DNA of 64,000 bases from Pedobacter zeaxanthinifaciens (GTDB taxonomy: Bacteria > Bacteroidota > Bacteroidia > Sphingobacteriales > Sphingobacteriaceae): assembly GCF_003313335.1 (NCBI RefSeq), contig NZ_QMHP01000005.1:62001-126000 (forward strand). Direction: 5' to 3'. The position numbers and the translations under genes were made by a program. Below the pieces are notes generated by a model. It had not been told where the DNA came from and made no database searches. It saw nothing but the letters and a program-made list of their open reading frames with translations. Shown one piece after another: positions 1 through 64,000 of this stretch (positions within the stretch are counted from its first letter, which is position 1; every line of letters begins with the position of its first letter).

Positions 1-1
1 T

Positions 2-1066
2 GGCGAAGGTAATCCTATCCATTTGCCTAACAGGGCCGATGCATTTGTAGGAACCGCTGCCGTACAAGAGTTAGTTTACGGTGGTGGCAAGCTGAAATAT
101 GCGCAAGAATCTACTAAGCTTTTAAAGGAAATTGCGCTTTTGGATGCCGACAAAAACAAAGAGGAAGTGAGTTATGCGGTTGTAAACAGCTATTTCTCTC
201 TGTACAAATTGTTGCAAAGCAAAAAAGTAGTGGCGCAAAACTTAAGCGCTATCTCAAAGCAACTTAAACAAGCACAGCGTTTTTATGAGCAAGGCTTGGT
301 AACTAAAAATGATGTATTGAGGTTCCAATTGCAACAGGCCAACATTTCCCTAACGGATATGGAAATTGAGAACAATAGAAAAATCATCAACTATAATCTT
401 GATATCCTTTTAGGACTGCCAGAAAACACTGCTATTGAACTGAAAGGCGCTGATGATGCATTGCCTCAATTGTCATCATTTGATGCTTATTTAAATGCTG
501 CGTTAACCAACCGACAAGAATTGCAACAGCTTAACTTGAGGCATCAAACGGCGGATTACAATATCAAATCAATTAAGGCTAACACCAGACCAACGGTAGG
601 TTTAGGCGCTAACTTGTACTACGTAAATCCAAGCGGGAACTTTATTCCTAGCAACCAACAATTTGTAATGCCAATTACTTTGGGCGCTACTATTTCGTGG
701 AACATTGGTTCGTTGTGGACCAATAAAAATAAGGTGGCAGAGGCTAAAGTACAGCAATTGGAAATAGATACGCAGAAAGACATCTTTACTGACAATGTAA
801 AAACCGAACTGAATAAAAATTATCAGACCTACCAACTAGCTGTCCAAAAAATAGATGTATTGGAAACTTCTATAGCTCAGGCTACTGAAAATGATAGATT
901 GTTGGAATCGAAATACCAAAACAACATTGCTTCTGCTATTGATAGGATTGACGCAGAAACCTTGCTATATCAAGCTAAAATTAATTTGGAGTTAGCTAAA
1001 GCTGATGCCAAACTAGCTTACTACACTTTATTAAAATCAACAGGAAAAATATCTCAAAATAACTAA
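2..1066 (+). CDS. TolC-family outer membrane efflux protein (5' partial)
   Basis: Outer-membrane channel of a tripartite efflux pump. The reading frame is open from base 2, so the N-terminus, including any signal peptide, lies before the window; the TTG at 23 is an internal codon. Seen: about 355 residues of the TolC fold, with long Gln/Leu/Asn-rich helices (coiled coil around the AQRFYEQGLVTKNDVLRF segment, then EIENNRKIINYNLDILLGL) alternating with short strand-forming segments near IKANTRPTVGLGANLYYV. The stop is 7 bases before the membrane fusion protein, so the two are surely co-transcribed. The EmrA/EmrB-like partners downstream make drug or fatty-acid-type efflux the likely role; the substrate is unknown. 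Confidence 0.93.
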   Translation, partial: GEGNPIHLPNRADAFVGTAAVQELVYGGGKLKYAQESTKLLKEIALLDADKNKEEVSYAVVNSYFSLYKLLQSKKVVAQNLSAISKQLKQAQRFYEQGLVTKNDVLRFQLQQANISLTDMEIENNRKIINYNLDILLGLPENTAIELKGADDALPQLSSFDAYLNAALTNRQELQQLNLRHQTADYNIKSIKANTRPTVGLGANLYYVNPSGNFIPSNQQFVMPITLGATISWNIGSLWTNKNKVAEAKVQQLEIDTQKDIFTDNVKTELNKNYQTYQLAVQKIDVLETSIAQATENDRLLESKYQNNIASAIDRIDAETLLYQAKINLELAKADAKLAYYTLLKSTGKISQNN

Positions 1067-1073
1067 GCATACC

Positions 1074-2111
1074 ATGACACAGCCCAAAAAAAAGAAAAAC
1101 AAAGTTATTCCGATTATTTTAGGAGTACTTTTAGTAATAGGAGCCATTTTCGGTTTCACTCAATATAATTATTACAGCAAACACGTAGATACTGATGACG
1201 CTCAAATTGACGGTGATATTAGTCCGGTTATTGCAAGGGTTAGCGGCTACGTAAAAGACATCAACTTTGAAGAAAATGCTAAAGTTAACCAAGGTGAGGT
1301 ACTAGTAACTTTAGATGACAGCGATTATAAAATTAAGCTAGAGCAAGCGCAGGCTGGTCAAGCAGGTGCAAATGCAAATGTAGGTGTTACACAAGCGCAA
1401 ATAGCCGCGACTTCTGCTAACACAGCTACCGCAAAAGCTAATATTGAGGCGGCGAAAGTAAAGTTGGATTTAGCGAAAAAAGATTACGAACGCTACGAAA
1501 ACTTGGTGAAAGATGGTTCAATTACCAAACAGGCGTTTGACCAAGCCAAAGCACAAAAAGAAACAGCACAAGCAACTTACGACGCTGCAGTAGACCAATA
1601 TAATGCTGCTGTAAAACAAGTTGGCACTACGCAATCGCAGCTGAATGTGAGTAGCAATGGCGTAACACAACGCCAAGCCGATGTAGATTTTGCGAAACTT
1701 CAGTTATCATACACACAAATTAAGGCGCCTACTACCGGTATTGTTGGCAAAAAGAGCTTACAAAAAGGTCAGTTGGTACAGGCGGGTCAAACTTTATTCT
1801 CTATCGTAAATGAAAACAGCATTTACATTACTGCCAATTTTAAAGAAACTCAATTGGAGAAAATTAAAGCTGGACAAAAAGTTAAAATTGATGTAGATGC
1901 CTACCCAGATCAAGATATCGAGGGTGAAGTTTATACTTTCTCTCCTATTACAGGAGCAAAAGGTTCATTACTTCCTCCAGATAATGCTACCGGTAATTTC
2001 GTGAAAGTAGTGCAACGTGTACCAGTGAAAATAAAAATCGCTAGTAAAGACAAAGCAATATTAGAGAAATTACGACCAGGCATGAGCGTGAAAGTTTCTG
2101 TAGAAATATAA
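1074..2111 (+). CDS. HlyD/EmrA-family periplasmic adaptor
   Basis: Membrane fusion protein that bridges the inner-membrane transporter and the TolC channel. Seen: basic N-terminus, one transmembrane helix at about residues 11-31, a first biotinyl-lipoyl half near residues 45-85 (VIARVSGYVKDINFEENAKV), a long Ala/Gln/Lys-rich coiled-coil hairpin at about 90-200, the second lipoyl half (YTQIKAPTTGIVGKKSLQKG) and a beta-barrel C-terminus. At 345 residues it has normal EmrA length. It follows the TolC gene by 7 bases and precedes an EmrB-type transporter, the usual order in Bacteroidota efflux operons. Confidence 0.95.
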   Translation: MTQPKKKKNKVIPIILGVLLVIGAIFGFTQYNYYSKHVDTDDAQIDGDISPVIARVSGYVKDINFEENAKVNQGEVLVTLDDSDYKIKLEQAQAGQAGANANVGVTQAQIAATSANTATAKANIEAAKVKLDLAKKDYERYENLVKDGSITKQAFDQAKAQKETAQATYDAAVDQYNAAVKQVGTTQSQLNVSSNGVTQRQADVDFAKLQLSYTQIKAPTTGIVGKKSLQKGQLVQAGQTLFSIVNENSIYITANFKETQLEKIKAGQKVKIDVDAYPDQDIEGEVYTFSPITGAKGSLLPPDNATGNFVKVVQRVPVKIKIASKDKAILEKLRPGMSVKVSVEI

Positions 2112-2114
2112 AAG

Positions 2115-2194
2115 CCCACCCTACCCTCCCAAAGGGAGAGATTTGAAATGAAAAATGCAATATGCTTCCCCCGCCCGTCCGAGGGTTGGGTGAG
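2115..2194. repeat. Intergenic inverted repeat inside efflux operon
   Basis: Outer arms CCCACCCTACCCTC (2115-2128) and GAGGGTTGGGTGAG (2181-2194) are complementary with two mismatches; a smaller hairpin CCCTCC/GGGAG sits at 2124-2138. Its C-rich composition differs from the surrounding AT-leaning DNA. It resembles REP-like elements of Bacteroidota and separates the adaptor gene from the MFS gene, where it may act on mRNA stability. Copy number cannot be judged here. Confidence 0.6.
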
Positions 2195-2211
2195 GCCCTA
2201 ATACTAATTCA

Positions 2212-3759
2212 ATGGCCGAAGTAGGTTTAAAAAAATGGATCATTACGTTTACCGTAATCACAGCATCATTGCTAGAGCTGATTGATACGACAATTGTAAA
2301 CGTGGCGCTCCCACAAATACAGGGCAACCTTGGTGCTACGCTAGAAGATGTAGCATGGTTGTCTACCGGTTACGCTGTAGCCAACGTAATTATTTTACCC
2401 ATGTCGGGCTGGTTAGGCAGCAGATTTGGCCGTAAAAATTACTTCTTATTTTCAATCATCTTATTTACAGTAGCCTCCTTTTTGTGTGGTAACGCAACCT
2501 CGCTTTGGGAACTAGTAGGTTTCCGTATTTTGCAGGGCTTGGCAGGCGGTGGTTTAATTTCAACTGCACAGGCAATTCTAATTGAAACCTGGCCACGTGA
2601 GGATGTGGGTATAGCTACCGCGTTATTTGGACTAGGTGCCGTTGTAGGCCCAACAGTGGGACCAACCATTGGTGGTTATATCCTAGAAATTACCAATTGG
2701 CCTTGGATTTTCTACGTGAATATTCCAGTAGGGATTTTAGCCGCCTATTGTACTTATATGTTCGTCAGGGAGACGCCCAAGGATGGCAAAGGTGCACCAA
2801 TTGATTGGTGGGGAATTGTTTTATTGGCCGTTGCCGTGGGCAGTTTACAAACAGTACTCGAAAAAGGCGAAAGTGAAGATTGGTTTTCTACCCCTTACAT
2901 TACCGCATTAGCCGTAGCATCAGTTTTAGGGATTTTGTTGTTCATTTGGCGAGAACTGAGCACCGATCATCCTATCGTTAACTTTAAAATCATGCGACAC
3001 AGAAGTTTCTCCATTGGTATGGTTACTTCATTTGTCCTAGGTTTTGGTTTATACGGTTCGGTGTTTGTATTCCCTATTTTTTGCCAAAATTTACTCGGAT
3101 TTTCTCCGTTACAAACTGGCGAGCTATTTATTGCAGGCGGTTTGTGTACCATTACCATGATGCCTTTCATTGGTATCATGCTGAAAAAAGGAGTCCCGGC
3201 ACAATTTATGGCAACCGGCGGGATGATTTTGTTCTTCGTTTTCTGTCACATGTTAAGTAAATCAACCTTATCATCAGGCACTGATCAGTTTTTCTGGCCT
3301 TTAGTGATTAGGGGTTTTGGTATGGCTTTGCTGTTTGTACCACTTACTACTTTAGCCATACAAGACTTAAAAGGTGCTGAAATTGGTCAAGGTTCCGGAC
3401 TTAACAACATGATGCGCCAATTAGGTGGCTCTTTCGGTATTGCAGCGCTAACTACGTTGATTCACGTTAGGCAAGGTTTTCACCGCAGCAATTTATTAGT
3501 TAACGTAAATGAGCAAAATCCTGCCTTTACGGAAAGACTAAATGGCTTGATGCATACGTTTATGGCTAAGGGTGCATCGTTTATTGATGCTAAATTAATG
3601 GCCATGAAAGCAATTGAAGGTGCGGTTGTAAAACAATCATTGCTGCTTACTTACAGCGATGCTTATTGGGTTGCGGGAGCAGTTATGCTTTGCTCTATCC
3701 CTCTGTTATACTTGCAAAAATTCAAGAAAAACGTCAATGTGCCGGTTGATGCTCACTAA
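2212..3759 (+). CDS. DHA2-family MFS transporter (EmrB/QacA type)
   Basis: Proton-driven drug exporter of the inner membrane, third part of the pump formed with the two genes upstream. Seen: 515 residues with about 14 hydrophobic helices; acidic TM1 ELIDTTIVNVALPQI, typical of DHA2; motif A GSRFGRKN between TM2 and TM3; motif C GLGAVVGPTVGPTIGG in TM5; and a long, less conserved loop before the last helix (about residues 430-470). The ATG at 2212 is the first start of the frame. It is 100 bases from the adaptor gene, with an inverted repeat between, but has no separate strong promoter that I can see. Confidence 0.95.
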   Translation: MAEVGLKKWIITFTVITASLLELIDTTIVNVALPQIQGNLGATLEDVAWLSTGYAVANVIILPMSGWLGSRFGRKNYFLFSIILFTVASFLCGNATSLWELVGFRILQGLAGGGLISTAQAILIETWPREDVGIATALFGLGAVVGPTVGPTIGGYILEITNWPWIFYVNIPVGILAAYCTYMFVRETPKDGKGAPIDWWGIVLLAVAVGSLQTVLEKGESEDWFSTPYITALAVASVLGILLFIWRELSTDHPIVNFKIMRHRSFSIGMVTSFVLGFGLYGSVFVFPIFCQNLLGFSPLQTGELFIAGGLCTITMMPFIGIMLKKGVPAQFMATGGMILFFVFCHMLSKSTLSSGTDQFFWPLVIRGFGMALLFVPLTTLAIQDLKGAEIGQGSGLNNMMRQLGGSFGIAALTTLIHVRQGFHRSNLLVNVNEQNPAFTERLNGLMHTFMAKGASFIDAKLMAMKAIEGAVVKQSLLLTYSDAYWVAGAVMLCSIPLLYLQKFKKNVNVPVDAH

Positions 3760-3786
3760 GAAAATACTCCACACACAATAACGATA

Positions 3787-3820
3787 AGGCTGGCGGTTTA
3801 AATACCGCTGGCCTTTTTTA
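3787..3820 (+). terminator. Rho-independent terminator of efflux operon
   Basis: A hairpin pairs GGCTGGCGGT with ACCGCTGGCC (wobble or mismatch in the middle) around a short A/T loop and is followed by a run of six T. It lies about 28 bases after the MFS stop and closes the efflux operon. Confidence 0.8.
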
Positions 3821-3902
3821 TGCCAATTACGCCTTAAAAATTCGTTTATCTTCTAAACACAAATTAATCAATTCATTATCTTCGCACTAAACAAAAACAT
3901 CA

Positions 3903-4298
3903 ATGAATTTTCACACTCGTAAATGGATTAAACCGGAAGACTTGAACCCAAATGGCAGTCTTTTTGGTGGTAGTTTATTAAAATGGATTGACGAAGAAGC
4001 AGCAATTTATGCCATGTGCCAACTGGAGGCGCCAAAGGTAGTAACAAAGTTGATTTCCGAGATTAACTTTGTTTCATCAGGTAAACTAGGTGATATTGTG
4101 GAGATGGGAATGACGGCTTCGGAATTTGGACGAACCTCTATCACTTTAAAATGCGAGGTGAGGAATAAAATCACTAAAAAAGCAATATTAACTATCGATA
4201 GAATGGTTTTCGTAAACGTGAATGATAATGGCGAACCTATTCCTCACGGTAAAACCAGAATGAGGAAGATAGATGAGAAACTAGAAAATTTGGGTTAG
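3903..4298 (+). CDS. Hotdog-fold acyl-CoA thioesterase
   Basis: Hydrolyses acyl-CoA to free acid and CoA. Seen: 131 residues forming one hotdog domain of the YciA/BFIT type: NPNGSLFGGSLLKWIDEEAAI carries the conserved Asn/Gly turn and the acidic residue on the central helix, and VVTKLISEINFVSSGKLGDIVE is the matching second half. Length and motifs fit the single-domain bacterial acyl-CoA thioesterases. A -7-like TATCTTCG lies about 30 bases before the ATG. The stop touches that of the convergent shikimate kinase gene with no base between. Chain-length preference cannot be told from sequence. Confidence 0.9.
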   Translation: MNFHTRKWIKPEDLNPNGSLFGGSLLKWIDEEAAIYAMCQLEAPKVVTKLISEINFVSSGKLGDIVEMGMTASEFGRTSITLKCEVRNKITKKAILTIDRMVFVNVNDNGEPIPHGKTRMRKIDEKLENLG

Positions 4299-4805
4299 TT
4301 AAGCCTTCGTTTGCTTTATCTCCTCCAATAAATCTTTAGGGTCCAAATCAAAGGAATTGACAGTAACCTTTGCTTGGTTGTAAAACTGATTACGCTCCTC
4401 CAACTTATTGATAATGAAAGCAAGCAATTGCTCATCATCCATACCTTTAAGCAATGGTCTTTTTTCGCGGTTGTGCAAACGCGACACCAACTGAGGTGGC
4501 GTCATTTCCAAATAAACCGTTACCCCGTTTTCATTCATCCACTGCATATTGTCGAAATAACATGGCAAACCACCGCCTGTAGCTACCACGCAAGTTTCTG
4601 GATAGTCAAACGATTTCAGCACCTCATTTTCCAATTTACGGAAAGCAGCCTCGCCGTTTGCTGCAAAATAATCAGCAATGCTCATACCTTGTTGTTCCAC
4701 AATTATGGCATCAATATCTATTACTGGGCAGGCCAATAAGTTTGCTAACTGTTTTGCTTTGGTACTTTTACCGCACCCCATAAATCCCACAAGGAAAATC
4801 TTCAT
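4299..4805 (-). CDS. aroK: Shikimate kinase
   Basis: Phosphorylates shikimate at the 3-hydroxyl with ATP, the fifth step of chorismate synthesis; cytoplasmic. Seen: 168 residues, Walker A GFMGCGKST at 7-15, the shikimate/Mg-binding DID at 30-32, the arginine in AAFRKLENEVL, the glycine-rich ATGGGLPC near 77-84 and the lid arginines in NREKRPLLKG. This is the complete family length. It stands alone, convergent with the thioesterase, and the region upstream of its start is a T/G-rich word array rather than another gene. Confidence 0.96.
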   Translation of the reverse strand: MKIFLVGFMGCGKSTKAKQLANLLACPVIDIDAIIVEQQGMSIADYFAANGEAAFRKLENEVLKSFDYPETCVVATGGGLPCYFDNMQWMNENGVTVYLEMTPPQLVSRLHNREKRPLLKGMDDEQLLAFIINKLEERNQFYNQAKVTVNSFDLDPKDLLEEIKQTKA

Positions 4806-4876
4806 TTGGCTGGTTGTTTAGTTATTTGGTTAATCGTTTTAAATGGTTATTTGTGTGGTTGGTTAATTGTTTAGTT
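4806..4876. repeat. Word array, left arm around IVP pseudogene
   Basis: Low-complexity G/T-rich stretch built from shuffled words such as GGTTATTTG, GGTTAATTG and GTTTAGTT. The same words occur in reverse complement at 5320-5394, on the other side of the four-helix-bundle pseudogene. It is neither an exact tandem repeat nor a simple hairpin. Confidence 0.7.
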
Positions 4877-5220
4877 GCGGACTGCCGTTTTAAGTATTGA
4901 GTTCCTTAAAGCGTTCAACTTATTTGCAATTTCATCCAATTTGAGACGAAAATACACATATTCTTCTTCTGTAATAAATTCTAAATCAAATGCACGTATC
5001 AAATGGTTAACGGTCTCAATTGCGCTTGAATAAGACGTCGTAATAAAATGTGCCTTGTCTTTAGAAGTGATTCTAGCAGAGCCTTCGGCCAAACAATCGT
5101 CAATACTTGCTGCAGAACGTTTAATTTGACTACTAGTCCGAAGATTAACATATAAATCTCCCGCCTAAATAACCTAGCCTTTTGCCAAGTTTCTAATTTT
5201 TCAAATGAGTAGATATGCAT
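4871..5220 (-). pseudogene. Four-helix-bundle (23S rRNA IVP-like) gene, frameshifted
   Basis: Two overlapping frames together give one protein of the four-helix-bundle / 23S rRNA intervening-sequence family (TIGR02436 type). The N-terminal part from the ATG at 5220 reads MHIYSFEKLETWQKARLFRREIY with the family's WQKA motif. After about codon 26 the family reading continues in another frame near 5137 (TSSQIKRSAASI, then LAEGSARITSKDKAHF and the YSSAIETVNHLI helix). Family members normally have about 14 residues between IY and TSQI; here about half are missing, so a small internal deletion that is not a multiple of three broke the gene. Function of the family is poorly known. Confidence is high for identity and good for inactivation. 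Confidence 0.85.
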
Positions 5221-5319
5221 TTTGGTAAAATGTTAAATTGTAGATTTGGTTCACCGCAATTTAGTAATAATTGTGATGCACTTCGGCAATCAAAAACTAA
5301 GCAAGCTATAAAATAGTCG

Positions 5320-5394
5320 CATAACCAGCTCAAACGATTAAACAATTACCCAAATAACCCATTCAAACAATTAACCCAATTCTAACCAAAATTC
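5320..5394. repeat. Word array, right arm around IVP pseudogene
   Basis: A/C-rich stretch of words (AACCAGC, AAACGATTAAACAATTACC, CAAATAACCC, AACAATTAACCC) that are reverse complements of words in the 4806-4876 array. Between this arm and the pseudogene (5221-5319) there is about 100 bases of plain AT-rich DNA in which I see no feature. Confidence 0.65.
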
Positions 5395-6450
5395 TTAAGC
5401 TAATTTAACCCTTGGGTCAATCCAAGCATAAAGTAAGTCTACAAGTACATTAACTACCACAAAAACAAAGGCAATGAACAAGATAGCGCCCATCACTACC
5501 GGAAAATCAGACATTTCCAAGGCGTAAACTGTGGTGCGCCCCAATCCGTTATAGCCAAAAATGTATTCTACAAAAAATGAACCTGCCAGCAAAGATGCAA
5601 ACCAGCCTGAAATGGCCGTAATTACCGGATTGAGCGCATTTTTCAGCGCATGTTTATAGATAATCGTTTTACGAGATAAACCTTTAGCCCTAGCTGTTCG
5701 AATGTAATCTTGAGATAGCACATCTAACATAGCGCTGCGGGTAAGCTGCACGATAATAGCCAAGGGGCGCAAACCCAGCGTAATCATTGGTAGCCACAAA
5801 TTCCGAAGCGTAATGATCTCCCCTTCGAAAGGATCATAACTATATAAACTGCCGCTCATGTTTAAGCCAGTATAATCAGCCAATACAAAACCAAATAACC
5901 AGGCAATGATAATACCAGCAAAAAAAGCGGGAGCAGAAATTCCCAATATGGCAAACATATTGGCCGTTTTATCAATCCAAGTGCCTTTGTAAACTGCCGA
6001 AAGCACTCCCAAAAACACACCAATGATTGTAGCAAAAATCATAGCTGTTAAAGCCAAAACAAATGTGTTGGGTACAGTTTCGGCTAATACTGTAGTTACA
6101 TCCCTTTTTGTTTGGTAAGACCTGCGCAAGTAAGGCGTTTTCAGCACCCAAACATCATCACCCACAGCAAAAAGCTTGGCGTAATGATATTTTTCCCGAT
6201 TATCTGCTGTATTTTGATGTACGCTGACAGGCGATAAATCATTTAGGTACAAAAAGAACTGCACAGGCTTAGACTTGTCCAAACCAAACTCCTTGCGTAC
6301 AGCTTCTAGCGATTGCACATCAGAGCGCTGTCCCATCGTCATACGAGCCGGATCACCCGGAAGAATGTTGAACAACACAAACACAACGGCAACCACACCG
6401 GCCATTACCGCTAGTCCGTACAATAATTTCTTAAGTGCGTATATTGCCAT
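5395..6450 (-). CDS. Orphan DppB/OppB-type ABC permease
   Basis: Inner-membrane permease of the dipeptide/oligopeptide/nickel ABC family. Seen: N-terminal helix with VLFNILPGDPARM, the cytoplasmic coupling loop ARAKGLSRKTIIYKHALKNALNPV (EAA-type) near residues 240-265, five further helices, and C-terminal DPRVKLA; 351 residues. A segment of roughly 60 residues between TM1 and TM2 (about 60-120) is longer than in Escherichia coli DppB. No second permease, binding protein or ATPase lies nearby; partners must be elsewhere. Its ATG overlaps the stop of the upstream DoxX gene by one base (TAATG), suggesting coupled translation. Confidence 0.93.
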   Translation of the reverse strand: MAIYALKKLLYGLAVMAGVVAVVFVLFNILPGDPARMTMGQRSDVQSLEAVRKEFGLDKSKPVQFFLYLNDLSPVSVHQNTADNREKYHYAKLFAVGDDVWVLKTPYLRRSYQTKRDVTTVLAETVPNTFVLALTAMIFATIIGVFLGVLSAVYKGTWIDKTANMFAILGISAPAFFAGIIIAWLFGFVLADYTGLNMSGSLYSYDPFEGEIITLRNLWLPMITLGLRPLAIIVQLTRSAMLDVLSQDYIRTARAKGLSRKTIIYKHALKNALNPVITAISGWFASLLAGSFFVEYIFGYNGLGRTTVYALEMSDFPVVMGAILFIAFVFVVVNVLVDLLYAWIDPRVKLA

Positions 6451-7601
6451 TATTTACCAAAATATTTTGCTGTAAGTTCATCAAAAGAAGGTACGCCATG
6501 ATAATGCCATTTATTGACAATGGTTCCATTTTTAAGCAACAATATCCCCGGGTTAGCCCTCACCATACTTTTTAAAGGTACAGCATCTGCATAAAAAACT
6601 TCCATAAAAAGTTTCATTCGTTTACTGAATTTCTCTGCATCCTGTGCCGAATTAGAGGTAAGCAAAACCGTACGGATATTAAATTGTTCGGCGGCATTTA
6701 GCGCCAAGGCGTTCATTTTTGCTATCGCATCTTCATTAGTTTCGTTCAAATTATAAGCTACTATCACTAAATTATAGTAAGGATTTTCTACAATTTCTTT
6801 GGTGTAATCAGTACCCGAAGCATCCGTTATCAATAAATCTTTAATTTTAACCTCGTATCCTTTTTTAATTAGCTTACGCGATGGAGATCCAGTAACTTCC
6901 CAATTCTCATCTTTCCAAACCTCTTTAGACATGTAGTCTTTATCGCTCATGGTTTTGGTTTCTCCAGTTTTTTTATTCTTCAAATCGTACATGATAAGAT
7001 ACTCGTCAACAGGTGCCCCTTCTGGTATCCTCATATTTTCGGGAATATTTGAACCCACTTTATACGGAAGAAAATCAATAATTGGCAAATAGTTATAGGT
7101 GAACGTTCCAAATAGTAGAGATGCCGTAAAAACAACCGTGAACAGAGCGCTTTGTACACCCGACTTTTCAGTTACAGGCTTAATAAATTCCTTATTGAGA
7201 TAGATAAAAATAATGAGTATCAACAACACAATATCTTTACCGAACGATTGCCAAGGCGTAAGCGGAATGGCATCACCGAAACAACCGCAAGAAGTTACCA
7301 CTTTAAACGCCGCAGAAACGAAAGTTAAAAACGTAAAGAAAATAATGGTAGCCAGCAAGCCCTTAACCACAAAATTCCGGAAAATTCCCAGCAGCAATAA
7401 GGCTCCAAAAACAATTTCCAACACACAAAGCAGCACAGCAATGCCCGTAGCCCAACCATTTAAAAAACTGAGGTGAAAAACTTCGAAATACTCCTGAAGT
7501 TTATACCCAAAACCAAGCGGATCATTTGCTTTGATTAATCCCGAAAATATAAACAGGATACCAACAAACCATTTTGAAAATTGAAAAAGCGCTTTCTTCA
7601 T
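6450..7601 (-). CDS. BT_3928-type DoxX membrane protein with thioredoxin-like tail
   Basis: Conserved Bacteroidota protein. Seen: about four transmembrane helices in residues 1-150 (DoxX-like: SGLIKANDPLGFGYKLQEYFEVF, then CGCFGD in the loop), one further helix near 165-185, and a roughly 190-residue C-terminal part ending NPGILLLKNGTIVNKWHYHGVP, which looks thioredoxin-like without a CxxC. The start is set at the ATG at 7601 (MKKALFQFSKWF), because the longer frame runs into the upstream PhyH gene. The CGC pair and thioredoxin-like tail suggest redox work at the membrane, but this is not proven. Confidence 0.85.
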   Translation of the reverse strand: MKKALFQFSKWFVGILFIFSGLIKANDPLGFGYKLQEYFEVFHLSFLNGWATGIAVLLCVLEIVFGALLLLGIFRNFVVKGLLATIIFFTFLTFVSAAFKVVTSCGCFGDAIPLTPWQSFGKDIVLLILIIFIYLNKEFIKPVTEKSGVQSALFTVVFTASLLFGTFTYNYLPIIDFLPYKVGSNIPENMRIPEGAPVDEYLIMYDLKNKKTGETKTMSDKDYMSKEVWKDENWEVTGSPSRKLIKKGYEVKIKDLLITDASGTDYTKEIVENPYYNLVIVAYNLNETNEDAIAKMNALALNAAEQFNIRTVLLTSNSAQDAEKFSKRMKLFMEVFYADAVPLKSMVRANPGILLLKNGTIVNKWHYHGVPSFDELTAKYFGK

Positions 7602-7605
7602 ATCG

Positions 7606-8358
7606 TTAATTATAATAAAGTTTTTCCGACCAATGAATTGCTTGCGGCAACTCGGCATCAGAAAATTCAATGTGTATCACTCTTCTTTTTTGTCCGTTTG
7701 TTGTTCGGTTGGAGCTATGCAAAATCAGAGGTTTCATTAGCATTACACCACCCTTTTCAACTTCGCATACCACCTCCTGCTCCTTATCCCAAGCTATACT
7801 TTCTGGCCTATAAACCCCTTTAAGATGTGAATACGGTATTACTTTTAGAGCGCCATTATCGCGTGAGGTGTCATCGAGATGAATTCTTACGGTAAAATTT
7901 CTTTCAAGTAAAGCTAATGGTGGCTGCACCGAAAACTGCTGGTGCTTAATAGTCCATGGGCCAAAATCGTTAAGTTCAACTTTTTTATCTACCGAAATGG
8001 TTAAGTCTTGATGGTAGGCTACGTACCAATTCGATTTTTCAGGCTTATCAAAATAAATACTTTTAATTACGAACGCCTTTCCTTTTCCTATCTCATTAAC
8101 CAACTTCTTTAAATTAGGATTAAAAATAAGCTCCCTTATTTCCGGAATTTCTTTTAAAAACTGCCTAATCGCAAATAAATCGTCAGATTTCCGGAATGTA
8201 GGCCTGTCGGTATTCGCTCTATTAATCAAGCTTAGTATTTGATTCAATTCTCGTTCATCATAAATACCATTTACTGAAGAAAACCCGATTTCATTTAGCT
8301 CAGCAATGTTTACTGCAAAACCTTGATTTTCAGAATTTATGGAACGGTTATCTTTCAA
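7606..8358 (-). CDS. Phytanoyl-CoA dioxygenase (PhyH) family protein
   Basis: Predicted Fe(II)/2-oxoglutarate-dependent oxygenase. Seen: 250 residues; HQD (in WYVAYHQDLTISVD) gives the HxD iron pair, LHSSNRTTNGQKRRVIHIEF supplies the distal His and the 2-oxoglutarate-binding Arg, and DNGALKVIPYSHLKG is typical of PhyH. The start appears to be a TTG at 8358 (no ATG upstream in frame). Only 4 bases separate its stop from the next gene's ATG. Substrate unknown. It sits between DUF1599 and the DoxX gene and has a short pyrimidine-rich word array in front. Confidence 0.88.
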   Translation of the reverse strand: MKDNRSINSENQGFAVNIAELNEIGFSSVNGIYDERELNQILSLINRANTDRPTFRKSDDLFAIRQFLKEIPEIRELIFNPNLKKLVNEIGKGKAFVIKSIYFDKPEKSNWYVAYHQDLTISVDKKVELNDFGPWTIKHQQFSVQPPLALLERNFTVRIHLDDTSRDNGALKVIPYSHLKGVYRPESIAWDKEQEVVCEVEKGGVMLMKPLILHSSNRTTNGQKRRVIHIEFSDAELPQAIHWSEKLYYN

Positions 8359-8389
8359 TTTTTACTTTTGACTTTTTACTTTAAACTTC

Positions 8390-8932
8390 CTACCCCAATC
8401 CCAATTTTATCAAGGCAAATACCGCATAGTTCAACATATCTTGATAATTCGCTTTGATTCCTTCCGAAGCCAAAGTTTGCCCATCATTATCTTCAATTTG
8501 CTTCACCCTTAAAATCTTCATTAAAATCAAATCCGTTAATGAACTTATGCGCATGTCACGCCAAGCTTCCCCGTAGTCATGATTTTTTGCCGACATTAAA
8601 TCCTTTGTTTCCTGCACACGCTCATCATAATAAGCCTCTGTAACATCAACAGGCAATTCGTTGGGTTCGTTTTCAGCTAACTCCAACTGTAAAATAGCCA
8701 TCACACAATAATTAATAATCCCGATATATTCCGAGGTTACATCCTCCCCTACTTTCGAAACTTTTTTCTCTTCTAAAGTTCTGATGCGCTGCGCTTTGAT
8801 AAAAATTTGATCGGTAATAGACGAAGGGCGTAAAATACGCCAAGCAGTACCGTAATCTTTTGTTTTCTTAATAAAAAGCGATTTGCAAACCGCTATGACC
8901 TGATCGTATTCTAAAGATGTATTTGCTGCCAA
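8390..8932 (-). CDS. DUF1599 protein, two tandem repeats
   Basis: Conserved Bacteroidota protein of unknown function. The 180 residues are an internal duplication: KKTKDYGTAWRILRPSSITD at about 22-41 matches AKNHDYGEAWRDMRISSLTD at about 113-132, followed in each half by an Arg/Glu helix and an NYAVFAL or NYCVMAI helix. The pattern DYGxAWR is reminiscent of all-alpha NTP-hydrolase-like folds, but I do not assign a reaction. It is divergent from folP with about 60 bases between the starts. Confidence 0.85.
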   Translation of the reverse strand: MAANTSLEYDQVIAVCKSLFIKKTKDYGTAWRILRPSSITDQIFIKAQRIRTLEEKKVSKVGEDVTSEYIGIINYCVMAILQLELAENEPNELPVDVTEAYYDERVQETKDLMSAKNHDYGEAWRDMRISSLTDLILMKILRVKQIEDNDGQTLASEGIKANYQDMLNYAVFALIKLGLG

Positions 8933-8969
8933 AACAATTAAAATATTTAATGTTTAGCCAATAATAGGC

Positions 8970-8977
8970 TATTTTTG
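8970..8977 (+). promoter_or_regulatory. Promoter -7 element for folP
   Basis: TATTTTTG matches the Bacteroidota -7 consensus TAnnTTTG exactly, 14 bases before the folP ATG, which predicts a very short leader. The upstream element is weak (TTTA about 20 bases before). Confidence 0.5.
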
Positions 8978-8991
8978 TTTGATATAAACCG

Positions 8992-9846
8992 ATGGCTAAA
9001 GATACATTTTTAAACCGAAAACACACGCTAAACTGCAAAGGCAAATTGATTGATCTCAGCCAGCCTGCGGTAATGGCGATACTGAATATTACTCCCGATT
9101 CGTTTTACAGTGCTAGTCGTGCTGGGAGCGTTGAACAGGCATTACGCCACACCGAAAGCTTCTTGGAGCATGGCGCTAAATTCATAGATGTTGGTGCCTA
9201 CTCTTCTCGTCCGGGCGCTGCCGACGTTAACGAAGCCGAAGAAATAACACGACTAGTCCCTATAGTTAGTGCCATTAACAAAACCTTTCCAGAAGCCATA
9301 ATTTCTGTAGACACATTCAGGGCAAAAGTAGCTGAGGAAGGCATCAATTCAGGTGCGCATATCATCAACGATATTGCGGCTGGAAATTTAGATGAGAAAA
9401 TGTTCGAAACGGTAGCCAGGCTACGGGTGCCTTACATTATGATGCACATGCAAGGTACACCGCAAACGATGCAACAAAATCCAACTTACGAAAATGTCAG
9501 TAAAGAGGTGTTCGCCTACTTTAGCGAAAAAATCAGCACCTTACAAAATTTAGGGGTGAAGGACATGGTGTTGGACCCCGGATTTGGTTTCGCAAAAACT
9601 TTGGAACATAACTACCAACTTTTAAAAGACCTGCAACTGCTCAATTTTTTTGAACTGCCGGTATTGGTCGGTATTTCTAGAAAATCGATGATCACAAAGG
9701 CGCTTGACATTAAAACTGAAGATGCCTTAAATGGAACGACTGTGCTTAATACCGCCGCCTTACTCAAAGGAGCCAATATTTTACGTGTCCACGATGTAAA
9801 GGAAGCCGTTGAGTGTGTAAAGCTGATTAGCAGGCTTGTTGGTTAG
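8992..9846 (+). CDS. folP: Dihydropteroate synthase
   Basis: Condenses 6-hydroxymethyl-7,8-dihydropterin diphosphate with p-aminobenzoate to dihydropteroate in folate synthesis. Seen: 284 residues, TIM barrel with all signature segments: AILNITPDSFY (about 23-33), DVGAYSSRPGA (61-71), VDTFRAKVAEEG, IINDIAAG, MMHMQGTPQTMQ (about 148-159), DPGFGFAKTLEHNYQLL (about 190-206), GISRKSMI and the C-terminal LRVHDV. Length is standard. It is followed after a long word array by the diadenylate cyclase gene on the same strand, a neighbour pair common in Bacteroidota. Confidence 0.97.
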   Translation: MAKDTFLNRKHTLNCKGKLIDLSQPAVMAILNITPDSFYSASRAGSVEQALRHTESFLEHGAKFIDVGAYSSRPGAADVNEAEEITRLVPIVSAINKTFPEAIISVDTFRAKVAEEGINSGAHIINDIAAGNLDEKMFETVARLRVPYIMMHMQGTPQTMQQNPTYENVSKEVFAYFSEKISTLQNLGVKDMVLDPGFGFAKTLEHNYQLLKDLQLLNFFELPVLVGISRKSMITKALDIKTEDALNGTTVLNTAALLKGANILRVHDVKEAVECVKLISRLVG

Positions 9847-10063
9847 TTGTTTGGTTTTTTTGTTTTTTGGTTGTTTGGTTAATTGGTTAACTGGTGATTT
9901 GGTTAATTGACTATTGGTGCTTGATTATTGATTATTGTTTATTGGTGCTTGATTATTGGCCAGTTCACCTCCCTAATAACAACAATAACTTATCCCTAAT
10001 CCCTGACTACTGATACCTAACAACTGATACCTGATCCCTACCCCCTAATACCTAACAACTAAA
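9842..10063. repeat. Gene-less word array with two opposed arms
   Basis: Left arm (9842-9960) is G/T-rich, built of GGTTAATTG-, TTGATTATTG- and GGTGCTTG-type words, and includes an exact 18-bp direct repeat ATTGGTGCTTGATTATTG at 9913-9930 and 9941-9958. Right arm (9961-10063) is A/C-rich, with CCTAATCCC, CTGATACCTAACAACTGA and CCCTAATACC. The opposite strand bias of the two halves allows extensive imperfect folding. No gene is visible inside. Confidence 0.75.
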
Positions 10064-10085
10064 AAAATTACTATCTTGTACAGCA

Positions 10086-10868
10086 ATGAAGATTGATTTT
10101 CTAAACATTACTTGGATAAATGCCATTGACATCGCTTTAGTGGCGATACTCATCTATTACATTTATAGCTTAATTCGTAATACGCTTGCCGTAAATTTAG
10201 TGCTAGGTATGGTCATCATTGTGTTGGTGTACTATATCGTTAAAGGCTTGCACATGGAGCTTTTGGAAGCGATCATTAACAAGTTTATGAGCATAGGCAT
10301 CTTAGCTTTGGTGATTATTTTCCAGCCCGAAATCCGAAGGTTTTTATTACACCTCGGCAAATCTACCTTCCTGCAAAAAAATAAAGCGTGGTGGGGCTAC
10401 CTATTCGGAAGTAAAAGTGCAGAGCAAGATAATCTTCTTCGTATCAAACCAATTATTGATGCCTGTAAAAGCATGAAAAAATCCCGTACTGGTGCCTTAA
10501 TGGTTTTCGTTAAGTACTATGATGATGAATTTTTCACCAACAGCTGCGAAATTATCGACAGCAAAATTTCCAAGCGCCTGCTCGAAAGCATCTTTCAAAA
10601 ACACAGCCCCTTACACGATGGCGCTGTAGTAATTTCCGAAAATAAAATTAAAAGTGCCAGCTGCATTTTACCGCTTACGGACAACAACAAACTGCCTGCT
10701 CAATTTGGGTTAAGACACCGAGCTGGCATTGGCGTTTCGGAAGCTACCGATGCCGTTGCGGTAATCATTTCTGAAGAAACTGGAGAAATTGCCTATGCCA
10801 AACAAGGCAGGGTACGAATGAACGTTTCTTTCGGGGAGTTGGAAAAACTGCTGAATAAAGATTTTTAG
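10086..10868 (+). CDS. cdaA: Diadenylate cyclase (CdaA type)
   Basis: Makes cyclic di-AMP from two ATP at the inner membrane. Seen: 260 residues; three N-terminal transmembrane helices (about residues 10-80), then the DAC domain with the hallmark HSPLHDGAVVI (DGA motif, about 176-186) and RHRAGIGVSEATDA (RHR motif, about 211-224). This is CdaA architecture, as opposed to soluble DisA. It is downstream of folP. c-di-AMP commonly governs osmolyte and cell-wall balance; no c-di-AMP riboswitch was seen in the window. Confidence 0.95.
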   Translation: MKIDFLNITWINAIDIALVAILIYYIYSLIRNTLAVNLVLGMVIIVLVYYIVKGLHMELLEAIINKFMSIGILALVIIFQPEIRRFLLHLGKSTFLQKNKAWWGYLFGSKSAEQDNLLRIKPIIDACKSMKKSRTGALMVFVKYYDDEFFTNSCEIIDSKISKRLLESIFQKHSPLHDGAVVISENKIKSASCILPLTDNNKLPAQFGLRHRAGIGVSEATDAVAVIISEETGEIAYAKQGRVRMNVSFGELEKLLNKDF

Positions 10869-11064
10869 TGGTTTATTACGGTAAAGTTGGGAACTTGAAC
10901 AGGATTTAACTAACCTATTATTCACCTCAGGATACCGATACACCAAATTAAAAATAGTCGCATATCGCTTGATTTTTCTGTTTTCAAGGGAATGATGGAA
11001 GATGAAACGAATTGCATCAACTTAGGCTTCACAAACTTTTTCTTCTTAATCTGTACCAAATTTA

Positions 11065-11072
11065 TATTTTTG
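11065..11072 (+). promoter_or_regulatory. Possible promoter before the YfhO gene
   Basis: TATTTTTG fits the -7 consensus, about 100 bases ahead of the YfhO gene, in a 304-base gap (10869-11172) where I see no other gene or repeat. No convincing -33 element accompanies it. Confidence 0.3.
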
Positions 11073-11172
11073 GGCTGAGTTAAAAATTAATACTAAATAT
11101 CCATGTTTATAAAACCGCAAATAAGGGCAACATGGCTATTCCATATGACAATTAAAATATCATTAACCACAT

Positions 11173-13665
11173 ATGAATAATTGGTTCAATAAAAATGGCA
11201 TCCATTTAGCCATTCTAGCAGCTTTTGTTGTTATCTGTTTTGTTTATTTCAGTCCTGTTTTGCAAGGTAAAGCGCCTGCACAGAGCGATGTGATACAGTC
11301 GAAAGCCATGCAAAAGGAAATAATGGAGTACAAAGAGAAAGATGGAAAAGGGCCTCTTTGGACAAACCAAATGTTTGGCGGTATGCCAACTTATCAAATT
11401 TGGGTTGAATATGCTTACAACGGCGCCACCTACGGAATTGCTTTAATCACCAAAGCTTTACCTAACCCTGTAGGTACTGTGCTACTGCTATTAGTTGGCG
11501 CATATTTCCTATTTATCACGCTAAAAGTTAATCCCTGGTTGGCCGCTGCAGGCGCCATTGCCTTCGCATTTACTACCTATAACTTTGTGTTAATTGCGGC
11601 AGGACATAGCAATAAAGCTTTGGCTATTGGTTTTTTTGCTCCAATTATTGCCAGTATTTTAATGACCTTGAGAGGGCGTTATTTGCTGGGAGCAAGTTTA
11701 ACAGCGCTATTTCTAGCTTTAGAAATTAGAGCTAACCACGTTCAAATGACCTATTACCTGTTCCTCGCTTTATTAATTTTAGTTGGGATAGAGTTATATC
11801 AAGCGTATAAAAACAAAACGTTACCAGGCTTCGGAAAATCAATTGGTTATTTAGCAGGTGCAGTATTGTTGGCGGTAACTATTAATGCTAGTTTGTTATG
11901 GACTACCTCTGAATATGCTGGCGAAACCAATCGTGGCAAATCAAACTTAACAGCTGATAACAGCAATAAAGAAAAAGCGGGCATGAGCAAAGATTACGCT
12001 TATGCTTGGAGCCAAGGCGTTGGTGAATCTTTCACATTTTTGATTCCAAATTTATATGGCGGCGCTACCGGTATCGATGAATTGGTAAAACCGGAAAGTC
12101 ATTTATACAAAGCAGTATCGGAAAATTTCTCCGGTGGCGACCCTGCACAAACTACGCAGGTAATTCAGCAATTGGCAGGAAGCTTTAACATGCAAGAATA
12201 TTGGGGTGAAAAACCAGGCACATCTGGTGGATATTACTTCGGAGCAATCGTTTGTTTCTTGTACATCTTCGGTTTATTTATCGTTAAAAGCCGTTTAAAA
12301 TGGTGGACTTTAGCTGTCACTGTTCTTTTTATGCTGCTATCTTTCGGTAAAAACTTCCCATTAATATCTGATTTATTTTACGATTACTTCCCTCTTTACA
12401 ATAAGTTCAGGGCGGTTGAATCTATTTTAGCCGTAGTTGGGTTGATGGTTCCTTTGTTGGCATTTTTGGCCTTAAAGGAAGCTCAGGAGAGCAAATTGGA
12501 ACAGAAAGAGTTGGTAAAGAAACTGACAATCTCTGCAGCTATTACCGGTGGTTTCGCCTTGATTGTAGCTATTGCACCTACCCTGTTTTTCAGCTTCAAA
12601 ACTAGCAACCACGCTGATATTGTACAGGCATTAACACAAGCCCTACAAAACAATGCAGCAGCGGCACAAAAATTAGCTAATGCCCTAGTTGAAGATCGTG
12701 CAGCCATTGCCCGTGCTGATGCATTTAGAGCGTTCTTGTTTATCGTAATTGGCTATGCTATTGTTTGGGCCTTCATTACTAAAAAATTAAATGCGCAATT
12801 GGCTTTTGGCCTATTGGCTTTTGCCGTATTACTAGATATGTGGCAGGTAGACCGCAAGTATTTGAACAACAAAAACTTCGAAAGCAAATCAACCTTAACT
12901 AACTATTTCCAACCTAGGGACGTAGACAACTTCATTGCTGGTGATAAGGATTACTTTAGGGTGTACGATCAATCGATCAATACGTTTAGTGATGCAAGCA
13001 CTTCTAACTTCCATAAAACAATTGGTGGTTACCATGCGGCAAAATTGAAAAGATACGATGAACTGATTCAACATCAATTTAGCAAAGCGGTAAATCAAGA
13101 TGTGTTGGACATGCTGAATACCAGATACTTTATTACGCAAGATCCTCAAAACGGCTCTTACAAAATGAGCAGAAATGCAACTGCTTTAGGTAATGCTTGG
13201 ATTGTAAAAGGCGTGCAGTTTGTTAAAAATTCGGATGAGGAAATGAAAGCAATCAGCAGTTTCGACCCTAAAAGCGAAGCTATTATAGATGAGCGTTACA
13301 AATCTTTATTGGATACCACTCGTTTAGGCGCAGATCCTACTGCATTCATCAAATTAGAGAAATATCATCCTGACCATATGGAATACAGCTACAGTGCACC
13401 TCGTGATGCAATTGCAGTATTTTCGGAAGTTTACTACGATAAAGGCTGGAATATGTACGTTGATGGCGAACAAAAACCGTATTTCCGTGCCGATTATATT
13501 TTACGTGCTGCTCAACTTCCAGCAGGTAACCACAAAGTGGAATTTAAATTCGAACCTAAATCATATTATACAGGCGAAAAAATATCATTAGCTGGGACAG
13601 TGTTATTATTACTTTGCCTAGGTTTTGCTGGTTATAGCGAAACCAAAAAGAAAAAAACAGCTTAA
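11173..13665 (+). CDS. YfhO-family large membrane protein
   Basis: Polytopic membrane protein of the YfhO family, related to GT-C-fold glycosyltransferases. Seen: 830 residues with at least ten hydrophobic helices in the first 560 (for example WLAAAGAIAFAFTTYNFVLIAAGHSNK), an early extracytoplasmic acidic segment near residue 38 (QSDVIQSKAMQKEIMEYK), a soluble C-terminal part (about 580-790) with VFSEVYYDKGWNMYVDG, typical of YfhO C-termini, and a last helix before the basic tail. Some Firmicutes members help glycosylate lipoteichoic acid; the role in Bacteroidota is unknown. Single gene, closed by a terminator. Confidence 0.9.
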   Translation: MNNWFNKNGIHLAILAAFVVICFVYFSPVLQGKAPAQSDVIQSKAMQKEIMEYKEKDGKGPLWTNQMFGGMPTYQIWVEYAYNGATYGIALITKALPNPVGTVLLLLVGAYFLFITLKVNPWLAAAGAIAFAFTTYNFVLIAAGHSNKALAIGFFAPIIASILMTLRGRYLLGASLTALFLALEIRANHVQMTYYLFLALLILVGIELYQAYKNKTLPGFGKSIGYLAGAVLLAVTINASLLWTTSEYAGETNRGKSNLTADNSNKEKAGMSKDYAYAWSQGVGESFTFLIPNLYGGATGIDELVKPESHLYKAVSENFSGGDPAQTTQVIQQLAGSFNMQEYWGEKPGTSGGYYFGAIVCFLYIFGLFIVKSRLKWWTLAVTVLFMLLSFGKNFPLISDLFYDYFPLYNKFRAVESILAVVGLMVPLLAFLALKEAQESKLEQKELVKKLTISAAITGGFALIVAIAPTLFFSFKTSNHADIVQALTQALQNNAAAAQKLANALVEDRAAIARADAFRAFLFIVIGYAIVWAFITKKLNAQLAFGLLAFAVLLDMWQVDRKYLNNKNFESKSTLTNYFQPRDVDNFIAGDKDYFRVYDQSINTFSDASTSNFHKTIGGYHAAKLKRYDELIQHQFSKAVNQDVLDMLNTRYFITQDPQNGSYKMSRNATALGNAWIVKGVQFVKNSDEEMKAISSFDPKSEAIIDERYKSLLDTTRLGADPTAFIKLEKYHPDHMEYSYSAPRDAIAVFSEVYYDKGWNMYVDGEQKPYFRADYILRAAQLPAGNHKVEFKFEPKSYYTGEKISLAGTVLLLLCLGFAGYSETKKKKTA

Positions 13666-13708
13666 TATTTACAGTGCTACCTTATTGGCGTTAGCATACA
13701 TCCAAAGA

Positions 13709-13738
13709 AAGCCCTTAGCAATTTGCTAGGGGCTTTTT
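13709..13738 (+). terminator. Terminator after the YfhO gene
   Basis: Stem AGCCCTTAGCAA pairs with TTGCTAGGGGCT (one wobble) around a very short loop, followed by TTTTT. Confidence 0.85.
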
Positions 13739-13766
13739 CGTTTGCCTTTACGCTTTGTTTATCCAA

Positions 13767-13796
13767 TTTGAAATCTTCAATTAAATTGTATTTTTA
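13767..13796 (+). promoter_or_regulatory. Promoter of class V aminotransferase gene
   Basis: TTTG at 13767-13770 and TATTTTTA at 13789-13796 are 18 bases apart, close to the TTTG-N(17-23)-TAnnTTTG layout; the ATG follows 15 bases later. The last base of the -7 element departs from consensus. Confidence 0.45.
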
Positions 13797-13811
13797 GGCA
13801 AAGAATTCATC

Positions 13812-14999
13812 ATGCAAATAGATCAAATAAGGCAGGATACACGAGGTTGCCACGATAAGATTTTCCTAAACAGCGCTGGAGCCTCTTTAATGCCCAAAAG
13901 CGTAATCCAAAAACAAATGGAATACCTGCAATTGGAGCAAGAATTTGGTGGATATCATGTAGCAAGCCAACAAAATACCGCTTTAAATGAGTTTTACATT
14001 GAGGCTGCAAAGCTTATTAACTGTAAGCCACAAAATATCGCGTTTGCTACCAATGCCACCGATGCTTATGCGAAGGCACTATCTAGCATACCATTTAAAC
14101 CTGGAGATAGTATTGTTACCACTGATGACGATTACATCTCCAATCAAATTGCTTTCCTATCACTACAACAGAGGCTAAGCCTTCGTATTCATCGTGTTAA
14201 AAAATTAGCTAACAACGAAATAGATCTAAATGATTTCCTTCAGTTAGTTAAAAATCATCAACCTAAATTAGTAGCGGTAACACACATTCCGTCTAATTCG
14301 GGTTTAATCCAAAACGTCGAGGAAATTGGGGAAATCTGTAAACAAAACGGAATCCTGTATTTAGTTGATGCCTGCCAATCTGTTGGTCAACTCCTTGTTG
14401 ACACCCAAAAAATCGCCTGTGATTTCCTAACGGCTACTGGCAGAAAATTTTTAAGAGGGCCACGGGGCACTGGCTTCCTTTACGTATCTGATCGTGTGCT
14501 GTCGCAAGGTTTAGCGCCATTATTACTAGACATGAGCGGTGCCCGCTGGACAGCACCAAATGCCTATGAGTTAAGCGATGATGCGAAGCGCTTTGAAATT
14601 TGGGAGAGATCATGTGCATCTGTTATTGGCCTAACTGAAGCCATACGCTATGCAAATAGTGTTGGAATGGCTAATATAGAAGCTTATAACATCAACCTGA
14701 GCTCGCAATTGCGGGAAATGTTACAACGCAACAGTAACTTAGAGGTTTTGGACAAAGGTTTGAAATTAGCAAGCATCGTCACTTTTCATCATCACAATGT
14801 GCCGCTACAGGCATTGCAAGAAGTACTTTCCAAAAATAACATTTACTATTCTGTAAGTTTTAAAGGAGGTGCATTAATAGATTTTAGTGAAAAAAATGTA
14901 GACTGGGCAATTCGATTTTCGCCTCATTATTTTAATACACTTGAAGAAATGGAAGCCGTTACTGACTTATTGTCAGCAGACAACTTCTCTTCGCTTTAA
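13812..14999 (+). CDS. Class V aminotransferase-fold PLP enzyme
   Basis: PLP enzyme of the cysteine desulfurase / isopenicillin-N-epimerase-like group. Seen: 395 residues; IFLNSAGASLMP at the N-terminus, ATNATDAYAKAL phosphate-binding segment (about 77-88), VAVTHIPSNSGLIQNVEEIG (about 155-174), LVDACQSVGQ with the PLP-ring Asp and Gln (about 182-191), and the Schiff-base Lys in ATGRKFLRGPRGTGFLYV (about 205-222). There is no clear catalytic Cys loop of the SufS type, so desulfurase activity is doubtful; an amine-lyase, epimerase or aminotransferase role is equally possible. It stands alone between a terminator and the next promoter. Confidence 0.88.
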   Translation: MQIDQIRQDTRGCHDKIFLNSAGASLMPKSVIQKQMEYLQLEQEFGGYHVASQQNTALNEFYIEAAKLINCKPQNIAFATNATDAYAKALSSIPFKPGDSIVTTDDDYISNQIAFLSLQQRLSLRIHRVKKLANNEIDLNDFLQLVKNHQPKLVAVTHIPSNSGLIQNVEEIGEICKQNGILYLVDACQSVGQLLVDTQKIACDFLTATGRKFLRGPRGTGFLYVSDRVLSQGLAPLLLDMSGARWTAPNAYELSDDAKRFEIWERSCASVIGLTEAIRYANSVGMANIEAYNINLSSQLREMLQRNSNLEVLDKGLKLASIVTFHHHNVPLQALQEVLSKNNIYYSVSFKGGALIDFSEKNVDWAIRFSPHYFNTLEEMEAVTDLLSADNFSSL

Positions 15000-15131
15000 T
15001 TTAGCTATTATTTTTGCCGAAATCACTACATTTTCTAATCTCATTTTAATAGTTCAATCATGATTTTGTAAAATCAGATTTTTGCCAAAGCATATTGGCC
15101 TTAAGATTGTTAGCAATCATCAAACAGCATT

Positions 15132-15139
15132 TATCTTTG
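15132..15139 (+). promoter_or_regulatory. Promoter -7 element ahead of the exporter operon
   Basis: TATCTTTG is an exact TAnnTTTG match that ends 6 bases before the ATG at 15146. If used, transcription would begin at or next to the start codon, giving a leaderless mRNA. Confidence 0.5.
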
Positions 15140-15145
15140 CAAACC

Positions 15146-15487
15146 ATGATTGCTTTGTTTAAAAACAAGATTTCCATTTACCTTTTTAGCGCCTTGCTGT
15201 TTTTCAGCTTTGCGGTAAAAACTAGCGTTTGCCTAGGCAAGCAATGGTCAGTTGTTTTTATAGATACCGATGATGAACATCCAAACGAGGAGGAGAGTCA
15301 AGGTAAAAAAGATAACAAATCACTAAGGATGGTGCGTAAGGCTTGGTACTTCCAATGGCCAGACAACCATACTTATTTCACTAAAGAGCCGGCAACCTGG
15401 GAAGCACACAACAGTGTTTACTTACTTGCTATCATTTCCGAGCCGCTCATTCCTATCATTACACAACCACCCGAGTTTGTAGCATAA
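15146..15487 (+). CDS. Small exported or membrane-anchored protein, unknown
   Basis: No family recognised. The start is set at the ATG at 15146, because the longer frame begins with TTG upstream of the predicted promoter. Seen: 113 residues; MIALFKNKISIYLFSALLFF forms a hydrophobic N-terminal helix (signal peptide or anchor), then an acidic stretch DTDDEHPNEEESQGKKDNK, a Trp-rich part (VRKAWYFQWPDNHTYFTKEP) and a hydrophobic C-terminus LLAIISEPLIPIITQPPEF. It lies 54 bases ahead of the ABC membrane domain gene on the same strand, so it could be a cargo or accessory of that exporter; this is only inferred from position. Confidence 0.6.
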   Translation: MIALFKNKISIYLFSALLFFSFAVKTSVCLGKQWSVVFIDTDDEHPNEEESQGKKDNKSLRMVRKAWYFQWPDNHTYFTKEPATWEAHNSVYLLAIISEPLIPIITQPPEFVA

Positions 15488-15541
15488 TTAACGTTACAAC
15501 AACTATTATTCCCATTATATCTGCTTTATTTATAATCTTTT

Positions 15542-16549
15542 ATGAAAAAGAAACATGCCGAATCGGCTTTAAAGCCTTGGCAGCGCCTAGTTGCGATATT
15601 GCATTTTGAGCGATCATCGATTAACTACATTTTATTTTACGCCATACTCATTGGTTTGCTGGGCTTGTCGCTACCCTTAGGTACTACGGCCATATTTAAC
15701 TTATTGAGTAACGGCTCTATGTACAGCTCCACTTATATTTTAATTGCGGTGGTACTTTTAGGTATCTTAATTGGCGGCTTGCTTTTAATTGGTCAGCTCA
15801 CGTTAGTGGAACTGGTAGAGCAAAAAATATTTGCACGTACATCCTTAGAGTTTGCCTACCGCTTGCCCCGAATTAAAAAATCCGAACTTGAGGGCGAACA
15901 TCCACCTGAATTGGTCAATCGTTTCTTCGGTATCCTTACCATACAAAAAGGTTTAACCAAACTGGTGGTTGAAATTGTTGCAGCCGCGGTATTGATTGTA
16001 TTCAGTGCCATTTTGCTTTCTTTTTACCATCCAGTTTATATGGCTTTCGGGATTTTTATCATGATAGCCCTACCTTTTGTGGTAGCACTTTATTATAAGG
16101 AAGCTGTTAAAACAAGTTTGAAGGAATCTAGTCATAAATACCAAGTGGTAGCCTATTTGGAAGAAGTAGCAGGAAATTTGGACAGCTATCGTGGAAATGA
16201 AGCGAAGATGAAAGAAGCGATGGATATCACGGATGAAATCACTTCCAACTATCTTAAATCACGCACCAACCACTTTCGCATCCTACGTAAGTTTTTCGCC
16301 AGTTCCATCATCATACGCACCATACTAATGGGCGCTTTGTTAGTGATGGGCTCGTACTTCGTAATTGAAAGACAAATGACCTTTGGGCAGTTTGTAGCTG
16401 CAGAGGTAATTGTGGTACAAATTAGCTATGCCGTAGAGAAAATTATGACCAGCATGAATACCATTTTTGACATGGTAACGGCTGCAGAGAAATTGGCTGT
16501 AGTAACTGATTTAGATTTAAACGAGGGAGAGGAGGCTAATCATGGCTAA
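15542..16549 (+). CDS. ABC exporter membrane domain without ATPase
   Basis: Type-I exporter transmembrane domain (HlyB/PrtD-like fold) as a free-standing protein. Seen: 335 residues with six predicted helices grouped 2+2+2 (about 28-52, 62-88, 138-160, 163-187, 252-275, 285-308), the long intracellular helices between them (TLVELVEQKIFARTSLEFAY, then YLEEVAGNLDSYRGNEAKM), and an end at the point where the nucleotide-binding domain normally begins. No Walker A, signature LSGGQ or Walker B occurs, and the HlyD gene overlaps its last 8 bases, so the ATPase has not been lost by a frameshift here. The ATPase must be supplied in trans or the protein works differently. Confidence 0.85.
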   Translation: MKKKHAESALKPWQRLVAILHFERSSINYILFYAILIGLLGLSLPLGTTAIFNLLSNGSMYSSTYILIAVVLLGILIGGLLLIGQLTLVELVEQKIFARTSLEFAYRLPRIKKSELEGEHPPELVNRFFGILTIQKGLTKLVVEIVAAAVLIVFSAILLSFYHPVYMAFGIFIMIALPFVVALYYKEAVKTSLKESSHKYQVVAYLEEVAGNLDSYRGNEAKMKEAMDITDEITSNYLKSRTNHFRILRKFFASSIIIRTILMGALLVMGSYFVIERQMTFGQFVAAEVIVVQISYAVEKIMTSMNTIFDMVTAAEKLAVVTDLDLNEGEEANHG

Positions 16550-17903
16550 CTATACACCAGTAGATCATAAAAAGAATTGGGAGAATTTGGCAGAAAAGTC
16601 GCAAGCCTCCCTACTGCGAATAGATAAAATTTTATTGTTGCAACGCATCATACTTTTCATGTGTGTGCTGTTCGTCATCATCTTGTTTTTACCTTGGCGA
16701 CAAACCATCCCAGGGCGTGGTACTGTTACGGCGCTAACGCCCGAAGATAGACCGCAAACTGTACAAAACCAAATTGGTGGGCGTATTGAGCGTTGGTACG
16801 TAAGTGAGGGACAAGAGGTAAAAAAAGGAGATACAATTCTAACGATTTCTGAGATCAGTCAGTCGTATTTTGACCCTAACTTACCTGTGAGGTTACAGGA
16901 ACAACTATCAGCCAAACAGGGTAGCGAAGAAGCCGCAAAACAGAAAATGCGTGCTACCCAAGCACAAATTGAAGCATTAAACCGTGGGGTAAAACTTCAG
17001 CTGGTAGCTGCCGAAAACAAAGTGAAACAAAGTATCAATCAGGTGAGGACAGATAGTGCCGATTTGGTGGCAGTAAAACAATTGTACGCCATCAGTTTAG
17101 CTAGGCTAGAACGTTATGAGAAAGGTTTTAAAGATGGATTGTTCTCTTTAACGGATATTGAAAGTAGAAGACTAAGCGTACAAAATGATAATGCAAAAGT
17201 AATTGCGCAAGAAAATAAGTTAAATACATCCCGACAAGCTTTATTGAATGCCCGCATTGATTTGGACAACACTCGGGTGAAGTACCAAGAAAGCGTGGCT
17301 AAAGCCCAATCAGACATGGGAACGGCTTTATCTGGACAGGCAACAGCACAAGGCGATATTGCCAAATTGCGCAATGAGATTGCCAATATTGACTTCAGAC
17401 GTGGTTTATACGTAGTGAGAGCGCCGCAAAATGGTTACATCATCAAAACCTTAAAAGCTGGCCTTGGCGAAACCATTAAAGATGGCGAATCAGTAGCTAC
17501 ACTTCAGCCTAAAAACCCACAGGTTGCCGCTGAAATTTATGTAAACGCCATGGACGTACCCTTAATTGAAGGTAATAACGGTGTCCGATTGCAATTTGAA
17601 GGATGGCCGTCGGTACAGTTTTCAGGGTGGCCATCGGTAGCAGTTGGCACATTTGCAGGAAGTGTATTTTCTATTGATAAAATGGCGAGCCCTAACGGAA
17701 CTTACCGCGTATTAGTGCGCCAAACATTACCTGTACCAAAAGCGGATGAGCCTTGGCCAATACAATTAAGGCAAGGTTCAGGTGTGTATGGCAGGGTAAT
17801 TTTAAACTCAGTGCCAGTTTGGTACGAGATATGGCGACAGCTAAATGGCTTCCCTCCTAGTCTAGAAAAAGAACCAAAAGGTGATCCAACACAGGCAAAA
17901 TAG
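16542..17903 (+). CDS. HlyD-family secretion adaptor
   Basis: Periplasmic adaptor of a type-I-secretion-like system. Seen: 453 residues; cytoplasmic N-terminus of about 35, a transmembrane helix (about 36-56, ILFMCVLFVIILFLPW), first lipoyl half IGGRIERWYVSEGQEVKKGD, a long coiled coil (about 120-280), second lipoyl half YVVRAPQNGYIIKTLKAGLG, and a beta-barrel that carries a tandem short repeat FEGWPSVQFSGWPSVAVG. It overlaps the upstream membrane domain gene by 8 bases and is followed 10 bases later by a TolC gene. The overlap strongly indicates co-translation. Confidence 0.93.
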   Translation: MANYTPVDHKKNWENLAEKSQASLLRIDKILLLQRIILFMCVLFVIILFLPWRQTIPGRGTVTALTPEDRPQTVQNQIGGRIERWYVSEGQEVKKGDTILTISEISQSYFDPNLPVRLQEQLSAKQGSEEAAKQKMRATQAQIEALNRGVKLQLVAAENKVKQSINQVRTDSADLVAVKQLYAISLARLERYEKGFKDGLFSLTDIESRRLSVQNDNAKVIAQENKLNTSRQALLNARIDLDNTRVKYQESVAKAQSDMGTALSGQATAQGDIAKLRNEIANIDFRRGLYVVRAPQNGYIIKTLKAGLGETIKDGESVATLQPKNPQVAAEIYVNAMDVPLIEGNNGVRLQFEGWPSVQFSGWPSVAVGTFAGSVFSIDKMASPNGTYRVLVRQTLPVPKADEPWPIQLRQGSGVYGRVILNSVPVWYEIWRQLNGFPPSLEKEPKGDPTQAK

Positions 17904-17913
17904 CGAAGGAGTT

Positions 17914-19332
17914 ATGAGGTTATTATCGATAATGACAATGCTGTTGTGTTTCCAAATTGGGTATGCACAGCCAAAAGTAGATACGGCCAATGTTTTTTTA
18001 CTGAAAGATTTACAGGAAATTGTTTTCCGTAACCACCCCGTAGTAAAACAAGCGGCGCTACTTAGCGAAACTGCTCGTGCCAATGTAATGCAATCGCTAG
18101 GCTTTTTCGACCCTTCTTTGAAAGCGGGTTTCGATAGAAAAATGTTTGGTGAAAATGAATATTATAACCGCTGGACCAGTGAGTTAAAAGTACCCTTGTG
18201 GCTAGCTGGCGCTGATTTAAAAGTAGGTTACGACAGAAATGTAGGTGAATTTACTAATCCGGAAACGCAAACTTCAACAGCTGGATTAGGCGCTGTAGGC
18301 ATTAGTATTCCTTTAGGTCAAGGCTTATTGATTGATTCAAGAAGAAATACTTTGAGGCAAGCAAAAGTGATGGTAAATTATGCTGAAGCGGAAAGGGTAA
18401 AGCAGATTAACACCATTTGGTACAACATTGCTAAAGATTATTGGAACTGGTATTTTACCTATCATCAGTTTCAATTGGTGAATGAAGGTTTAGATTTGGC
18501 ACAAAAAAGATTCAAGGCCATCAGTCAGCAGACTTCATTGGGAGATAAGGCAAGTATCGATTCTGTGGAAGCTGCAATTACAGTGCAAGATCGCCAAATA
18601 CAATTCGAAAAAACCAAAATTGACCTGTTAAATGCCAGGTTAACGCTATCGAACCATTTATGGGGGGATAATGCACAGCCTTTAGAGCTACCCACTACAG
18701 CAAAACCGCCGCAACGAATTGAAGTAGTGGAACAGCCAAATCAGTTGGTACTTGATTCACTCCTTAATTTTGCAGAACAACAGCACCCTGAAATCGTGAA
18801 ATTGCGTACCAAAGGCAGTCAGCTGGAGATAGAAAGACAGTACCGTAGCGAAATGCTTAAACCAAAATTGAATATTGGAGGCTCACTACTTACTACTAGG
18901 CGCTGGTTTAACAATGATGTACCTTCTTACTACGATTTTAACTGGGGCAATCATAAAGTAGGTTTCGAATTTGCCTTTCCATTATTTTTAAGGAAAGAGC
19001 GTGGTAAACTAAAGGAGGTGAAGCTAAAGCAACTGGAAGTAGCGTATGATTTGCAGCAATCTAACCGAGAAATTAAAAATGCGGTGACTGCAAGTTATAA
19101 TAGTTTGGCAGCCTATACCCAGCAGTTGGCTACACAGGTTAAAAGTATCTCAAATCAAGAAATATTGCTCAAAGGAGAAACTTCTAAATTCAGCTTGGGT
19201 GAAAGCACCTTGTTTTTAATCAATGCCAGGGAAACCAAACTGATCGATATGAAAATTAAACGGGAGGAAATGGTATCATCTTACCAAAAAACTTTGGCCG
19301 AATTGTATTATAAGGCTGGAAGCAGGTTATAA
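17914..19332 (+). CDS. TolC-family outer membrane protein
   Basis: Outer-membrane channel of the exporter encoded upstream. The ATG at 17914 is chosen over the longer GTG frame because it begins a clear signal peptide, MRLLSIMTMLLCFQIGYAQ, and is preceded by GAAGGAG. Seen: 472 residues; two TolC-like halves with long helices (RVKQINTIWYNIAKDYWNWY, and the REIKNAVTASYNSLAAYTQQ region) and strand-rich linkers. It ends in a strong bidirectional terminator, so the operon is small protein, membrane domain, HlyD, TolC. Confidence 0.92.
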   Translation: MRLLSIMTMLLCFQIGYAQPKVDTANVFLLKDLQEIVFRNHPVVKQAALLSETARANVMQSLGFFDPSLKAGFDRKMFGENEYYNRWTSELKVPLWLAGADLKVGYDRNVGEFTNPETQTSTAGLGAVGISIPLGQGLLIDSRRNTLRQAKVMVNYAEAERVKQINTIWYNIAKDYWNWYFTYHQFQLVNEGLDLAQKRFKAISQQTSLGDKASIDSVEAAITVQDRQIQFEKTKIDLLNARLTLSNHLWGDNAQPLELPTTAKPPQRIEVVEQPNQLVLDSLLNFAEQQHPEIVKLRTKGSQLEIERQYRSEMLKPKLNIGGSLLTTRRWFNNDVPSYYDFNWGNHKVGFEFAFPLFLRKERGKLKEVKLKQLEVAYDLQQSNREIKNAVTASYNSLAAYTQQLATQVKSISNQEILLKGETSKFSLGESTLFLINARETKLIDMKIKREEMVSSYQKTLAELYYKAGSRL

Positions 19333-19366
19333 AAAAAGGACAATGCGTATGGCATTGTCCTTTTTT
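19332..19366. terminator. Bidirectional terminator
   Basis: Perfect 15-bp stem AAAAAAGGACAATGC / GCATTGTCCTTTTTT with loop GTATG-like bases, with A- and T-runs on both sides. It serves the TolC gene on plus and the bacilliredoxin gene on minus. Confidence 0.93.
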
Positions 19367-19381
19367 AGTTTTCAATAGCTA

Positions 19382-19792
19382 CTAGCAATACTGCTCAAAA
19401 GCACCAACTAGGTTTTCGGCAATCATTTGTGCCGGACGGCCTTCAATTTGGTGACGTTCAATCATGTGAACCAATTTACCATCTTTAAATAAAGCCATAG
19501 CTGGTGAAGATGGAGGGAAAGGCATCATAAATGATCTTGCTCTATCAACAGCATCTTTTTCCATACCTGCAAAAACAGTTACCAATTTATCTGGATGTTT
19601 AACATTAGCAGCCGCTAGCTTTGCAGCCGGACGAGCATTTGCAGCAGCACAACCGCAAACAGAATTAACCACTACAAAAACGGTACCTTCGCTTTGAATC
19701 GCTTGATCAACCTCTTCGGCAGTTTTCAATTCTTCAAAACCAACGTTGGTTAACTCGGCACGCATTGGCGCAACTAAATATTCTGGATACAT
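19382..19792 (-). CDS. Bacilliredoxin BrxA/BrxB family
   Basis: Thiol-disulfide protein that removes bacillithiol from S-bacillithiolated proteins. Seen: 136 residues; VVNSVCGCAAANARPA carries the characteristic CGC active site (about residues 52-54); FPPSSPAMALFKDGKLVHMIERHQIEG is the family's C-terminal thioredoxin-like part. Full YphP/YqiW length. The presence of bshC at 47.9 kb in the same window supports bacillithiol use by this organism. Single-gene unit with its own promoter and a shared terminator. Confidence 0.95.
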   Translation of the reverse strand: MYPEYLVAPMRAELTNVGFEELKTAEEVDQAIQSEGTVFVVVNSVCGCAAANARPAAKLAAANVKHPDKLVTVFAGMEKDAVDRARSFMMPFPPSSPAMALFKDGKLVHMIERHQIEGRPAQMIAENLVGAFEQYC

Positions 19793-19815
19793 ATCTATTT
19801 TTTAAAATGAAGCCA

Positions 19816-19845
19816 CAAAAATAATGAATTTGTATAGGTTTTCAA
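19816..19845 (-). promoter_or_regulatory. Promoter of bacilliredoxin gene
   Basis: On the minus strand TTG (19843-19845) is followed after 19 bases by TATTTTTG (19816-19823), an exact -7 match; the ATG begins about 24 bases downstream. Both elements and spacing agree with Bacteroidota sigma-A promoters. Confidence 0.6.
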
Positions 19846-19920
19846 CTTTCCATCGTTCTAATAAACAGTTTTAACAATACAATGATATTATCGCCATGCG
19901 TTATATATTACTGAAAATCA

Positions 19921-19928
19921 TATATTTG
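19921..19928 (+). promoter_or_regulatory. Promoter -7 element of M23 peptidase-bactofilin operon
   Basis: TATATTTG matches TAnnTTTG, 28 bases before the ATG of the M23 gene. No clear -33 element was seen. Confidence 0.4.
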
Positions 19929-19956
19929 TTTACTAACCAAACTAAAAATTTAATCT

Positions 19957-20793
19957 ATGTCTATGAAGAAGGATAAGACAACTATCATCTTCCTTGATAA
20001 AAACCAACATTACGCCAAGCCGTTTCAGGTCAAAACATTTTATGTTAAGCATTGGAAAAAGTTTGTAACCGCACTTTTTTTAACGCTTTGTGGCTTAGTA
20101 GGTATCATTATGCATTTGGTAAAAGCTAAGGCCGAAATGCAATTATCCAATCAAAAGCTTGCATTATTACTTGAAAACCACCAAAAAGAGGTAATTCAAA
20201 TGGATACATCGGCTATTAAAAAGCACTATTTGGCTATTGATGAAAAACTGAAAACCATTAATAAATACCTGAAAGCAAGAGGCTTAAAACCAACGCCTGC
20301 AAATCAGGGAGGCACAGAGGATAATGAATTAGGCAGCACCGAAGAAATAGGTACATTTTATGATGAATATTTGAACCGGATGATTAGGCTAGTTGGCTTT
20401 ACACCAATGGGCTATCCTCATAAAGGCCGCATCAGTTCCACTTATGGACACCGGGAAAATCCTTTTACTGGCGAAAATATAGAAAGTCACAAAGGCTTGG
20501 ATATCAAAGGAAATTATGGTGAAATTGTAAAAACTACTGCCAACGGCACTGTAAAATTTGCTAGCCGAAGAGGTGGTTATGGCAACTGCATCATCATCAA
20601 TCACGGCAATGGCTTCGAAACCTATTACGGACACTTATCAAAAATTGTGGTGAGGGCAGGACAGAAAGTTAATGCCGGTCAAATTATTGGCAATATTGGC
20701 TCTACAGGGCGTTCAACTGGCCCACACTTACATTACGAAGTGCATAGAAACGGAAAAATTGTCAACCCAAAAACTTACTTAAGCCTAGAATAA
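19957..20793 (+). CDS. M23-family metallopeptidase, membrane anchored
   Basis: Predicted zinc endopeptidase acting on peptidoglycan cross-links. Seen: 278 residues; a basic cytoplasmic N-terminus of about 35, one transmembrane helix (about 36-54), a coiled-coil stretch (about 55-105), then the LytM/M23 domain: ISSTYGHRENPFTG, HKGLDIKG (zinc HxxxD), YGHLSKI and GPHLHYEVHRNGK (HxH zinc/catalytic pair), ending in NPKTYL. All zinc ligands are present, so it should be active. One base separates it from the bactofilin gene, a conserved pairing in which the filament localises the peptidase. Confidence 0.95.
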   Translation: MSMKKDKTTIIFLDKNQHYAKPFQVKTFYVKHWKKFVTALFLTLCGLVGIIMHLVKAKAEMQLSNQKLALLLENHQKEVIQMDTSAIKKHYLAIDEKLKTINKYLKARGLKPTPANQGGTEDNELGSTEEIGTFYDEYLNRMIRLVGFTPMGYPHKGRISSTYGHRENPFTGENIESHKGLDIKGNYGEIVKTTANGTVKFASRRGGYGNCIIINHGNGFETYYGHLSKIVVRAGQKVNAGQIIGNIGSTGRSTGPHLHYEVHRNGKIVNPKTYLSLE

Positions 20794-20794
20794 C

Positions 20795-21187
20795 ATGTTC
20801 AAAAAAAAAGAAACTAAATCCTTAAATCTCAACCAGCAAGAAATATCCACCTTAATTGGCTACGGCTATGAAATTACTGGCGAAATTAACGGTACTTCCA
20901 TTATCCGCATCGATGGTAAAGTGACTGGCAATGTCACCACTGAGGGCGGACTGATTTTAGGCGACAAAGGCGTAATTATTGGTAACATCAAAACCAAATC
21001 AGCCATTATTTACGGCACTGTAACTGGTAATGTACAAGCAATGCAACTAGAAATTAAAAAAACTGGGGTGGTAAATGGCGATATCAAAACGGAAACACTT
21101 GAGATAGAGTTAGGAGCGCAGTACAATGGTAAATTAGAGATGAAGCAGCTGATTAAGGCCGAGGAGAAAGCATTAAAAGCGGTGTAA
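20795..21187 (+). CDS. Bactofilin (polymer-forming cytoskeletal protein)
   Basis: Self-polymerising beta-helix scaffold that positions cell-wall enzymes. Seen: 130 residues; core of about 90 residues with regularly spaced Gly and beta-branched residues (IIRIDGKVTGNVTTEGGLIL, GVIIGNIKTKSAIIYGTVTG), flanked by unstructured basic N- and C-termini. This is normal bactofilin length. It is directly downstream of the M23 peptidase gene. Confidence 0.94.
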   Translation: MFKKKETKSLNLNQQEISTLIGYGYEITGEINGTSIIRIDGKVTGNVTTEGGLILGDKGVIIGNIKTKSAIIYGTVTGNVQAMQLEIKKTGVVNGDIKTETLEIELGAQYNGKLEMKQLIKAEEKALKAV

Positions 21188-21193
21188 ATGGAA

Positions 21194-21218
21194 GAAGCCT
21201 CGAAAAAATCGAGGCTTC
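21194..21218. terminator. Hairpin between convergent genes
   Basis: Perfect 10-bp stem GAAGCCTCGA / TCGAGGCTTC with a loop of five A. The T-run after it is poor, so termination on plus is only probable. Confidence 0.6.
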
Positions 21219-21239
21219 TCCTATTATCTTTAAACTGGA

Positions 21240-21698
21240 TTAGCGATTTTGCATTTCCATAATCAATTCCTTCATAGCCTCTTGATCTTTTAGCATATCA
21301 AATCCAAAGGTGATAATGATGATAACGCATGCAATTAGTGTGATAGCACTTAACACCAAACCAACAATAGCGCATATCCTACCTGCTCTTAAGTTTTTGT
21401 AAGAACTCTCCGTATACATGCCAACATTAGCTAGATACAATCTTGTATCTTTATTTCCTAATACTATGGCAATAATTCCTAAAATCAAACTTATTATACC
21501 ATAGAAACAGCAGCATGTTACAATGGATAAAATACCCATCACCAATACCGCAGTAGCATTGGGCAATGGTAACTGCATACCTTCGTAGCCAAAGTTCCCT
21601 CCTTTTGGTGGAAACGCATTACCTTCAAAAGGTTGCTTAGCAAACGGCTGTCCTTGATCTGGGTTTTGTGGCACTTGGCCTTCTTGTTCTTCTGACAT
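21240..21698 (-). CDS. CCC-motif membrane protein
   Basis: Small membrane protein of a Bacteroidota family named for its Cys triplet; function unknown. Seen: 152 residues; hydrophilic Pro/Gln/Gly-rich N-terminus (about 1-45), a helix pair with ILSIVTCCCFYGIISLILGII (CCC at about 61-63), a conserved polar linker NPGMYTESSYKNLRAGRI-like segment, and a second membrane segment (about 110-132). The DUF4190-like layout is common next to DUF2752 genes, and here the DUF2752 gene ends one base upstream of this start. Confidence 0.85.
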   Translation of the reverse strand: MSEEQEGQVPQNPDQGQPFAKQPFEGNAFPPKGGNFGYEGMQLPLPNATAVLVMGILSIVTCCCFYGIISLILGIIAIVLGNKDTRLYLANVGMYTESSYKNLRAGRICAIVGLVLSAITLIACVIIIITFGFDMLKDQEAMKELIMEMQNR

Positions 21699-21699
21699 T

Positions 21700-22053
21700 T
21701 TAAATAATTTGTAGGTGATAAACTTTATAAATATAATTAATTATGATAATTGAGGAAACAAAAATGTACATTACTTTAAGTACGAAAGCCCCGTTTTTGA
21801 AATCGAACTTTAAGTGCAGCAACATATAAACCAGCAAAGCTATAAAGGGAATTGTAGCCGGATAAAACTTAAAAGACTGTACTAAGTTGCCCTTAAGTAA
21901 GGCAATAAATGAACGTTGAAAACCGCAGCCGGGGCAATCTAATCCGGTTAGGCTTTTAAAAGGACAAGTGAGCAGGTGTTTTTCCAACCAATGGATAATT
22001 CCACCGGCCTCAGTAAGTATCAAAAAAAGCATTACCGTAAACATACCTCTCAT
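21700..22053 (-). CDS. DUF2752 membrane protein
   Basis: Small inner-membrane protein of unknown function. Seen: 117 residues with three hydrophobic segments and the diagnostic LTCPFKSLTGLDCPGCGFQR (about residues 28-47), two Cys motifs shared by DUF2752 proteins. Overlap-like spacing with the CCC-motif gene suggests one transcript. An internal Met (about residue 8) is an alternative start. Confidence 0.88.
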   Translation of the reverse strand: MRGMFTVMLFLILTEAGGIIHWLEKHLLTCPFKSLTGLDCPGCGFQRSFIALLKGNLVQSFKFYPATIPFIALLVYMLLHLKFDFKNGAFVLKVMYIFVSSIIIINYIYKVYHLQII

Positions 22054-22208
22054 AATGGCTAAAATATAAAATAGTTCCGAATTGGCTTGCTTTAAATCGG
22101 ATACTATTGAAATTTAAAATAAATGAGACAGGAATTAACTCAACTCCACTGTCAAGCACTTTGAAACTGAATCAAAATTCAATAGATTTAACCATAATTT
22201 ATACAGAA

Positions 22209-22967
22209 ATGAAGAAACTCCTATTGCTTGCCATGTCGTTAATGGCACTACAAACTTGGGCACAAAAACCAGAAGATACAGAAGTTTACCAACCAGTACC
22301 ACCTAAAGTGAGTACCGGAAAAGTGTTTTCAGATGCGCCTTCAGATGCGTTGATACTTTTTGATGGCAAAAACTTAGACCAGTGGGTATCAGTAAAAGAT
22401 AAAAGCAAACCTGCACAGTGGACTATTGATAACGGTGCATTCACTGTAAAAAAGGGAACTGGAAATATCGAAACTAAGAAAGCCTTTTTGAATTATCAAT
22501 TGCATTTGGAGTGGAAAATTCCAGCAAACATTACGGGAAAAGGTCAAGCCAGAGGTAATAGTGGTTTGTTCTTAGCCTCAACCGGTGGCGGCGATGATGG
22601 TTACGAGCTACAAATTTTAGATAACTACAACAATGACACCTATGTTAACGGACAAGCAGGTAGCATTTACAAACAGTTTGTGCCATTGGCCAATGCCAAT
22701 AAAAAACCTGGAGAGTGGCAAACTTACGATGTAATTTGGACTGCTCCTACTTTCAATACTGATGGTTCAATTAAAACTCCTGCAAGAGTAACCGTTTTAT
22801 TTAATGGCGTTTTAGTACAAAACAATGCAGTACTTACCGGCCCAACGCAGTATATTGGCGCCCCATCGTATAAAAAAGCTCACGGTGCTTGTCCTATCAA
22901 ACTACAAGATCATGGTGACCCAAGTGAACCGATTAGCTTTAGAAATATTTGGATAAGAGAACTGTAG
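22209..22967 (+). CDS. DUF1080 (3-keto-disaccharide hydrolase-like) secreted protein
   Basis: Secreted LamG-like beta-sandwich protein. The ATG at 22209 is preferred over the longer frame because it opens the signal peptide MKKLLLLAMSLMALQTWAQ. Seen: 252 residues; SDALILFDGKNLDQWVSVKD, NIETKKAFLNYQLHLEWKIP, GNSGLFLASTGGGDDGYELQ and the C-terminal PISFRNIWIREL are the typical DUF1080 segments. Members in Bacteroidota PULs act on glycans and some cleave 3-keto-disaccharides; no partner dehydrogenase is adjacent, so the substrate is open. It stands alone. Confidence 0.9.
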   Translation: MKKLLLLAMSLMALQTWAQKPEDTEVYQPVPPKVSTGKVFSDAPSDALILFDGKNLDQWVSVKDKSKPAQWTIDNGAFTVKKGTGNIETKKAFLNYQLHLEWKIPANITGKGQARGNSGLFLASTGGGDDGYELQILDNYNNDTYVNGQAGSIYKQFVPLANANKKPGEWQTYDVIWTAPTFNTDGSIKTPARVTVLFNGVLVQNNAVLTGPTQYIGAPSYKKAHGACPIKLQDHGDPSEPISFRNIWIREL

Positions 22968-23068
22968 CCGTACAAGCATTGGCGTTAATTTTACCGTACA
23001 ACTATTTTACGCACAGCTACTTTAAAGCTCACAAACCATCATCAATTTGTAAAGCAAAATATATTAAA

Positions 23069-23099
23069 TTGTTATTGATAAAGGCATCACGTAACTTTG
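23069..23099 (+). promoter_or_regulatory. Promoter of ahcY
   Basis: TTG (23069-23071), 20 bases, then TAACTTTG (23092-23099), an exact -7 match. Predicted start is about 20 bases before the ATG. No SAH or SAM riboswitch fits into that short leader. Confidence 0.6.
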
Positions 23100-23125
23100 C
23101 AATATAAATTTAAAACAAAAACAAT

Positions 23126-24442
23126 ATGTCATCAGTAGAGACAACTTACGTACCTTACAAAGTTAAGGACATTTCACTGGCGGAATGGGGCCGCAAAGAG
23201 ATCGAATTAGCAGAGGCAGAAATGCCAGGCTTAATGTCATTAAGAAAAGAATTTGGTCCAACAAAACCCCTAAAAGGAGCTAGAATTGCGGGATGTTTAC
23301 ACATGACTATCCAAACTGCAGTTTTAATCGAAACATTGGTAGAGTTAGGTGCTGAAGTTACCTGGTCATCATGCAACATCTTTTCTACTCAAGATCACGC
23401 TGCTGCTGCTATTGCTGCTGCCGGCATTCAAGTTTATGCTTGGAAAGGTTTAAACGAGGAAGAATTTGACTGGTGTATCGAGCAAACTTTACACTTTGGC
23501 CCTGATCAACAACCATTAAACATGATTTTGGATGATGGTGGCGATTTAACCAACATGGTATTTGATAAATATCCTGAGTTAATTGCTGGTATCAGAGGTT
23601 TATCTGAAGAAACTACTACTGGCGTACACCGCTTATACGAGCGCATGAAAAACGGCACATTGCACTTACCTGCAATTAACGTTAACGACTCGGTAACCAA
23701 ATCTAAATTTGATAATAAATACGGTTGCCGCGAATCATTAGTAGATGCAATCCGTCGTGCTACAGATGTAATGATGGCCGGTAAAGTAGCTGTTGTTGCT
23801 GGTTATGGCGATGTTGGTAAAGGTTCTGCTGCTTCATTAAGTTCACAAGGTGTACGTGTAATTGTTACTGAAATTGACCCAATTTGTGCTTTACAAGCTG
23901 CAATGGAAGGTTATGAAGTGAAAAAATTCGCTAACGCGGTTAAAGAGGCTGACATTGTAGTAACTACTACAGGTAACTGTGACATCGTTCGTGGCGAACA
24001 CTTTAAAACCATGAAAGACAAAGCTATCGTTTGTAACATTGGTCACTTTGACAATGAAATTGACATGGCTTGGTTAAACCAAAATTATGGCCATACTAAA
24101 GTTGAAATTAAACCGCAAGTTGACAAATACACCATTGATGGTAAAGACGTTATCGTTTTAGCCGAAGGTCGTTTAGTTAACTTAGGTTGCGCAACTGGTC
24201 ACCCATCTTTTGTAATGAGTAACTCGTTTACTAACCAAACTTTAGCACAACTAGAGCTTTGGACTAACGCTGCGGCTTATGAAAATAAGGTTTATGTTTT
24301 ACCTAAACACTTAGATGAAAAAGTGGCACGTTTACACTTAGAAAAAATTGGTGTAGAATTAGATGTTTTAGATCCTCACCAAGCAGAATACATTGGTGTA
24401 GCCGTTGAAGGTCCATTTAAACCGGAAGCCTACAGATACTAA
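23126..24442 (+). CDS. ahcY: Adenosylhomocysteinase (SahH)
   Basis: NAD-dependent hydrolysis of S-adenosylhomocysteine to adenosine and homocysteine, which relieves product inhibition of methyltransferases. Seen: 438 residues; [16 protein letters not shown] near the N-terminus, [17 protein letters not shown] (substrate-site segment, about 86-102), [19 protein letters not shown], the NAD-binding [10 protein letters not shown] (about 230-239), and the C-terminal KPEAYRY with the NAD-binding Lys/Tyr of the neighbouring subunit. All diagnostic features are present. Single-gene unit with strong promoter and terminator. Confidence 0.97.
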
Positions 24443-24499
24443 TTTAAGCTGAAATTCAACAATATATAGTCCTTAGGATATTTAGATTTTAATTTCAAC

Positions 24500-24532
24500 A
24501 AAAAGGATGTGCAAGTTGCACATCCTTTTTTT
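24500..24532 (+). terminator. Terminator of ahcY
   Basis: Stem AAAAGGATGTGCAA / TTGCACATCCTTTT followed by a T-run of seven. Confidence 0.92.
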
Positions 24533-24642
24533 ATGCGCCCCTTCGCTGGAATCTCTTTCAGAAAAGCATTATTATTTCCAAAATAATCTTATCTTCAACA
24601 AAATTCTCTAAAGAATTTAAACCCAATAAACTAAACCTAAAC

Positions 24643-25671
24643 ATGCATTTCTTTGAGAGAGTTCTGCAGCCGCCTACTTACGGCTGGAAAAACCAAGATG
24701 GAGATTTAATTAAACCAAGCCCTTCTCAGTTATTTAAAGAGTTTTTTAGCCGACTTAATATTTTCCGCGACAGAAGAAATTGGCTACCTTTTTTCAGTTG
24801 GCTCAAAATAATTTGCTTAATTCCTTTTTTCTTTATTTTTCTAATATACTATCTAGAATGGTGGACAGTTTTAGCTGCATTTATTTACAGTATGATTGTG
24901 ATGGGCACTCATGGCACTATTTGGCATCATCGTTATTGCACCCATGGCGCTTATACCTTCAGAAATAAATTTTGGCGTTTTATTACGCAAAATCTCACTA
25001 TCAACGTTATTCCGGAAGAAATTTATGTGGTTTCGCACCACGTTCATCATTCCCTTTCAGATAAGCCAGGCGATCCTTACAATGCACAAGGCGGTTTTCT
25101 TTACTGTTTTCTGGCGGATGTAAATCATCAACCTATTGCAAAAGATTTAAACGAAGCAGAATTTAGAAGGGTGCAACAATTGATGGAGCATACCGGCGTA
25201 ACATCTAACTCCTACACCCAATATTTAAAATGGGGCTCTTATGTCAACCCCTGGAATGCCATAGCGTCTTGGTTATTCAATTGGGCATTTTGGTACGCTG
25301 CATTTTACTTAATAGGCGGCCATGCTTTGGCCTGTACACTATTCGGTGCTGCCGGATTTTGGGGTGTGGGTGTACGTACTTTTAACTACGAAGGCCATGG
25401 CAAAGGGGAAGATAAGAAGAAAGAAGGAACCGATTACAACTGGAAAGATAACTCAATTAACCAACTTTGGCCTGGCTTTGTAGCTGGTGAGTGGCATAAC
25501 AATCATCACTTATATCCTAAAAGTGCCCGTAGTGGATTTAAGCCTCATCAAATTGATTTAGCTTGGTATTATATTAAAATGATGCATGTATTTGGGGCAG
25601 TAAAATCTTACAAATGCTTTAAAAAACAGTTTTACGCTTACCATTATTTACCGATGAAGGTAAAGCCTTAG
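24643..25671 (+). CDS. Acyl-CoA desaturase (membrane di-iron)
   Basis: Introduces a cis double bond into fatty acyl chains with O2. Seen: 342 residues; four membrane segments and the three His boxes of the stearoyl-CoA desaturase family: HHRYCTH (about 99-105), VVSHHVHHSL (HxxHH, about 129-138) and WHNNHHLYP (HxxHH, about 286-294). A long soluble C-terminus is consistent with the bacterial delta-9 type. No electron-donor gene is adjacent. Regiochemistry cannot be read from sequence. Confidence 0.93.
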   Translation: MHFFERVLQPPTYGWKNQDGDLIKPSPSQLFKEFFSRLNIFRDRRNWLPFFSWLKIICLIPFFFIFLIYYLEWWTVLAAFIYSMIVMGTHGTIWHHRYCTHGAYTFRNKFWRFITQNLTINVIPEEIYVVSHHVHHSLSDKPGDPYNAQGGFLYCFLADVNHQPIAKDLNEAEFRRVQQLMEHTGVTSNSYTQYLKWGSYVNPWNAIASWLFNWAFWYAAFYLIGGHALACTLFGAAGFWGVGVRTFNYEGHGKGEDKKKEGTDYNWKDNSINQLWPGFVAGEWHNNHHLYPKSARSGFKPHQIDLAWYYIKMMHVFGAVKSYKCFKKQFYAYHYLPMKVKP

Positions 25672-25736
25672 CAGTCAATTTATGTAACAATGAAGAGAAG
25701 AGGCAATGAGATGAACATTATCTCTATTTAGGAAGG

Positions 25737-26729
25737 TTAATCTTTTACACACCTAAATCCTAAATTGTTGGATGCGCTGTTCACCTCTCCTTTTCCTCGT
25801 GAGCCAGCCCTGTAGCGATTGCAATACTCGTCGCTACATAAAAAAGAGCCACCTCTTTGTACCCGTTTAACTAAGCCGGGCTCTTGCGGATCGTAGCTAT
25901 CGGATGGGCCTTGCGGGTTTTGTTGTGGACTGTTTTGATAGTAATCGGGGCGATAAAAGTCATTGCACCACTCCCAAACATTGCCTTCCATATCGTACAA
26001 ACCAAAAGCGTTTGCGGCGTAAGATTTCACCTTAGCTACACCAATATATCCATCCTCTTTGCTATCAGCATTTGGAAACTGGCCCTGAAATATATTCGCT
26101 TGCCATTTACCATCGGGCTTTAATTCGTTGCCCCAATAAAAAGGTTGCTGTTCTTTCCCTCCTCTTGCTGCATATTCCCATTCCGCCTCGGTTGGCAATC
26201 GCTTACCCGCCCACTTGGCATAAGCTAAAGCATCCGTATAGCTCACTTGTACCACTGGCTCGTCATCAATGGCGGTACGTTGGTCGCCAAAGGGATGTTT
26301 CCAGTAAGCCCCTTTTACATACTTCCACCATATTAACGGGTTATTTAAATCTACAGCATAGTTTGGCGGACTAAAAACTGCTGAGCCTGGCACCAAATCT
26401 TCCAAAGGGACATTGGGAAAATCCTTTGGATCTAAGGCTTTCTCTGCCACAGTTTGATAGCCAGTAGCTTTTACGAATGCCGCAAACTCAGCATTGGTCA
26501 CTTCATGTTCGTCCATCCAAAAGCCCTTTAAGCTCACTTTATGAAGTGGTTGCGCATCGCCAAAGCTCGCATCAGAAGAACCCATGGTAAACTCCCCCGC
26601 GGGTATCCATACCATTCCATCTTTTATTTTAATTTGATGATTAGCCGGTGATTGTTGCTTATTGGAATTAGAGCATGAAAGCCAGCATAATGCACCTAAA
26701 CAAATCCCGAAAATAGAAAGGCCTTTCAT
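25737..26729 (-). CDS. Formylglycine-generating-enzyme family lipoprotein
   Basis: SUMF1/FGE-fold protein. Seen: 330 residues; lipoprotein signal with lipobox around LSCSNSNK (Cys about 19), then the FGE-sulfatase domain: MVWIPAGEFTMGSSDASFGD, DEHEVTNAEFAAFVKATGYQ, RLPTEAEWEYAARGG, DMEGNVWEWCNDFY, and RGGSFLCSDEYCNRYRAGSR, which keeps the two redox Cys (spaced CxxxxC) of genuine formylglycine-generating enzymes and the copper-binding environment. A sulfatase target would be expected, but none is in this window. It is the second gene of a pair with the DUF4350-like gene, 6 bases apart. Confidence 0.9.
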   Translation of the reverse strand: MKGLSIFGICLGALCWLSCSNSNKQQSPANHQIKIKDGMVWIPAGEFTMGSSDASFGDAQPLHKVSLKGFWMDEHEVTNAEFAAFVKATGYQTVAEKALDPKDFPNVPLEDLVPGSAVFSPPNYAVDLNNPLIWWKYVKGAYWKHPFGDQRTAIDDEPVVQVSYTDALAYAKWAGKRLPTEAEWEYAARGGKEQQPFYWGNELKPDGKWQANIFQGQFPNADSKEDGYIGVAKVKSYAANAFGLYDMEGNVWEWCNDFYRPDYYQNSPQQNPQGPSDSYDPQEPGLVKRVQRGGSFLCSDEYCNRYRAGSRGKGEVNSASNNLGFRCVKD

Positions 26730-26735
26730 AAAAGA

Positions 26736-27542
26736 TTACTTCTTTTTAGCTTTTCCCAATAGCCATGCAGCGATGTCATTGGCAGCTTTGTCGTTTTCAA
26801 ATTTTACTGGCAACCTACCGTTAGTGTACTCATTGTATAACCAAGGATCGCCCACGGCCAATACCGTTCCTTTGCCATACTTAACACTCGCCATAGCCAC
26901 TTTGCCATCATTTGTTTTTAAAACAGGCTGTACATTTTTATCGTTAATATTAATGGAACTGGCATTTTTAATGAAAATATGACTAGCGGATTTGAATAAC
27001 GGATTTCCTTTAGTAGAAAGGCCACCATCATCAAAATGTGCGTCGTCTTTTACAAACAAAATCAAATCTGTATTAAACGTAAAACCGAATTTAGCGGGCA
27101 ATGCGTTGAAATGTGTTAAATCGGCATTCTCCTTATCGTTAGTCATCAATAACAGTACCCCACCATTTTTAACCCAAGTGGCAATAGCTGCAGCATCTTT
27201 TTCATTCATGTAATTAGGTGTTGGATTATCACCCACATGATCAGGATCTACAATGATGAAAACAGCTGTATTTTTTAAGTTTTCCAAAGTTGGCGCTTCC
27301 GTAAGCACATTTAAATTTTTTGCACCGTTTTTTTTGAAAGCTGCTCCAAAAATTGAAAATCCCGTTGACGCCGTATCATTCCACAAATAATGAAAGTCTA
27401 TTGTTTTATTATCAGCAGTTTTCTTTGTCTCGTGGTTGTAGTAGTTATCAACCGTTACCGTTTGTGCATTTAGCTGAAAAATTGGCGCTATTAAAAATGT
27501 AGATAATACTGCTGTGAAGATACGTGTGGTTTTTATTTTCAT
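26736..27542 (-). CDS. Secreted DUF4350-like protein
   Basis: Unrecognised at the level of a defined function. Seen: 268 residues; signal peptide ending near QLNAQ (about 26), then a Rossmann/glutamine-amidotransferase-like core: NTAVFIIVDPDHVGDNPTPN, AIATWVKNGGVLLLMTNDKE (the ThuA/DUF4350 pattern of a flavodoxin-like strand followed by a helix), and VKYGKGTVLAVGDPWLYNEY at the C-terminus. Similar domains are fused to rhamnogalacturonyl hydrolases in Bacteroidota, which hints at glycan metabolism; this is an analogy only. It is co-transcribed with the FGE-like lipoprotein. Confidence 0.7.
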   Translation of the reverse strand: MKIKTTRIFTAVLSTFLIAPIFQLNAQTVTVDNYYNHETKKTADNKTIDFHYLWNDTASTGFSIFGAAFKKNGAKNLNVLTEAPTLENLKNTAVFIIVDPDHVGDNPTPNYMNEKDAAAIATWVKNGGVLLLMTNDKENADLTHFNALPAKFGFTFNTDLILFVKDDAHFDDGGLSTKGNPLFKSASHIFIKNASSININDKNVQPVLKTNDGKVAMASVKYGKGTVLAVGDPWLYNEYTNGRLPVKFENDKAANDIAAWLLGKAKKK

Positions 27543-27650
27543 CTGAAACTTAAGAATGATTAGTTAAATGAACTATGGTTTTTAAAGCATAAATTTAACA
27601 ATTATGCCGGTAATAGCTAGGGAATTGTTTAGGAGAGATGAGCATAAGAA

Positions 27651-27676
27651 AAAAGCAGCTTTAATAAGCTGCTTTT
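27651..27676 (-). terminator. Terminator of tRNA-Ala transcript
   Basis: Perfect 10-bp stem AAAAGCAGCT / AGCTGCTTTT with a six-base loop; on minus it is followed by T-rich sequence. It lies just downstream of the tRNA 3' end. Confidence 0.85.
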
Positions 27677-27681
27677 GTAAG

Positions 27682-27755
27682 TGGAGAATGCCGGATTCGA
27701 ACCGGCCACCTCTTGCCTGCCAGGCAAGCGCTCTAGCCAAATGAGCTAATCCCCC
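27682..27755 (-). tRNA. tRNA-Ala (anticodon GGC)
   Basis: 74 nt, folds as a complete cloverleaf on the minus strand. Acceptor GGGGGAT pairs with ATTCTCC (two G-U), D-arm GCTC...GAGC, anticodon arm CTTGC CTGGCAG GCAAG with anticodon GGC for codon GCC, T-arm GCCGG TTCGAAT CCGGC, discriminator A. CCA is not encoded. It is the last element of a transcript that first passes through four tRNA-like repeats. Confidence 0.95.
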
Positions 27756-28039
27756 AAATCTTTAATGCCTATCCCGGCCACTTTCCCGAATCAGTCGGGA
27801 CACATAGCCAAATGAGCTAATCCCCCGTATTTTTAATGCCTATCCCGGCCACCTTCCCGAATCAGTCGGGACGCCTAGCCAAATGAGCTAATCCCCCAAA
27901 TCTTTAATGCCTATCACGGCCGCCTTCCCGAATCAGTCGGGACTCCTAGCCAAATGAGCTAATCCCCCAAATCTTTAATGCCTATCCCGGCCACCTTCCC
28001 GAATCAGTCGGGACGCCTACCCAAATGAGCTAATCCCCC
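27756..28039 (-). repeat. Four exact-length 71-bp tandem tRNA-like repeats
   Basis: Copies at 27756-27826, 27827-27897, 27898-27968 and 27969-28039, differing by a few bases only. Read on minus, each begins with GGGGGATTAGCTCATTTGGC, the acceptor 5' strand and D-arm of the adjacent tRNA-Ala, then a 17-nt hairpin TCCCGACTGATTCGGGA (5-bp stem, 7-nt loop) where the anticodon arm should be, then AGGTGGCCGG (the T-arm 5' side), after which the T-loop is shortened and the acceptor 3' strand is missing. They cannot be functional tRNAs. Each copy has the same 71-base length, and the array abuts the tRNA with no spacer. Confidence 0.9.
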
Positions 28040-28048
28040 ATGTGCGAG

Positions 28049-28079
28049 CAAAAGTAAGTATTTTTGATAATTCTGCAAG
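28049..28079 (-). promoter_or_regulatory. Promoter of the tRNA-like array and tRNA-Ala
   Basis: On minus: CTTG (28076-28079), 19 bases, TACTTTTG (28049-28056), an exact -7 match. The predicted transcription start, near 28042, is a few bases before the first tRNA-like repeat, so the array is transcribed ahead of the real tRNA. Between 28080 and 28231 I see only a long imperfect hairpin (GTTAAGC 28132-28138 with GCTTAAC 28165-28171). Confidence 0.6.
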
Positions 28080-28231
28080 TACAAAATAAAAAAAGGGAAG
28101 ACTATCCAGCCCTCCCAAACACAATAACATAGTTAAGCGGAGAATAGACAAACAAATTCTGTTTGCTTAACCTAAATTTGTTCAAATATAAATTGGTTCA
28201 CTTACGGATAAAATACCCAGAAGTAGGTATT

Positions 28232-28876
28232 TTATTTAGTATATGGGAAATTACGAGAAACCTTCCTCATCATTCTCTCTACCAACACGTCCGGAGATGA
28301 TAAAACATTGTCATCCATACTTTTAAAAAACCTCCAAATCAATGCCCCCTTTTCTCCATCATTGATAGTAAGCGTTAAGGTTCCAGTACCTGTTTTAGAG
28401 CCAATTCCACCAAACAAAATCGTGGTCGCAATAGCTCCGGCTTCGGAGCGTGTTTGTTCCGTTTCAAAATTCCCTCCAATAACTGCATCAACCTGCAAGA
28501 TCTTCGCAATTTCATCCTTCGTCATTTCGTTCAACTTATCAAACACACCTGCTTTTCTCAACAATACATTTGTACGTTCTACATCTTGGAATTCTACAGA
28601 GTAATTAGAGGCTTTGCGCAATAAAAAAGTGTACAAACTTGACTGGATAGACGTCGATAACTTGTCTTCTTGAGCTTTGTTGGCCTCTGCACTGTAATCT
28701 TTTGGTGGTTTTCTGAATGAAATCCTAGTAGCGAATGGCAAAATTGCTACTATTTTGTGTTTAGCAATTTCACTTTTCAGGTTAGGACTTTCAAATACTT
28801 GCTTACTTCCTTCAAATTGGGCATTAGCCGCAAATGTTGCAACTACGAGTAGTGCTAATAATAAGATTTTTTTCAT
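28232..28876 (-). CDS. Secreted CsgG-like protein
   Basis: Signal peptide (MKKILLLALLVVATFAANAQ) and a periplasmic domain. Seen: 214 residues; KHKIVAILPFATRISFRKP, LSTSIQSSLYTFLLRKASNY, VEFQDVERTNVLLRKAGVFD and LQVDAVIGGNFETEQTRSE follow the pattern of CsgG/GNA1162/TolB-like domains (strand, amphipathic helix, then the VDAVIGG turn). It lacks a lipobox, unlike classical CsgG, so it may be a soluble relative. A hairpin with stem ATAAAATACC / GGTATTTTAT (28208-28234) overlaps its stop codon. Function not assigned. Confidence 0.65.
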   Translation of the reverse strand: MKKILLLALLVVATFAANAQFEGSKQVFESPNLKSEIAKHKIVAILPFATRISFRKPPKDYSAEANKAQEDKLSTSIQSSLYTFLLRKASNYSVEFQDVERTNVLLRKAGVFDKLNEMTKDEIAKILQVDAVIGGNFETEQTRSEAGAIATTILFGGIGSKTGTGTLTLTINDGEKGALIWRFFKSMDDNVLSSPDVLVERMMRKVSRNFPYTK

Positions 28877-28919
28877 TTAAGTAGTTTATTAATCTGCAAT
28901 TATAATTAATAAACTTTTT

Positions 28920-30023
28920 TTATTTAATACTTTGTACTATCAACTTCGCCGTTCTTTCAGAAGCGCCAGCATCACCCATTAATTCGTGAAGTTGTTTGTA
29001 ATCCTCTAGCATTTGCTGCCTTCCCGTTCCCGAAGTGATCTGTTGTAGTTCTTCCGTAACTTTTTGTACAGAACAATCTTCCTGAATCAACTCTGTCACT
29101 ATCTTTCTATCTACAATTAAATTTACTAACGAGATAAAGCGAATTTTAACCAATAATCTAGCTATGGCAATTGAAATAGTTCCTCCTTTATAAACCACCA
29201 CCTGTGGAACATTGAAAAGTGCAGTTTCTAAAGTTGCAGTACCTGATGCCACTACTGCAGCATAGGCCTCATGCAACAAATTATAAGTTTGATTAAACAC
29301 CAGCATTACATTTTTATTGCCAATAAACTGCTGATAATAATTAGCACCGAATGTAGGCGCAGCCGCTATTACAAATTGATGCTCCGGAAAGTTCGCGGTA
29401 ACACCCAGCATCACAGGCAGTAACCTATCTATTTCCTGTTTTCTACTGCCGGGTAAAAGCGCCACAATGGGTTTGTCGCTTAATTTATTTTCTATTCTAA
29501 AGCCAGTATTTGCTTTAAAAACAGCAATTTCATCAAGCAGTGGATTTCCGACATAATCAACCTTCATGCCCCATGTTTTGTAAAAATCTACTTCAAATGG
29601 CAAGATGCAAAACAGATGGTCAACGATTTTTTTAATTTTCAGTACTCGTTTTTGATTCCACGCCCAAACCTTTGGAGAAATGTAATAGCAAACTTTAATG
29701 TTATTGAATTTGGCAAACTCTGCAATTTTCAAGTTAAAGCCTGGAAAATCGATTAAAATGATAACATCCGGCTGGTAAGCTAACACATCGTCTTTACAGG
29801 CCCTTAAGTTTTTGAATATGGTACGCAAGTTCAGTACCACTTCGGTAAATCCCATAAATGCCATATCGGCATAATGCTTAACTAAATCCCCACCCTGAGC
29901 CTGCATTTTATCACCACCAAAATACCTAAACTCGGCATTCGCATCTTCTGCCTTTAGTGCCTTCATCAAATTTGCTCCGTGTAAATCTCCAGAAGCTTCG
30001 CCTGCAACTAAGTAATATTTCAT
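28920..30023 (-). CDS. lpxB: Lipid-A-disaccharide synthase
   Basis: Joins UDP-2,3-diacylglucosamine and 2,3-diacylglucosamine-1-phosphate (GT19) in lipid A synthesis. Seen: 367 residues; N-terminal YLVAGEASGDLHGANLMKAL, MGFTEVVLNLRTIFKNL, DVIILIDFPGFNLKIAEFAK, YYISPKVWAWNQKRV, and C-terminal VALLPGSRKQEIDRLLPVML with the UDP-binding part AAVVASGTATLETALFNVPQ. Complete. It is the last gene of the surE, small membrane protein, lpxB group on minus; a short T/A-G-rich word array lies between it and the 93-aa gene. Confidence 0.97.
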   Translation of the reverse strand: MKYYLVAGEASGDLHGANLMKALKAEDANAEFRYFGGDKMQAQGGDLVKHYADMAFMGFTEVVLNLRTIFKNLRACKDDVLAYQPDVIILIDFPGFNLKIAEFAKFNNIKVCYYISPKVWAWNQKRVLKIKKIVDHLFCILPFEVDFYKTWGMKVDYVGNPLLDEIAVFKANTGFRIENKLSDKPIVALLPGSRKQEIDRLLPVMLGVTANFPEHQFVIAAAPTFGANYYQQFIGNKNVMLVFNQTYNLLHEAYAAVVASGTATLETALFNVPQVVVYKGGTISIAIARLLVKIRFISLVNLIVDRKIVTELIQEDCSVQKVTEELQQITSGTGRQQMLEDYKQLHELMGDAGASERTAKLIVQSIK

Positions 30024-30083
30024 TTTTTAAGGTACCAGGGGTTAGTAAACAATTGGCAGTTTTCAGTTAGCAATTAAGCAGTG
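30024..30083. repeat. Short word array upstream of lpxB
   Basis: Words of the type GGCAGTTTTCAGTTAGCAATT and GGTACCAGGGGTTAG, in line with the low-complexity arrays elsewhere in the window, here with a single arm only. Weakly supported. Confidence 0.4.
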
Positions 30084-30365
30084 CTAAACTTCTTGCATAA
30101 TTTTATAAAAGAAAAAAGCGAAAGCACATAAAAAAGTAGCACTCACAATTCCTCTAGTGATATTTTCTTTATTTAAGTTATTAAAATATTTAACCCAGGC
30201 CAAGTTTACCGCCACGCATCCAATCAGCAACAAATCAGCCTTGCGGAAAACAGTGGTATAATGCATTAAATACCACGCTATGGTACCTAATATTAACGGA
30301 CTAACAAGACCAACACCTAACCCAACCAACACATGATTTTTTACGGAAGAAAACAACTTTGCCAT
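30084..30365 (-). CDS. Small conserved membrane protein between surE and lpxB
   Basis: 93 residues with three hydrophobic segments (about 12-35, 43-62, 68-88), basic N-terminus, no catalytic motif. It sits immediately downstream of surE (its start is directly next to the surE stop) and upstream of lpxB. Related genes occupy this place in other Bacteroidota, where they are sometimes mislabelled as SurE-like. Function unknown. Confidence 0.75.
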   Translation of the reverse strand: MAKLFSSVKNHVLVGLGVGLVSPLILGTIAWYLMHYTTVFRKADLLLIGCVAVNLAWVKYFNNLNKENITRGIVSATFLCAFAFFFYKIMQEV

Positions 30366-31187
30366 TTAACCTAAATTGGAGCCATCGGCACTGTGCGTTG
30401 TTTTACCTTGACTAGCATTCCCTTCAAAATCCCAAGAATTAAGCTCTTGAATAGCATGATGTGCTGTCAAATCAAACTGTACGGGAACTACCGAAGCATA
30501 GCCATGATCCAAGGCCCAAACATCGGTATCTTCACCTTTATCGTAGTTCTCAAACACACCTGTCAGCCAATAATATGGCCTGCGGTAAGGATCCTGGCGC
30601 TCTTCAAAATCTTCGGCCCATTTGGCATTGGCCTGCCTGCATATTTTGATGCCCTTAATTTGATCTCCCTTAGGAAAATTCACATTTAATAACGTACCAG
30701 CCGGCAAACCATTGGTCAAAACTTGCAGCGTAATTTGCTTAATATATTTCTTACAGTGCGAAAAATCTGCATCTTGTGCAAAATCATCCAAAGAAAAACC
30801 AATTGAAGGAATTTTTTCAATGGCACCTTCCACCGCAGCCGACATGGTACCTGAGTAAATCACATTGATTGAATTATTCAAGCCGTGATTAATTCCCGAC
30901 ACGCACAAATCGGGCTTTTTACCTTTAAAAACTTTGTTTACTGCCAATTTCACACAGTCTACAGGCGTACCAGAGCATTTATACATCTCAATAGGCGGGT
31001 ACAAATTAACCTTATCAAAACGAAGCGGTTTACCTATCGTAATGGCATGTCCCATCCCAGATTGCGGTCCATCGGGCGCTACAACGGTAACCTCCCCTAT
31101 CTCGCTCATCACCTCAATGAGGGCTTTTATTCCCGTTGCGGTAATACCGTCGTCATTTACTACTAATATGGTGGGTTTAGTTTTCAT
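30366..31187 (-). CDS. surE: 5'/3'-nucleotidase SurE
   Basis: Divalent-metal nucleotidase that dephosphorylates nucleoside 5'- and 3'-monophosphates. Seen: 273 residues; metal pair in LVVNDDGITATGIKAL (about 6-21), APDGPQSGMGHAIT (Ser loop), LCVSGINHGLNNSINVIYSG (Asn ligand, about 92-111), VYSGTMSAAVEG-type stretch and WALDHGYASVVPVQFDLTAH near the C-terminus. Full length, ATG start. First gene of the surE-lpxB operon. The 31188-31398 gap to the divergent M16 gene holds promoters but no gene. Confidence 0.96.
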   Translation of the reverse strand: MKTKPTILVVNDDGITATGIKALIEVMSEIGEVTVVAPDGPQSGMGHAITIGKPLRFDKVNLYPPIEMYKCSGTPVDCVKLAVNKVFKGKKPDLCVSGINHGLNNSINVIYSGTMSAAVEGAIEKIPSIGFSLDDFAQDADFSHCKKYIKQITLQVLTNGLPAGTLLNVNFPKGDQIKGIKICRQANAKWAEDFEERQDPYRRPYYWLTGVFENYDKGEDTDVWALDHGYASVVPVQFDLTAHHAIQELNSWDFEGNASQGKTTHSADGSNLG

Positions 31188-31371
31188 GCTTTAAATTTAA
31201 TGTAACTGCTACAGTTTTTTCTATCAACATTATTTTTTACGCAAAGCGATTCATAAGTTCCAGAAAAGCGGTAAAATCCTTCAATAACAAACCAAAATTA
31301 CGAGAAATATGCCAATTACCCCAAATTACCGATTTTATTGATGCAACATCCTTTTAATTTAATTGTCTTTG

Positions 31372-31379
31372 TATATTTG
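31372..31379 (+). promoter_or_regulatory. Promoter -7 element of M16 protease gene
   Basis: TATATTTG fits TAnnTTTG and lies 19 bases before the ATG. The -33 side is A/T-rich without a clear TTTG. Confidence 0.45.
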
Positions 31380-31398
31380 AATGATAACTTATTACAAC

Positions 31399-34332
31399 AT
31401 GAAAAGACTATTATTTTTCGTAGGTCTGCTTTTTACTGGTTCAAGCCTATTGGCACAAAATGCCGCTTACCAATGGAAAACAGCTACTGCAGGTGGTTAT
31501 ACGTACAAATACGTAACTAACGACCCTTCAAAAACGAGGTTTTATACCTTGAAAAATGGCTTGACGGTCATCTTGTCGCCAAATTACAAAGAACCAAAAA
31601 TTGAGTATCGCATGAGCATTAGGGCTGGAAGTAACACCGACCCGAAAAATGCTACCGGACTAGCCCACTATTTAGAACATCTTTTATTTAAAGGAACTGA
31701 TAAGTTTGGTACGGCAGACTGGGCTAAAGAGAAACCATTATTGGATAAAATTGATGCCCTTTACGAAAAATACAATAAAACTACTGATCCAGCACAGCGT
31801 AAAGAAATTTACAAAGAAATTGACAAAGTATCTGGCGAAGCTTCAAACTACTCAATTGCCAATGAGTATGATAAAATGATGCAAGGCATTGGAGGCAATT
31901 CAACAAATGCCCATACTTGGTACGAAGAAACTGTTTACAACGAAGATTTCCCTTCAAACGCTGTAGATAAATTTTTAGCAATACAAGCTGAACGTTTCCG
32001 CAAGCCAATTTTCCGTATTTTCCATACTGAATTAGAGGCCGTATATGAAGAAAAAAATCGTGGCTTAGATAACGATGGTTGGAAACTTGACGAGGCGATG
32101 ATGGATAAGTTATTTCCAACGCACAATTATGGCCAACAAACCACTATCGGTACTATTGAGCACTTGAAAAATCCTTCATTAGTTGAAATTAGAAACTACT
32201 ACAACAAATACTATGTGCCTAACAACATGGCACTCATTTTAGCTGGAGATTTAAACCCAGATGAAATGATCAAGAAAGTAGATAAAGCTTTCGGTTACAT
32301 GGCATCGAAACCAGTAAGCCTATATAACCCGGCACCTGAAAAACCACTTACCCAAATACAAAAGGTAGATGTTTATGGACCAAGTGCAGAAATGTTAGAA
32401 ATCTACTACCGCGGTTATGCAGAAAACAGCAAAGAAAGCTTAATGCTATCGCTGATTAAAAGCATTTTAGCCAACGGTAAAGCTGGTTTGTTTGACATTA
32501 ACTTAAACAAGCAGCAAAAAGTGTTGAGAGCTAACGCTACTTATCAGCAAATGAAAGATTATGGTGTGTTTAATTTATCGGCACAGCCAAAGCAAGGTCA
32601 AAGCCTTGACGATGTTGCTAAACTTTTGTTAGAGCAAATCCAAATGTTAAAAGATGGAAAATTTGATGATGATTTGTTAAAAGCTATCGTAGCGAACAAA
32701 AAATTAAGTTTTCTACAAGCTTTTGACAGCAATGGCAACAGAGCAGAAAGCCTATCAAACGTGTTTATTATGAACAGAGGTACGGGCTGGGATAGAGATT
32801 TGAATGAGAATAACGAAATCGCTAAAATCACCAAAGCTCAAGTAGTAGCTTTTGCAAAAACCTTCTTTAAAGATAACTATGTAGTTGGCTACAAGCATAA
32901 AGGAGAAGATAAAAACACGATCAAAGTTGAAAAACCAGCTATTACACCTATCAATGCAAATGCAGGCTTAACCTCACCATTCGTTAAAAACGTTTTGGAA
33001 AGCCCAATTAAGCCATTAGCTCCTAAATTTTTAGATTATCAAAAGGATATCAATTTTGGCAAATCGGGTATAGCAGAAGTGATGACAATTAAAAATACTG
33101 AAAATTCTATTTTCAGAATGAGCTATCGCTTTAACTTTGGGACTAACAGCTATAAATTATTAGGTTACGCTGCTTCATATCTACCTTATTTAAGTACTGA
33201 TAAATATACTGCAGAGGAATTGAGCAAACAGTTTTATAACATTGCATGCTCTTATAGCTTAAATGTTGGAGCAGAAACTACTACCATCAGCATCAGTGGC
33301 TTACAAGAAAATTTTGATAAGGCGGTAGCATTGGTTGAGCATATTTTTGCCAATGTAAAAGCTAATGATAAAGCTTTAGCTGAGCTTAAAAACAGCATCT
33401 TAAAATCTAGAGAAAACAGCAAATTAAATAAAGGCGCCATTATGAGCGGATTAACATCTTATGCTCAATATGGTAAATTAAACCCTTTTAACAATGTTTT
33501 AACTAATGATGAAGTGAAAAACATTAAAGCTGAAGATTTGATTTATTTGCTTAAAAACCTAAATAACTACGAACACGTAGTAACCTATTATGGGCCTAAA
33601 GATTTAGCTGCTTTCACCGCAAACATTAAGGCTGTACATGCATTGCCAAAAGAGTTCACACCAGCTGCACCGGCAAAAGTTTATACTTACACTACACAGG
33701 ATTCTAATAAAGTTTACTTTGCCAACTATGACATGGTACAGTCTGAAATTCGTTGGTTAAGAAATACCGGTGTTTACAACAAAGCTGATGGTGCTACCGT
33801 TGAGGTGTTTAATAACTATTTCGGTGGTGGTATGGGCTCTGTGGTTTTCCAAACAATTCGCGAATCAAAGGCCTTAGCTTACTCTACTTTCGCCACCTAC
33901 GCATCGCCTGATAGAGCCGACAAGCAATACAGCATGGTTGCTTATGTGGGTAGCCAAGCCGACAAAATGAACGAAGCTGTTGCAGGAATGAACGAACTTT
34001 TAAATGTACTGCCAAAAAGCGAAAAAACATTTGAAGGTGCTAAAACTAACTTGTTAAGCAACTACGAATCAGACAGGGTATTGAAAGATGCCATTTTTGC
34101 TTACTATTTTGCTGATAAAAAACTAGGTTACAGTTACGACTCTAGAATGGACAGATACAAAGAAATTAAACCAATTACTTTCGATGATATCAATCGTTTC
34201 CATCAGCAAAAAATTGCCAACAAAGCCTACACTTATCTAATTGTAGCTTCTGATAAAAAAGTGAAGCAAGAAGATATGTCGAAATTTGGCGCAGTAAAAA
34301 CGTTAACCTTAGAGGAAATTTTCGGTTACTAA
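31399..34332 (+). CDS. Insulinase-like M16 protease, secreted
   Basis: Zinc metalloprotease of two tandem M16 halves. The ATG at 31399 is chosen because it opens the signal peptide MKRLLFFVGLLFTGSSLLAQ. Seen: 977 residues; inverted zinc motif HYLEH in GLAHYLEHLLFKGTDKFGT (about 92-96) with the third ligand Glu in ELEAVYEEKNRG (about 215), and a second half (about 550 onward) with the fold but no HxxEH, as normal for the inactive half. Periplasmic peptide clearance is the likely job. It stands alone, with a promoter and a strong terminator. Confidence 0.95.
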   Translation: MKRLLFFVGLLFTGSSLLAQNAAYQWKTATAGGYTYKYVTNDPSKTRFYTLKNGLTVILSPNYKEPKIEYRMSIRAGSNTDPKNATGLAHYLEHLLFKGTDKFGTADWAKEKPLLDKIDALYEKYNKTTDPAQRKEIYKEIDKVSGEASNYSIANEYDKMMQGIGGNSTNAHTWYEETVYNEDFPSNAVDKFLAIQAERFRKPIFRIFHTELEAVYEEKNRGLDNDGWKLDEAMMDKLFPTHNYGQQTTIGTIEHLKNPSLVEIRNYYNKYYVPNNMALILAGDLNPDEMIKKVDKAFGYMASKPVSLYNPAPEKPLTQIQKVDVYGPSAEMLEIYYRGYAENSKESLMLSLIKSILANGKAGLFDINLNKQQKVLRANATYQQMKDYGVFNLSAQPKQGQSLDDVAKLLLEQIQMLKDGKFDDDLLKAIVANKKLSFLQAFDSNGNRAESLSNVFIMNRGTGWDRDLNENNEIAKITKAQVVAFAKTFFKDNYVVGYKHKGEDKNTIKVEKPAITPINANAGLTSPFVKNVLESPIKPLAPKFLDYQKDINFGKSGIAEVMTIKNTENSIFRMSYRFNFGTNSYKLLGYAASYLPYLSTDKYTAEELSKQFYNIACSYSLNVGAETTTISISGLQENFDKAVALVEHIFANVKANDKALAELKNSILKSRENSKLNKGAIMSGLTSYAQYGKLNPFNNVLTNDEVKNIKAEDLIYLLKNLNNYEHVVTYYGPKDLAAFTANIKAVHALPKEFTPAAPAKVYTYTTQDSNKVYFANYDMVQSEIRWLRNTGVYNKADGATVEVFNNYFGGGMGSVVFQTIRESKALAYSTFATYASPDRADKQYSMVAYVGSQADKMNEAVAGMNELLNVLPKSEKTFEGAKTNLLSNYESDRVLKDAIFAYYFADKKLGYSYDSRMDRYKEIKPITFDDINRFHQQKIANKAYTYLIVASDKKVKQEDMSKFGAVKTLTLEEIFGY

Positions 34333-34356
34333 TAAGTTTCAAAAAAATAACTCTCC

Positions 34357-34392
34357 AAAGCGGCTTCTTTTTTAAGGAAGCCGCTTTTTTTA
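34357..34392 (+). terminator. Terminator of M16 gene
   Basis: Perfect 11-bp stem AAAGCGGCTTC / GAAGCCGCTTT around a T/A loop, followed by seven T. Confidence 0.92.
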
Positions 34393-34494
34393 TTTTAATA
34401 GTGGCACCTAACCCACTGACTTTAAGCTTCTAAGTCTACAAAAACAGATAGCTTATGGTTAAAATAAGTATATTGTGAACATAAACCCGACTGT

Positions 34495-36852
34495 ATGCGT
34501 ATAATGCTCCAAATGATTTTGCTTTTGTTATTGGCGGGAAGGCTACATGCACAAGATCCGTTAACCAAAATGTTTCAAAACTATTCTTTAGCGAAATCAG
34601 ATGATGCATTGTTTGTACATTTCGACAAGAACGTTTATTCCAATAACGAAACCATTTATTTTACTGGATACCTATTAGCGCAGGACCTAAACCGGCATAA
34701 TGTGCTTGCGGTTGCGTTAGTAAGAGATGCAGACAGCTTAGTACTCAGCCACCGGAAATTTGCAATGAGTGGTGGAATTGCATTTGGAAGTTTAGCCATT
34801 CCCGATAGCATTTTGGTGGGCAGTTACCATTTGCTAGCCTACACCAATATTACGGTAAACGGCAAACCAAAGGTCGTATTCAGACAACCCCTTAGCATCA
34901 AAAGCGGTAAGGAACCTTCATTTTTAGCTACCTTAAAAATTGTTAAAGCGGCAACAGAACAACAAAAAATCAACCACGTATTACTTTCGGTCACCTCAAA
35001 TGAAAAACGGTTTTTGCCCAAGCCAACAGCAGTTACTTATAATTATAACGGCAAAACTGTTACTACAAAAACTGATGGCTTTGGACAAGTGCCCCTGCAA
35101 CTTCCTGTAATTGCTGCAAACCAGCAACACCTAAAGCTTAAATTGAAATACGAAAAGGACAGCAGTTTTCTGAGCATTATTTTACCAAAGCCCAAATACA
35201 GCGCATCTGTAAAATTTTATCCAGAAGGTGGCAACATTATCAATGGTGTGGTAAACAGCATTGCTTTGGAGGCTAAAGATGAAAATCTAGCACCCGTGTC
35301 GTTAAAAGCAATTCTTTACGAAAACGAGATTAGCATTGATACGATAGAAACAAACAGTTATGGCATCGGCAAATTTCATCTATTAGCAAAGGCTCAAAAT
35401 GTTTACAAACTAAAACTAGTTCATTCTCAATTTATTGACAGCAACTATCTTTTACCAAAAATTATAAATAGCGGGATTGCGCTAGAAATACAGAAACCTG
35501 TGTGTAATGATACCGTTGTTATTATAGCCAGAGCTAATAAAAAGCAAAATGTTTGGTTGAGAGTGCACAATTTTAAAGAAAGCTTTTTGTATGCGCCTGT
35601 GAGCCTTTCCACTAAACAGTCTTTAAAAATACCCGTTAACTTCAAAGGACTGGCAACTGTAACCATAACCGACAGCTTAAATAGACCCTTAGCGGAACGC
35701 ATGATATTTGGAGGATATAGCAGTAAGCAGCAATTAACATTAACAACTAATCAAAAGCAATATCAGAAAAGAAAGAAAGTTGAACTCAATATCAAGCTAA
35801 ATGACACTAATGAAGTAGCTATTGTTTCGATAGCGTGTGTTCAGGAAAATAGGCTTGAAGTGAGTAAAATGAACGATATCCAAAGCTACTTTTACCTCTA
35901 TAACCAGCTTGATCAGCTGCCGGCTAGTGGTTCTTTAAATGCTTTACAAAACTTGGATTACGTGAACAGTATTTTATCGGTAAAGGGATGGAGGAGATAT
36001 ACTTGGAACGAATTCATTACAAGTGCAGACAAGGTAAAACCACCTATTGATAGCTTAAAAATTACCGGGCAAGTTGTTCATGATAGTGACAAGCCAATCA
36101 AAAAAACTGTTTCAATAATTAGCTTAGGCAGCACTAACTTTTTACAGTTATATACAGACAATGCCGGTAATTTTAATTTGCCTTTAAACGAAACGACAAC
36201 ACCTTTCAACAAAAAACTTTATTTATTTATTGCTGATAAAAACGGAAGTACCGACAAGATAAAAATTAGTGACGACTACGAAAAACAGAATCTCCTACTG
36301 TCGAAATCACCATCGTACTTTACCCTACAGCTCCCTTCTACGCTGGTTAATTCTGAAGAACTGAAACTCAGCTCAAAAGAAAAAATTCTTCAGCTCAAAG
36401 AGGTCACCATCACCAAAAACAATTCCGATTTTTTCTCAAGTAAATTTGGGGCTAATGGATGTGGTGATTATGTGTGTACCTATAATATTTTGAATTGCCC
36501 CAATCATATCGGCGATCCAAAAAACAGGGAACCAATTGCCGGGCAAACCTATTTAGTAAATGGAAAGCAAACGTTATATCCGGGTTGTTCCGTAGAAAAA
36601 ACGCAAGGATATACTGTGGTAAATGGCCTGTCGATTGCCAAAGAATTTTACGTAAGCGATTACAAACAGCCGGAAGAACCGGCTTACTTCTCTACTCTAT
36701 ATTGGAATTATCTAAATAAAATTGAAAAGAACAAAACAACGGCGGTAGAATTTTACACAGGAGATATTACAGGCAAATTTAAAATCATTGTACAGGGAAT
36801 TAGTAAAGGAGATTTTATTTACCAAGAACAACTGATTGAAATAAAAGAATAA
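34495..36852 (+). CDS. Large secreted MG2-like protein with Cys-rich tail
   Basis: Family resembles the large Bacteroidota proteins with a macroglobulin MG2-type N-terminus. Seen: 785 residues; signal peptide ending near RLHAQ (about 19); the MG2-like opening ALFVHFDKNVYSNNETIYFTGYL (about 35-57, not quoted in full); several beta-sandwich stretches; a TonB-plug-like or carboxypeptidase-regulatory-like segment near residues 520-600 (KITGQVVHDSDKPIKKTVSI); and a Cys-rich stretch around residues 655-705 (GCGDYVCTYN, NCPNHIGD, PGCSVEK). Single gene, terminator nested with that of csbD. Whether it binds peptides or surface polymers is not known. Confidence 0.7.
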   Translation: MRIMLQMILLLLLAGRLHAQDPLTKMFQNYSLAKSDDALFVHFDKNVYSNNETIYFTGYLLAQDLNRHNVLAVALVRDADSLVLSHRKFAMSGGIAFGSLAIPDSILVGSYHLLAYTNITVNGKPKVVFRQPLSIKSGKEPSFLATLKIVKAATEQQKINHVLLSVTSNEKRFLPKPTAVTYNYNGKTVTTKTDGFGQVPLQLPVIAANQQHLKLKLKYEKDSSFLSIILPKPKYSASVKFYPEGGNIINGVVNSIALEAKDENLAPVSLKAILYENEISIDTIETNSYGIGKFHLLAKAQNVYKLKLVHSQFIDSNYLLPKIINSGIALEIQKPVCNDTVVIIARANKKQNVWLRVHNFKESFLYAPVSLSTKQSLKIPVNFKGLATVTITDSLNRPLAERMIFGGYSSKQQLTLTTNQKQYQKRKKVELNIKLNDTNEVAIVSIACVQENRLEVSKMNDIQSYFYLYNQLDQLPASGSLNALQNLDYVNSILSVKGWRRYTWNEFITSADKVKPPIDSLKITGQVVHDSDKPIKKTVSIISLGSTNFLQLYTDNAGNFNLPLNETTTPFNKKLYLFIADKNGSTDKIKISDDYEKQNLLLSKSPSYFTLQLPSTLVNSEELKLSSKEKILQLKEVTITKNNSDFFSSKFGANGCGDYVCTYNILNCPNHIGDPKNREPIAGQTYLVNGKQTLYPGCSVEKTQGYTVVNGLSIAKEFYVSDYKQPEEPAYFSTLYWNYLNKIEKNKTTAVEFYTGDITGKFKIIVQGISKGDFIYQEQLIEIKE

Positions 36853-36854
36853 AA

Positions 36855-36913
36855 AAAGCTGCCCCAGTTTGAGATTTTATCCAACTAATGGATAAAAAAC
36901 ATTGAGGCAGCTC
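36855..36913 (-). terminator. Nested-stem terminator of csbD-type gene
   Basis: Outer stem AGCTGCC (36857-36863) / GGCAGCT (36906-36912) and inner perfect stem TTTTATCCA / TGGATAAAA. Read on minus, it ends in a run of seven T, so it terminates the CsbD gene and faces the stop of the plus-strand gene. Confidence 0.75.
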
Positions 36914-36934
36914 TCTATCTTATATTATACGATA

Positions 36935-37120
36935 TTATAAGGACTTGATCCACTTCACTAATTCGTCCCTACCTTTTCCTGTTTTTTGTTGAAGTTTTCC
37001 CAACAACTCCTCATCTTTTCCATCTTCATATTTCAAGTCATCATCAGTTAAATCTGCATATGCTTGCTTTACTTTACCTTTAACCTCATTCCAAATTCCT
37101 TTTAATTCTAATTTATCCAT
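36935..37120 (-). CDS. CsbD-family stress protein
   Basis: Small acidic/basic helical protein often induced by general stress; molecular role unclear. Seen: 61 residues, full family length; [20 protein letters not shown] is the conserved CsbD N-terminal motif, followed by [23 protein letters not shown] start at 37120. Its upstream region (37121-37405, 285 bases, shared with susC) is AT-rich with no gene. Confidence 0.93.
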
Positions 37121-37360
37121 GATTAAATGTTTTTAGTGTTATAAACTGTTTGAACTAGATTATTAACAAGGAAATCATCTCAATGTTTGATTTACGAAAT
37201 ATTTAGGATCACCAACTCTACAATCCCAACTACCACTTTAGTCACCACCAAACTAAAACTACAAGTTGTAGACTAATACATTAATTATATTCTGTTTTAC
37301 CTACACAAAACACTATTAAATTTCAAAAAAGCTATAAAAATTATATAATTTTCGTTACAT

Positions 37361-37368
37361 TAGGTTTG
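37361..37368 (+). promoter_or_regulatory. Candidate promoter of susC-susD pair
   Basis: TAGGTTTG fits the -7 consensus, 38 bases before the susC ATG. A matching -33 element is not evident, so this is weak. Confidence 0.35.
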
Positions 37369-37405
37369 ATTAATCAGCTAATTATTAACTAAAACTACCC
37401 ATTTT

Positions 37406-40400
37406 ATGAGAAAACTACTATTCAGTATGATGTTTTCTTTCAGTTTAATTACCCTTGCTTTAGCTCAAAACAGGGTAATTACTGGAAAAGTAACCGGAGG
37501 CTCCTCCGGTCCAATTCCCGGAGTGAGTGTATATGTGAAGGGCTCTCCTTCAACTGGTACACAAACCAACGCTACCGGAAATTATCAACTAACGGTAAAT
37601 GAAAAAGCCAAAACGCTCGTATTTACTTACATAGGCTTTAAATTACAGGAAATCCCTATCACTGGAAACACAATCAACGTCGCATTGGAAGAAGAAAGTA
37701 CTACATTGTCCGATGTAGTTGTTGTAGGTTATGGCACACAAAGTAAAAGGGATCTACTTGGTTCGCAAGCTAGGGTAACTTCTGCAGAAATGAAAGATAG
37801 GCCGATAGCTACAGTTGAAAGTGCGCTTCAAGGTAAAGCGCCTGGCGTTTTCATCAACTCAAGCAGTGGAAAGTTAGGACAAGCCTTACAAATTCGTGTC
37901 CGTGGTATTTCTTCCATTTCTGCAAGTAACCAGCCATTATTTGTTATAGATGGTGTTCCTATTGTAACGGAAGCTTTGGGTACTTATACGGAACCCGACA
38001 ATCCGCTTGCGGCGATCAGCCCAGATGATATTGAATCTATGGAAGTATTAAAAGATGCAGCAGCAGCGGCAATTTATGGTGCCCGTGCTTCAAATGGCGT
38101 TGTGCTTATCACTACAAAAAGAGGTAAAGAAGGAAAAACCAATGTAGAATTTGGTTATTTCGCCGGTTTCAGCGATCCAACAAGAAAGGGCGAATTCCTC
38201 AATGCAGACCAATACAGACAACTTTTAGACGCTGCTTTTAAATATGGCAACTACGATGGTGGAGATTATAATAATGCGGCAGAAATGTGGGAAGATTACA
38301 CCGGAACTACCGACTGGACCAGTAACAATAACACAAACTGGGTTAACGAAGCTTTTCGAAGAGGCCATATTCAACAGTACAGTTTAAACATTAATGGTGG
38401 TAATGCTAAAACCAGGTTCATGCTATCAGGAACTTACAATAATAACGACGGTATCATTATATCTAACAGGTACGTTCGTACCGGCGGTAGACTAAGCTTG
38501 GATCACAATGTTTCTAAAATATTTGATGTAGGTGGTTCAATCAACATTTCAAAAGTGGATAACTACCGTATTCCTACGGATAACGCATTTTCAAATCCCT
38601 TACAACTAAATGCTTTACCACCAATACAGCCTGTTTACAATGCATCAGGACAATTAAACAATTCGACTGTTTACTATAACAGTTTAATTGATATTGATAA
38701 CGGGAAAAACTTGTCCACCACTTATAGGACTTTTGCCAATGCTTATGCTAGTTTAAAAATCACTCCCGATTTAATTTTTAGAAGCGAATATGGATTTGAC
38801 TTTAACAACTTAGAAGAGGAGCAGTTTTTAGGCTCAAAAACTCAAGATGGGGGTAGTACTGGAGGGTTCTCTTCAGACTACATGGCGAAATCTATCAACT
38901 TTAACACGAACAATACTTTAAGCTACAATAAAATTTTTAATGACAAGCATAGTTTAAACATATTAGCCGGTTTTGCATTTCAAGATACCAAATTCAGATA
39001 TTCTTCTGTAGAAGGTACAACATTACCATCGGATAGTTTCACTAAGATTGCTAGTGCAGCAATCATATCAGCTGGTTCATCTTCCGAAACAAGACACACT
39101 TTTGTTTCTTATCTAGCTAGGGTAAACTACAAATATCGCGACAAATATTTACTAGGCGCTTCTATTAGGACGGATGGATCTTCTCGATTTGGCGCAAACA
39201 ACAGATATGGAACATTCCCTGCTGTTTCTGCTGGATGGATTGTTAATCAGGAGGAATTCTTAAAGTCAGTAAACTGGCTAAGTCAATTAAAATTGAGAGC
39301 AAGTTACGGTTTAACAGGAAATGCTGAAATTGGAGATTTTGCATCAAGGAATTTGTACCGAGGCGTAAATTATGCTGGCATCGGTGGCACACGCCCATTC
39401 CAACTTGGTGACCCTAACCTTACTTGGGAAAATACTCAGAATTTTAACATTGGTATAGATTTTGGTTTGTTCTCCGATAGAATATCAAGTACTGTGGAAT
39501 ACTACAAAAAGAAAACCACAGATTTATTACTTAATGCTCCAATAGTATCTACTAATGGTTTTTCTTCTATCACTCAAAACATCGGAGATATGGAAAACAA
39601 AGGCCTGGAAATTTCATTAAATACGAGAAATTTAGTAGGAGCATTTAAATGGAGTACTTCCTTCAATATCTCTTTCAATAAAAATAAAGTACTTCGTTTA
39701 GTTAACGATCAACCTATATTTCCTGGAGGTAGATTTTTAGGAAGAGTTGCTGTTGGCGAACCTTTAGGTTATTTCTACGGAAAAGCCTATGCCGGTGTAG
39801 ATCCAAACAATGGCGATGCGATATATTATGTTGATGCTTCCAGAACTACTACTACAAACGATTACGCGGCAGCTCAAAATCAAAAATTAGGCAACCCAAA
39901 TCCTAAATTTTATGGCGGGTTTGGCAACCAACTGTCTTACAAAAACTTTGATTTGGATATTCAAACGCAATTCGTATCTGGAAATGATATTTATAACATG
40001 GCTGGTGTTTTTCAATCTGCCAACGGCGATTATTTCGACAACCAAACTATCGATCAGTTAAATTATTGGACTCCTACTAATAGAATAACGAATATTCCAC
40101 AACCGAGATTTAACGATGGCAATGGAACAAGTCCTTCATCACGTTGGATCCAAGACGGATCGTATTTTAGATTAAAAAGTGTTTTATTGGGATACAATGT
40201 ACCAACTTCACTTGCAGGCAAATATCATTTACAAAGGTTGAGACTTTTTGTTTCGGCGGTTAATCTTTTAACTTTCACAGGATACAAAGGATACGACCCA
40301 GAGGTAAATACGCCAGCAAGCAGCACTTCAACTCAATCTAACAACATACAGCTTGGACATGATTTTTATACACCTCCACAAGCGAGAACAATTACTTTCG

Positions 40401-40420
40401 GCGTAAACATTGGTTTATAA
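37406..40420 (+). CDS. SusC/RagA TonB-dependent outer membrane transporter
   Basis: Outer-membrane transporter that works with the SusD lipoprotein to import a ligand, usually a glycan or peptide. Seen: 1004 residues; signal peptide (MRKLLFSMMFSFSLITLALAQ), carboxypeptidase-regulatory-like domain (about 22-95, ITGKVTGGSSGPIPGVSVYV), plug domain starting at LSDVVVVGYGTQSKRDLLGS, the SusC plug signature ISSISASNQPLFVIDGVP and DAAAAAIYGARASNGVVLIT, then a 22-strand barrel to the C-terminal aromatic residue region. 12 bases from susD. No sigma/anti-sigma pair or glycoside hydrolase is adjacent. Confidence 0.96.
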   Translation: MRKLLFSMMFSFSLITLALAQNRVITGKVTGGSSGPIPGVSVYVKGSPSTGTQTNATGNYQLTVNEKAKTLVFTYIGFKLQEIPITGNTINVALEEESTTLSDVVVVGYGTQSKRDLLGSQARVTSAEMKDRPIATVESALQGKAPGVFINSSSGKLGQALQIRVRGISSISASNQPLFVIDGVPIVTEALGTYTEPDNPLAAISPDDIESMEVLKDAAAAAIYGARASNGVVLITTKRGKEGKTNVEFGYFAGFSDPTRKGEFLNADQYRQLLDAAFKYGNYDGGDYNNAAEMWEDYTGTTDWTSNNNTNWVNEAFRRGHIQQYSLNINGGNAKTRFMLSGTYNNNDGIIISNRYVRTGGRLSLDHNVSKIFDVGGSINISKVDNYRIPTDNAFSNPLQLNALPPIQPVYNASGQLNNSTVYYNSLIDIDNGKNLSTTYRTFANAYASLKITPDLIFRSEYGFDFNNLEEEQFLGSKTQDGGSTGGFSSDYMAKSINFNTNNTLSYNKIFNDKHSLNILAGFAFQDTKFRYSSVEGTTLPSDSFTKIASAAIISAGSSSETRHTFVSYLARVNYKYRDKYLLGASIRTDGSSRFGANNRYGTFPAVSAGWIVNQEEFLKSVNWLSQLKLRASYGLTGNAEIGDFASRNLYRGVNYAGIGGTRPFQLGDPNLTWENTQNFNIGIDFGLFSDRISSTVEYYKKKTTDLLLNAPIVSTNGFSSITQNIGDMENKGLEISLNTRNLVGAFKWSTSFNISFNKNKVLRLVNDQPIFPGGRFLGRVAVGEPLGYFYGKAYAGVDPNNGDAIYYVDASRTTTTNDYAAAQNQKLGNPNPKFYGGFGNQLSYKNFDLDIQTQFVSGNDIYNMAGVFQSANGDYFDNQTIDQLNYWTPTNRITNIPQPRFNDGNGTSPSSRWIQDGSYFRLKSVLLGYNVPTSLAGKYHLQRLRLFVSAVNLLTFTGYKGYDPEVNTPASSTSTQSNNIQLGHDFYTPPQARTITFGVNIGL

Positions 40421-40432
40421 TAATACTCAGTT

Positions 40433-41809
40433 ATGAAAAAATATAGAAATATACTGGTTGTACTTTTACTTATCGTTAGCGCAACCAGCTGCAAAAAGCA
40501 ATTGGAAATAGACCCAAAACAACAAATTGATGCTGCTGCAGCCTTAAACAATACCGCCGATGTGCAAAATGCACTAACAGGCGCATATACTTTCCTAGCT
40601 CTAGGCGATTTATACGGCACAAACTTGGTAATGTTGCCAGACCTTTACGCTAGCGATGGCTATCTTAATTGGAGAGGCAGTTTCACGAGCTACAGAAATA
40701 TCGCCAGTAAAGCAATTATCTCCAACAATGTTGATGTAACTAGAACTTGGGTAACAGCATACGCAGCAATTAATACGGCCAATATCGTTTTATCAGCTTT
40801 AGGTGTTGTAAATGATGCCAACACCAGAAATGTAATAGAAGGTAAAGCATTATTTATTAGAGGCATTATGCACTTCGAATTAGTTAGACTATATGCGTTA
40901 CCATATGATGCAACTGGCACTAACAATAATTTAGGCGTACCAATTATGACAAAACCCGTTAAAACAGTAGATAACGTAAGCAATAATGTTACCCGCAAAA
41001 CGGTGGCTGAAGTTTATACTGCTGTAGAGAATGATCTTACCACCGCCATTGCAAAGCTGGCTTCGGTAAATGACCAATATGCAGCTAAAGCCTTTTTAGC
41101 TAGAGTTTACTTACAAGAAGGAAAATATGCGTTAGCTAGAGATTTAGCAAATGATATCATTACTAATAGTCCTTATTCATTAATTACTAATTCGCTAGAA
41201 GCTCCGTTTAGAACCAAAAATTCCAATGAAGGAATCTTCGAAATTAAGCAGAATGAACAAAGTAATGCCGGTACTTCCAATGATGGCTTGGCAACTTTTT
41301 ACGCTAGCTACCTCAACAGTACAGGTGGAAACGTGGGCAGGGCGGATGCATTAGTGAATACAACTTTTTACAATTCATTTGAGGCTGGAGATAAACGACA
41401 AACAGAACTAATTTATGAAGGCACTGGCGCAAGAACTGGCTATTTTACCAAAAAATGGTATAGTTATTACGATAATATTCCTGTATGTAGAATTACAGAG
41501 CAGTACTTGATTAGAGCAGAATGCAACTTCAGATTGAATACTGCTATTGGCGCTACACCTGCCAGCGACATCAACATGTTGAGAGCAAGAGCCGGGCTAG
41601 GCACCGTAGTACCTACATTAGATATTATCCTAAACGAGAGAGAGAAAGAGTTAGATTACGAAGGTTTCAGATTACATGATTATAAGAGAACCAAAAGATC
41701 AATTGGTGCTTTCCCTTATAATGACCCTAAATTGGTATTCCCAATCCCAGATCGTGAGATTAAGGCAAGTAACAATTCTTTAATTCAAAATCCGGGTTAT
41801 AGCGGATAA
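40433..41809 (+). CDS. SusD/RagB outer-membrane lipoprotein
   Basis: Surface ligand-binding lid of the SusC transporter. Seen: 458 residues; lipobox in LLLIVSATSCKKQ (Cys about 20), N-terminal SusD-like domain (ALTGAYTFLALGDLYGTNLV), the TPR-like core (ALFIRGIMHFELVRLYALPY, AAKAFLARVYLQEGKYALAR) and the RagB C-terminal part with LRARAGLGTV, ILNEREKELDYEGFRLHDYK and PDREIKASNNSLIQNPGY. Standard length. Ends in a strong bidirectional terminator. Confidence 0.96.
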   Translation: MKKYRNILVVLLLIVSATSCKKQLEIDPKQQIDAAAALNNTADVQNALTGAYTFLALGDLYGTNLVMLPDLYASDGYLNWRGSFTSYRNIASKAIISNNVDVTRTWVTAYAAINTANIVLSALGVVNDANTRNVIEGKALFIRGIMHFELVRLYALPYDATGTNNNLGVPIMTKPVKTVDNVSNNVTRKTVAEVYTAVENDLTTAIAKLASVNDQYAAKAFLARVYLQEGKYALARDLANDIITNSPYSLITNSLEAPFRTKNSNEGIFEIKQNEQSNAGTSNDGLATFYASYLNSTGGNVGRADALVNTTFYNSFEAGDKRQTELIYEGTGARTGYFTKKWYSYYDNIPVCRITEQYLIRAECNFRLNTAIGATPASDINMLRARAGLGTVVPTLDIILNEREKELDYEGFRLHDYKRTKRSIGAFPYNDPKLVFPIPDREIKASNNSLIQNPGYSG

Positions 41810-41810
41810 C

Positions 41811-41847
41811 AAAAAAACGCCGAAGATAGTCTCTTCGGCGTTTTTTT
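41811..41847. terminator. Bidirectional terminator (susD / acs)
   Basis: Perfect stem AAAAAAACGCCGAAGA / TCTTCGGCGTTTTTTT, A- and T-runs on the two sides. It serves both converging genes. Confidence 0.94.
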
Positions 41848-41863
41848 AATTTGTATAGTTTAG

Positions 41864-43762
41864 TTATTTACTATTCTGCGCTGCAGTTATAATTTCATCA
41901 ACCACTGCTGGATCCAATAAAGTCGAAGTATCTCCCAAGCTAGAGGTATCACCTTCAGCGATTTTTCTTAAAATTCTACGCATAATTTTACCAGATCTAG
42001 TTTTAGGCAAACCTGATACAAATAACATTTTATCTGGCTTAGCGATGGCTCCAATTACCCTAGTTACGGTTTGCAGAATATCTTTTTTAGTAAGCTCCGC
42101 ATCCTGATGGTGGTTTGGATAGATAATAAATGCATAGATACCCTGTCCTTTTACATCGTGAGGATAACCCACTACGGCACTCTCCACTACTCCAGCATGC
42201 ATGTTTATCGCATTTTCAACCTCTGCAGTACCAATTCTATGTCCTGAAACGTTTAATACATCGTCTACCCTACCTGTAATTCTATAATAGCCATCTTCAT
42301 CTCTCAAACATCCATCGCCAGTAAAATACATACCCGGATAGGTAGAAAAATACGTTTGTTTACAACGTTCGTGATCTCCATAAGTAGTGCGTAACATGCC
42401 TGGCCAAGGAAACTTAATACACAAATTTCCACTCACACTGTTCCCCTCTATTTCATTGCCGTTTTCATCAACCAAAACTGGCTGTATACCGGGCAATGGT
42501 AGTGTAGCGTAACTAGGTTTAGTTTTTGTTACCGTAGCAATTGGCGAAATCATGATTCCTCCAGTTTCAGTTTGCCACCAAGTATCAACAATCGGTGCTT
42601 TTCCAGCTCCAATTTTCTCATCAAACCAATGCCAAGCTTCTTCGTTAATTGGCTCTCCTACCGATCCTAAAACCCTCAGTGTACTTAAATCTTTACCTTT
42701 CAAAGGTTCATCTCCAAATCCCATTAATGATCTAATAGCAGTTGGAGCGGTGTATAAGGTATTCACTTTATGTTTCTCTACAATATCCCAAAAACGAGAT
42801 GGTGTCGGATAAGTAGGTACACCTTCAAAAATTAATGAAGTAGCCCCTTGCGACAATGGACCGTAAACAATGTACGAGTGTCCGGTAATCCAACCAATAT
42901 CTGCGGTGCAAAAATAAACTTCGCCTGGTTGGTAATTAAACACATTACTAAACGTATAGCCGGCATAAACCATGTAACCACCACAGGTATGCACCACACC
43001 CTTTGGCTTTCCTGTAGAGCCCGAAGTATAAAGGATAAACAATAGGTCTTCTGCATCCATTTCTTCCGCTTCGCAAACCGCGTTAACGTGCTTTAATTCA
43101 TCCTCCCACCAAACATCTCTGCCTTTAAGCATACTTACAGGCGTACGCACATGGGTAAGTACAATTACTTTTTCCACTGTCGGGCAACCAATCAAAGCAT
43201 CGTCAATTACATCTTTTAAAGGAATTGGCTTTGCTCCACGGTAAACGCCATCTGCAGTTACTACCAATTTACATTGCGAGTCGTTAATTCTATCAGCAAT
43301 TGACTTAGCAGAAAAACCACCAAAAATTACCGAATGTACAGCACCAATACGAGCACAAGCCAATACTGCAACTGCCAACTCAGGAACCATCGGCATGTAA
43401 ATACACACCCTATCGCCCTTTTTTGCACCATTACGTTTCAGCACATTGGCAAAGCGGCATACACGCTCATGCAACATTCTATAAGTAATAGTTACGCTAT
43501 CTTGTTCAGGATCATTAGGTTCCCAAATAATTGCTGGCGTATCGCCATTATGTTCTAAATGTCTATCTAAACAGTTCTCTGTGATGTTAAGCTTAGCGCC
43601 TTCAAACCATTTAATATTAGGTTCTTCAAAATTCCATGATAATACTTTATACCAAGGTTTACGCCATTGGAAGTTTTGGGCTACCTCGCCCCAAAATTGC
43701 TCTGGATTTTCAACACTTTTTTTGTAGCTCTCTTCATACTGCTCAAAAGATTTGATTTGCAT
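41864..43762 (-). CDS. acs: Acetyl-CoA synthetase
   Basis: AMP-forming ligase: acetate + ATP + CoA to acetyl-CoA. Seen: 632 residues; YTSGSTGKPKGVVHTCGGYM (P-loop-like A3 motif, about 246-265), DTWWQTETGG (A5), TGDGCLRDEDGYYRITGRVDD (A7/A8), and the acetylation-regulated Lys in PKTRSGKIMRRILRKIA near the C-terminus. The full ANL-family length is present. Its promoter region holds an unexplained terminator-like hairpin. Confidence 0.97.
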   Translation of the reverse strand: MQIKSFEQYEESYKKSVENPEQFWGEVAQNFQWRKPWYKVLSWNFEEPNIKWFEGAKLNITENCLDRHLEHNGDTPAIIWEPNDPEQDSVTITYRMLHERVCRFANVLKRNGAKKGDRVCIYMPMVPELAVAVLACARIGAVHSVIFGGFSAKSIADRINDSQCKLVVTADGVYRGAKPIPLKDVIDDALIGCPTVEKVIVLTHVRTPVSMLKGRDVWWEDELKHVNAVCEAEEMDAEDLLFILYTSGSTGKPKGVVHTCGGYMVYAGYTFSNVFNYQPGEVYFCTADIGWITGHSYIVYGPLSQGATSLIFEGVPTYPTPSRFWDIVEKHKVNTLYTAPTAIRSLMGFGDEPLKGKDLSTLRVLGSVGEPINEEAWHWFDEKIGAGKAPIVDTWWQTETGGIMISPIATVTKTKPSYATLPLPGIQPVLVDENGNEIEGNSVSGNLCIKFPWPGMLRTTYGDHERCKQTYFSTYPGMYFTGDGCLRDEDGYYRITGRVDDVLNVSGHRIGTAEVENAINMHAGVVESAVVGYPHDVKGQGIYAFIIYPNHHQDAELTKKDILQTVTRVIGAIAKPDKMLFVSGLPKTRSGKIMRRILRKIAEGDTSSLGDTSTLLDPAVVDEIITAAQNSK

Positions 43763-43897
43763 AGTATATCTATAATAGGTTTTGGATTTGTTCGATTGCT
43801 AAATTAAGTAATTAAATACTATAAAAACATCAAAATCGTCTCAATTTTATAAATAGTCCTACAACAAATGCGTATCTTTATTTTAATATTGGCAAAA

Positions 43898-43933
43898 ATA
43901 AAAAAGCCCTTACTGTTAGTGCAGCGAGGGCTA
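43898..43933 (-). terminator. Orphan terminator-like hairpin upstream of acs
   Basis: On minus, AGCCCT (43927-43932) pairs with AGGGCT (43905-43910), with an inner CTG/CAG, followed by TTTTTTATTTTT. It lies 136-171 bases upstream of the acs start in a 431-base gap (43763-44193) that has no gene. An exact -7 element TAACTTTG lies just upstream on the same strand. Confidence 0.65.
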
Positions 43934-43971
43934 ATGGAGCTTATAACCTAGTATATATATCTTAACTAATC

Positions 43972-43979
43972 CAAAGTTA
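43972..43979 (-). promoter_or_regulatory. Possible promoter of short transcript upstream of acs
   Basis: TAACTTTG (on minus) matches TAnnTTTG exactly. The predicted RNA would be about 65 nt, ending at the hairpin above, unless it reads through into acs. The -33 side has CAAA only at non-ideal spacing. Confidence 0.4.
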
Positions 43980-44069
43980 AAATTCAGTTTAAACAAATGA
44001 AATACTCAAAAGTTGGTATTTTTACGGGTGATATTTTAATGCACTTTATACTAACTAGCTAGGGGTAAC

Positions 44070-44103
44070 TTGCTTAATAAAAAATATCTTTAAAATATTT
44101 TTG
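44070..44103 (+). promoter_or_regulatory. Promoter of rpmB-rpmG operon
   Basis: TTG (44070-44072), 23 bases, TATTTTTG (44096-44103), exact -7 match, about 90 bases before rpmB. This predicts a leader of about 80 nt, room for regulation, although I saw no recognisable ribosomal-protein leader motif in it. Confidence 0.5.
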
Positions 44104-44193
44104 CAGTGCACTTGATGAATACAAAAATTATTCAGATATTTGCAGGCTCTTAAAAAGAATTAAGCGACGAATAACAAATAACAAAATAAAGTC

Positions 44194-44427
44194 ATGTCAA
44201 GAGTTTGTGATTTAACAGGAAAAGCCGCGATGAAAGGACATAACGTTTCTCACTCAAACGTTAAAACCAAGCGCAAGTTTTATCCTAACCTACAACTTCA
44301 GAAATTTTACATCCCTGAAGAAGATCGTTGGATAACATTAAAAGTATCTACTTCAGCTATTAAAACCATCAATAAAATTGGTGTTTCTGAAGCGATTAAT
44401 CGTTTCATGAAAAAAGGATATTTGTAA
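44194..44427 (+). CDS. rpmB: Ribosomal protein bL28
   Basis: Large-subunit protein. Seen: 77 residues; [40 protein letters not shown], and C-terminal [15 protein letters not shown]. Normal length. The CxxC zinc pair seen in some L28 proteins is absent (single Cys at 5). First gene of a ribosomal operon with rpmG and the DUF4295 gene. Confidence 0.97.
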
Positions 44428-44464
44428 CAAAACTTGCCGTTTTGCGGCATAAATAGATAAAGAA

Positions 44465-44647
44465 ATGGCAAAAAAAGGTAACAGAGTTCAAGTTATTTTA
44501 GAGTGCACAGAGCATAAAACAAGTGGTATGCCTGGCATGTCTAGATATATTTCTACTAAAAACCGTAAAAACACTACTGAGCGTTTAGAGTTGAAAAAAT
44601 ACAACCCGGTTTTAAAGAAAGTAACCGTACACAAGGAGATTAAATAA
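44465..44647 (+). CDS. rpmG: Ribosomal protein bL33
   Basis: Large-subunit protein, 60 residues. [20 protein letters not shown] and [20 protein letters not shown] are the L33 signature. Only one Cys remains, so this is a zinc-independent form. 37 bases after rpmB. A word array with inverted ends (44660-44720) follows. Confidence 0.96.
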
Positions 44648-44659
44648 TTTTGAAGGGGT

Positions 44660-44720
44660 AAATGATTGAATTATAGAATTGAAATTCAGTCATTCTTAAT
44701 TCACTCACTCAATCATTAAA
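44660..44720. repeat. Word array between rpmG and the DUF4295 gene
   Basis: Left half uses ATGATTGAATTATAGAATTG-type words, right half TTCACTCACTCAATCATT; AATGATTGA and TCAATCATT at the two ends are exact inverted copies. Its vocabulary is the same as in the array at 49486-49552. Confidence 0.6.
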
Positions 44721-44731
44721 TTTAAAAAAAC

Positions 44732-44896
44732 ATGGCAAAGAAAGTAGTTGCAACCCTTAAAACAGGTACAGGTAAAGAATATTCAAAAGTGATCACAATG
44801 ACTAAATCACCTAAAACTGGTGCTTATTCATTCAAAGAAGCAATTGTTCACAATGATCACGTTAAAGATGCTATTGCTGGAACAAACGGCAAATAA
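44732..44896 (+). CDS. DUF4295 small basic protein
   Basis: 54 residues beginning MAKKVVATLKTGTGKEYSKV and ending HVKDAIAGTNGK; rich in Lys and Thr. DUF4295 genes lie beside rpmB and rpmG throughout Bacteroidota, and the protein probably belongs to or assists the ribosome, which is inferred from context. A hairpin terminator follows. Confidence 0.93.
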   Translation: MAKKVVATLKTGTGKEYSKVITMTKSPKTGAYSFKEAIVHNDHVKDAIAGTNGK

Positions 44897-44917
44897 CAAT
44901 ATTTAAGAATAGCTTAA

Positions 44918-44952
44918 GAGCCGTTCCGTATTAACGGGAGGGCTTTTTTTAT
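44918..44952 (+). terminator. Terminator between DUF4295 gene and ftsY
   Basis: Stem AGCCGTTCCGT / ACGGGAGGGCT with one mismatch and a wobble, loop ATTA, then TTTTTTT. Only 12 bases later ftsY begins, so ftsY either needs its own promoter or depends on read-through. Confidence 0.75.
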
Positions 44953-44963
44953 TTTATCAGATT

Positions 44964-45926
44964 ATGGGTTTATTCGATTTTTTTAAAAAGAAAGAAACCG
45001 CACCTGAAGCTCAGGAAGCGCTAGATAAAGGACTAGAAAAAACGAAAGAAGGTTTTTTCAGCAAACTCACCAAGGCAGTAGCCGGTAAGTCAACAGTAGA
45101 TGACGATGTACTGGACAACCTCGAAGAAGTATTGGTAACCTCAGACGTTGGTGTAAGCACTACGCTGAAGATTATTGATAGGATCCAAGATCGTGTTGCT
45201 AAAGACAAATACCTTTCTACTTCGGAATTAAACCACTTATTACGTGACGAAATTCAGTTATTATTAGCCGAAAATAACAGCAACGATTTTAGGAACTTTG
45301 AATACGGCGACCACAAACCTTATGTAATTATGGTTGTGGGTGTTAACGGAGTAGGCAAAACTACCACCATTGGCAAATTGGCGCATAAACTCAAAAAAGA
45401 GAATTTAAAAGTTGTACTTGGTGCTGCTGATACTTTTAGAGCTGCGGCGGTTGATCAAATTAAGCTCTGGGGCGAACGTGTTGACGTACGCGTAGTGGCA
45501 CAGGCAATGGGTTCTGATCCGGCTTCGGTAGCCTTTGACACTTTGCAATCGGCGGTTGCCAACAAAGAGGATGTGGTAATAATTGACACTGCTGGCCGTT
45601 TACACAACAAAGTTGGATTGATGAACGAGCTGGGAAAAATTAAAAACGTGATGCAAAAAGTTGTCCCTAATGCACCCCATGAAATTTTATTGGTGCTAGA
45701 CGGTTCAACCGGGCAAAATGCCTTTGAACAATGCAAGCAATTTACCGAAGCTACAGATGTAAATGCACTAGCCATCACCAAATTAGACGGTACAGCTAAG
45801 GGCGGCGTGGTTATTGGAATCTCAGATCAATTTAAAATCCCTGTAAAATATATTGGTGTAGGAGAAAAAATGGATGATTTGCAGTTGTTCGATAAGAAAG
45901 AGTTTGTGAATAGTTTATTTAAATAA
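44964..45926 (+). CDS. ftsY: Signal recognition particle receptor FtsY
   Basis: SRP GTPase receptor for co-translational membrane targeting. Seen: 320 residues; short N-terminal acidic/helical A domain, N domain (about 30-100), G domain: VGVNGVGKTTTIGKL (G1), DTFRAAAVDQ, DTAGRLHNK (G3), TKLDGTAKGG (G4/G5). Compact compared with E. coli FtsY, normal for Bacteroidota. Confidence 0.97.
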   Translation: MGLFDFFKKKETAPEAQEALDKGLEKTKEGFFSKLTKAVAGKSTVDDDVLDNLEEVLVTSDVGVSTTLKIIDRIQDRVAKDKYLSTSELNHLLRDEIQLLLAENNSNDFRNFEYGDHKPYVIMVVGVNGVGKTTTIGKLAHKLKKENLKVVLGAADTFRAAAVDQIKLWGERVDVRVVAQAMGSDPASVAFDTLQSAVANKEDVVIIDTAGRLHNKVGLMNELGKIKNVMQKVVPNAPHEILLVLDGSTGQNAFEQCKQFTEATDVNALAITKLDGTAKGGVVIGISDQFKIPVKYIGVGEKMDDLQLFDKKEFVNSLFK

Positions 45927-45961
45927 ATGATTACACAGATTTTAGGATTACACAGATTTAT
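45927..45961. repeat. Word array, left arm around the GxxExxY gene
   Basis: Two direct copies of GATTACACAGATTT in 35 bases. The reverse complement of the same words (GTGTAATCTC, ATCTGTGAAATC) occurs on the other side of the gene. Confidence 0.7.
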
Positions 45962-46339
45962 ATGGAAAACGAGACCGCTTATGATGAGGTAACCCGAAAA
46001 ATAATTGGGCTTTGCTTCGAAATACATAATACTCTTGGCCCTGGTTTTCTTGAAAAAATATATGTAAATGCCTTAAAAATAAAACTTCAACATATCGGTT
46101 TATCATTCGAAGCCGAAAAAGAATTTATTGTTGAATTTGAGAATATAATTATCGGCAAATTTAGGTGCGACTTATTGGTTGAAAATAAAGTAATAGTAGA
46201 ATTAAAATCTGTTACAGGCTATCAGCCCAAATTATTTCAAAATCAATTAATTTCCTATTTAAGAGCTAGCAGAATAAAAACCGGATTACTAATAAATTTT
46301 GGCAATACCAGCTGCGAAATAAAACGTCTTTCAGTATAA
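45962..46339 (+). CDS. GxxExxY protein
   Basis: Small protein of the GxxExxY family, named from GPGFLEKIY (about 27-35). Seen: 125 residues; EAEKEFIVEFENIIIGKFRC, DLLVENKVIVELKSVTGYQP (PD-(D/E)xK-like D, ExK triad, about 78-97), NQLISYLRASRIKTGLLINF. The motif order resembles a restriction-endonuclease-like fold; biochemical function of the family is unknown to me. It lies between ftsY and rimO and is enclosed by inverted word arrays, as in the IVP case at 4.8-5.4 kb. Confidence 0.88.
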   Translation: MENETAYDEVTRKIIGLCFEIHNTLGPGFLEKIYVNALKIKLQHIGLSFEAEKEFIVEFENIIIGKFRCDLLVENKVIVELKSVTGYQPKLFQNQLISYLRASRIKTGLLINFGNTSCEIKRLSV

Positions 46340-46418
46340 TCAATAAATCGGTGTAATCTCATCATCTGTGAAATCATACCGCAGGAAATAAAATCCCTGA
46401 AATCATCTTAAAATAAAA
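46340..46418. repeat. Word array, right arm around the GxxExxY gene
   Basis: CGGTGTAATCTCATCATCTGTGAAATCAT and CCCTGAAATCATC-type words, reverse complements of left-arm words. The arm runs up to the rimO start. Confidence 0.65.
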
Positions 46419-47750
46419 ATGATTACAAAAAACAAAACTACTACAAAAACTGCTCAACCTAAGATTAACGTTATTACGCTTGGTTGCTCTAAGAATACTT
46501 ACGATAGCGAGGTACTAATGGGACAACTGAAAGGCAACAATCTTAATGTGGAGCACGAAGCGAATAAACTTGGGAAAGATGATATTGTAGTAATAAATAC
46601 TTGCGGCTTTATCGACAATGCCAAGCAAGAGTCTATTGACACCATTTTACAATACAGTCAATTAAAAGATGAAGGCAAAGTTGGAAAGGTAATCGTTACC
46701 GGCTGCCTTTCTGAGCGTTACAAGCCAGATTTGGAAGCAGAGATTACTAACGTTGACGCCTATTTTGGCACCAACGATTTGCAAAATATCTTACACACTT
46801 TAGGCGCCAACTACAAGCATGAACTCATTGGCGAGCGTTTGTTAACCACGCCATCGCATTTTGCTTACTTTAAAATTGCTGAAGGTTGTAACCGTCCGTG
46901 CTCCTTTTGTGCCATCCCGCTAATGCGAGGAAAACACGTTTCGAGAGATATGAACGAGTTAGTAAATGAAGCAAAAATATTAGCCGCCAACGGAACAAAA
47001 GAACTGATTTTAATTGCCCAAGATTTAACCTACTACGGTTTAGATTTATATGGCAAAAGAAACTTAGATGAGCTTTTACGTCGTTTATCTGATGTGAATG
47101 GCATTGAGTGGATCAGGCTACAATACGCCTACCCCTCTGGTTTTCCAATGGAGATTTTAGATGCTATGAATGAGCGTGAAAATATCTGTAAATATCTGGA
47201 CATGCCTTTGCAGCACATTACAGATAATATGCTAAAGTCGATGCGTCGTGGAATTACTAAGCAAAAAACCGTAGATATTGTTAACGAAATTAGGGCTAGG
47301 GTTCCAAACATCGCTATGCGTACTACGCTAATTTGCGGCTATCCTGGTGAAACCGAACGTGACTTCGAAGAAATGTATCAATGGGTAGAAGATACTCGAT
47401 TTGATAGACTTGGCTGTTTCACCTATTCGCATGAAGAAAAAACCCATGCTTATGATTTAGTGGATGATGTGCCGGATGAAGTTAAGCAAAAGCGTGTGGA
47501 TGCTATTATGGAACTGCAACAAGGCATTTCATTTGACATCAACCAAGAAAAAGTAGGCAAAACTTACAAAGTGCTGGTAGATAGAAAAGAAGGTGATTTT
47601 TTCATTGGGCGTACTGAATTTGATTCTCCAGAGGTAGACAACGAAGTGCTAATCGATGCCAACTCGGGTTACGCAGCCATAGGAAGCTTTGTTAATGTTA
47701 AGGTAGATAGAGCGGAAGATTTCGATTTGTACGGGCAAATTGTGAAGTAG
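46419..47750 (+). CDS. rimO: Ribosomal protein uS12 methylthiotransferase RimO
   Basis: Radical-SAM enzyme that methylthiolates an Asp in S12. Seen: 443 residues; N-terminal MTTase domain (INVITLGCSKNTYDSEVLMG with Cys, NTCGFIDNAKQESI), radical-SAM core CNRPCSFCAIPLMRGKHVSR with CxxxCxxC (about 152-158), TRAM-like C-terminus. RimO rather than MiaB is supported by the LGCSKN and GFIDNA signature. Confidence 0.96.
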   Translation: MITKNKTTTKTAQPKINVITLGCSKNTYDSEVLMGQLKGNNLNVEHEANKLGKDDIVVINTCGFIDNAKQESIDTILQYSQLKDEGKVGKVIVTGCLSERYKPDLEAEITNVDAYFGTNDLQNILHTLGANYKHELIGERLLTTPSHFAYFKIAEGCNRPCSFCAIPLMRGKHVSRDMNELVNEAKILAANGTKELILIAQDLTYYGLDLYGKRNLDELLRRLSDVNGIEWIRLQYAYPSGFPMEILDAMNERENICKYLDMPLQHITDNMLKSMRRGITKQKTVDIVNEIRARVPNIAMRTTLICGYPGETERDFEEMYQWVEDTRFDRLGCFTYSHEEKTHAYDLVDDVPDEVKQKRVDAIMELQQGISFDINQEKVGKTYKVLVDRKEGDFFIGRTEFDSPEVDNEVLIDANSGYAAIGSFVNVKVDRAEDFDLYGQIVK

Positions 47751-47773
47751 AAGTTAAAGTACTATCATATAGA

Positions 47774-47804
47774 ATGGTCGGGTTAAATAGCTCGACCTTT
47801 TTTA
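47774..47804 (+). terminator. Terminator of rimO
   Basis: Stem GGTCG / CGACC (extended by a wobble) around an A/T loop, then six or more T. Confidence 0.75.
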
Positions 47805-47896
47805 TTTCAACGAGGTGTTAAAAGCTATAACATTGATAAAGTGTAAAATAAAACAAATGGCTACTCTTGTTTCAAAATTTAATTTAATTTCGAAAT

Positions 47897-49483
47897 GTGA
47901 AGGCTAAATATATTTCTTATCAAGATACGCACTCCTTTTCTAAACTGGTTTTAGACTATGTTAATGATGTGGATCTGTTAAAATCATTCTACAGTTACAG
48001 ACCTGATTTAGACGGCCTAAAAAAGGCAGTAGAATCTCATCATTTTGTTGGCGACAGGAAAGTTTTGGTTGATGCACTAAAAGAACAATATCAAGCGATA
48101 CAAGTGAACCAAGCGGTAAGTAACAATATTGAACTGCTGCTTGATCATCATACATATACTGTCACCACTGGCCACCAGCTTAACTTATTTACTGGTCCGC
48201 TTTATTTCATTTACAAAATTGTAACCACTATTAATTTGGCTTTAGAGCTAAAAATTGCGTTTCCTGATAAAAACTTTGTGCCTATTTATTGGATGGCCAC
48301 GGAGGACCACGATTTTGAAGAAATTAATCACATTAGTTTAGACGATAAGCAAATTAGTTGGATACAGCAAACCAATGGCGCTACGGGCAGATTAAGCACA
48401 AAAACAGTAGTTGCCGCCGTACAAGCCTACAAAGGTTATTTAGGCATTAGCAAAAACGGAAAAAAACTGGGTAAGATGGTTGAAAAAGCTTATCTGGAAA
48501 ATGAAAATTTGGCAGATGCTACCCGTACGTTGGTAAACTGTTTATTTGAGCAATATGGTTTGGTAATTGTAAATGCGGATGATAAAGCGTTAAAATCACA
48601 ATTTGCACCAATTATCAAACAAGATATTACGCAGCAAAACAGCGCTAATTTAACCGAAAAAACAAGTAGTATTTTAGAAAACGCTGGCTACAAAACTCAA
48701 GTAAATGGCCGCGATATCAATTTCTTTTATCTAAAGGAAAACCTTAGAGAACGCATTATAAAAGAGGGTGATCTCTTTAAAGTGAACAACACAGCCATCA
48801 CTTTCACTGAAGATGAGTTGCTCACTGAAATAGATAATAGTCCGGAGCGATTTAGCCCTAACGTAATTATGCGCCCGCTTTATCAAGAAGTGATTTTGCC
48901 CAACATTGCCTACATAGGTGGCGGTGCCGAAGTAGCTTACTGGATGCAACTAAAAGCAAATTTTGATTTTTATAAAGTGAACTTCCCGGTATTGCTACTA
49001 AGAAATTCGGCCTTGGTGATAGATAGAAGAAGTTTAGAGAATTTGAATAAGTTGAAGTTTGATTTCGAAGATATCTTTTTACCCACACAGGAGCTGCAGA
49101 ATAAATGGATCAAGAACAATACAGAATTACAGGTTTGTTTAACAGACGAAGCCGCAGCTGTTAAAGCGATTTTCGACAGAATTAAACTCAACTCTTTTAA
49201 AATAGATAAAACGTTAGAAGCATCGGCAGATGCCGCACTTACTAAAACTGAAAAGTTAATTAAAAACTTGGAAAAGAAACTCGTGAAAGCCGAAAAGCGA
49301 AATCATGAGGTGTCAATATCTCAAATTGAACATTTAAAACAGCGTTTATTCCCAGGCGGAACTTTGCAGGAAAGAACTTTGAACTTAGCTCCAATGTACG
49401 TTAACTATGGTGATGATTTTATTGCTTCGCTAATTGAAAACTTTGAACCTTTGGGCGGTGATTTTACACTGATTCTTGCGTAG
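47897..49483 (+). CDS. bshC: Bacillithiol biosynthesis enzyme BshC
   Basis: Adds Cys to GlcN-malate in the last step of bacillithiol synthesis. Seen: 528 residues; VTTGHQLNLFTGPLYFIYKI, YWMATEDHDFEEINHISLDD, the Arg-rich NVIMRPLYQEVILPNIAYIG, and a long C-terminal coiled coil (about 420-480). The start is a GTG at 47897: no ATG is in frame and the protein then begins MKAKYISYQDTHSF as in BshC homologs. A -7-like TAATTTCG lies just upstream. Functionally linked to the bacilliredoxin at 19.4 kb. Confidence 0.95.
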   Translation: MKAKYISYQDTHSFSKLVLDYVNDVDLLKSFYSYRPDLDGLKKAVESHHFVGDRKVLVDALKEQYQAIQVNQAVSNNIELLLDHHTYTVTTGHQLNLFTGPLYFIYKIVTTINLALELKIAFPDKNFVPIYWMATEDHDFEEINHISLDDKQISWIQQTNGATGRLSTKTVVAAVQAYKGYLGISKNGKKLGKMVEKAYLENENLADATRTLVNCLFEQYGLVIVNADDKALKSQFAPIIKQDITQQNSANLTEKTSSILENAGYKTQVNGRDINFFYLKENLRERIIKEGDLFKVNNTAITFTEDELLTEIDNSPERFSPNVIMRPLYQEVILPNIAYIGGGAEVAYWMQLKANFDFYKVNFPVLLLRNSALVIDRRSLENLNKLKFDFEDIFLPTQELQNKWIKNNTELQVCLTDEAAAVKAIFDRIKLNSFKIDKTLEASADAALTKTEKLIKNLEKKLVKAEKRNHEVSISQIEHLKQRLFPGGTLQERTLNLAPMYVNYGDDFIASLIENFEPLGGDFTLILA

Positions 49484-49485
49484 GA

Positions 49486-49552
49486 CGAATGAGTGAATGA
49501 TTGAATTAGTGAGTGAGTAAATGAGTGAATGAATAAATGAGTAAATGGTTAA
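49486..49552. repeat. One-arm word array downstream of bshC
   Basis: Built from GAGTGAATGA, GAGTAAATGA, GTGAGTGAGTAAATG and related words. No opposing arm follows. Its word vocabulary equals that of the array at 44660-44720, 4.8 kb away. Confidence 0.65.
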
Positions 49553-49635
49553 ACGCTTGCTTTAACAGCTTAAGCCATCTGACCTTAATAACAATCTAAC
49601 AATAATATAATTAAAAGTACACTAATCCCGATACC

Positions 49636-50715
49636 ATGTTTATCACTTTCAGCGAAGAAAAACTAAGAAACTTTACCTACGATGTTTTCAAAAAAATGGG
49701 CTGCTCAAATGAGCATGCTGCGCTGGCAACTGACGTATTAGTTAGAGCTGATCTTCGAGGAATTGATTCGCATGGTGTAGCAAGGTTAAGTGGCTATTAT
49801 CGCCTTTGGGAGAAGAAAAGAATTAATGCCACTCCAAACATTCGTGTGGTACATGAAACTGCCACCACTGCAACGGTAGATGGTGATGCAGGCCTAGGTT
49901 TAGTTGTGGCGCCTTTTGCCATGCAAATTGCTATCGAAAAAGCAGAAAAATATGGCAGCGGATGGGTTGCGGTTAAAAACTCTAATCATTTCGGCATTGC
50001 CGGCTATCATGCTTTAATGGCAGTAGCACAGGACATGGTTGGCATAAGCATGACCAATGCTAGTCCACTTGTAGCACCAACCTACGCTAACGAACGTTTA
50101 TTGGGCACCAACCCTATGTGTTATGCGTTTCCAGCAGGGAATTATCCTCCGGTGGTTGTTGATATGGCTACCGCGGCAGCTGCTAATGGGAAACTGGAAA
50201 TTGCGCAACGAGCAAACTCCCCTATCCCGGCAGGTTGGGTGCAAAATAAGGATGGCGAGTTGTCTACTGATCCAAATGAATTGAAAAGTGGTGGATCGCT
50301 ACTTCCTTTAGGCAGCGACAAAGATCATGGCAGTCATAAAGGATATGGACTTGGCGCTACGGTTGACATTCTTTCTGCAGTGCTTTCTGGCGCAAATTAT
50401 GGTCCTTGGGTACCTCCGTTTGTAGCTTTTCTGGAACCAGATCCTAATCCGGTAGGCGAAGGTATAGGGCACTTTTTGGGTGCAATGCGTGTGGATGGCT
50501 TTCGTCCGGCGCAAGACTTCAAAGATCACCTAGATAATTGGATAGAGCGTTTTAAAGGCGCTAAAACTATTGATGAAAGCAAAAAAGTAATCATTCCCGG
50601 CGAACCCGAATATCAATTTGAAAACGAGCGTAAAATAGCGGGCATTCCATTGATTGATGTGGTGGCAAAAGACTTAAATGACTTAGCAGAAAAAATAGGC
50701 GTAGCTACACTTTAA
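49636..50715 (+). CDS. Ldh/malate-dehydrogenase-2 family oxidoreductase
   Basis: NAD(P)-dependent 2-hydroxyacid dehydrogenase of the MDH2/LDH2 fold (YlbC/ComC/AllD group). Seen: 359 residues; GIDSHGVARLSGYYRLWEKK (about 39-58, catalytic His), VKNSNHFGIAGYHALMA (about 115-131), SMTNASPLVAPT, LGTNPMCYAFPAG, and DHGSHKGYGLGATVDILSAV. Substrate not assignable. Convergent with the next gene, overlapping by 4 bases. Confidence 0.93.
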   Translation: MFITFSEEKLRNFTYDVFKKMGCSNEHAALATDVLVRADLRGIDSHGVARLSGYYRLWEKKRINATPNIRVVHETATTATVDGDAGLGLVVAPFAMQIAIEKAEKYGSGWVAVKNSNHFGIAGYHALMAVAQDMVGISMTNASPLVAPTYANERLLGTNPMCYAFPAGNYPPVVVDMATAAAANGKLEIAQRANSPIPAGWVQNKDGELSTDPNELKSGGSLLPLGSDKDHGSHKGYGLGATVDILSAVLSGANYGPWVPPFVAFLEPDPNPVGEGIGHFLGAMRVDGFRPAQDFKDHLDNWIERFKGAKTIDESKKVIIPGEPEYQFENERKIAGIPLIDVVAKDLNDLAEKIGVATL

Positions 50716-51845
50716 TTCTTCACCTTAAAAAGCTTAAAGTTTTGTTTATAGGTGAGAAAAAACGAGTGATTAAATTGCAAATTGCTACTGCTGTTCGCTA
50801 AATCAAAGTGTGGTTCAAAGCGTACATCTAGATATAAATTAGGTAACAATTCCTTAAGATATTGATATCGAAACATTAAGATTTGCCGCTTATTTTCAGT
50901 ATAACCTTTCTCATATAAGTTATCAGAAACTGATTGATACAAAGGCATCCCTTTAATAGTAATAAACTTATTCCCTTGCCAGTAAGAAGTTGAGAAATTA
51001 CCGAAATATGTATCAATTCCGGCATTTAGCCACAAACCAAATCCACCTTGGTAAGCCCTCACTTTTGTGGGCGAAAAATCCTTATAAGCAGCAATGTAGT
51101 TGTTGGTATATATTTGTTTGATACGATATCCGATGCTTTTGCTCAAGCTAAATCCAGCAGCACCGTTAAACAATGTAGAAATTGGAATCTCTTTCAAAAC
51201 ATCTATTTGCCCACCTTGATGATACACTAACATTTGAGCAGGAATACTAAGTTTCCAGTCGTCATTTTTCAGCAAAGTGACATCGGTAGTAAATCCACCA
51301 ACAATTTCTTCTTTAGCTGCTTCACCAGTGTAAATCATCTTTTGCCAAGCGATCCAAGTATCTAACCTAAATTTGTCTTTATTAAGCAAAAGCTGGGTAC
51401 CATATTCTATTGGCGTAGTAATTTTACGTTCAAAATTATATAGTGGCTCAATATACTGATGCTGTATATTACCTTCTAAACTACCAAAAACTAGGGTTAG
51501 GTTATTCTTACTGTATTTTAAGTTGAAAAGCGGCTTTGCATCATATAATCCTCGTTCGTTTCCGAAATCTTTCCTTAGATATGCTCCAGCAGTAATAGCA
51601 AGATTTGGATGAGCGTAATACACCAACTGCGGCTCAAGCTGCGTGCCGTAAAGTGTATAGCCATCATGAAAATTATTGGAATACTCGTAGTTTCTAACGT
51701 AGTTGAAGTTATAAAAATTGAGGTGAATTTCGTTTGTTAAGCTATCCGCTGGACGAATTGGGTGATACAAATAGCTGTTGTTCAGTTGCGCTTGCACCGA
51801 CAAAGCAAGTAAAGCGAGTAAGACTGTAAGTAATTGTTTCCTCAT
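50712..51845 (-). CDS. Predicted outer-membrane beta-barrel protein
   Basis: Unrecognised by family. Seen: 377 residues; signal peptide ending near LSVQA (about 19-20), then alternating aromatic/polar segments of about ten residues separated by charged turns (for example AITAGAYLRKDFGNE, LTLVFGSLEGNIQHQYIEPL, RQILMFRYQYLKELLPNLYL), as in outer-membrane barrels. It ends in LTYKQNFKLFKVKN, without a C-terminal Phe. Its stop overlaps the convergent Ldh gene. Role unknown. Confidence 0.75.
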   Translation of the reverse strand: MRKQLLTVLLALLALSVQAQLNNSYLYHPIRPADSLTNEIHLNFYNFNYVRNYEYSNNFHDGYTLYGTQLEPQLVYYAHPNLAITAGAYLRKDFGNERGLYDAKPLFNLKYSKNNLTLVFGSLEGNIQHQYIEPLYNFERKITTPIEYGTQLLLNKDKFRLDTWIAWQKMIYTGEAAKEEIVGGFTTDVTLLKNDDWKLSIPAQMLVYHQGGQIDVLKEIPISTLFNGAAGFSLSKSIGYRIKQIYTNNYIAAYKDFSPTKVRAYQGGFGLWLNAGIDTYFGNFSTSYWQGNKFITIKGMPLYQSVSDNLYEKGYTENKRQILMFRYQYLKELLPNLYLDVRFEPHFDLANSSSNLQFNHSFFLTYKQNFKLFKVKN

Positions 51846-51899
51846 TTATATTAATTTCACGATGTATTCTTCGCTGCTAGCAAAGAAATCTATACAGTA

Positions 51900-52400
51900 T
51901 TTTGTCATTACGAGCAGTCTCCTTATCATTCCGAGCAAAGTTCCTTGTCATTCCGAGCAAAGCGAGGAATCTATTAACCACATACTTAGATTTCTCGTAG
52001 CCTCGAAATGACAAAAGGCAACAGCTATTAGTTCTAAGCTCCTTGTCATTTATAACAAAGTTCCCTGTCATTCCGAGCAAAGCGAGGAATCTATTAACCA
52101 CATGCTTAGATTTCTCGTAGCCTCGAAATGACAAAAGGCAACAGCTATTATTTCTAAGCCTCTTGTCTTTCAGAGCAAAGCTCCTAGTCATTCTCAGCAA
52201 AGCTTTGTCATTCCGAGCAAAAGCGAGGAATCTATTAACCCCATGCTTAGATTTCTCGTAACCTCGAAATGACAAAAGGCACCATCTATATTTCTAAGCT
52301 CATTGTCATTCCGAGCAAAAGCGAGGAATCTATTAATCGCATTTAATTAGATTTCTCGTAGCCTCGAAATGACAAAAGGTAGCCTCGAAATGACAAAAGA
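51900..52400. repeat. Tandem array of REP-like hairpin units
   Basis: Four units of the Bacteroidota intergenic element: left arm CATTCCGAGCAAAGCGAGGA, then a short linker, then right arm AGATTTCTCGTAGCCTCGAA, which is its imperfect inverted copy. Units start near 51951, 52071, 52210 and 52307, the first two separated by exactly 120 bases. Partial arms (CATTCCGAGCAAAG, CATTTATAACAAAG, CTTTCAGAGCAAAG) fill the gaps. It fills most of the 51846-52405 gap, with no gene. Confidence 0.85.
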
Positions 52401-52405
52401 TGGAA

Positions 52406-52954
52406 CTATACCCCATTTTTTTCCCTGTACTTTTTATACAACTTCACTGCTACCATAATAAGCAAAGCAATGCCCATAATGCCCACTAAACCATAAACCC
52501 AGTCCATAGCATTTTTAAGGATTACCACAAAAACAATCGCAATCATAAAAATAGTAGCAAGCTCTCTCCACAAACGTAGTTTAAAGCTACTCCAAACGAA
52601 ACGCTCATTTTTCAACTTCGCAATAATGCCTTGACAAATAAAATGATAAATGAGCAAGCCCAAAACAAAAGCTAGTTTTACCCACATCCAATCCATTTGC
52701 AGCAAACCAGGAATCATATAAAGCATACTTAAACCCGCTAACAAAGAAATGATCATTGCAGGTTGGCAAATGATTTTCCACAGCGTGGCTTCCATTTTAA
52801 CAAACTGCTTTTTAAGGATGCTTTTTTCTGGCTCGGGTTTATCGTTAGCTTCAGTATGGTAAATAAACAAACTTAGCAAGTAGAAAAGTCCCGCCATCCA
52901 GCTGATTACAAAAACGATGTGTACTGCTTTGAAATATTGATAATACTCTACCAT
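52406..52954 (-). CDS. hemJ: HemJ/CopD-family membrane protein
   Basis: Predicted protoporphyrinogen IX oxidase (HemJ) in the inner membrane. The ATG at 52954 (MVEYYQYFKAVHIVF) is chosen over the longer TTG frame, because HemJ proteins begin this way. Seen: 182 residues, four to five helices; the conserved His in KAVHIVFVISWMAGLF and the Arg/Leu/Ile pattern LRLWRELATIFMIAI. It lies behind a terminator after hemE, so it is a separate unit, but the heme-gene context supports HemJ over CopD copper import. Confidence 0.75.
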   Translation of the reverse strand: MVEYYQYFKAVHIVFVISWMAGLFYLLSLFIYHTEANDKPEPEKSILKKQFVKMEATLWKIICQPAMIISLLAGLSMLYMIPGLLQMDWMWVKLAFVLGLLIYHFICQGIIAKLKNERFVWSSFKLRLWRELATIFMIAIVFVVILKNAMDWVYGLVGIMGIALLIMVAVKLYKKYREKNGV

Positions 52955-52996
52955 TTGAAATTTCTTCAATTTAGCTCAATTGCTAAACAATAATAT

Positions 52997-53028
52997 AAAA
53001 AAAGACCCCGAAATTAATTCAGGGTTCC
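52997..53028 (-). terminator. Terminator of hemE unit
   Basis: On minus: stem ACCCTGAA / TTCGGGGT (one wobble, loop TTAAT) followed by TTTTTTT. Confidence 0.85.
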
Positions 53029-53033
53029 AGATT

Positions 53034-54059
53034 TTAATATCTAAATTCTTTAACTACTTCAATAGCATATTTAACGTTATCGAACGGAATATCAGGCATA
53101 ATGCCATGACCTAAGTTAAATATAAAGCCATTTTCACCACGCATACGCTCAAATAATTTATGTATTTGCGCTTTAATTACTGGCTGATCAGCATACAAAA
53201 TATGAGGATCTAAATTACCTTGAACTGCCATCCCGGCTGGCAAGGCCTTTTTGATATTCAATAAATCAGCATTCCAGTCAATTGACACCACATCAGGCTT
53301 AGCTTCCGCCATTATTGGGGCAAAAACCGAGCTTCCCTTACAGAAAGAAATCACAGGGATGTTGGTTCTATTTAAACCAGCAATAATTTGCGCATTGTAT
53401 TGATGAGAAAACTCTTGATAATCGTTCCACGAAAGTGCTAAAGCCCAGCTATCAAACAATTGTAATGCATTAACTCCCGCTTCAATTTGTAGATTCAAGT
53501 AATCAGTGGTTACTTTAGCAATTTTAGCCAATAATTTGTGAGCCAAAGCTGGGTGATTGTGGATCAACAACTTTGTTAATTTAAAGTCTTTTGACGATCC
53601 ACCTTCTACTAAATAACTCATTACCGTAAACGGAGCACCAGCAAATCCAATTAAAGGAATGCTACCATTTAAGCGTTGCTGAATAACTTTTATTGCATCG
53701 GCAACATATTGCAATTTATCCAAGCAATCGGTAGCTAAAGCCTCCACATCAGCTTCTGTACGCACCGGATTAGCGAACTTAGGGCCAACACCTTGGGTAA
53801 AGCTTAAATCGCCACCCATTGCTTCGCCTGTTACCAAAATATCGGAGAACAAAATGGCTGCATCAATACCCAACAAATCTACCGGCAACATGGTTACATC
53901 GGCGGCAATTTCTGGAGTTTTACACATCTCCAAAAACGAATATTTGTTTTTAATTTCCCAGTATTGCGGCATAAACCTACCCGCCTGTCTCATCATCCAT
54001 ACTGGTGGTCGCTCTGTTTGTTTTGAAAATGCTGCGTCTAAAAATAAATTGTTCTCCAT
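53034..54059 (-). CDS. hemE: Uroporphyrinogen decarboxylase
   Basis: Removes four carboxyl groups from uroporphyrinogen III to give coproporphyrinogen III. Seen: 341 residues; PPVWMMRQAGRFMPQYWEIK (N-terminal RxAGR motif, about 18-37), LGIDAAILFSDILV, FAGAPFTVMSYLVEGGSSKD, DSWALALSW and GHGIMPDIPFDNV. All diagnostic segments present. Last gene of the two-component/TPR/hemE unit. Confidence 0.97.
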   Translation of the reverse strand: MENNLFLDAAFSKQTERPPVWMMRQAGRFMPQYWEIKNKYSFLEMCKTPEIAADVTMLPVDLLGIDAAILFSDILVTGEAMGGDLSFTQGVGPKFANPVRTEADVEALATDCLDKLQYVADAIKVIQQRLNGSIPLIGFAGAPFTVMSYLVEGGSSKDFKLTKLLIHNHPALAHKLLAKIAKVTTDYLNLQIEAGVNALQLFDSWALALSWNDYQEFSHQYNAQIIAGLNRTNIPVISFCKGSSVFAPIMAEAKPDVVSIDWNADLLNIKKALPAGMAVQGNLDPHILYADQPVIKAQIHKLFERMRGENGFIFNLGHGIMPDIPFDNVKYAIEVVKEFRY

Positions 54060-54065
54060 TTTTTA

Positions 54066-54584
54066 CTATGCCATTTTAGCGGCTTCTATCTCTATATTCT
54101 TAATAATTTCAATTGCTCTTGACGATGTTGCCAACTCTTTTGCTTTAGCTGTATAGGCTAGCGCACGTTCACCATCTTTTTTTCGGAGCGCTAAGTTAGC
54201 TAAATGAATTAAAACATAAGCTTTATCATTTTTCCCTCCCAATGGAAAGCGACTTGCTACCTGAAAATGGAACTCTGCTTGATCGTACTCGCCCCTTTTC
54301 AACGCAATGTTTGCCCTCATAAACTCATAAAATCCACGCCTATTTTTAGCTAGTCTGTCTGGATTTTCTATTTCATTCAATACCTTTTCTGCGTTATCGT
54401 AATCCGAATTTTTAAAATACTTGGACGCTAGCAAAACTGAGCTTTGCTTAAAATGGCTCCATAGTACAAAGCAAAAAAGCAGCCCTGAAATAGCTGCCAG
54501 CTGATATTGCTGAAAATAAAGACTTACTGATGCCGATAAAGTAAAAATACCCATCAGCACGTATCTGCCAAATCTATTATACAT
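54066..54584 (-). CDS. TPR-containing membrane protein
   Basis: 172 residues; two closely spaced membrane segments in the first 45 residues, then about four TPR-like helix pairs (SDYDNAEKVLNEIENPDRLA, GEYDQAEFHFQVASRFPLGG, KDGERALAYTAKAKELA). Its ATG overlaps the response regulator stop by one base (TAATG) and it is 6 bases before hemE, so it is translationally linked to both. No partner known; a scaffold or assembly role is a guess. Confidence 0.75.
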   Translation of the reverse strand: MYNRFGRYVLMGIFTLSASVSLYFQQYQLAAISGLLFCFVLWSHFKQSSVLLASKYFKNSDYDNAEKVLNEIENPDRLAKNRRGFYEFMRANIALKRGEYDQAEFHFQVASRFPLGGKNDKAYVLIHLANLALRKKDGERALAYTAKAKELATSSRAIEIIKNIEIEAAKMA

Positions 54585-55288
54585 TAGTGTATATCAGTAA
54601 ATTTATATCCAACCCCTCTAATCGAGTGAAAGTAGATAGGATTTTTTTGATCCGGCTCAAAATACTTACGGAAAGTTAAGATGAAGTTGTCAATTGTCCT
54701 AGTTGATGGATAAACGTCATAGTTCCAAACCGTTTCCAAAATTTGCTCACGAGAAACCGCTTCGTTTTTACGCTCAATCAGTAATTTAAGCAACATGGTT
54801 TCCTTTTTAGTCAAAGGCACTACAGTTCCATCATCTTGTTTTAACTCAAACGAATTAAAATAAATGGTTTTATCACCAATCTTATATGAATTTAGTTCCT
54901 TCAAATCGTCAGGTTTTAAACTGCGTTTCACTAAAATTCCTACACGTAAAATAAGTTCTTCTAAGTTGAAAGGCTTTACTAAATAATCATCAGCACCTTT
55001 CTTTAGTCCCATTACCCTGTCTTCGCTGGTGTTTTTAGCGGTCAAAAATAAAATAGGGACTTCTGTATTTTCCAAACGGATAGTTTCACAAACTTGGAAC
55101 CCGTCCATTTCAGGAAGCATTACATCTAAAATTACTAAATTAAAGCGCTCTTCTTTAAAAACTTTCAAAGCTGTTTTTCCATCTTTAACAGCATGAACTT
55201 TATACCCTTCTAATTCGAGGTTTAATTTGATGGCATCCAACAAGTGATCTTCGTCTTCAACCAATAATACTCTTAATTTTTGTGACAT
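54584..55288 (-). CDS. OmpR-family response regulator
   Basis: 234 residues; receiver domain with the acidic pocket VEDEDHLLDA, phospho-Asp in NLVILDVMLPEMDGF (about 55), Thr/Lys switch residues (FLTAKN, DYLVKPF) and a winged-helix C-terminus (EAVSREQILETVWNYDVYPS; GYKFTDIH end). RprY-like. One base separates it from the kinase gene, so this is a cognate pair. Confidence 0.96.
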   Translation of the reverse strand: MSQKLRVLLVEDEDHLLDAIKLNLELEGYKVHAVKDGKTALKVFKEERFNLVILDVMLPEMDGFQVCETIRLENTEVPILFLTAKNTSEDRVMGLKKGADDYLVKPFNLEELILRVGILVKRSLKPDDLKELNSYKIGDKTIYFNSFELKQDDGTVVPLTKKETMLLKLLIERKNEAVSREQILETVWNYDVYPSTRTIDNFILTFRKYFEPDQKNPIYFHSIRGVGYKFTDIH

Positions 55289-55289
55289 A

Positions 55290-56156
55290 TTAATTAAATG
55301 TTACTTCAAAAATTGCACCGTGAGGTACGTTATCTTTAACGCTAATATCAGCGTCGTGGTTTTGTAATACTTCCTTAACAATAAATAAGCCAAGTCCCGT
55401 ACCCTTACTTTTGCGCACATTTTCGTCGCCCACACGGTAAAACTTATCAAAAATAAGCATCTTTTCGGCATCGGGAATGCCCAATCCTTTATCAGAAACC
55501 ACTAATTTCACCTTACCGTCATTTTGGCACAGCTCTACTGTAATTTCGGCACAAGGCCCCGAATACTTCACTGCATTTTCCACCAAATTAGTCACCACTG
55601 ATGATAATGCAAATTTATCCCCTTCTATTTTTACATCCTCCTGAATATGAGCTTTAATAATTTGCTCGCAACCGCACGAATGTACTTGCAGCCTATCCGT
55701 AATACGAGTAACCAAGTCAGAAAAATCAAACTCTTCCTTAGGGAAAGAATAGGTTCTGCTTTCAATTTTAGTGGCCAACAGCATATTTTCCACCAAATCA
55801 TCCAAGCGTTCTACATCTTTTAAAGAGTTCCTAATCAGCGTAGTGCGCTGCTCCTTGTCCAATTCTCTACGGGCAATGGTTTGCAATGAGAGTTTAATAG
55901 CCGCCAACGGCGATTTTAACTCATGCGTAATAGACATCAAGAAATTCTGTTGTTGCTCTTTTAAACGTCCCTCTTTTTTAATGGAAGCATGAATAAAATA
56001 AGCACCTATACCTAGCAGGAACAGAAAAACCGCGCCCTCACCCATAATCATTGGCATCCGGGTAGCATCAATTTTTACTACTAAAGCACCCCAGCTAATC
56101 AGCTGCCCTAACGAGTAGAACAGTAAAACGTAAAATATGATGATCGATTTTTTCAT
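55290..56156 (-). CDS. Sensor histidine kinase
   Basis: 288 residues; two N-terminal helices (about 4-24, 38-56) with a short, 15-residue periplasmic loop; no HAMP or PAS; then HisKA with MSITHELKSPLAAIKLSLQT (phospho-His about 78), HATPase N box NLVENAVKYSGP, G1 SDKGLGIPDAEKML and G2 GTGLGLFIVKEVL. It is upstream of the response regulator, TPR gene and hemE and downstream of hemL, with a 338-base repeat-filled gap between. The small sensor loop suggests membrane or intracellular signals. Confidence 0.95.
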   Translation of the reverse strand: MKKSIIIFYVLLFYSLGQLISWGALVVKIDATRMPMIMGEGAVFLFLLGIGAYFIHASIKKEGRLKEQQQNFLMSITHELKSPLAAIKLSLQTIARRELDKEQRTTLIRNSLKDVERLDDLVENMLLATKIESRTYSFPKEEFDFSDLVTRITDRLQVHSCGCEQIIKAHIQEDVKIEGDKFALSSVVTNLVENAVKYSGPCAEITVELCQNDGKVKLVVSDKGLGIPDAEKMLIFDKFYRVGDENVRKSKGTGLGLFIVKEVLQNHDADISVKDNVPHGAIFEVTFN

Positions 56157-56235
56157 ATCTCCTATCCCTTGCTTACAGGATTCTAAATTTAATTATTTTA
56201 TTTGTGAAAAGCAGTTTCTGTGACCCTTCGGTTAT

Positions 56236-56304
56236 TTCAGTCCCGCTTTTCGTTTTACTTCGCTGCGCTAGCGCTTGCTACGTGCTCACTTCAATCGGGT
56301 TTAG
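56236..56304. repeat. Mosaic repeat, short copy
   Basis: Begins TTCAGTCCCGCTTTTCGTTT and ends CACTTCAATCGGGTTTA. The same frame encloses a longer insert at 58926-59093. Between the two ends lies a GC-rich palindromic stretch CGCTGCGCTAGCGCTTGC. Confidence 0.7.
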
Positions 56305-56359
56305 TTAACAACCCCTATCTTCCTAAAATCCGGGATTATTCCATTAACGTTAATATCAC

Positions 56360-56444
56360 CGTCATTGCGAGGTACGAAGCAATCTTACAACGATAAAAAG
56401 AACTAAGCAATAGCTTTAAGATTGCTTCGTACCTCGCAACGACG
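56360..56444. repeat. Large inverted repeat between kinase gene and hemL
   Basis: 28-base arms beginning CGTCATTGCGAGGTACGAAG (56360-56387) and, inverted, at 56417-56444 with a single mismatch, around a 29-base A-rich loop. Typical Bacteroidota intergenic hairpin. It and the mosaic repeat at 56236 fill the 56157-56494 gap; no gene seen. Confidence 0.85.
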
Positions 56445-56494
56445 ACCGAAACCCCACCTCAGTTATAATTCTTTGTTCGTATGTATTTGCTCCT

Positions 56495-57793
56495 CTATCC
56501 AAATACCACTTCCAAAGCTTCAAAAATTGCAGTCTTAGCTTTATCTAATTCTACCTGCGTATGTGCAGCACTCACAAAACCCACCTCATAGCCCGATGGA
56601 CCAAAATAAATTCCTCTGTTTAACAGCTCACGGTGCATGATTTTAAATTTATCCATGCTGGCCGGGTCAATATCTTCCGCTGTTTTAATATCCTTACTAG
56701 TAAAGGCGAACCAGAAAATTGATCCTACGGTGAAAATCTTTAATTCGTAGCCCTTTTCACTAATGTGCGATTTTAGCTCGTTCACAAAAGCTTGTGCTTT
56801 GGCATTTAACTGTTCGTAAAAACCCTCGCTACTTAAAATTGTTAAAGCCGCTATACCTGCCGCCATAGCCACCGGATTTCCGGAAAGTGTACCGGCTTGG
56901 TAAACGCCACCATCTGGAGACACATGTGCCATAATTTCGTTAGAAGCACCGTACATGCCAACAGGCAAACCACCGCCAATAATTTTGCCATAAGTTACAA
57001 TATCAGGCTTAATACCATAATGAGCCGCAGCACCTTCAAAACCCACTCTAAAGCCAGTAATTACCTCATCAAATATCAATAACGCTGCGTTAGCTTTACA
57101 GGTTTCGCTCAAAAATTCAACATATTCCTGATCTTGAATTAATAAGCCATTATTGGCAGGAATTCCTTCAATAATTACCGCAGCAACATCACCTTTAAAC
57201 TGTGCAAAAGCTTCAGTTACGGCATTTTTATCGTTTAAAGCAATTACAATAGTTTCATCAGCAAACGCCTTTGGCACACCAGCAGAAGATGTTTCGCCGA
57301 ATGTAACCAATCCCGAACCTGCTTTTACCAAAAGTGAATCGCTGTGACCATGATAACAACCTTCAAATTTGATGATTTTATTTTTTCCGGTATAACCTCT
57401 AGCTAAACGGATAGCCGACATTACTGCTTCTGTACCAGAGCTTGTAAAACGAATTTTCTCTACAAAACGATTGTTCTTGATGATCAATTCCGCTAACTCA
57501 TTTTCCAAAGCAGTGGGTGCACCGAAACTCATACCATTTTGCATCACCTCGGTCACTTTCTCTCTAATTTCGGCGTTGTTATGTCCTAAAATTAGCGGTC
57601 CCCAGCTGGCACAAAAATCAATAAACTGATTACCATCAGCATCCCAAATGTAAGGCCCATCTCCTTTTTGTATAAACAAAGGTGTACCGTAAACAGATTT
57701 GAAAGCTCGTACCGGAGAGTTTACCCCTCCAGGAAAGTAAGTTTTAGATTTTTCGTATAGTTCTGCCGATTTGGCTCTTGATATATCTTGCAT
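56495..57793 (-). CDS. hemL: Glutamate-1-semialdehyde 2,1-aminomutase
   Basis: PLP/PMP enzyme that converts glutamate-1-semialdehyde to 5-aminolevulinate. Seen: 432 residues; PGGVNSPVRAFKSVYG (N-terminal signature), FTSSGTEAVMSAIRLARGYT, FEGCYHGHSDSLLVKAGSG, LIFDEVITGFRVGFEGAAAH, and the Lys of YGKIIGGGLPVGMYG (PLP Schiff base). Complete. With HemA this shows the C5 route. Confidence 0.97.
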   Translation of the reverse strand: MQDISRAKSAELYEKSKTYFPGGVNSPVRAFKSVYGTPLFIQKGDGPYIWDADGNQFIDFCASWGPLILGHNNAEIREKVTEVMQNGMSFGAPTALENELAELIIKNNRFVEKIRFTSSGTEAVMSAIRLARGYTGKNKIIKFEGCYHGHSDSLLVKAGSGLVTFGETSSAGVPKAFADETIVIALNDKNAVTEAFAQFKGDVAAVIIEGIPANNGLLIQDQEYVEFLSETCKANAALLIFDEVITGFRVGFEGAAAHYGIKPDIVTYGKIIGGGLPVGMYGASNEIMAHVSPDGGVYQAGTLSGNPVAMAAGIAALTILSSEGFYEQLNAKAQAFVNELKSHISEKGYELKIFTVGSIFWFAFTSKDIKTAEDIDPASMDKFKIMHRELLNRGIYFGPSGYEVGFVSAAHTQVELDKAKTAIFEALEVVFG

Positions 57794-57796
57794 TTT

Positions 57797-57867
57797 TATT
57801 AGTGGTTAGGCATTAGGAGTTAGGAGTTAGGGATTTTAACTGACACCTAATCCCTGGCTCCTAATTC
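57797..57867. repeat. Two-arm word array between hemL and hemB
   Basis: Left arm GGTTAGGCATTAGGAGTTAG-type words, right arm ACACCTAATCCCTGGCTCCT-type words; the halves are inverted copies with loose word order. No gene inside. Confidence 0.7.
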
Positions 57868-57869
57868 CT

Positions 57870-58835
57870 TTAAATCCAATTATTCTCTACAATATCTCTA
57901 ATGTGGTAAGTTGTAATAATACTTGCACCAGCTCTAGCAAATGCATACATCGTTTCCATTACCACTTTTTGTTCGTCTATCCAGCCTTTCTCTGCAGCAG
58001 CCTTAATCATCGAGTATTCGCCCGAAACATTGTAAACTGCAATAGGCAACTTGGTATTTTGCTTTAACCTAGCAATTACATCTAGGTAAGCTAAACCTGG
58101 TTTCACCATTAGTACATCGGCGCCTTCCGCTTCATCTAGCAAAGCTTCCCGTACGGCCTCATCAGGATTACGAAAGTCCATTTGGTAGGCTTTCCTATCA
58201 CCTTTACTAGGTGCACAATCTGCAGCTTCCCTAAAAGGCCCATAGTATGCAGAAGCAAACTTAGTTGCATGACTCATTACTGCCACATTTTCAAATCCGT
58301 TAGTATCAAGCTTTTCACGGATCGCCGCAACCCTTCCATCCATCATGTCGGACGGAGCAAGCATATCAGCGCCAGCTTCCGAATGGTTTAACGCCATTTT
58401 AGCAATCAACTCTACTGTGGCATCATTTTGTACATAATCATTATGCATGATACCGCAATGGCCATGGTTGGTATACGAGCAAACACAAACGTCAGTAACA
58501 ATGTACAAATCGTCACCAAATTGCTTTTTCAGCTCCCTAACCGTAACTGGCACTAACGAATTGCTATCATAAGCCGATTTGGCATCTTCACTTTTTTCAT
58601 CACCTACACCAAATAGCATAATTTTATTAACGCCCAACGCAAGTCCTTTTTCTACATCTTTCAACAAAGTATCAGTAGAAAAGTGGCTGATACCAGGCAT
58701 GGCATCAATTTGATGGGTGACATTTTTGCCTGGCACTACAAAATATGGGTAAACGAACATATCCTTCGATAATTTCGTTTCGGCAACCATCTCCCTTACT
58801 ATTGGATTTTTTCTGAGCCTACGTGGTCTATGCAT
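57870..58835 (-). CDS. hemB: Porphobilinogen synthase
   Basis: Condenses two 5-aminolevulinate to porphobilinogen. The start is the ATG at 58835 (MHRPRRLRKNPIVREMVAET), standard for HemB, instead of the longer frame. Seen: 321 residues; the metal-binding CVCSYTNHGHCGI stretch (cysteines of the zinc type, about 114-126), SDMMDGRVAAIREKLD, the Schiff-base Lys in DVLMVKPGLAYLDVI and YNVSGEYSMIKAAAEKGWID. Confidence 0.97.
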   Translation of the reverse strand: MHRPRRLRKNPIVREMVAETKLSKDMFVYPYFVVPGKNVTHQIDAMPGISHFSTDTLLKDVEKGLALGVNKIMLFGVGDEKSEDAKSAYDSNSLVPVTVRELKKQFGDDLYIVTDVCVCSYTNHGHCGIMHNDYVQNDATVELIAKMALNHSEAGADMLAPSDMMDGRVAAIREKLDTNGFENVAVMSHATKFASAYYGPFREAADCAPSKGDRKAYQMDFRNPDEAVREALLDEAEGADVLMVKPGLAYLDVIARLKQNTKLPIAVYNVSGEYSMIKAAAEKGWIDEQKVVMETMYAFARAGASIITTYHIRDIVENNWI

Positions 58836-58844
58836 AATTAGTAT

Positions 58845-58872
58845 CGAGATTTTAGTATCAAGTATCAAGACT
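58845..58872. repeat. Short word array upstream of hemB
   Basis: TTAGTATCAAGTATCAAGAC-type words; AGTATCAAG occurs twice in tandem. One arm only. Confidence 0.5.
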
Positions 58873-58925
58873 TGCTAATTTTATTTTTTTCTTTTATGAA
58901 AAGCGCCTACGTTGCAGTAATTCAA

Positions 58926-59093
58926 TTCAGTCCCGCTATTCGTTTCATCTTTTTGTTGTCACCAGCTTTCATTTCTGTCGTGCTGAGTTTATCGAAGCAT
59001 CTAATCAAAAACCAATCCTTCGACTACTTGTCCCGACAATTCGGGAAGCTCAGGATGACACCAACAAAAAGGATTTCACTTCTATCGGGTTTA
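58926..59093. repeat. Mosaic repeat with nested repeat
   Basis: Frame ends TTCAGTCCCGCTATTCGTTT and CACTTCTATCGGGTTTA match those of the copy at 56236-56304. Inside is a second element with arms TGTCGTGCTGAGTTTATCGA (58976) and, inverted, TTCGGGAAGCTCAGGATGAC (59040), plus ATCTTTTTGTTG/CAACAAAAAGGAT flanks. The 58869-59275 gap holds only this and AT-rich DNA; no gene. Confidence 0.8.
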
Positions 59094-59275
59094 TCGTACA
59101 ATATTTCTGCTTTCTACGCAAATTGTAAAGTACAAAAATGCAAAGACAGAAGCATTATTGTTTGATACTTCTGTCATTTGTAAAGTCTTTACCTTGGGTT
59201 AACAATTTATTTAGATTCTTCGCTGAGCTAAGAATAATAGCCGAGTACATCTAATTGATGAAGCTGGGAAAAAAC

Positions 59276-60856
59276 TTATTTCAGTTCGACACCAAACACT
59301 GCCTCTGCCAAGCCAATTTCATCAGGCGAATAAGGCAATGTATACTTCACGCCCATCTCATCAAATTTCTTACCTGTTGAGTTTCCTATGGCAATTACTT
59401 TTTGCTCTGGCTCTAGTAAGTTATCCGCAAAATATGCATCAACATTGCTTGGACTGGTAAACACCAATACCTCTGCCGACGAACCATCCACCTCTTCTTC
59501 AATCACGGTTTCGTAAATTGGCAAATCTATAATTTTAGTACTTGGCGTAAGGTATTTTTGCATCGTTAACAATGAATCCTGAGCACGAGGGAAAACCACG
59601 GTTTGCCCATCTACCAATTTGGCAAAGTCATGCGCTACCTCTTCAATCTCACCACCTTCGCCAACAAAATCAGCGAGGTGTCCAAATTTACGAAGCGAAT
59701 CTTCCGAACCTCTGCCAACAACGCCAAATTTCACTTTTTTAGGCAGCACAGCATTCAACTTAAAAAAGTATTCTACGCCATTTCTGCTGCTGAAGAAAAT
59801 CCAGTCGGCATTTTTAAGGAAAAAGTCATCCAGTTTATTTACAATTGGAAACGTACGAATCAACGAACGACCATCTATTTCAATTTGCTGTTTTTCTAAA
59901 GCCTTACGGAAGTAACTATTTTCACCTACTTCTCTGGAAATAAACACTTTAGAAGGTTTTTTACGCTCAGCAGCAAATTTTGCAACAATTTTTTCTGCCA
60001 AACCTTCTGTTGAAGGAACTCTCAAGAACAATCGATCAGGAAAATCCTCAGCGGTTGCAGCTTTAGAAGTCCAAACTTCAAATTCATCATCCTCCTTTTT
60101 ACAGAAACAGCCTAATGGCATGTGGCAGCCACCTTCAAATAGGTTAAGCACCTTACGTTCTACTTCAATAGCTTCAACAACAGCAGCATTATTTATCTTT
60201 TGCAGCTCATTAAAAAGCTCGGTATCATTTTCCCTAATCTGTATTGCCAATGCGCCTTGGGCAGGTGCAGGAACAATTTCGGTAGGATCAATCACTTCTA
60301 CGTGGAATTCGCTCAAATCTAAACCTAAACGATTTACACCAGCTTTTGCCAACACAATAGCATCATAATCTTCATCACGTAATTTTTGGATACGTGTTGG
60401 AACGTTACCACGTAAATCTTCGATATTTAAATCGGGGCGTAGCGCTAACAGTTGTGCCTTACGACGATTGGAAGATGTACCCACCATCGCTCCTTTTTTC
60501 AACGAAAGCTTATGGCTTACATCCACACAATCTTTTAAAATTAGCAACAGCTCCGAGGGATCTTCACGTTCAGGTACTGCAGCAATAATTAAACCCGGTG
60601 GATTTGTTGTTGGTAAATCTTTATGAGAGTGCACAGCAATATCAATAGTGCCATTGATTAGCTCCTCTTCCAGTTCCTTTGTGAAAAAACCTTTCCCTTC
60701 CAACTTATCCAACCTTAGGTTAAGGATTTTATCGCCCTGCGTTTTAATGATTTTAAGCTCAGCTTCAATGCCTATGCTTGCTAATCTATCTTTGGTGTAA
60801 TTGGCTTGCCAAAGGGCTAAATCACTGCCACGTGTCCCGATAATTACTTTCTTCAC
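59276..60856 (-). CDS. hemCD: Fused hydroxymethylbilane synthase / uroporphyrinogen-III synthase
   Basis: One 526-residue polypeptide. Residues about 1-300 are HemC: VIIGTRGSDLALWQANYTKD, AVHSHKDLPT, GTSSNRRKAQLLALRPDL, RGNVPTRIQKL, VPAPAQGALAIQIR and the dipyrromethane-binding Cys in FEGGCHMPLGCF (about 244). Residues about 305-526 are HemD: FISREVGENSYFRKALEKQQ, WIFFSSRNGVEYFFKL, VVFPRAQDSLLTMQKYL and VFTSPSNVDAYFADNLL. The start is GTG at 60856 (VKKVIIGTRGSDLA). The linker is short and no frameshift is present, so the fusion looks real. Confidence 0.95.
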   Translation of the reverse strand: MKKVIIGTRGSDLALWQANYTKDRLASIGIEAELKIIKTQGDKILNLRLDKLEGKGFFTKELEEELINGTIDIAVHSHKDLPTTNPPGLIIAAVPEREDPSELLLILKDCVDVSHKLSLKKGAMVGTSSNRRKAQLLALRPDLNIEDLRGNVPTRIQKLRDEDYDAIVLAKAGVNRLGLDLSEFHVEVIDPTEIVPAPAQGALAIQIRENDTELFNELQKINNAAVVEAIEVERKVLNLFEGGCHMPLGCFCKKEDDEFEVWTSKAATAEDFPDRLFLRVPSTEGLAEKIVAKFAAERKKPSKVFISREVGENSYFRKALEKQQIEIDGRSLIRTFPIVNKLDDFFLKNADWIFFSSRNGVEYFFKLNAVLPKKVKFGVVGRGSEDSLRKFGHLADFVGEGGEIEEVAHDFAKLVDGQTVVFPRAQDSLLTMQKYLTPSTKIIDLPIYETVIEEEVDGSSAEVLVFTSPSNVDAYFADNLLEPEQKVIAIGNSTGKKFDEMGVKYTLPYSPDEIGLAEAVFGVELK

Positions 60857-60892
60857 TTTATAATAAGATTTTGCGCTAAATTAAGAAAATTT

Positions 60893-60968
60893 GATGATGT
60901 GCGAAGGTGATAATTTGATGATTAGTATAGAACTTATCTTCAGACTAACCAACTTTTCTGACTTACCG
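60893..60968. repeat. Two-arm word array between hemCD and hemA
   Basis: Left GATGATGTGCGAAGGTGATA, TTTGATGATTAGTATAG-type words; right CTAACCAACTTTTCTGACTTACCGACTACTAAC. The two halves show opposite purine/pyrimidine bias. Confidence 0.5.
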
Positions 60969-60972
60969 ACTA

Positions 60973-62199
60973 CTAACTATTCTTAACCAAAATTTCTTTG
61001 GCCATCACCATTGGAACGCTGATGTATTTTTTTTCCATGTAGCTAATCACCTGTTGCAATACCGCTTTTGCCTCATCATCAAGTGCATTAATTTCATCGG
61101 CAAACACAGTGTTAACCGCTTTCTCTTTAATTTCCTTGATTTTTTTTGGCACTTCGCTCATAGCCAACTCTATCCTACGCTGGCGTAACACCAGTTCAAA
61201 TTCTTTGATATTTTCCTCGATGATGTGCTCGGCATGCACCAACTCATCATAACGTTCCTGAATATTTTTACGAGCAATCTCTTTTAAAGATTCGACCTCA
61301 ATATAGTGGATTGGGAAATTTTCTCTTACTTCTAAGGCTGTATCATTAGGAATAGCTAAATCCACGATTACTTTTTTACCGGTTTCACCGTTTAACAAGC
61401 TTTCGTAAATCTCTCTGGTAATTACTGGCTCGGTGGCTCCTGTACAGGTTACAATCACATCAAAACCCTGCTTGTAAGTAGCCAAAGCTTCTAACGAAAA
61501 TGCTTTACCATTAAGCTCTGCAGCTAAGGTTTCAGCCTTTTCAAGTGTGCGATTAAACACCGAAAAATTAGAGTATTTATGTTTTTTTAAATACTGTGCG
61601 ATGCTGTTATTAGTTTCGCCTGCACCAATGATGAGCAAACGAGAATTGCCACACATATTTAACTCACGTAACTTCCTGTAAGCTAAAGAAACTACAGAAA
61701 CTGGATTTCTAGAGATGTTGGTGTGCGTATAAACTTCTTTCGCCGTTTTCACCACCCTGTTCATGATCATACGCATGTAATCGCCAGTAAATCCCGCTTT
61801 TTGGCAGGCTTCATAAGCTTTACGTACTTGCGCTAAAATCTCTTTCTCGCCAACCACTAGGCTTTCCAATGAACATGAAGTACGTAACAGGTGATTAAAC
61901 GCCTCTACCTTTTCGTAAGTAGATACATTATTAATGAAGTTTTCCATGTACTCTTCTGGCAAACCCATATCCAGCACATGTAGAAATTTAGAAATAAAGG
62001 CTTTATTTAATTCAGATGCAGCGGTAAAGATAAACTCAACCCTGTTACAAGTGCCAACATAAAATATCTCTTTGATATTTAACTCAGACTGGACATTACG
62101 CAACCTATCATCCAACGTTTGCTCACAGATAACCAATTTACCCAAAGATTTCAGGTCAATTTGTTGATGTGTAAATGCAATAATCTTTAAATATTCCAA
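60973..62199 (-). CDS. hemA: Glutamyl-tRNA reductase
   Basis: NADPH-dependent reduction of glutamyl-tRNA to glutamate-1-semialdehyde, first committed step of the C5 route. Seen: 408 residues; catalytic Cys in FYVGTCNRVEFIF (about 50), LETSLVVGEKEILAQVRKAY-like ESLVVGEKEILAQVRKAYEA (about 113-132), SVVSLAYRKLRELNM, NADPH-binding LLIIGAGETNNSIAQYLKKH, dimerisation helix near the C-terminus. First gene of the heme cluster on minus. Confidence 0.97.
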   Translation of the reverse strand: MEYLKIIAFTHQQIDLKSLGKLVICEQTLDDRLRNVQSELNIKEIFYVGTCNRVEFIFTAASELNKAFISKFLHVLDMGLPEEYMENFINNVSTYEKVEAFNHLLRTSCSLESLVVGEKEILAQVRKAYEACQKAGFTGDYMRMIMNRVVKTAKEVYTHTNISRNPVSVVSLAYRKLRELNMCGNSRLLIIGAGETNNSIAQYLKKHKYSNFSVFNRTLEKAETLAAELNGKAFSLEALATYKQGFDVIVTCTGATEPVITREIYESLLNGETGKKVIVDLAIPNDTALEVRENFPIHYIEVESLKEIARKNIQERYDELVHAEHIIEENIKEFELVLRQRRIELAMSEVPKKIKEIKEKAVNTVFADEINALDDEAKAVLQQVISYMEKKYISVPMVMAKEILVKNS

Positions 62200-62228
62200 A
62201 ATGGTTAGCCTCTATTATTTAAGCGCAA

Positions 62229-62236
62229 CAAAAGTA
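62229..62236 (-). promoter_or_regulatory. Promoter -7 element of hemA
   Basis: TACTTTTG on minus matches TAnnTTTG exactly, 30 bases before the hemA ATG; the upstream side lacks a clear TTG at the right spacing. The rest of the 62200-62487 gap (288 bases) shows no gene. Confidence 0.45.
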
Positions 62237-62487
62237 ATAAGCACTGTGGTTTTATCTGTCATTGAGCTGTAATTTAGGCTAATTTAGAACGGTTTTAAAT
62301 TATCAAAGCTTTTCAACAAAACATGAAATTAAGGTTCGACACGCAGCTTTGCAAGCTTAATTTATTACAAATTTCTATAATTTTACGTTTATTGGAAACA
62401 AAAGCAACGGCGGCTTGTCATCAATTGATATCATTTAATTGAGATAATACAGTTGTTGGATAAAATTCTATTGAAGAAATAGTTGAT

Positions 62488-63318
62488 ATGGTACATCAAG
62501 AACAATTTTCATTAGTTGGCGCCGCCGGCAAACCTATTTACGGCGACTTAAGCTACGATCCTCAAAACAGCAATATGCCCTTGGTAATATTTGTACATGG
62601 GTTTAAGGGATTTAAGGACTGGGGAGCGCATGATTTAGTAGCGAAATATTTTGTTCAAAATGGTTACCGCTACCTCAAGTTTAATTTTTCACATAGTGGC
62701 GTCATTGCTGACAACCCAAGCGATGTAACTGACATGGAAACCTTTGCCGATAATACCTTCAGCAAGGAAATGCTAGACTTGGATGTGGTAATTAATCACG
62801 CCACCAGTTATTTAGGCGTTGATGAAGTACACTTAATTGGGCACAGCCGTGGCGGCGGATTAAGCATTTTGCAAGCTGCAAATAACCCTTCGGTTAAGAG
62901 TTTGATTACTTGGAGTTCTATAGCTGATTTTAGCAGTCTTTGGAAAAAAGAGCAGGAAGACGATTGGCGAAAAACAGGCAAGATTGGTGTTTACAACGCC
63001 CGTACCAAAGAAACCATGCCCTTAAATGTAACGCTACTTAACGATTTTGAAACCAACCAGGAAATATTAAACATACTAGCTGCCGCAAAGCGGATTAATA
63101 TCCCGTGGCTTATTGTGCAAGGCGATGAAGATGTGAATGTTCCCTTTTCCACTGCTGAGCAGCTGACTAACGCAAATCCAGCAAGTAGGTTAGTAAAAAT
63201 TGCTGGCGCCAATCATGTTTATGGTGTCACACATCCCTACAGAAGTGATACCTTACCTGCACAACTGTTTGAAGTTTGCGAAAAAAGCTTGAAGTTTTTA
63301 GCGCATAATTTTAAGTAG
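62488..63318 (+). CDS. Alpha/beta hydrolase family protein
   Basis: Serine hydrolase with no assigned substrate. Seen: 276 residues; oxyanion motif VIFVHGFKGFKDWG (about 31-44), nucleophile elbow LIGHSRGGG (Ser about 119), acid in IVQGDEDVNVPF (about 213), and catalytic His in GANHVYGVTHPY (about 245). No signal peptide, so cytoplasmic. Followed 9 bases later by a lipoprotein gene on the same strand, perhaps a two-gene unit. Confidence 0.9.
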   Translation: MVHQEQFSLVGAAGKPIYGDLSYDPQNSNMPLVIFVHGFKGFKDWGAHDLVAKYFVQNGYRYLKFNFSHSGVIADNPSDVTDMETFADNTFSKEMLDLDVVINHATSYLGVDEVHLIGHSRGGGLSILQAANNPSVKSLITWSSIADFSSLWKKEQEDDWRKTGKIGVYNARTKETMPLNVTLLNDFETNQEILNILAAAKRINIPWLIVQGDEDVNVPFSTAEQLTNANPASRLVKIAGANHVYGVTHPYRSDTLPAQLFEVCEKSLKFLAHNFK

Positions 63319-63327
63319 ATTAGCTGG

Positions 63328-63897
63328 ATGAAAAACCACTTCATTTACCTATTAATTGGTGTTACTTTGCTTTCCTGTAATACCAAACCGAAAACATCTT
63401 CTCAAAAGAAAGATATTCAACACACAGCGTATACGCCGCTGATGATGAAACCAGTTAGCGGGGCTGACACTACAATTGACATGGATGTTGACGCGACAGA
63501 AAATGACTATGCGTTTTACGATATTATTGTTGCCGATACGGGAACGAATTATCAGCAGTTACAGCGACAAATGCTAGTATTAAAGGACAAATTGCAAGTT
63601 GATATTGACACTATGGGTAGATATTATGACAATAAGCAAAAGAAAATTATCCTACCAAAAACGGATAGCGATGAAATATATGCAGGTGAATATTTCCCCA
63701 GAAGAATTGTTTCCTCTACACTAAGCATTGAGTATTTAAACCAATATAAAAAGGATGCCAAACCAAAGACATTAGCGATTATCAGTGGAATTTTTGATGA
63801 TGCGAAATTAGCAGATAGTGCCTTAAGTGCAGCAAAAAAATGCAGTGCTAATGCGTTTAAGATGAACACAAAACTGTATGTAGGTTGTATGCACTAA
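63328..63897 (+). CDS. Predicted lipoprotein, unknown
   Basis: 189 residues; signal with lipobox LLIGVTLLSCNTKPK (Cys about 17), an Asp-rich stretch (DTTIDMDVDATENDYAFYDI), then a compact domain: QRQMLVLKDKLQVDIDTMGR, IILPKTDSDEIYAGEYFPRR, LSIEYLNQYKK and a C-terminal helix with two Cys (KKCSANAFKMNTKLYVGCMH). The SPOR-like length and ending are suggestive only. No function proposed. Confidence 0.7.
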   Translation: MKNHFIYLLIGVTLLSCNTKPKTSSQKKDIQHTAYTPLMMKPVSGADTTIDMDVDATENDYAFYDIIVADTGTNYQQLQRQMLVLKDKLQVDIDTMGRYYDNKQKKIILPKTDSDEIYAGEYFPRRIVSSTLSIEYLNQYKKDAKPKTLAIISGIFDDAKLADSALSAAKKCSANAFKMNTKLYVGCMH

Positions 63898-63906
63898 AAT
63901 AAAAAT

Positions 63907-64000
63907 ATGCATTTTTTTCAACGACAAATATCACTTCGAGCCCGCAGCCGCGGTTTTCACTTGGTTACCGAGGAGGTACTCCAATCAATTCCGGAAGTTA
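63907..64000 (+). CDS. YjbQ-family protein (3' partial)
   Basis: Frame open to the window end; 31 codons visible, reading MHFFQRQISLRARSRGFHLV then TEEVLQSIPEV. This matches the N-terminus of the YjbQ/UPF0047 family (secondary thiamine-phosphate synthase activity reported for E. coli YjbQ), with the conserved RSRGFHLVT segment. It starts 9 bases after the lipoprotein stop. Identity rests on the N-terminal 31 residues only. Confidence 0.75.
   Translation, partial: MHFFQRQISLRARSRGFHLVTEEVLQSIPEV

Follow-up and report, generated by a model that had tools for sequence, protein, structure and literature searches.

Several kinds of repeat come close to the arrangement considered here, among them tandem tRNA genes and pseudogenes, the REP/RAYT system, the Flavo-1 elements and the rickettsial palindromic elements. 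The rickettsial elements, like other short dispersed repeats of stable RNA genes, are palindromes found at sites that can accommodate additional RNA structure, as may apply here also, but they differ from the units described below in their sequences and in the phyla that carry them, and we know of no tandem pseudo-tRNA arrays among them. The motifs NHIH and YIHNNP are those of Bacteroidetes TnpAREP subclass 2.6 (PMC6006769). The Flavo-1 matches of Flavobacterium psychrophilum are without strand preference and are often untranscribed (PMC9723704), a pattern that fits a repeat process operating at the level of DNA.

The array described here lies on the minus strand of a 64,000-nt stretch of the Pedobacter zeaxanthinifaciens genome (the window), and its features are collected in Table 1. 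As claimed in the original prediction, four tandem copies of 71 bp precede a tRNA-Ala(GGC) gene; ARAGORN and Rfam recognize the gene, and TRF reports a 71-bp period with 4.3 copies, 92% match, no indels and a score of 546. Read along the minus strand, a TTG, in keeping with the consensus -33 element, is followed after 19 nt by the -7 box TACTTTTG, after a further 9 nt by the four units, and then by the tRNA gene and its terminator. The same prediction placed the sole good promoter upstream of the array, and from 28150 to the tRNA there is indeed no TANNTTTG box other than TACTTTTG. A sigma-70 promoter scan returned no match at the locus, an empty result that is expected in this phylum.

Table 1. 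Features of the pseudo-tRNA array and of the Flavo-1 element in the window.
Feature	Position	Strand	Basis or remark
Intrinsic terminator 3' of tRNA-Ala(GGC)	27651-27676	minus	
Intact tRNA-Ala(GGC) gene	27682-27755	minus	ARAGORN; Rfam RF00005, 62.1 bits
Pseudo-tRNA unit 4, nearest the tRNA	27756-27826	minus	TRF; predicted rod fold
TCCCGACTGATTCGGGA hairpin replacing the anticodon arm, unit 4	27784-27800	minus	dispersed palindrome family
Pseudo-tRNA unit 3	27827-27897	minus	TRF; predicted rod fold
TCCCGACTGATTCGGGA hairpin, unit 3	27855-27871	minus	
Pseudo-tRNA unit 2	27898-27968	minus	TRF; predicted rod fold
TCCCGACTGATTCGGGA hairpin, unit 2	27926-27942	minus	
Pseudo-tRNA unit 1, adjoining the promoter	27969-28039	minus	TRF; predicted rod fold
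TCCCGACTGATTCGGGA hairpin, unit 1	27997-28013	minus	
Bacteroidota -7 promoter box TACTTTTG (consensus TANNTTTG)	28049-28056	minus	9 nt upstream of unit 1
TTG of the presumed -33 element	28076-28078	minus	sequence; 19 nt upstream of the -7 box
Flavo-1 element, terminal loop carrying a 101-nt insert	58925-59096	minus	
Second copy of the palindrome family in the window	59031-59046	minus	in the 101-nt insert of the Flavo-1 element

The four units differ from one another at 4-6 of 71 positions. Nucleotides 1-22 are those of tRNA-Ala(GGC), apart from one change in unit 1, and the units retain the 5' acceptor strand and the 5' part of the D-arm. The whole D-arm had been said to be kept; in every unit, however, the 3' strand of this arm, for which the tRNA has GAGC, is changed and one base shorter. 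The anticodon arm CTTGCCTGGCAGGCAAG has been swapped in each for TCCCGACTGATTCGGGA, which is identical in all four and has a G on its 5' side and an AGGT-like sequence on its 3' side, a context that recurs in most arrays, and both the T-arm and the acceptor 3' strand are altered relative to the tRNA. This hairpin occurs four times in the window at up to 2 mismatches, against 0.02 occurrences expected. The units consist solely of tRNA-derived sequence, hairpin and short spacer, and no integrase or element remnant was found between the copies. They give no RF00005 match even at E<=10, nor a match to any known Rfam family, and because they lack a tRNA score they are missed by tRNA annotation pipelines. 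A D-arm without a full cloverleaf had been foreseen, and the cloverleaf is indeed absent from the predicted fold, but what takes its place is a single rod with the TCCCGA hairpin at its tip rather than a truncated cloverleaf. Judged by their sequence, the units are a tRNA-derived tandem repeat or pseudogene of the adjacent tRNA-Ala.

The original prediction implied a hairpin peculiar to the tRNA locus, and in this it was mistaken. The hairpin belongs to a dispersed TCCCG-CGGGA palindrome family whose members also form the tips of terminators, of seven Flavo-1 matches and, in a SAM riboswitch, of the P4 arm. The form TCCCGA-N2-9-TCGGGA has 57 copies in the P. zeaxanthinifaciens genome and its reversed control none; among the genome palindromes listed, no further copy of the exact hairpin of this array was found. 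Congeners carry either 10-150 palindromes or about 0-8. The flanks of the palindromes pair with each other over 2.9 bp, compared with 1.6 bp when flanks are re-paired and a maximum of 2.3 bp in 500 such trials, and at three loci (L105, L149 and L160) one palindrome is nested within another.

Several individual loci illustrate the settings of this and similar repeats. The P4 arm of the SAM riboswitch carries a TCCCGAACGTTCGGGA palindrome (L199, G000:C20:317900-318500, 207-320, plus strand). The 101-nt insert of the Flavo-1 element in the window is a hairpin repeat, TGTCATCCTGAGC...TCGAAGGAT, with a TCCCGA palindrome at its tip, giving hairpins nested three deep. At another locus (L196, G000:C21:173000-175500, approximately 800-1500), tandem units of about 124 bp, which are unrelated to tRNA, include six that are tipped by TCCCGATAAATCGGGA or near forms of it. 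Tandem TTGTCATTCCGAGCAAAGCGAGGAATCT-type repeats, a common hairpin repeat, were reported by TRF at 51902-52399 of the window.

Arrays of this kind recur well beyond the present locus. Tandem copies were present in four of 41 genomes (P. zeaxanthinifaciens and 40 relatives), one of the four representing another family of the same class, and an array is present in Pedobacter sp. Leaf41 (L140). An exact-pattern scan of some 85,000 species recovered the same layout in 114 stretches, assigned by their record titles to Bacteroidota (110), Gastranaerophilales (3) and Kiritimatiellia (1); the pattern required the first 14 nt to be present twice without a mismatch, so that their conservation is a search artefact and not evidence. 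The Bacteroidota concerned include Flavobacterium, Algoriphagus, Maribacter, Mucilaginibacter, Pedobacter, Pontibacter, Chitinophaga, Saprospiraceae and Bacteroidales, among others. Array counts are minima, many arrays lying at contig ends; one (L106) is situated in a finished chromosome. In the 120 arrays that were parsed, an intact tRNA-Ala(GGC) terminates 98, and a perfect TCCCG-CGGGA hairpin occupies the anticodon-arm position in 73, the D-arm in 16 and a position further downstream in two, while the hairpin is damaged in 14 and is another one, or none, in 15. Relatives were expected to share a conserved unit in variable copy number if it had a maintained role, and they do so, with 1-8 units per array. 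Absence from close relatives, which had been held to count against such a role, is also observed in part: of the 80 congeners that have the tRNA type searched for, only 6 carry tandem copies, and the distribution is similarly sporadic in another family, at 9 of the 46 genomes that contain the sequence.

The pattern extends to other tRNA genes and admits other hairpins. At tRNA-Pro(TGG) and tRNA-Asp(GTC) genes the units stand downstream and keep the 3' half and the terminator. Alongside a tRNA-Met(CAT) gene (L232, G005:C2:77300-78000, 230-480) there are three 78-bp units in which the palindrome occupies the D-arm and the anticodon stem gives way to a GCTC-GAAA-GAGC hairpin. The palindrome site thus varies, being sometimes the D-loop and sometimes both arms. 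Some arrays have no TCCCG palindrome at all, including a Pedobacter type with GAGCG-CTT-CGCTC and those of Gastranaerophilales, and the palindrome is therefore not the sole route to such a unit. The three Gastranaerophilales arrays (L053, L082 and L108) have a tRNA-Ala 5' copy upstream and other strong hairpins, TTGAAAAAC-TTG-GTTTTTCAA, and are perhaps an independent case.

The descent of the units from their own tRNA can be followed in the array collection. Across nt 15-27, 56 arrays show 22 mismatches to their own tRNAs, compared with a mean of 103 and a minimum of 72 when they are re-paired with the tRNAs of other arrays. The difference between units and tRNA, 4% ahead of the hairpin, grows to 12% immediately behind it and reaches 38% in the T-arm and 68% in the 3' strand of the acceptor, and one array (L051) contains a full-length unit that scores exactly at the tRNA cut-off, an intermediate. 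Neighbouring units diverge least in the hairpin (2.6%), more in the tRNA-derived 5' part (4.7%) and most in the distal part (10.7%). Of 89 arrays, 43 have a promoter box no more than 60 nt from the first unit (5.8 expected; median distance 11 nt upstream) and only one has a box inside the last unit, and a congener (G017) has the homologous promoter immediately before the tRNA with no tandem units; from this placement it follows that the units were inserted between promoter and tRNA, and the simplest way is for the tRNA to have been duplicated in tandem. One of the ideas advanced at the outset, that of a recent amplification from the tRNA, is thus supported.

The reading that we prefer, with somewhat more confidence than doubt, is that the units are tandem tRNA-Ala pseudogenes in the leader of the real tRNA gene, their anticodon arm exchanged for a palindrome, and that they are a tolerated repeat. 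A tandem tRNA duplicate would be released from selection as the downstream copy does the work, and its anticodon arm could then be replaced by the TCCCG-CGGGA palindrome, acting as a dispersed hairpin-capping element of Bacteroidota. The swapped anticodon arm would be a special case within the palindrome family, since no tRNA copy other than a redundant one can sustain it. The 3' half would subsequently be altered to pair with the 5' half, converting a cloverleaf into a rod-shaped hairpin, and the unit would be copied by slippage or unequal exchange while staying like its own tRNA. Transcription would begin just upstream of unit 1, so that the units would form part of the leader RNA, and RNase P, in making the tRNA 5' end, would most likely remove that leader; the array would be tolerated because of this trimming.

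A tentative alternative, to which we give clearly less weight, is that the units are maintained rod RNAs that act within the tRNA transcript, and it draws on the same promoter position immediately upstream of unit 1 and on several signs of constraint. Pairs 6 and 7 of the hairpin, the outer variable pairs of its stem, covary, being paired in 71/73 and 64/73 cases against 50 and 34 after shuffles that preserve column make-up and not phylogeny, a result that DNA palindromes would produce likewise. Pairing of the distal part-D region reaches 9.35 pairs, against 2.42 when the 3' half of the array's own tRNA is grafted in (higher in 53/58) and 5.3 in dinucleotide shuffles, and since it exceeds both, neither inheritance nor chance accounts for the refolding of the cloverleaf into a rod. 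The loops of the hairpins favour purines on the tRNA strand (35 versus 10 distinct loops), independent hairpin solutions occur in the Pedobacter-type arrays and Gastranaerophilales, and divergence is lower in the 5' part and the hairpin than in the distal part, which looks like constraint. The contention that the copies are not in random decay is supported by the tracking of the own tRNA, the stem covariation and the non-chance refolding.

Each of these signs can also be explained at the DNA level. Exchange with the tRNA and among units could give the low divergence, template-switch correction of quasi-palindromes could build rods without selection, and oriented insertion is a further such process; the arrays behind the constraint statistics are moreover not phylogenetically independent. 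A maintained role sits poorly with the lack of an array in most relatives, with a copy number that varies from 1 to 8, and with a hairpin drawn from a genome-wide palindrome family that is unlinked to tRNAs. Tolerated, palindrome-driven repeats are accordingly ranked first and a maintained leader function second, because the signs of constraint have DNA-level readings, the arrays are non-independent and most relatives are without one. Transcription pacing, shielding of the nascent 5' end, holding of RNase P or of modification enzymes, and release of small RNAs are roles that a maintained leader might conceivably play; the decoys for processing or modification enzymes and the dosage device suggested earlier find no support in the present data. 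It is slightly more doubtful still that the arrays constitute a new class of maintained RNA, namely tRNA-derived, hairpin-capped rods in Bacteroidota tRNA leaders that are remade from each lineage's tRNA to adjust tRNA synthesis or maturation. Competition of the units for the 3' acceptor strand of the tRNA was considered and dropped: whole-transcript folds favour mispairing, but an intact tRNA copy predicts the same and a shuffled unit disturbs the fold too, so that the effect is an artefact of equilibrium folding.

The tolerated repeat would itself be given a mover if a Y1 (IS200-like/RAYT) transposase carried the TCCCG-CGGGA palindrome, with tRNA duplicates among its targets, an unlikely account, narrower than the preferred explanation and not fully exclusive of it. 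Within the genus, Y1_Tnp is present in 65/68 genomes with at least 10 palindromes and in 4/52 with fewer (120 genomes, treated without phylogenetic correction), P. zeaxanthinifaciens encodes a protein with both NHIH and YIHNNP, the subclass 2.6 motifs (PMC6006769), and palindromes are nested within palindromes. A second family, in contrast, shows no association (25/28 versus 29/36, p=0.49), one of its genomes, 96% complete, has 213 palindromes and zero Y1_Tnp, and all nine Y1 genes inspected, three of them in P. zeaxanthinifaciens, are free of TCCCGA palindromes to a distance of about 1.5 kb. A Y1 transposase as the mover of the palindrome is thus not established. The RAYT-type Y1 transposase of P. 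zeaxanthinifaciens is followed by TTGGCG-GGGA-CGCCAA-type hairpins and by no TCCCGA palindromes (L214, G000:C25:31500-34500, 1178-1684), and these hairpins are perhaps its true cognate repeat. A search of viral contigs for relatives of the P. zeaxanthinifaciens Y1 protein gave one weak match.

It is highly improbable that the units are 5' copies left by an element that entered the anticodon arm and duplicated the tRNA 5' half; such a scar is suggested by an 8.77-kb tyrosine-integrase element at the same tRNA-Ala in G017, where the promoter and first 43 nt are duplicated, but it is disfavoured by a copy spacing in the genus of 71-106 bp (G017 excepted), by a promoter on the first unit only, and by the retention of altered 3' tRNA parts and the existence of full-length units, which point to tRNA duplication. 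The G017 element (L216, G017:C3:161500-173000) sits at the anticodon arm and brings a new promoter and 5' half, whereas integrated elements at tRNAs usually supply the 3' end. Units serving as integrase decoys were also rejected, as they lack the anticodon arm, where the duplicated tRNA part ends in G017.

If the preferred reading of tolerated, palindrome-capped pseudogenes is correct, one dispersed palindrome reshapes structured RNAs throughout a phylum, from terminators, Flavo-1 elements and a riboswitch arm to pseudo-tRNAs in tRNA transcripts, and the arrays would offer a clear system for the entry of palindromes into hairpin loops, the co-evolution of tRNA copies and the RNA load of tRNA leaders. 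The ingredients, tRNA duplicates and dispersed palindromes, are of known kinds; their combination in phylum-wide, arm-swapped pseudo-tRNA arrays was not found in the open-access papers searched, and these arrays apparently represent a recurrent, undescribed kind of repeat. They resemble tandem tRNA genes and pseudogenes (RF00005) in their 5'-half sequence, their place behind a tRNA promoter, their tRNA-sized period and their intermediates at the cut-off, but differ in having neither anticodon nor acceptor closure, a swapped arm, a rod fold and no tRNA score. The palindrome shares with REP/RAYT (TnpAREP subclass 2.6, PMC6006769) its short, dispersed form and its being present or nearly absent by genome; unlike REP palindromes, it does not flank Y1 genes, its association with them is unreplicated, and its sites are the tips of hairpins and copies of tRNAs. 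The long Bacteroidota hairpins known as Flavo-1 elements (RF01705) bear this palindrome too, either at the tip or in a loop insert, whereas the units are distinguished from them by their derivation from tRNA and their tandem position at tRNA genes.
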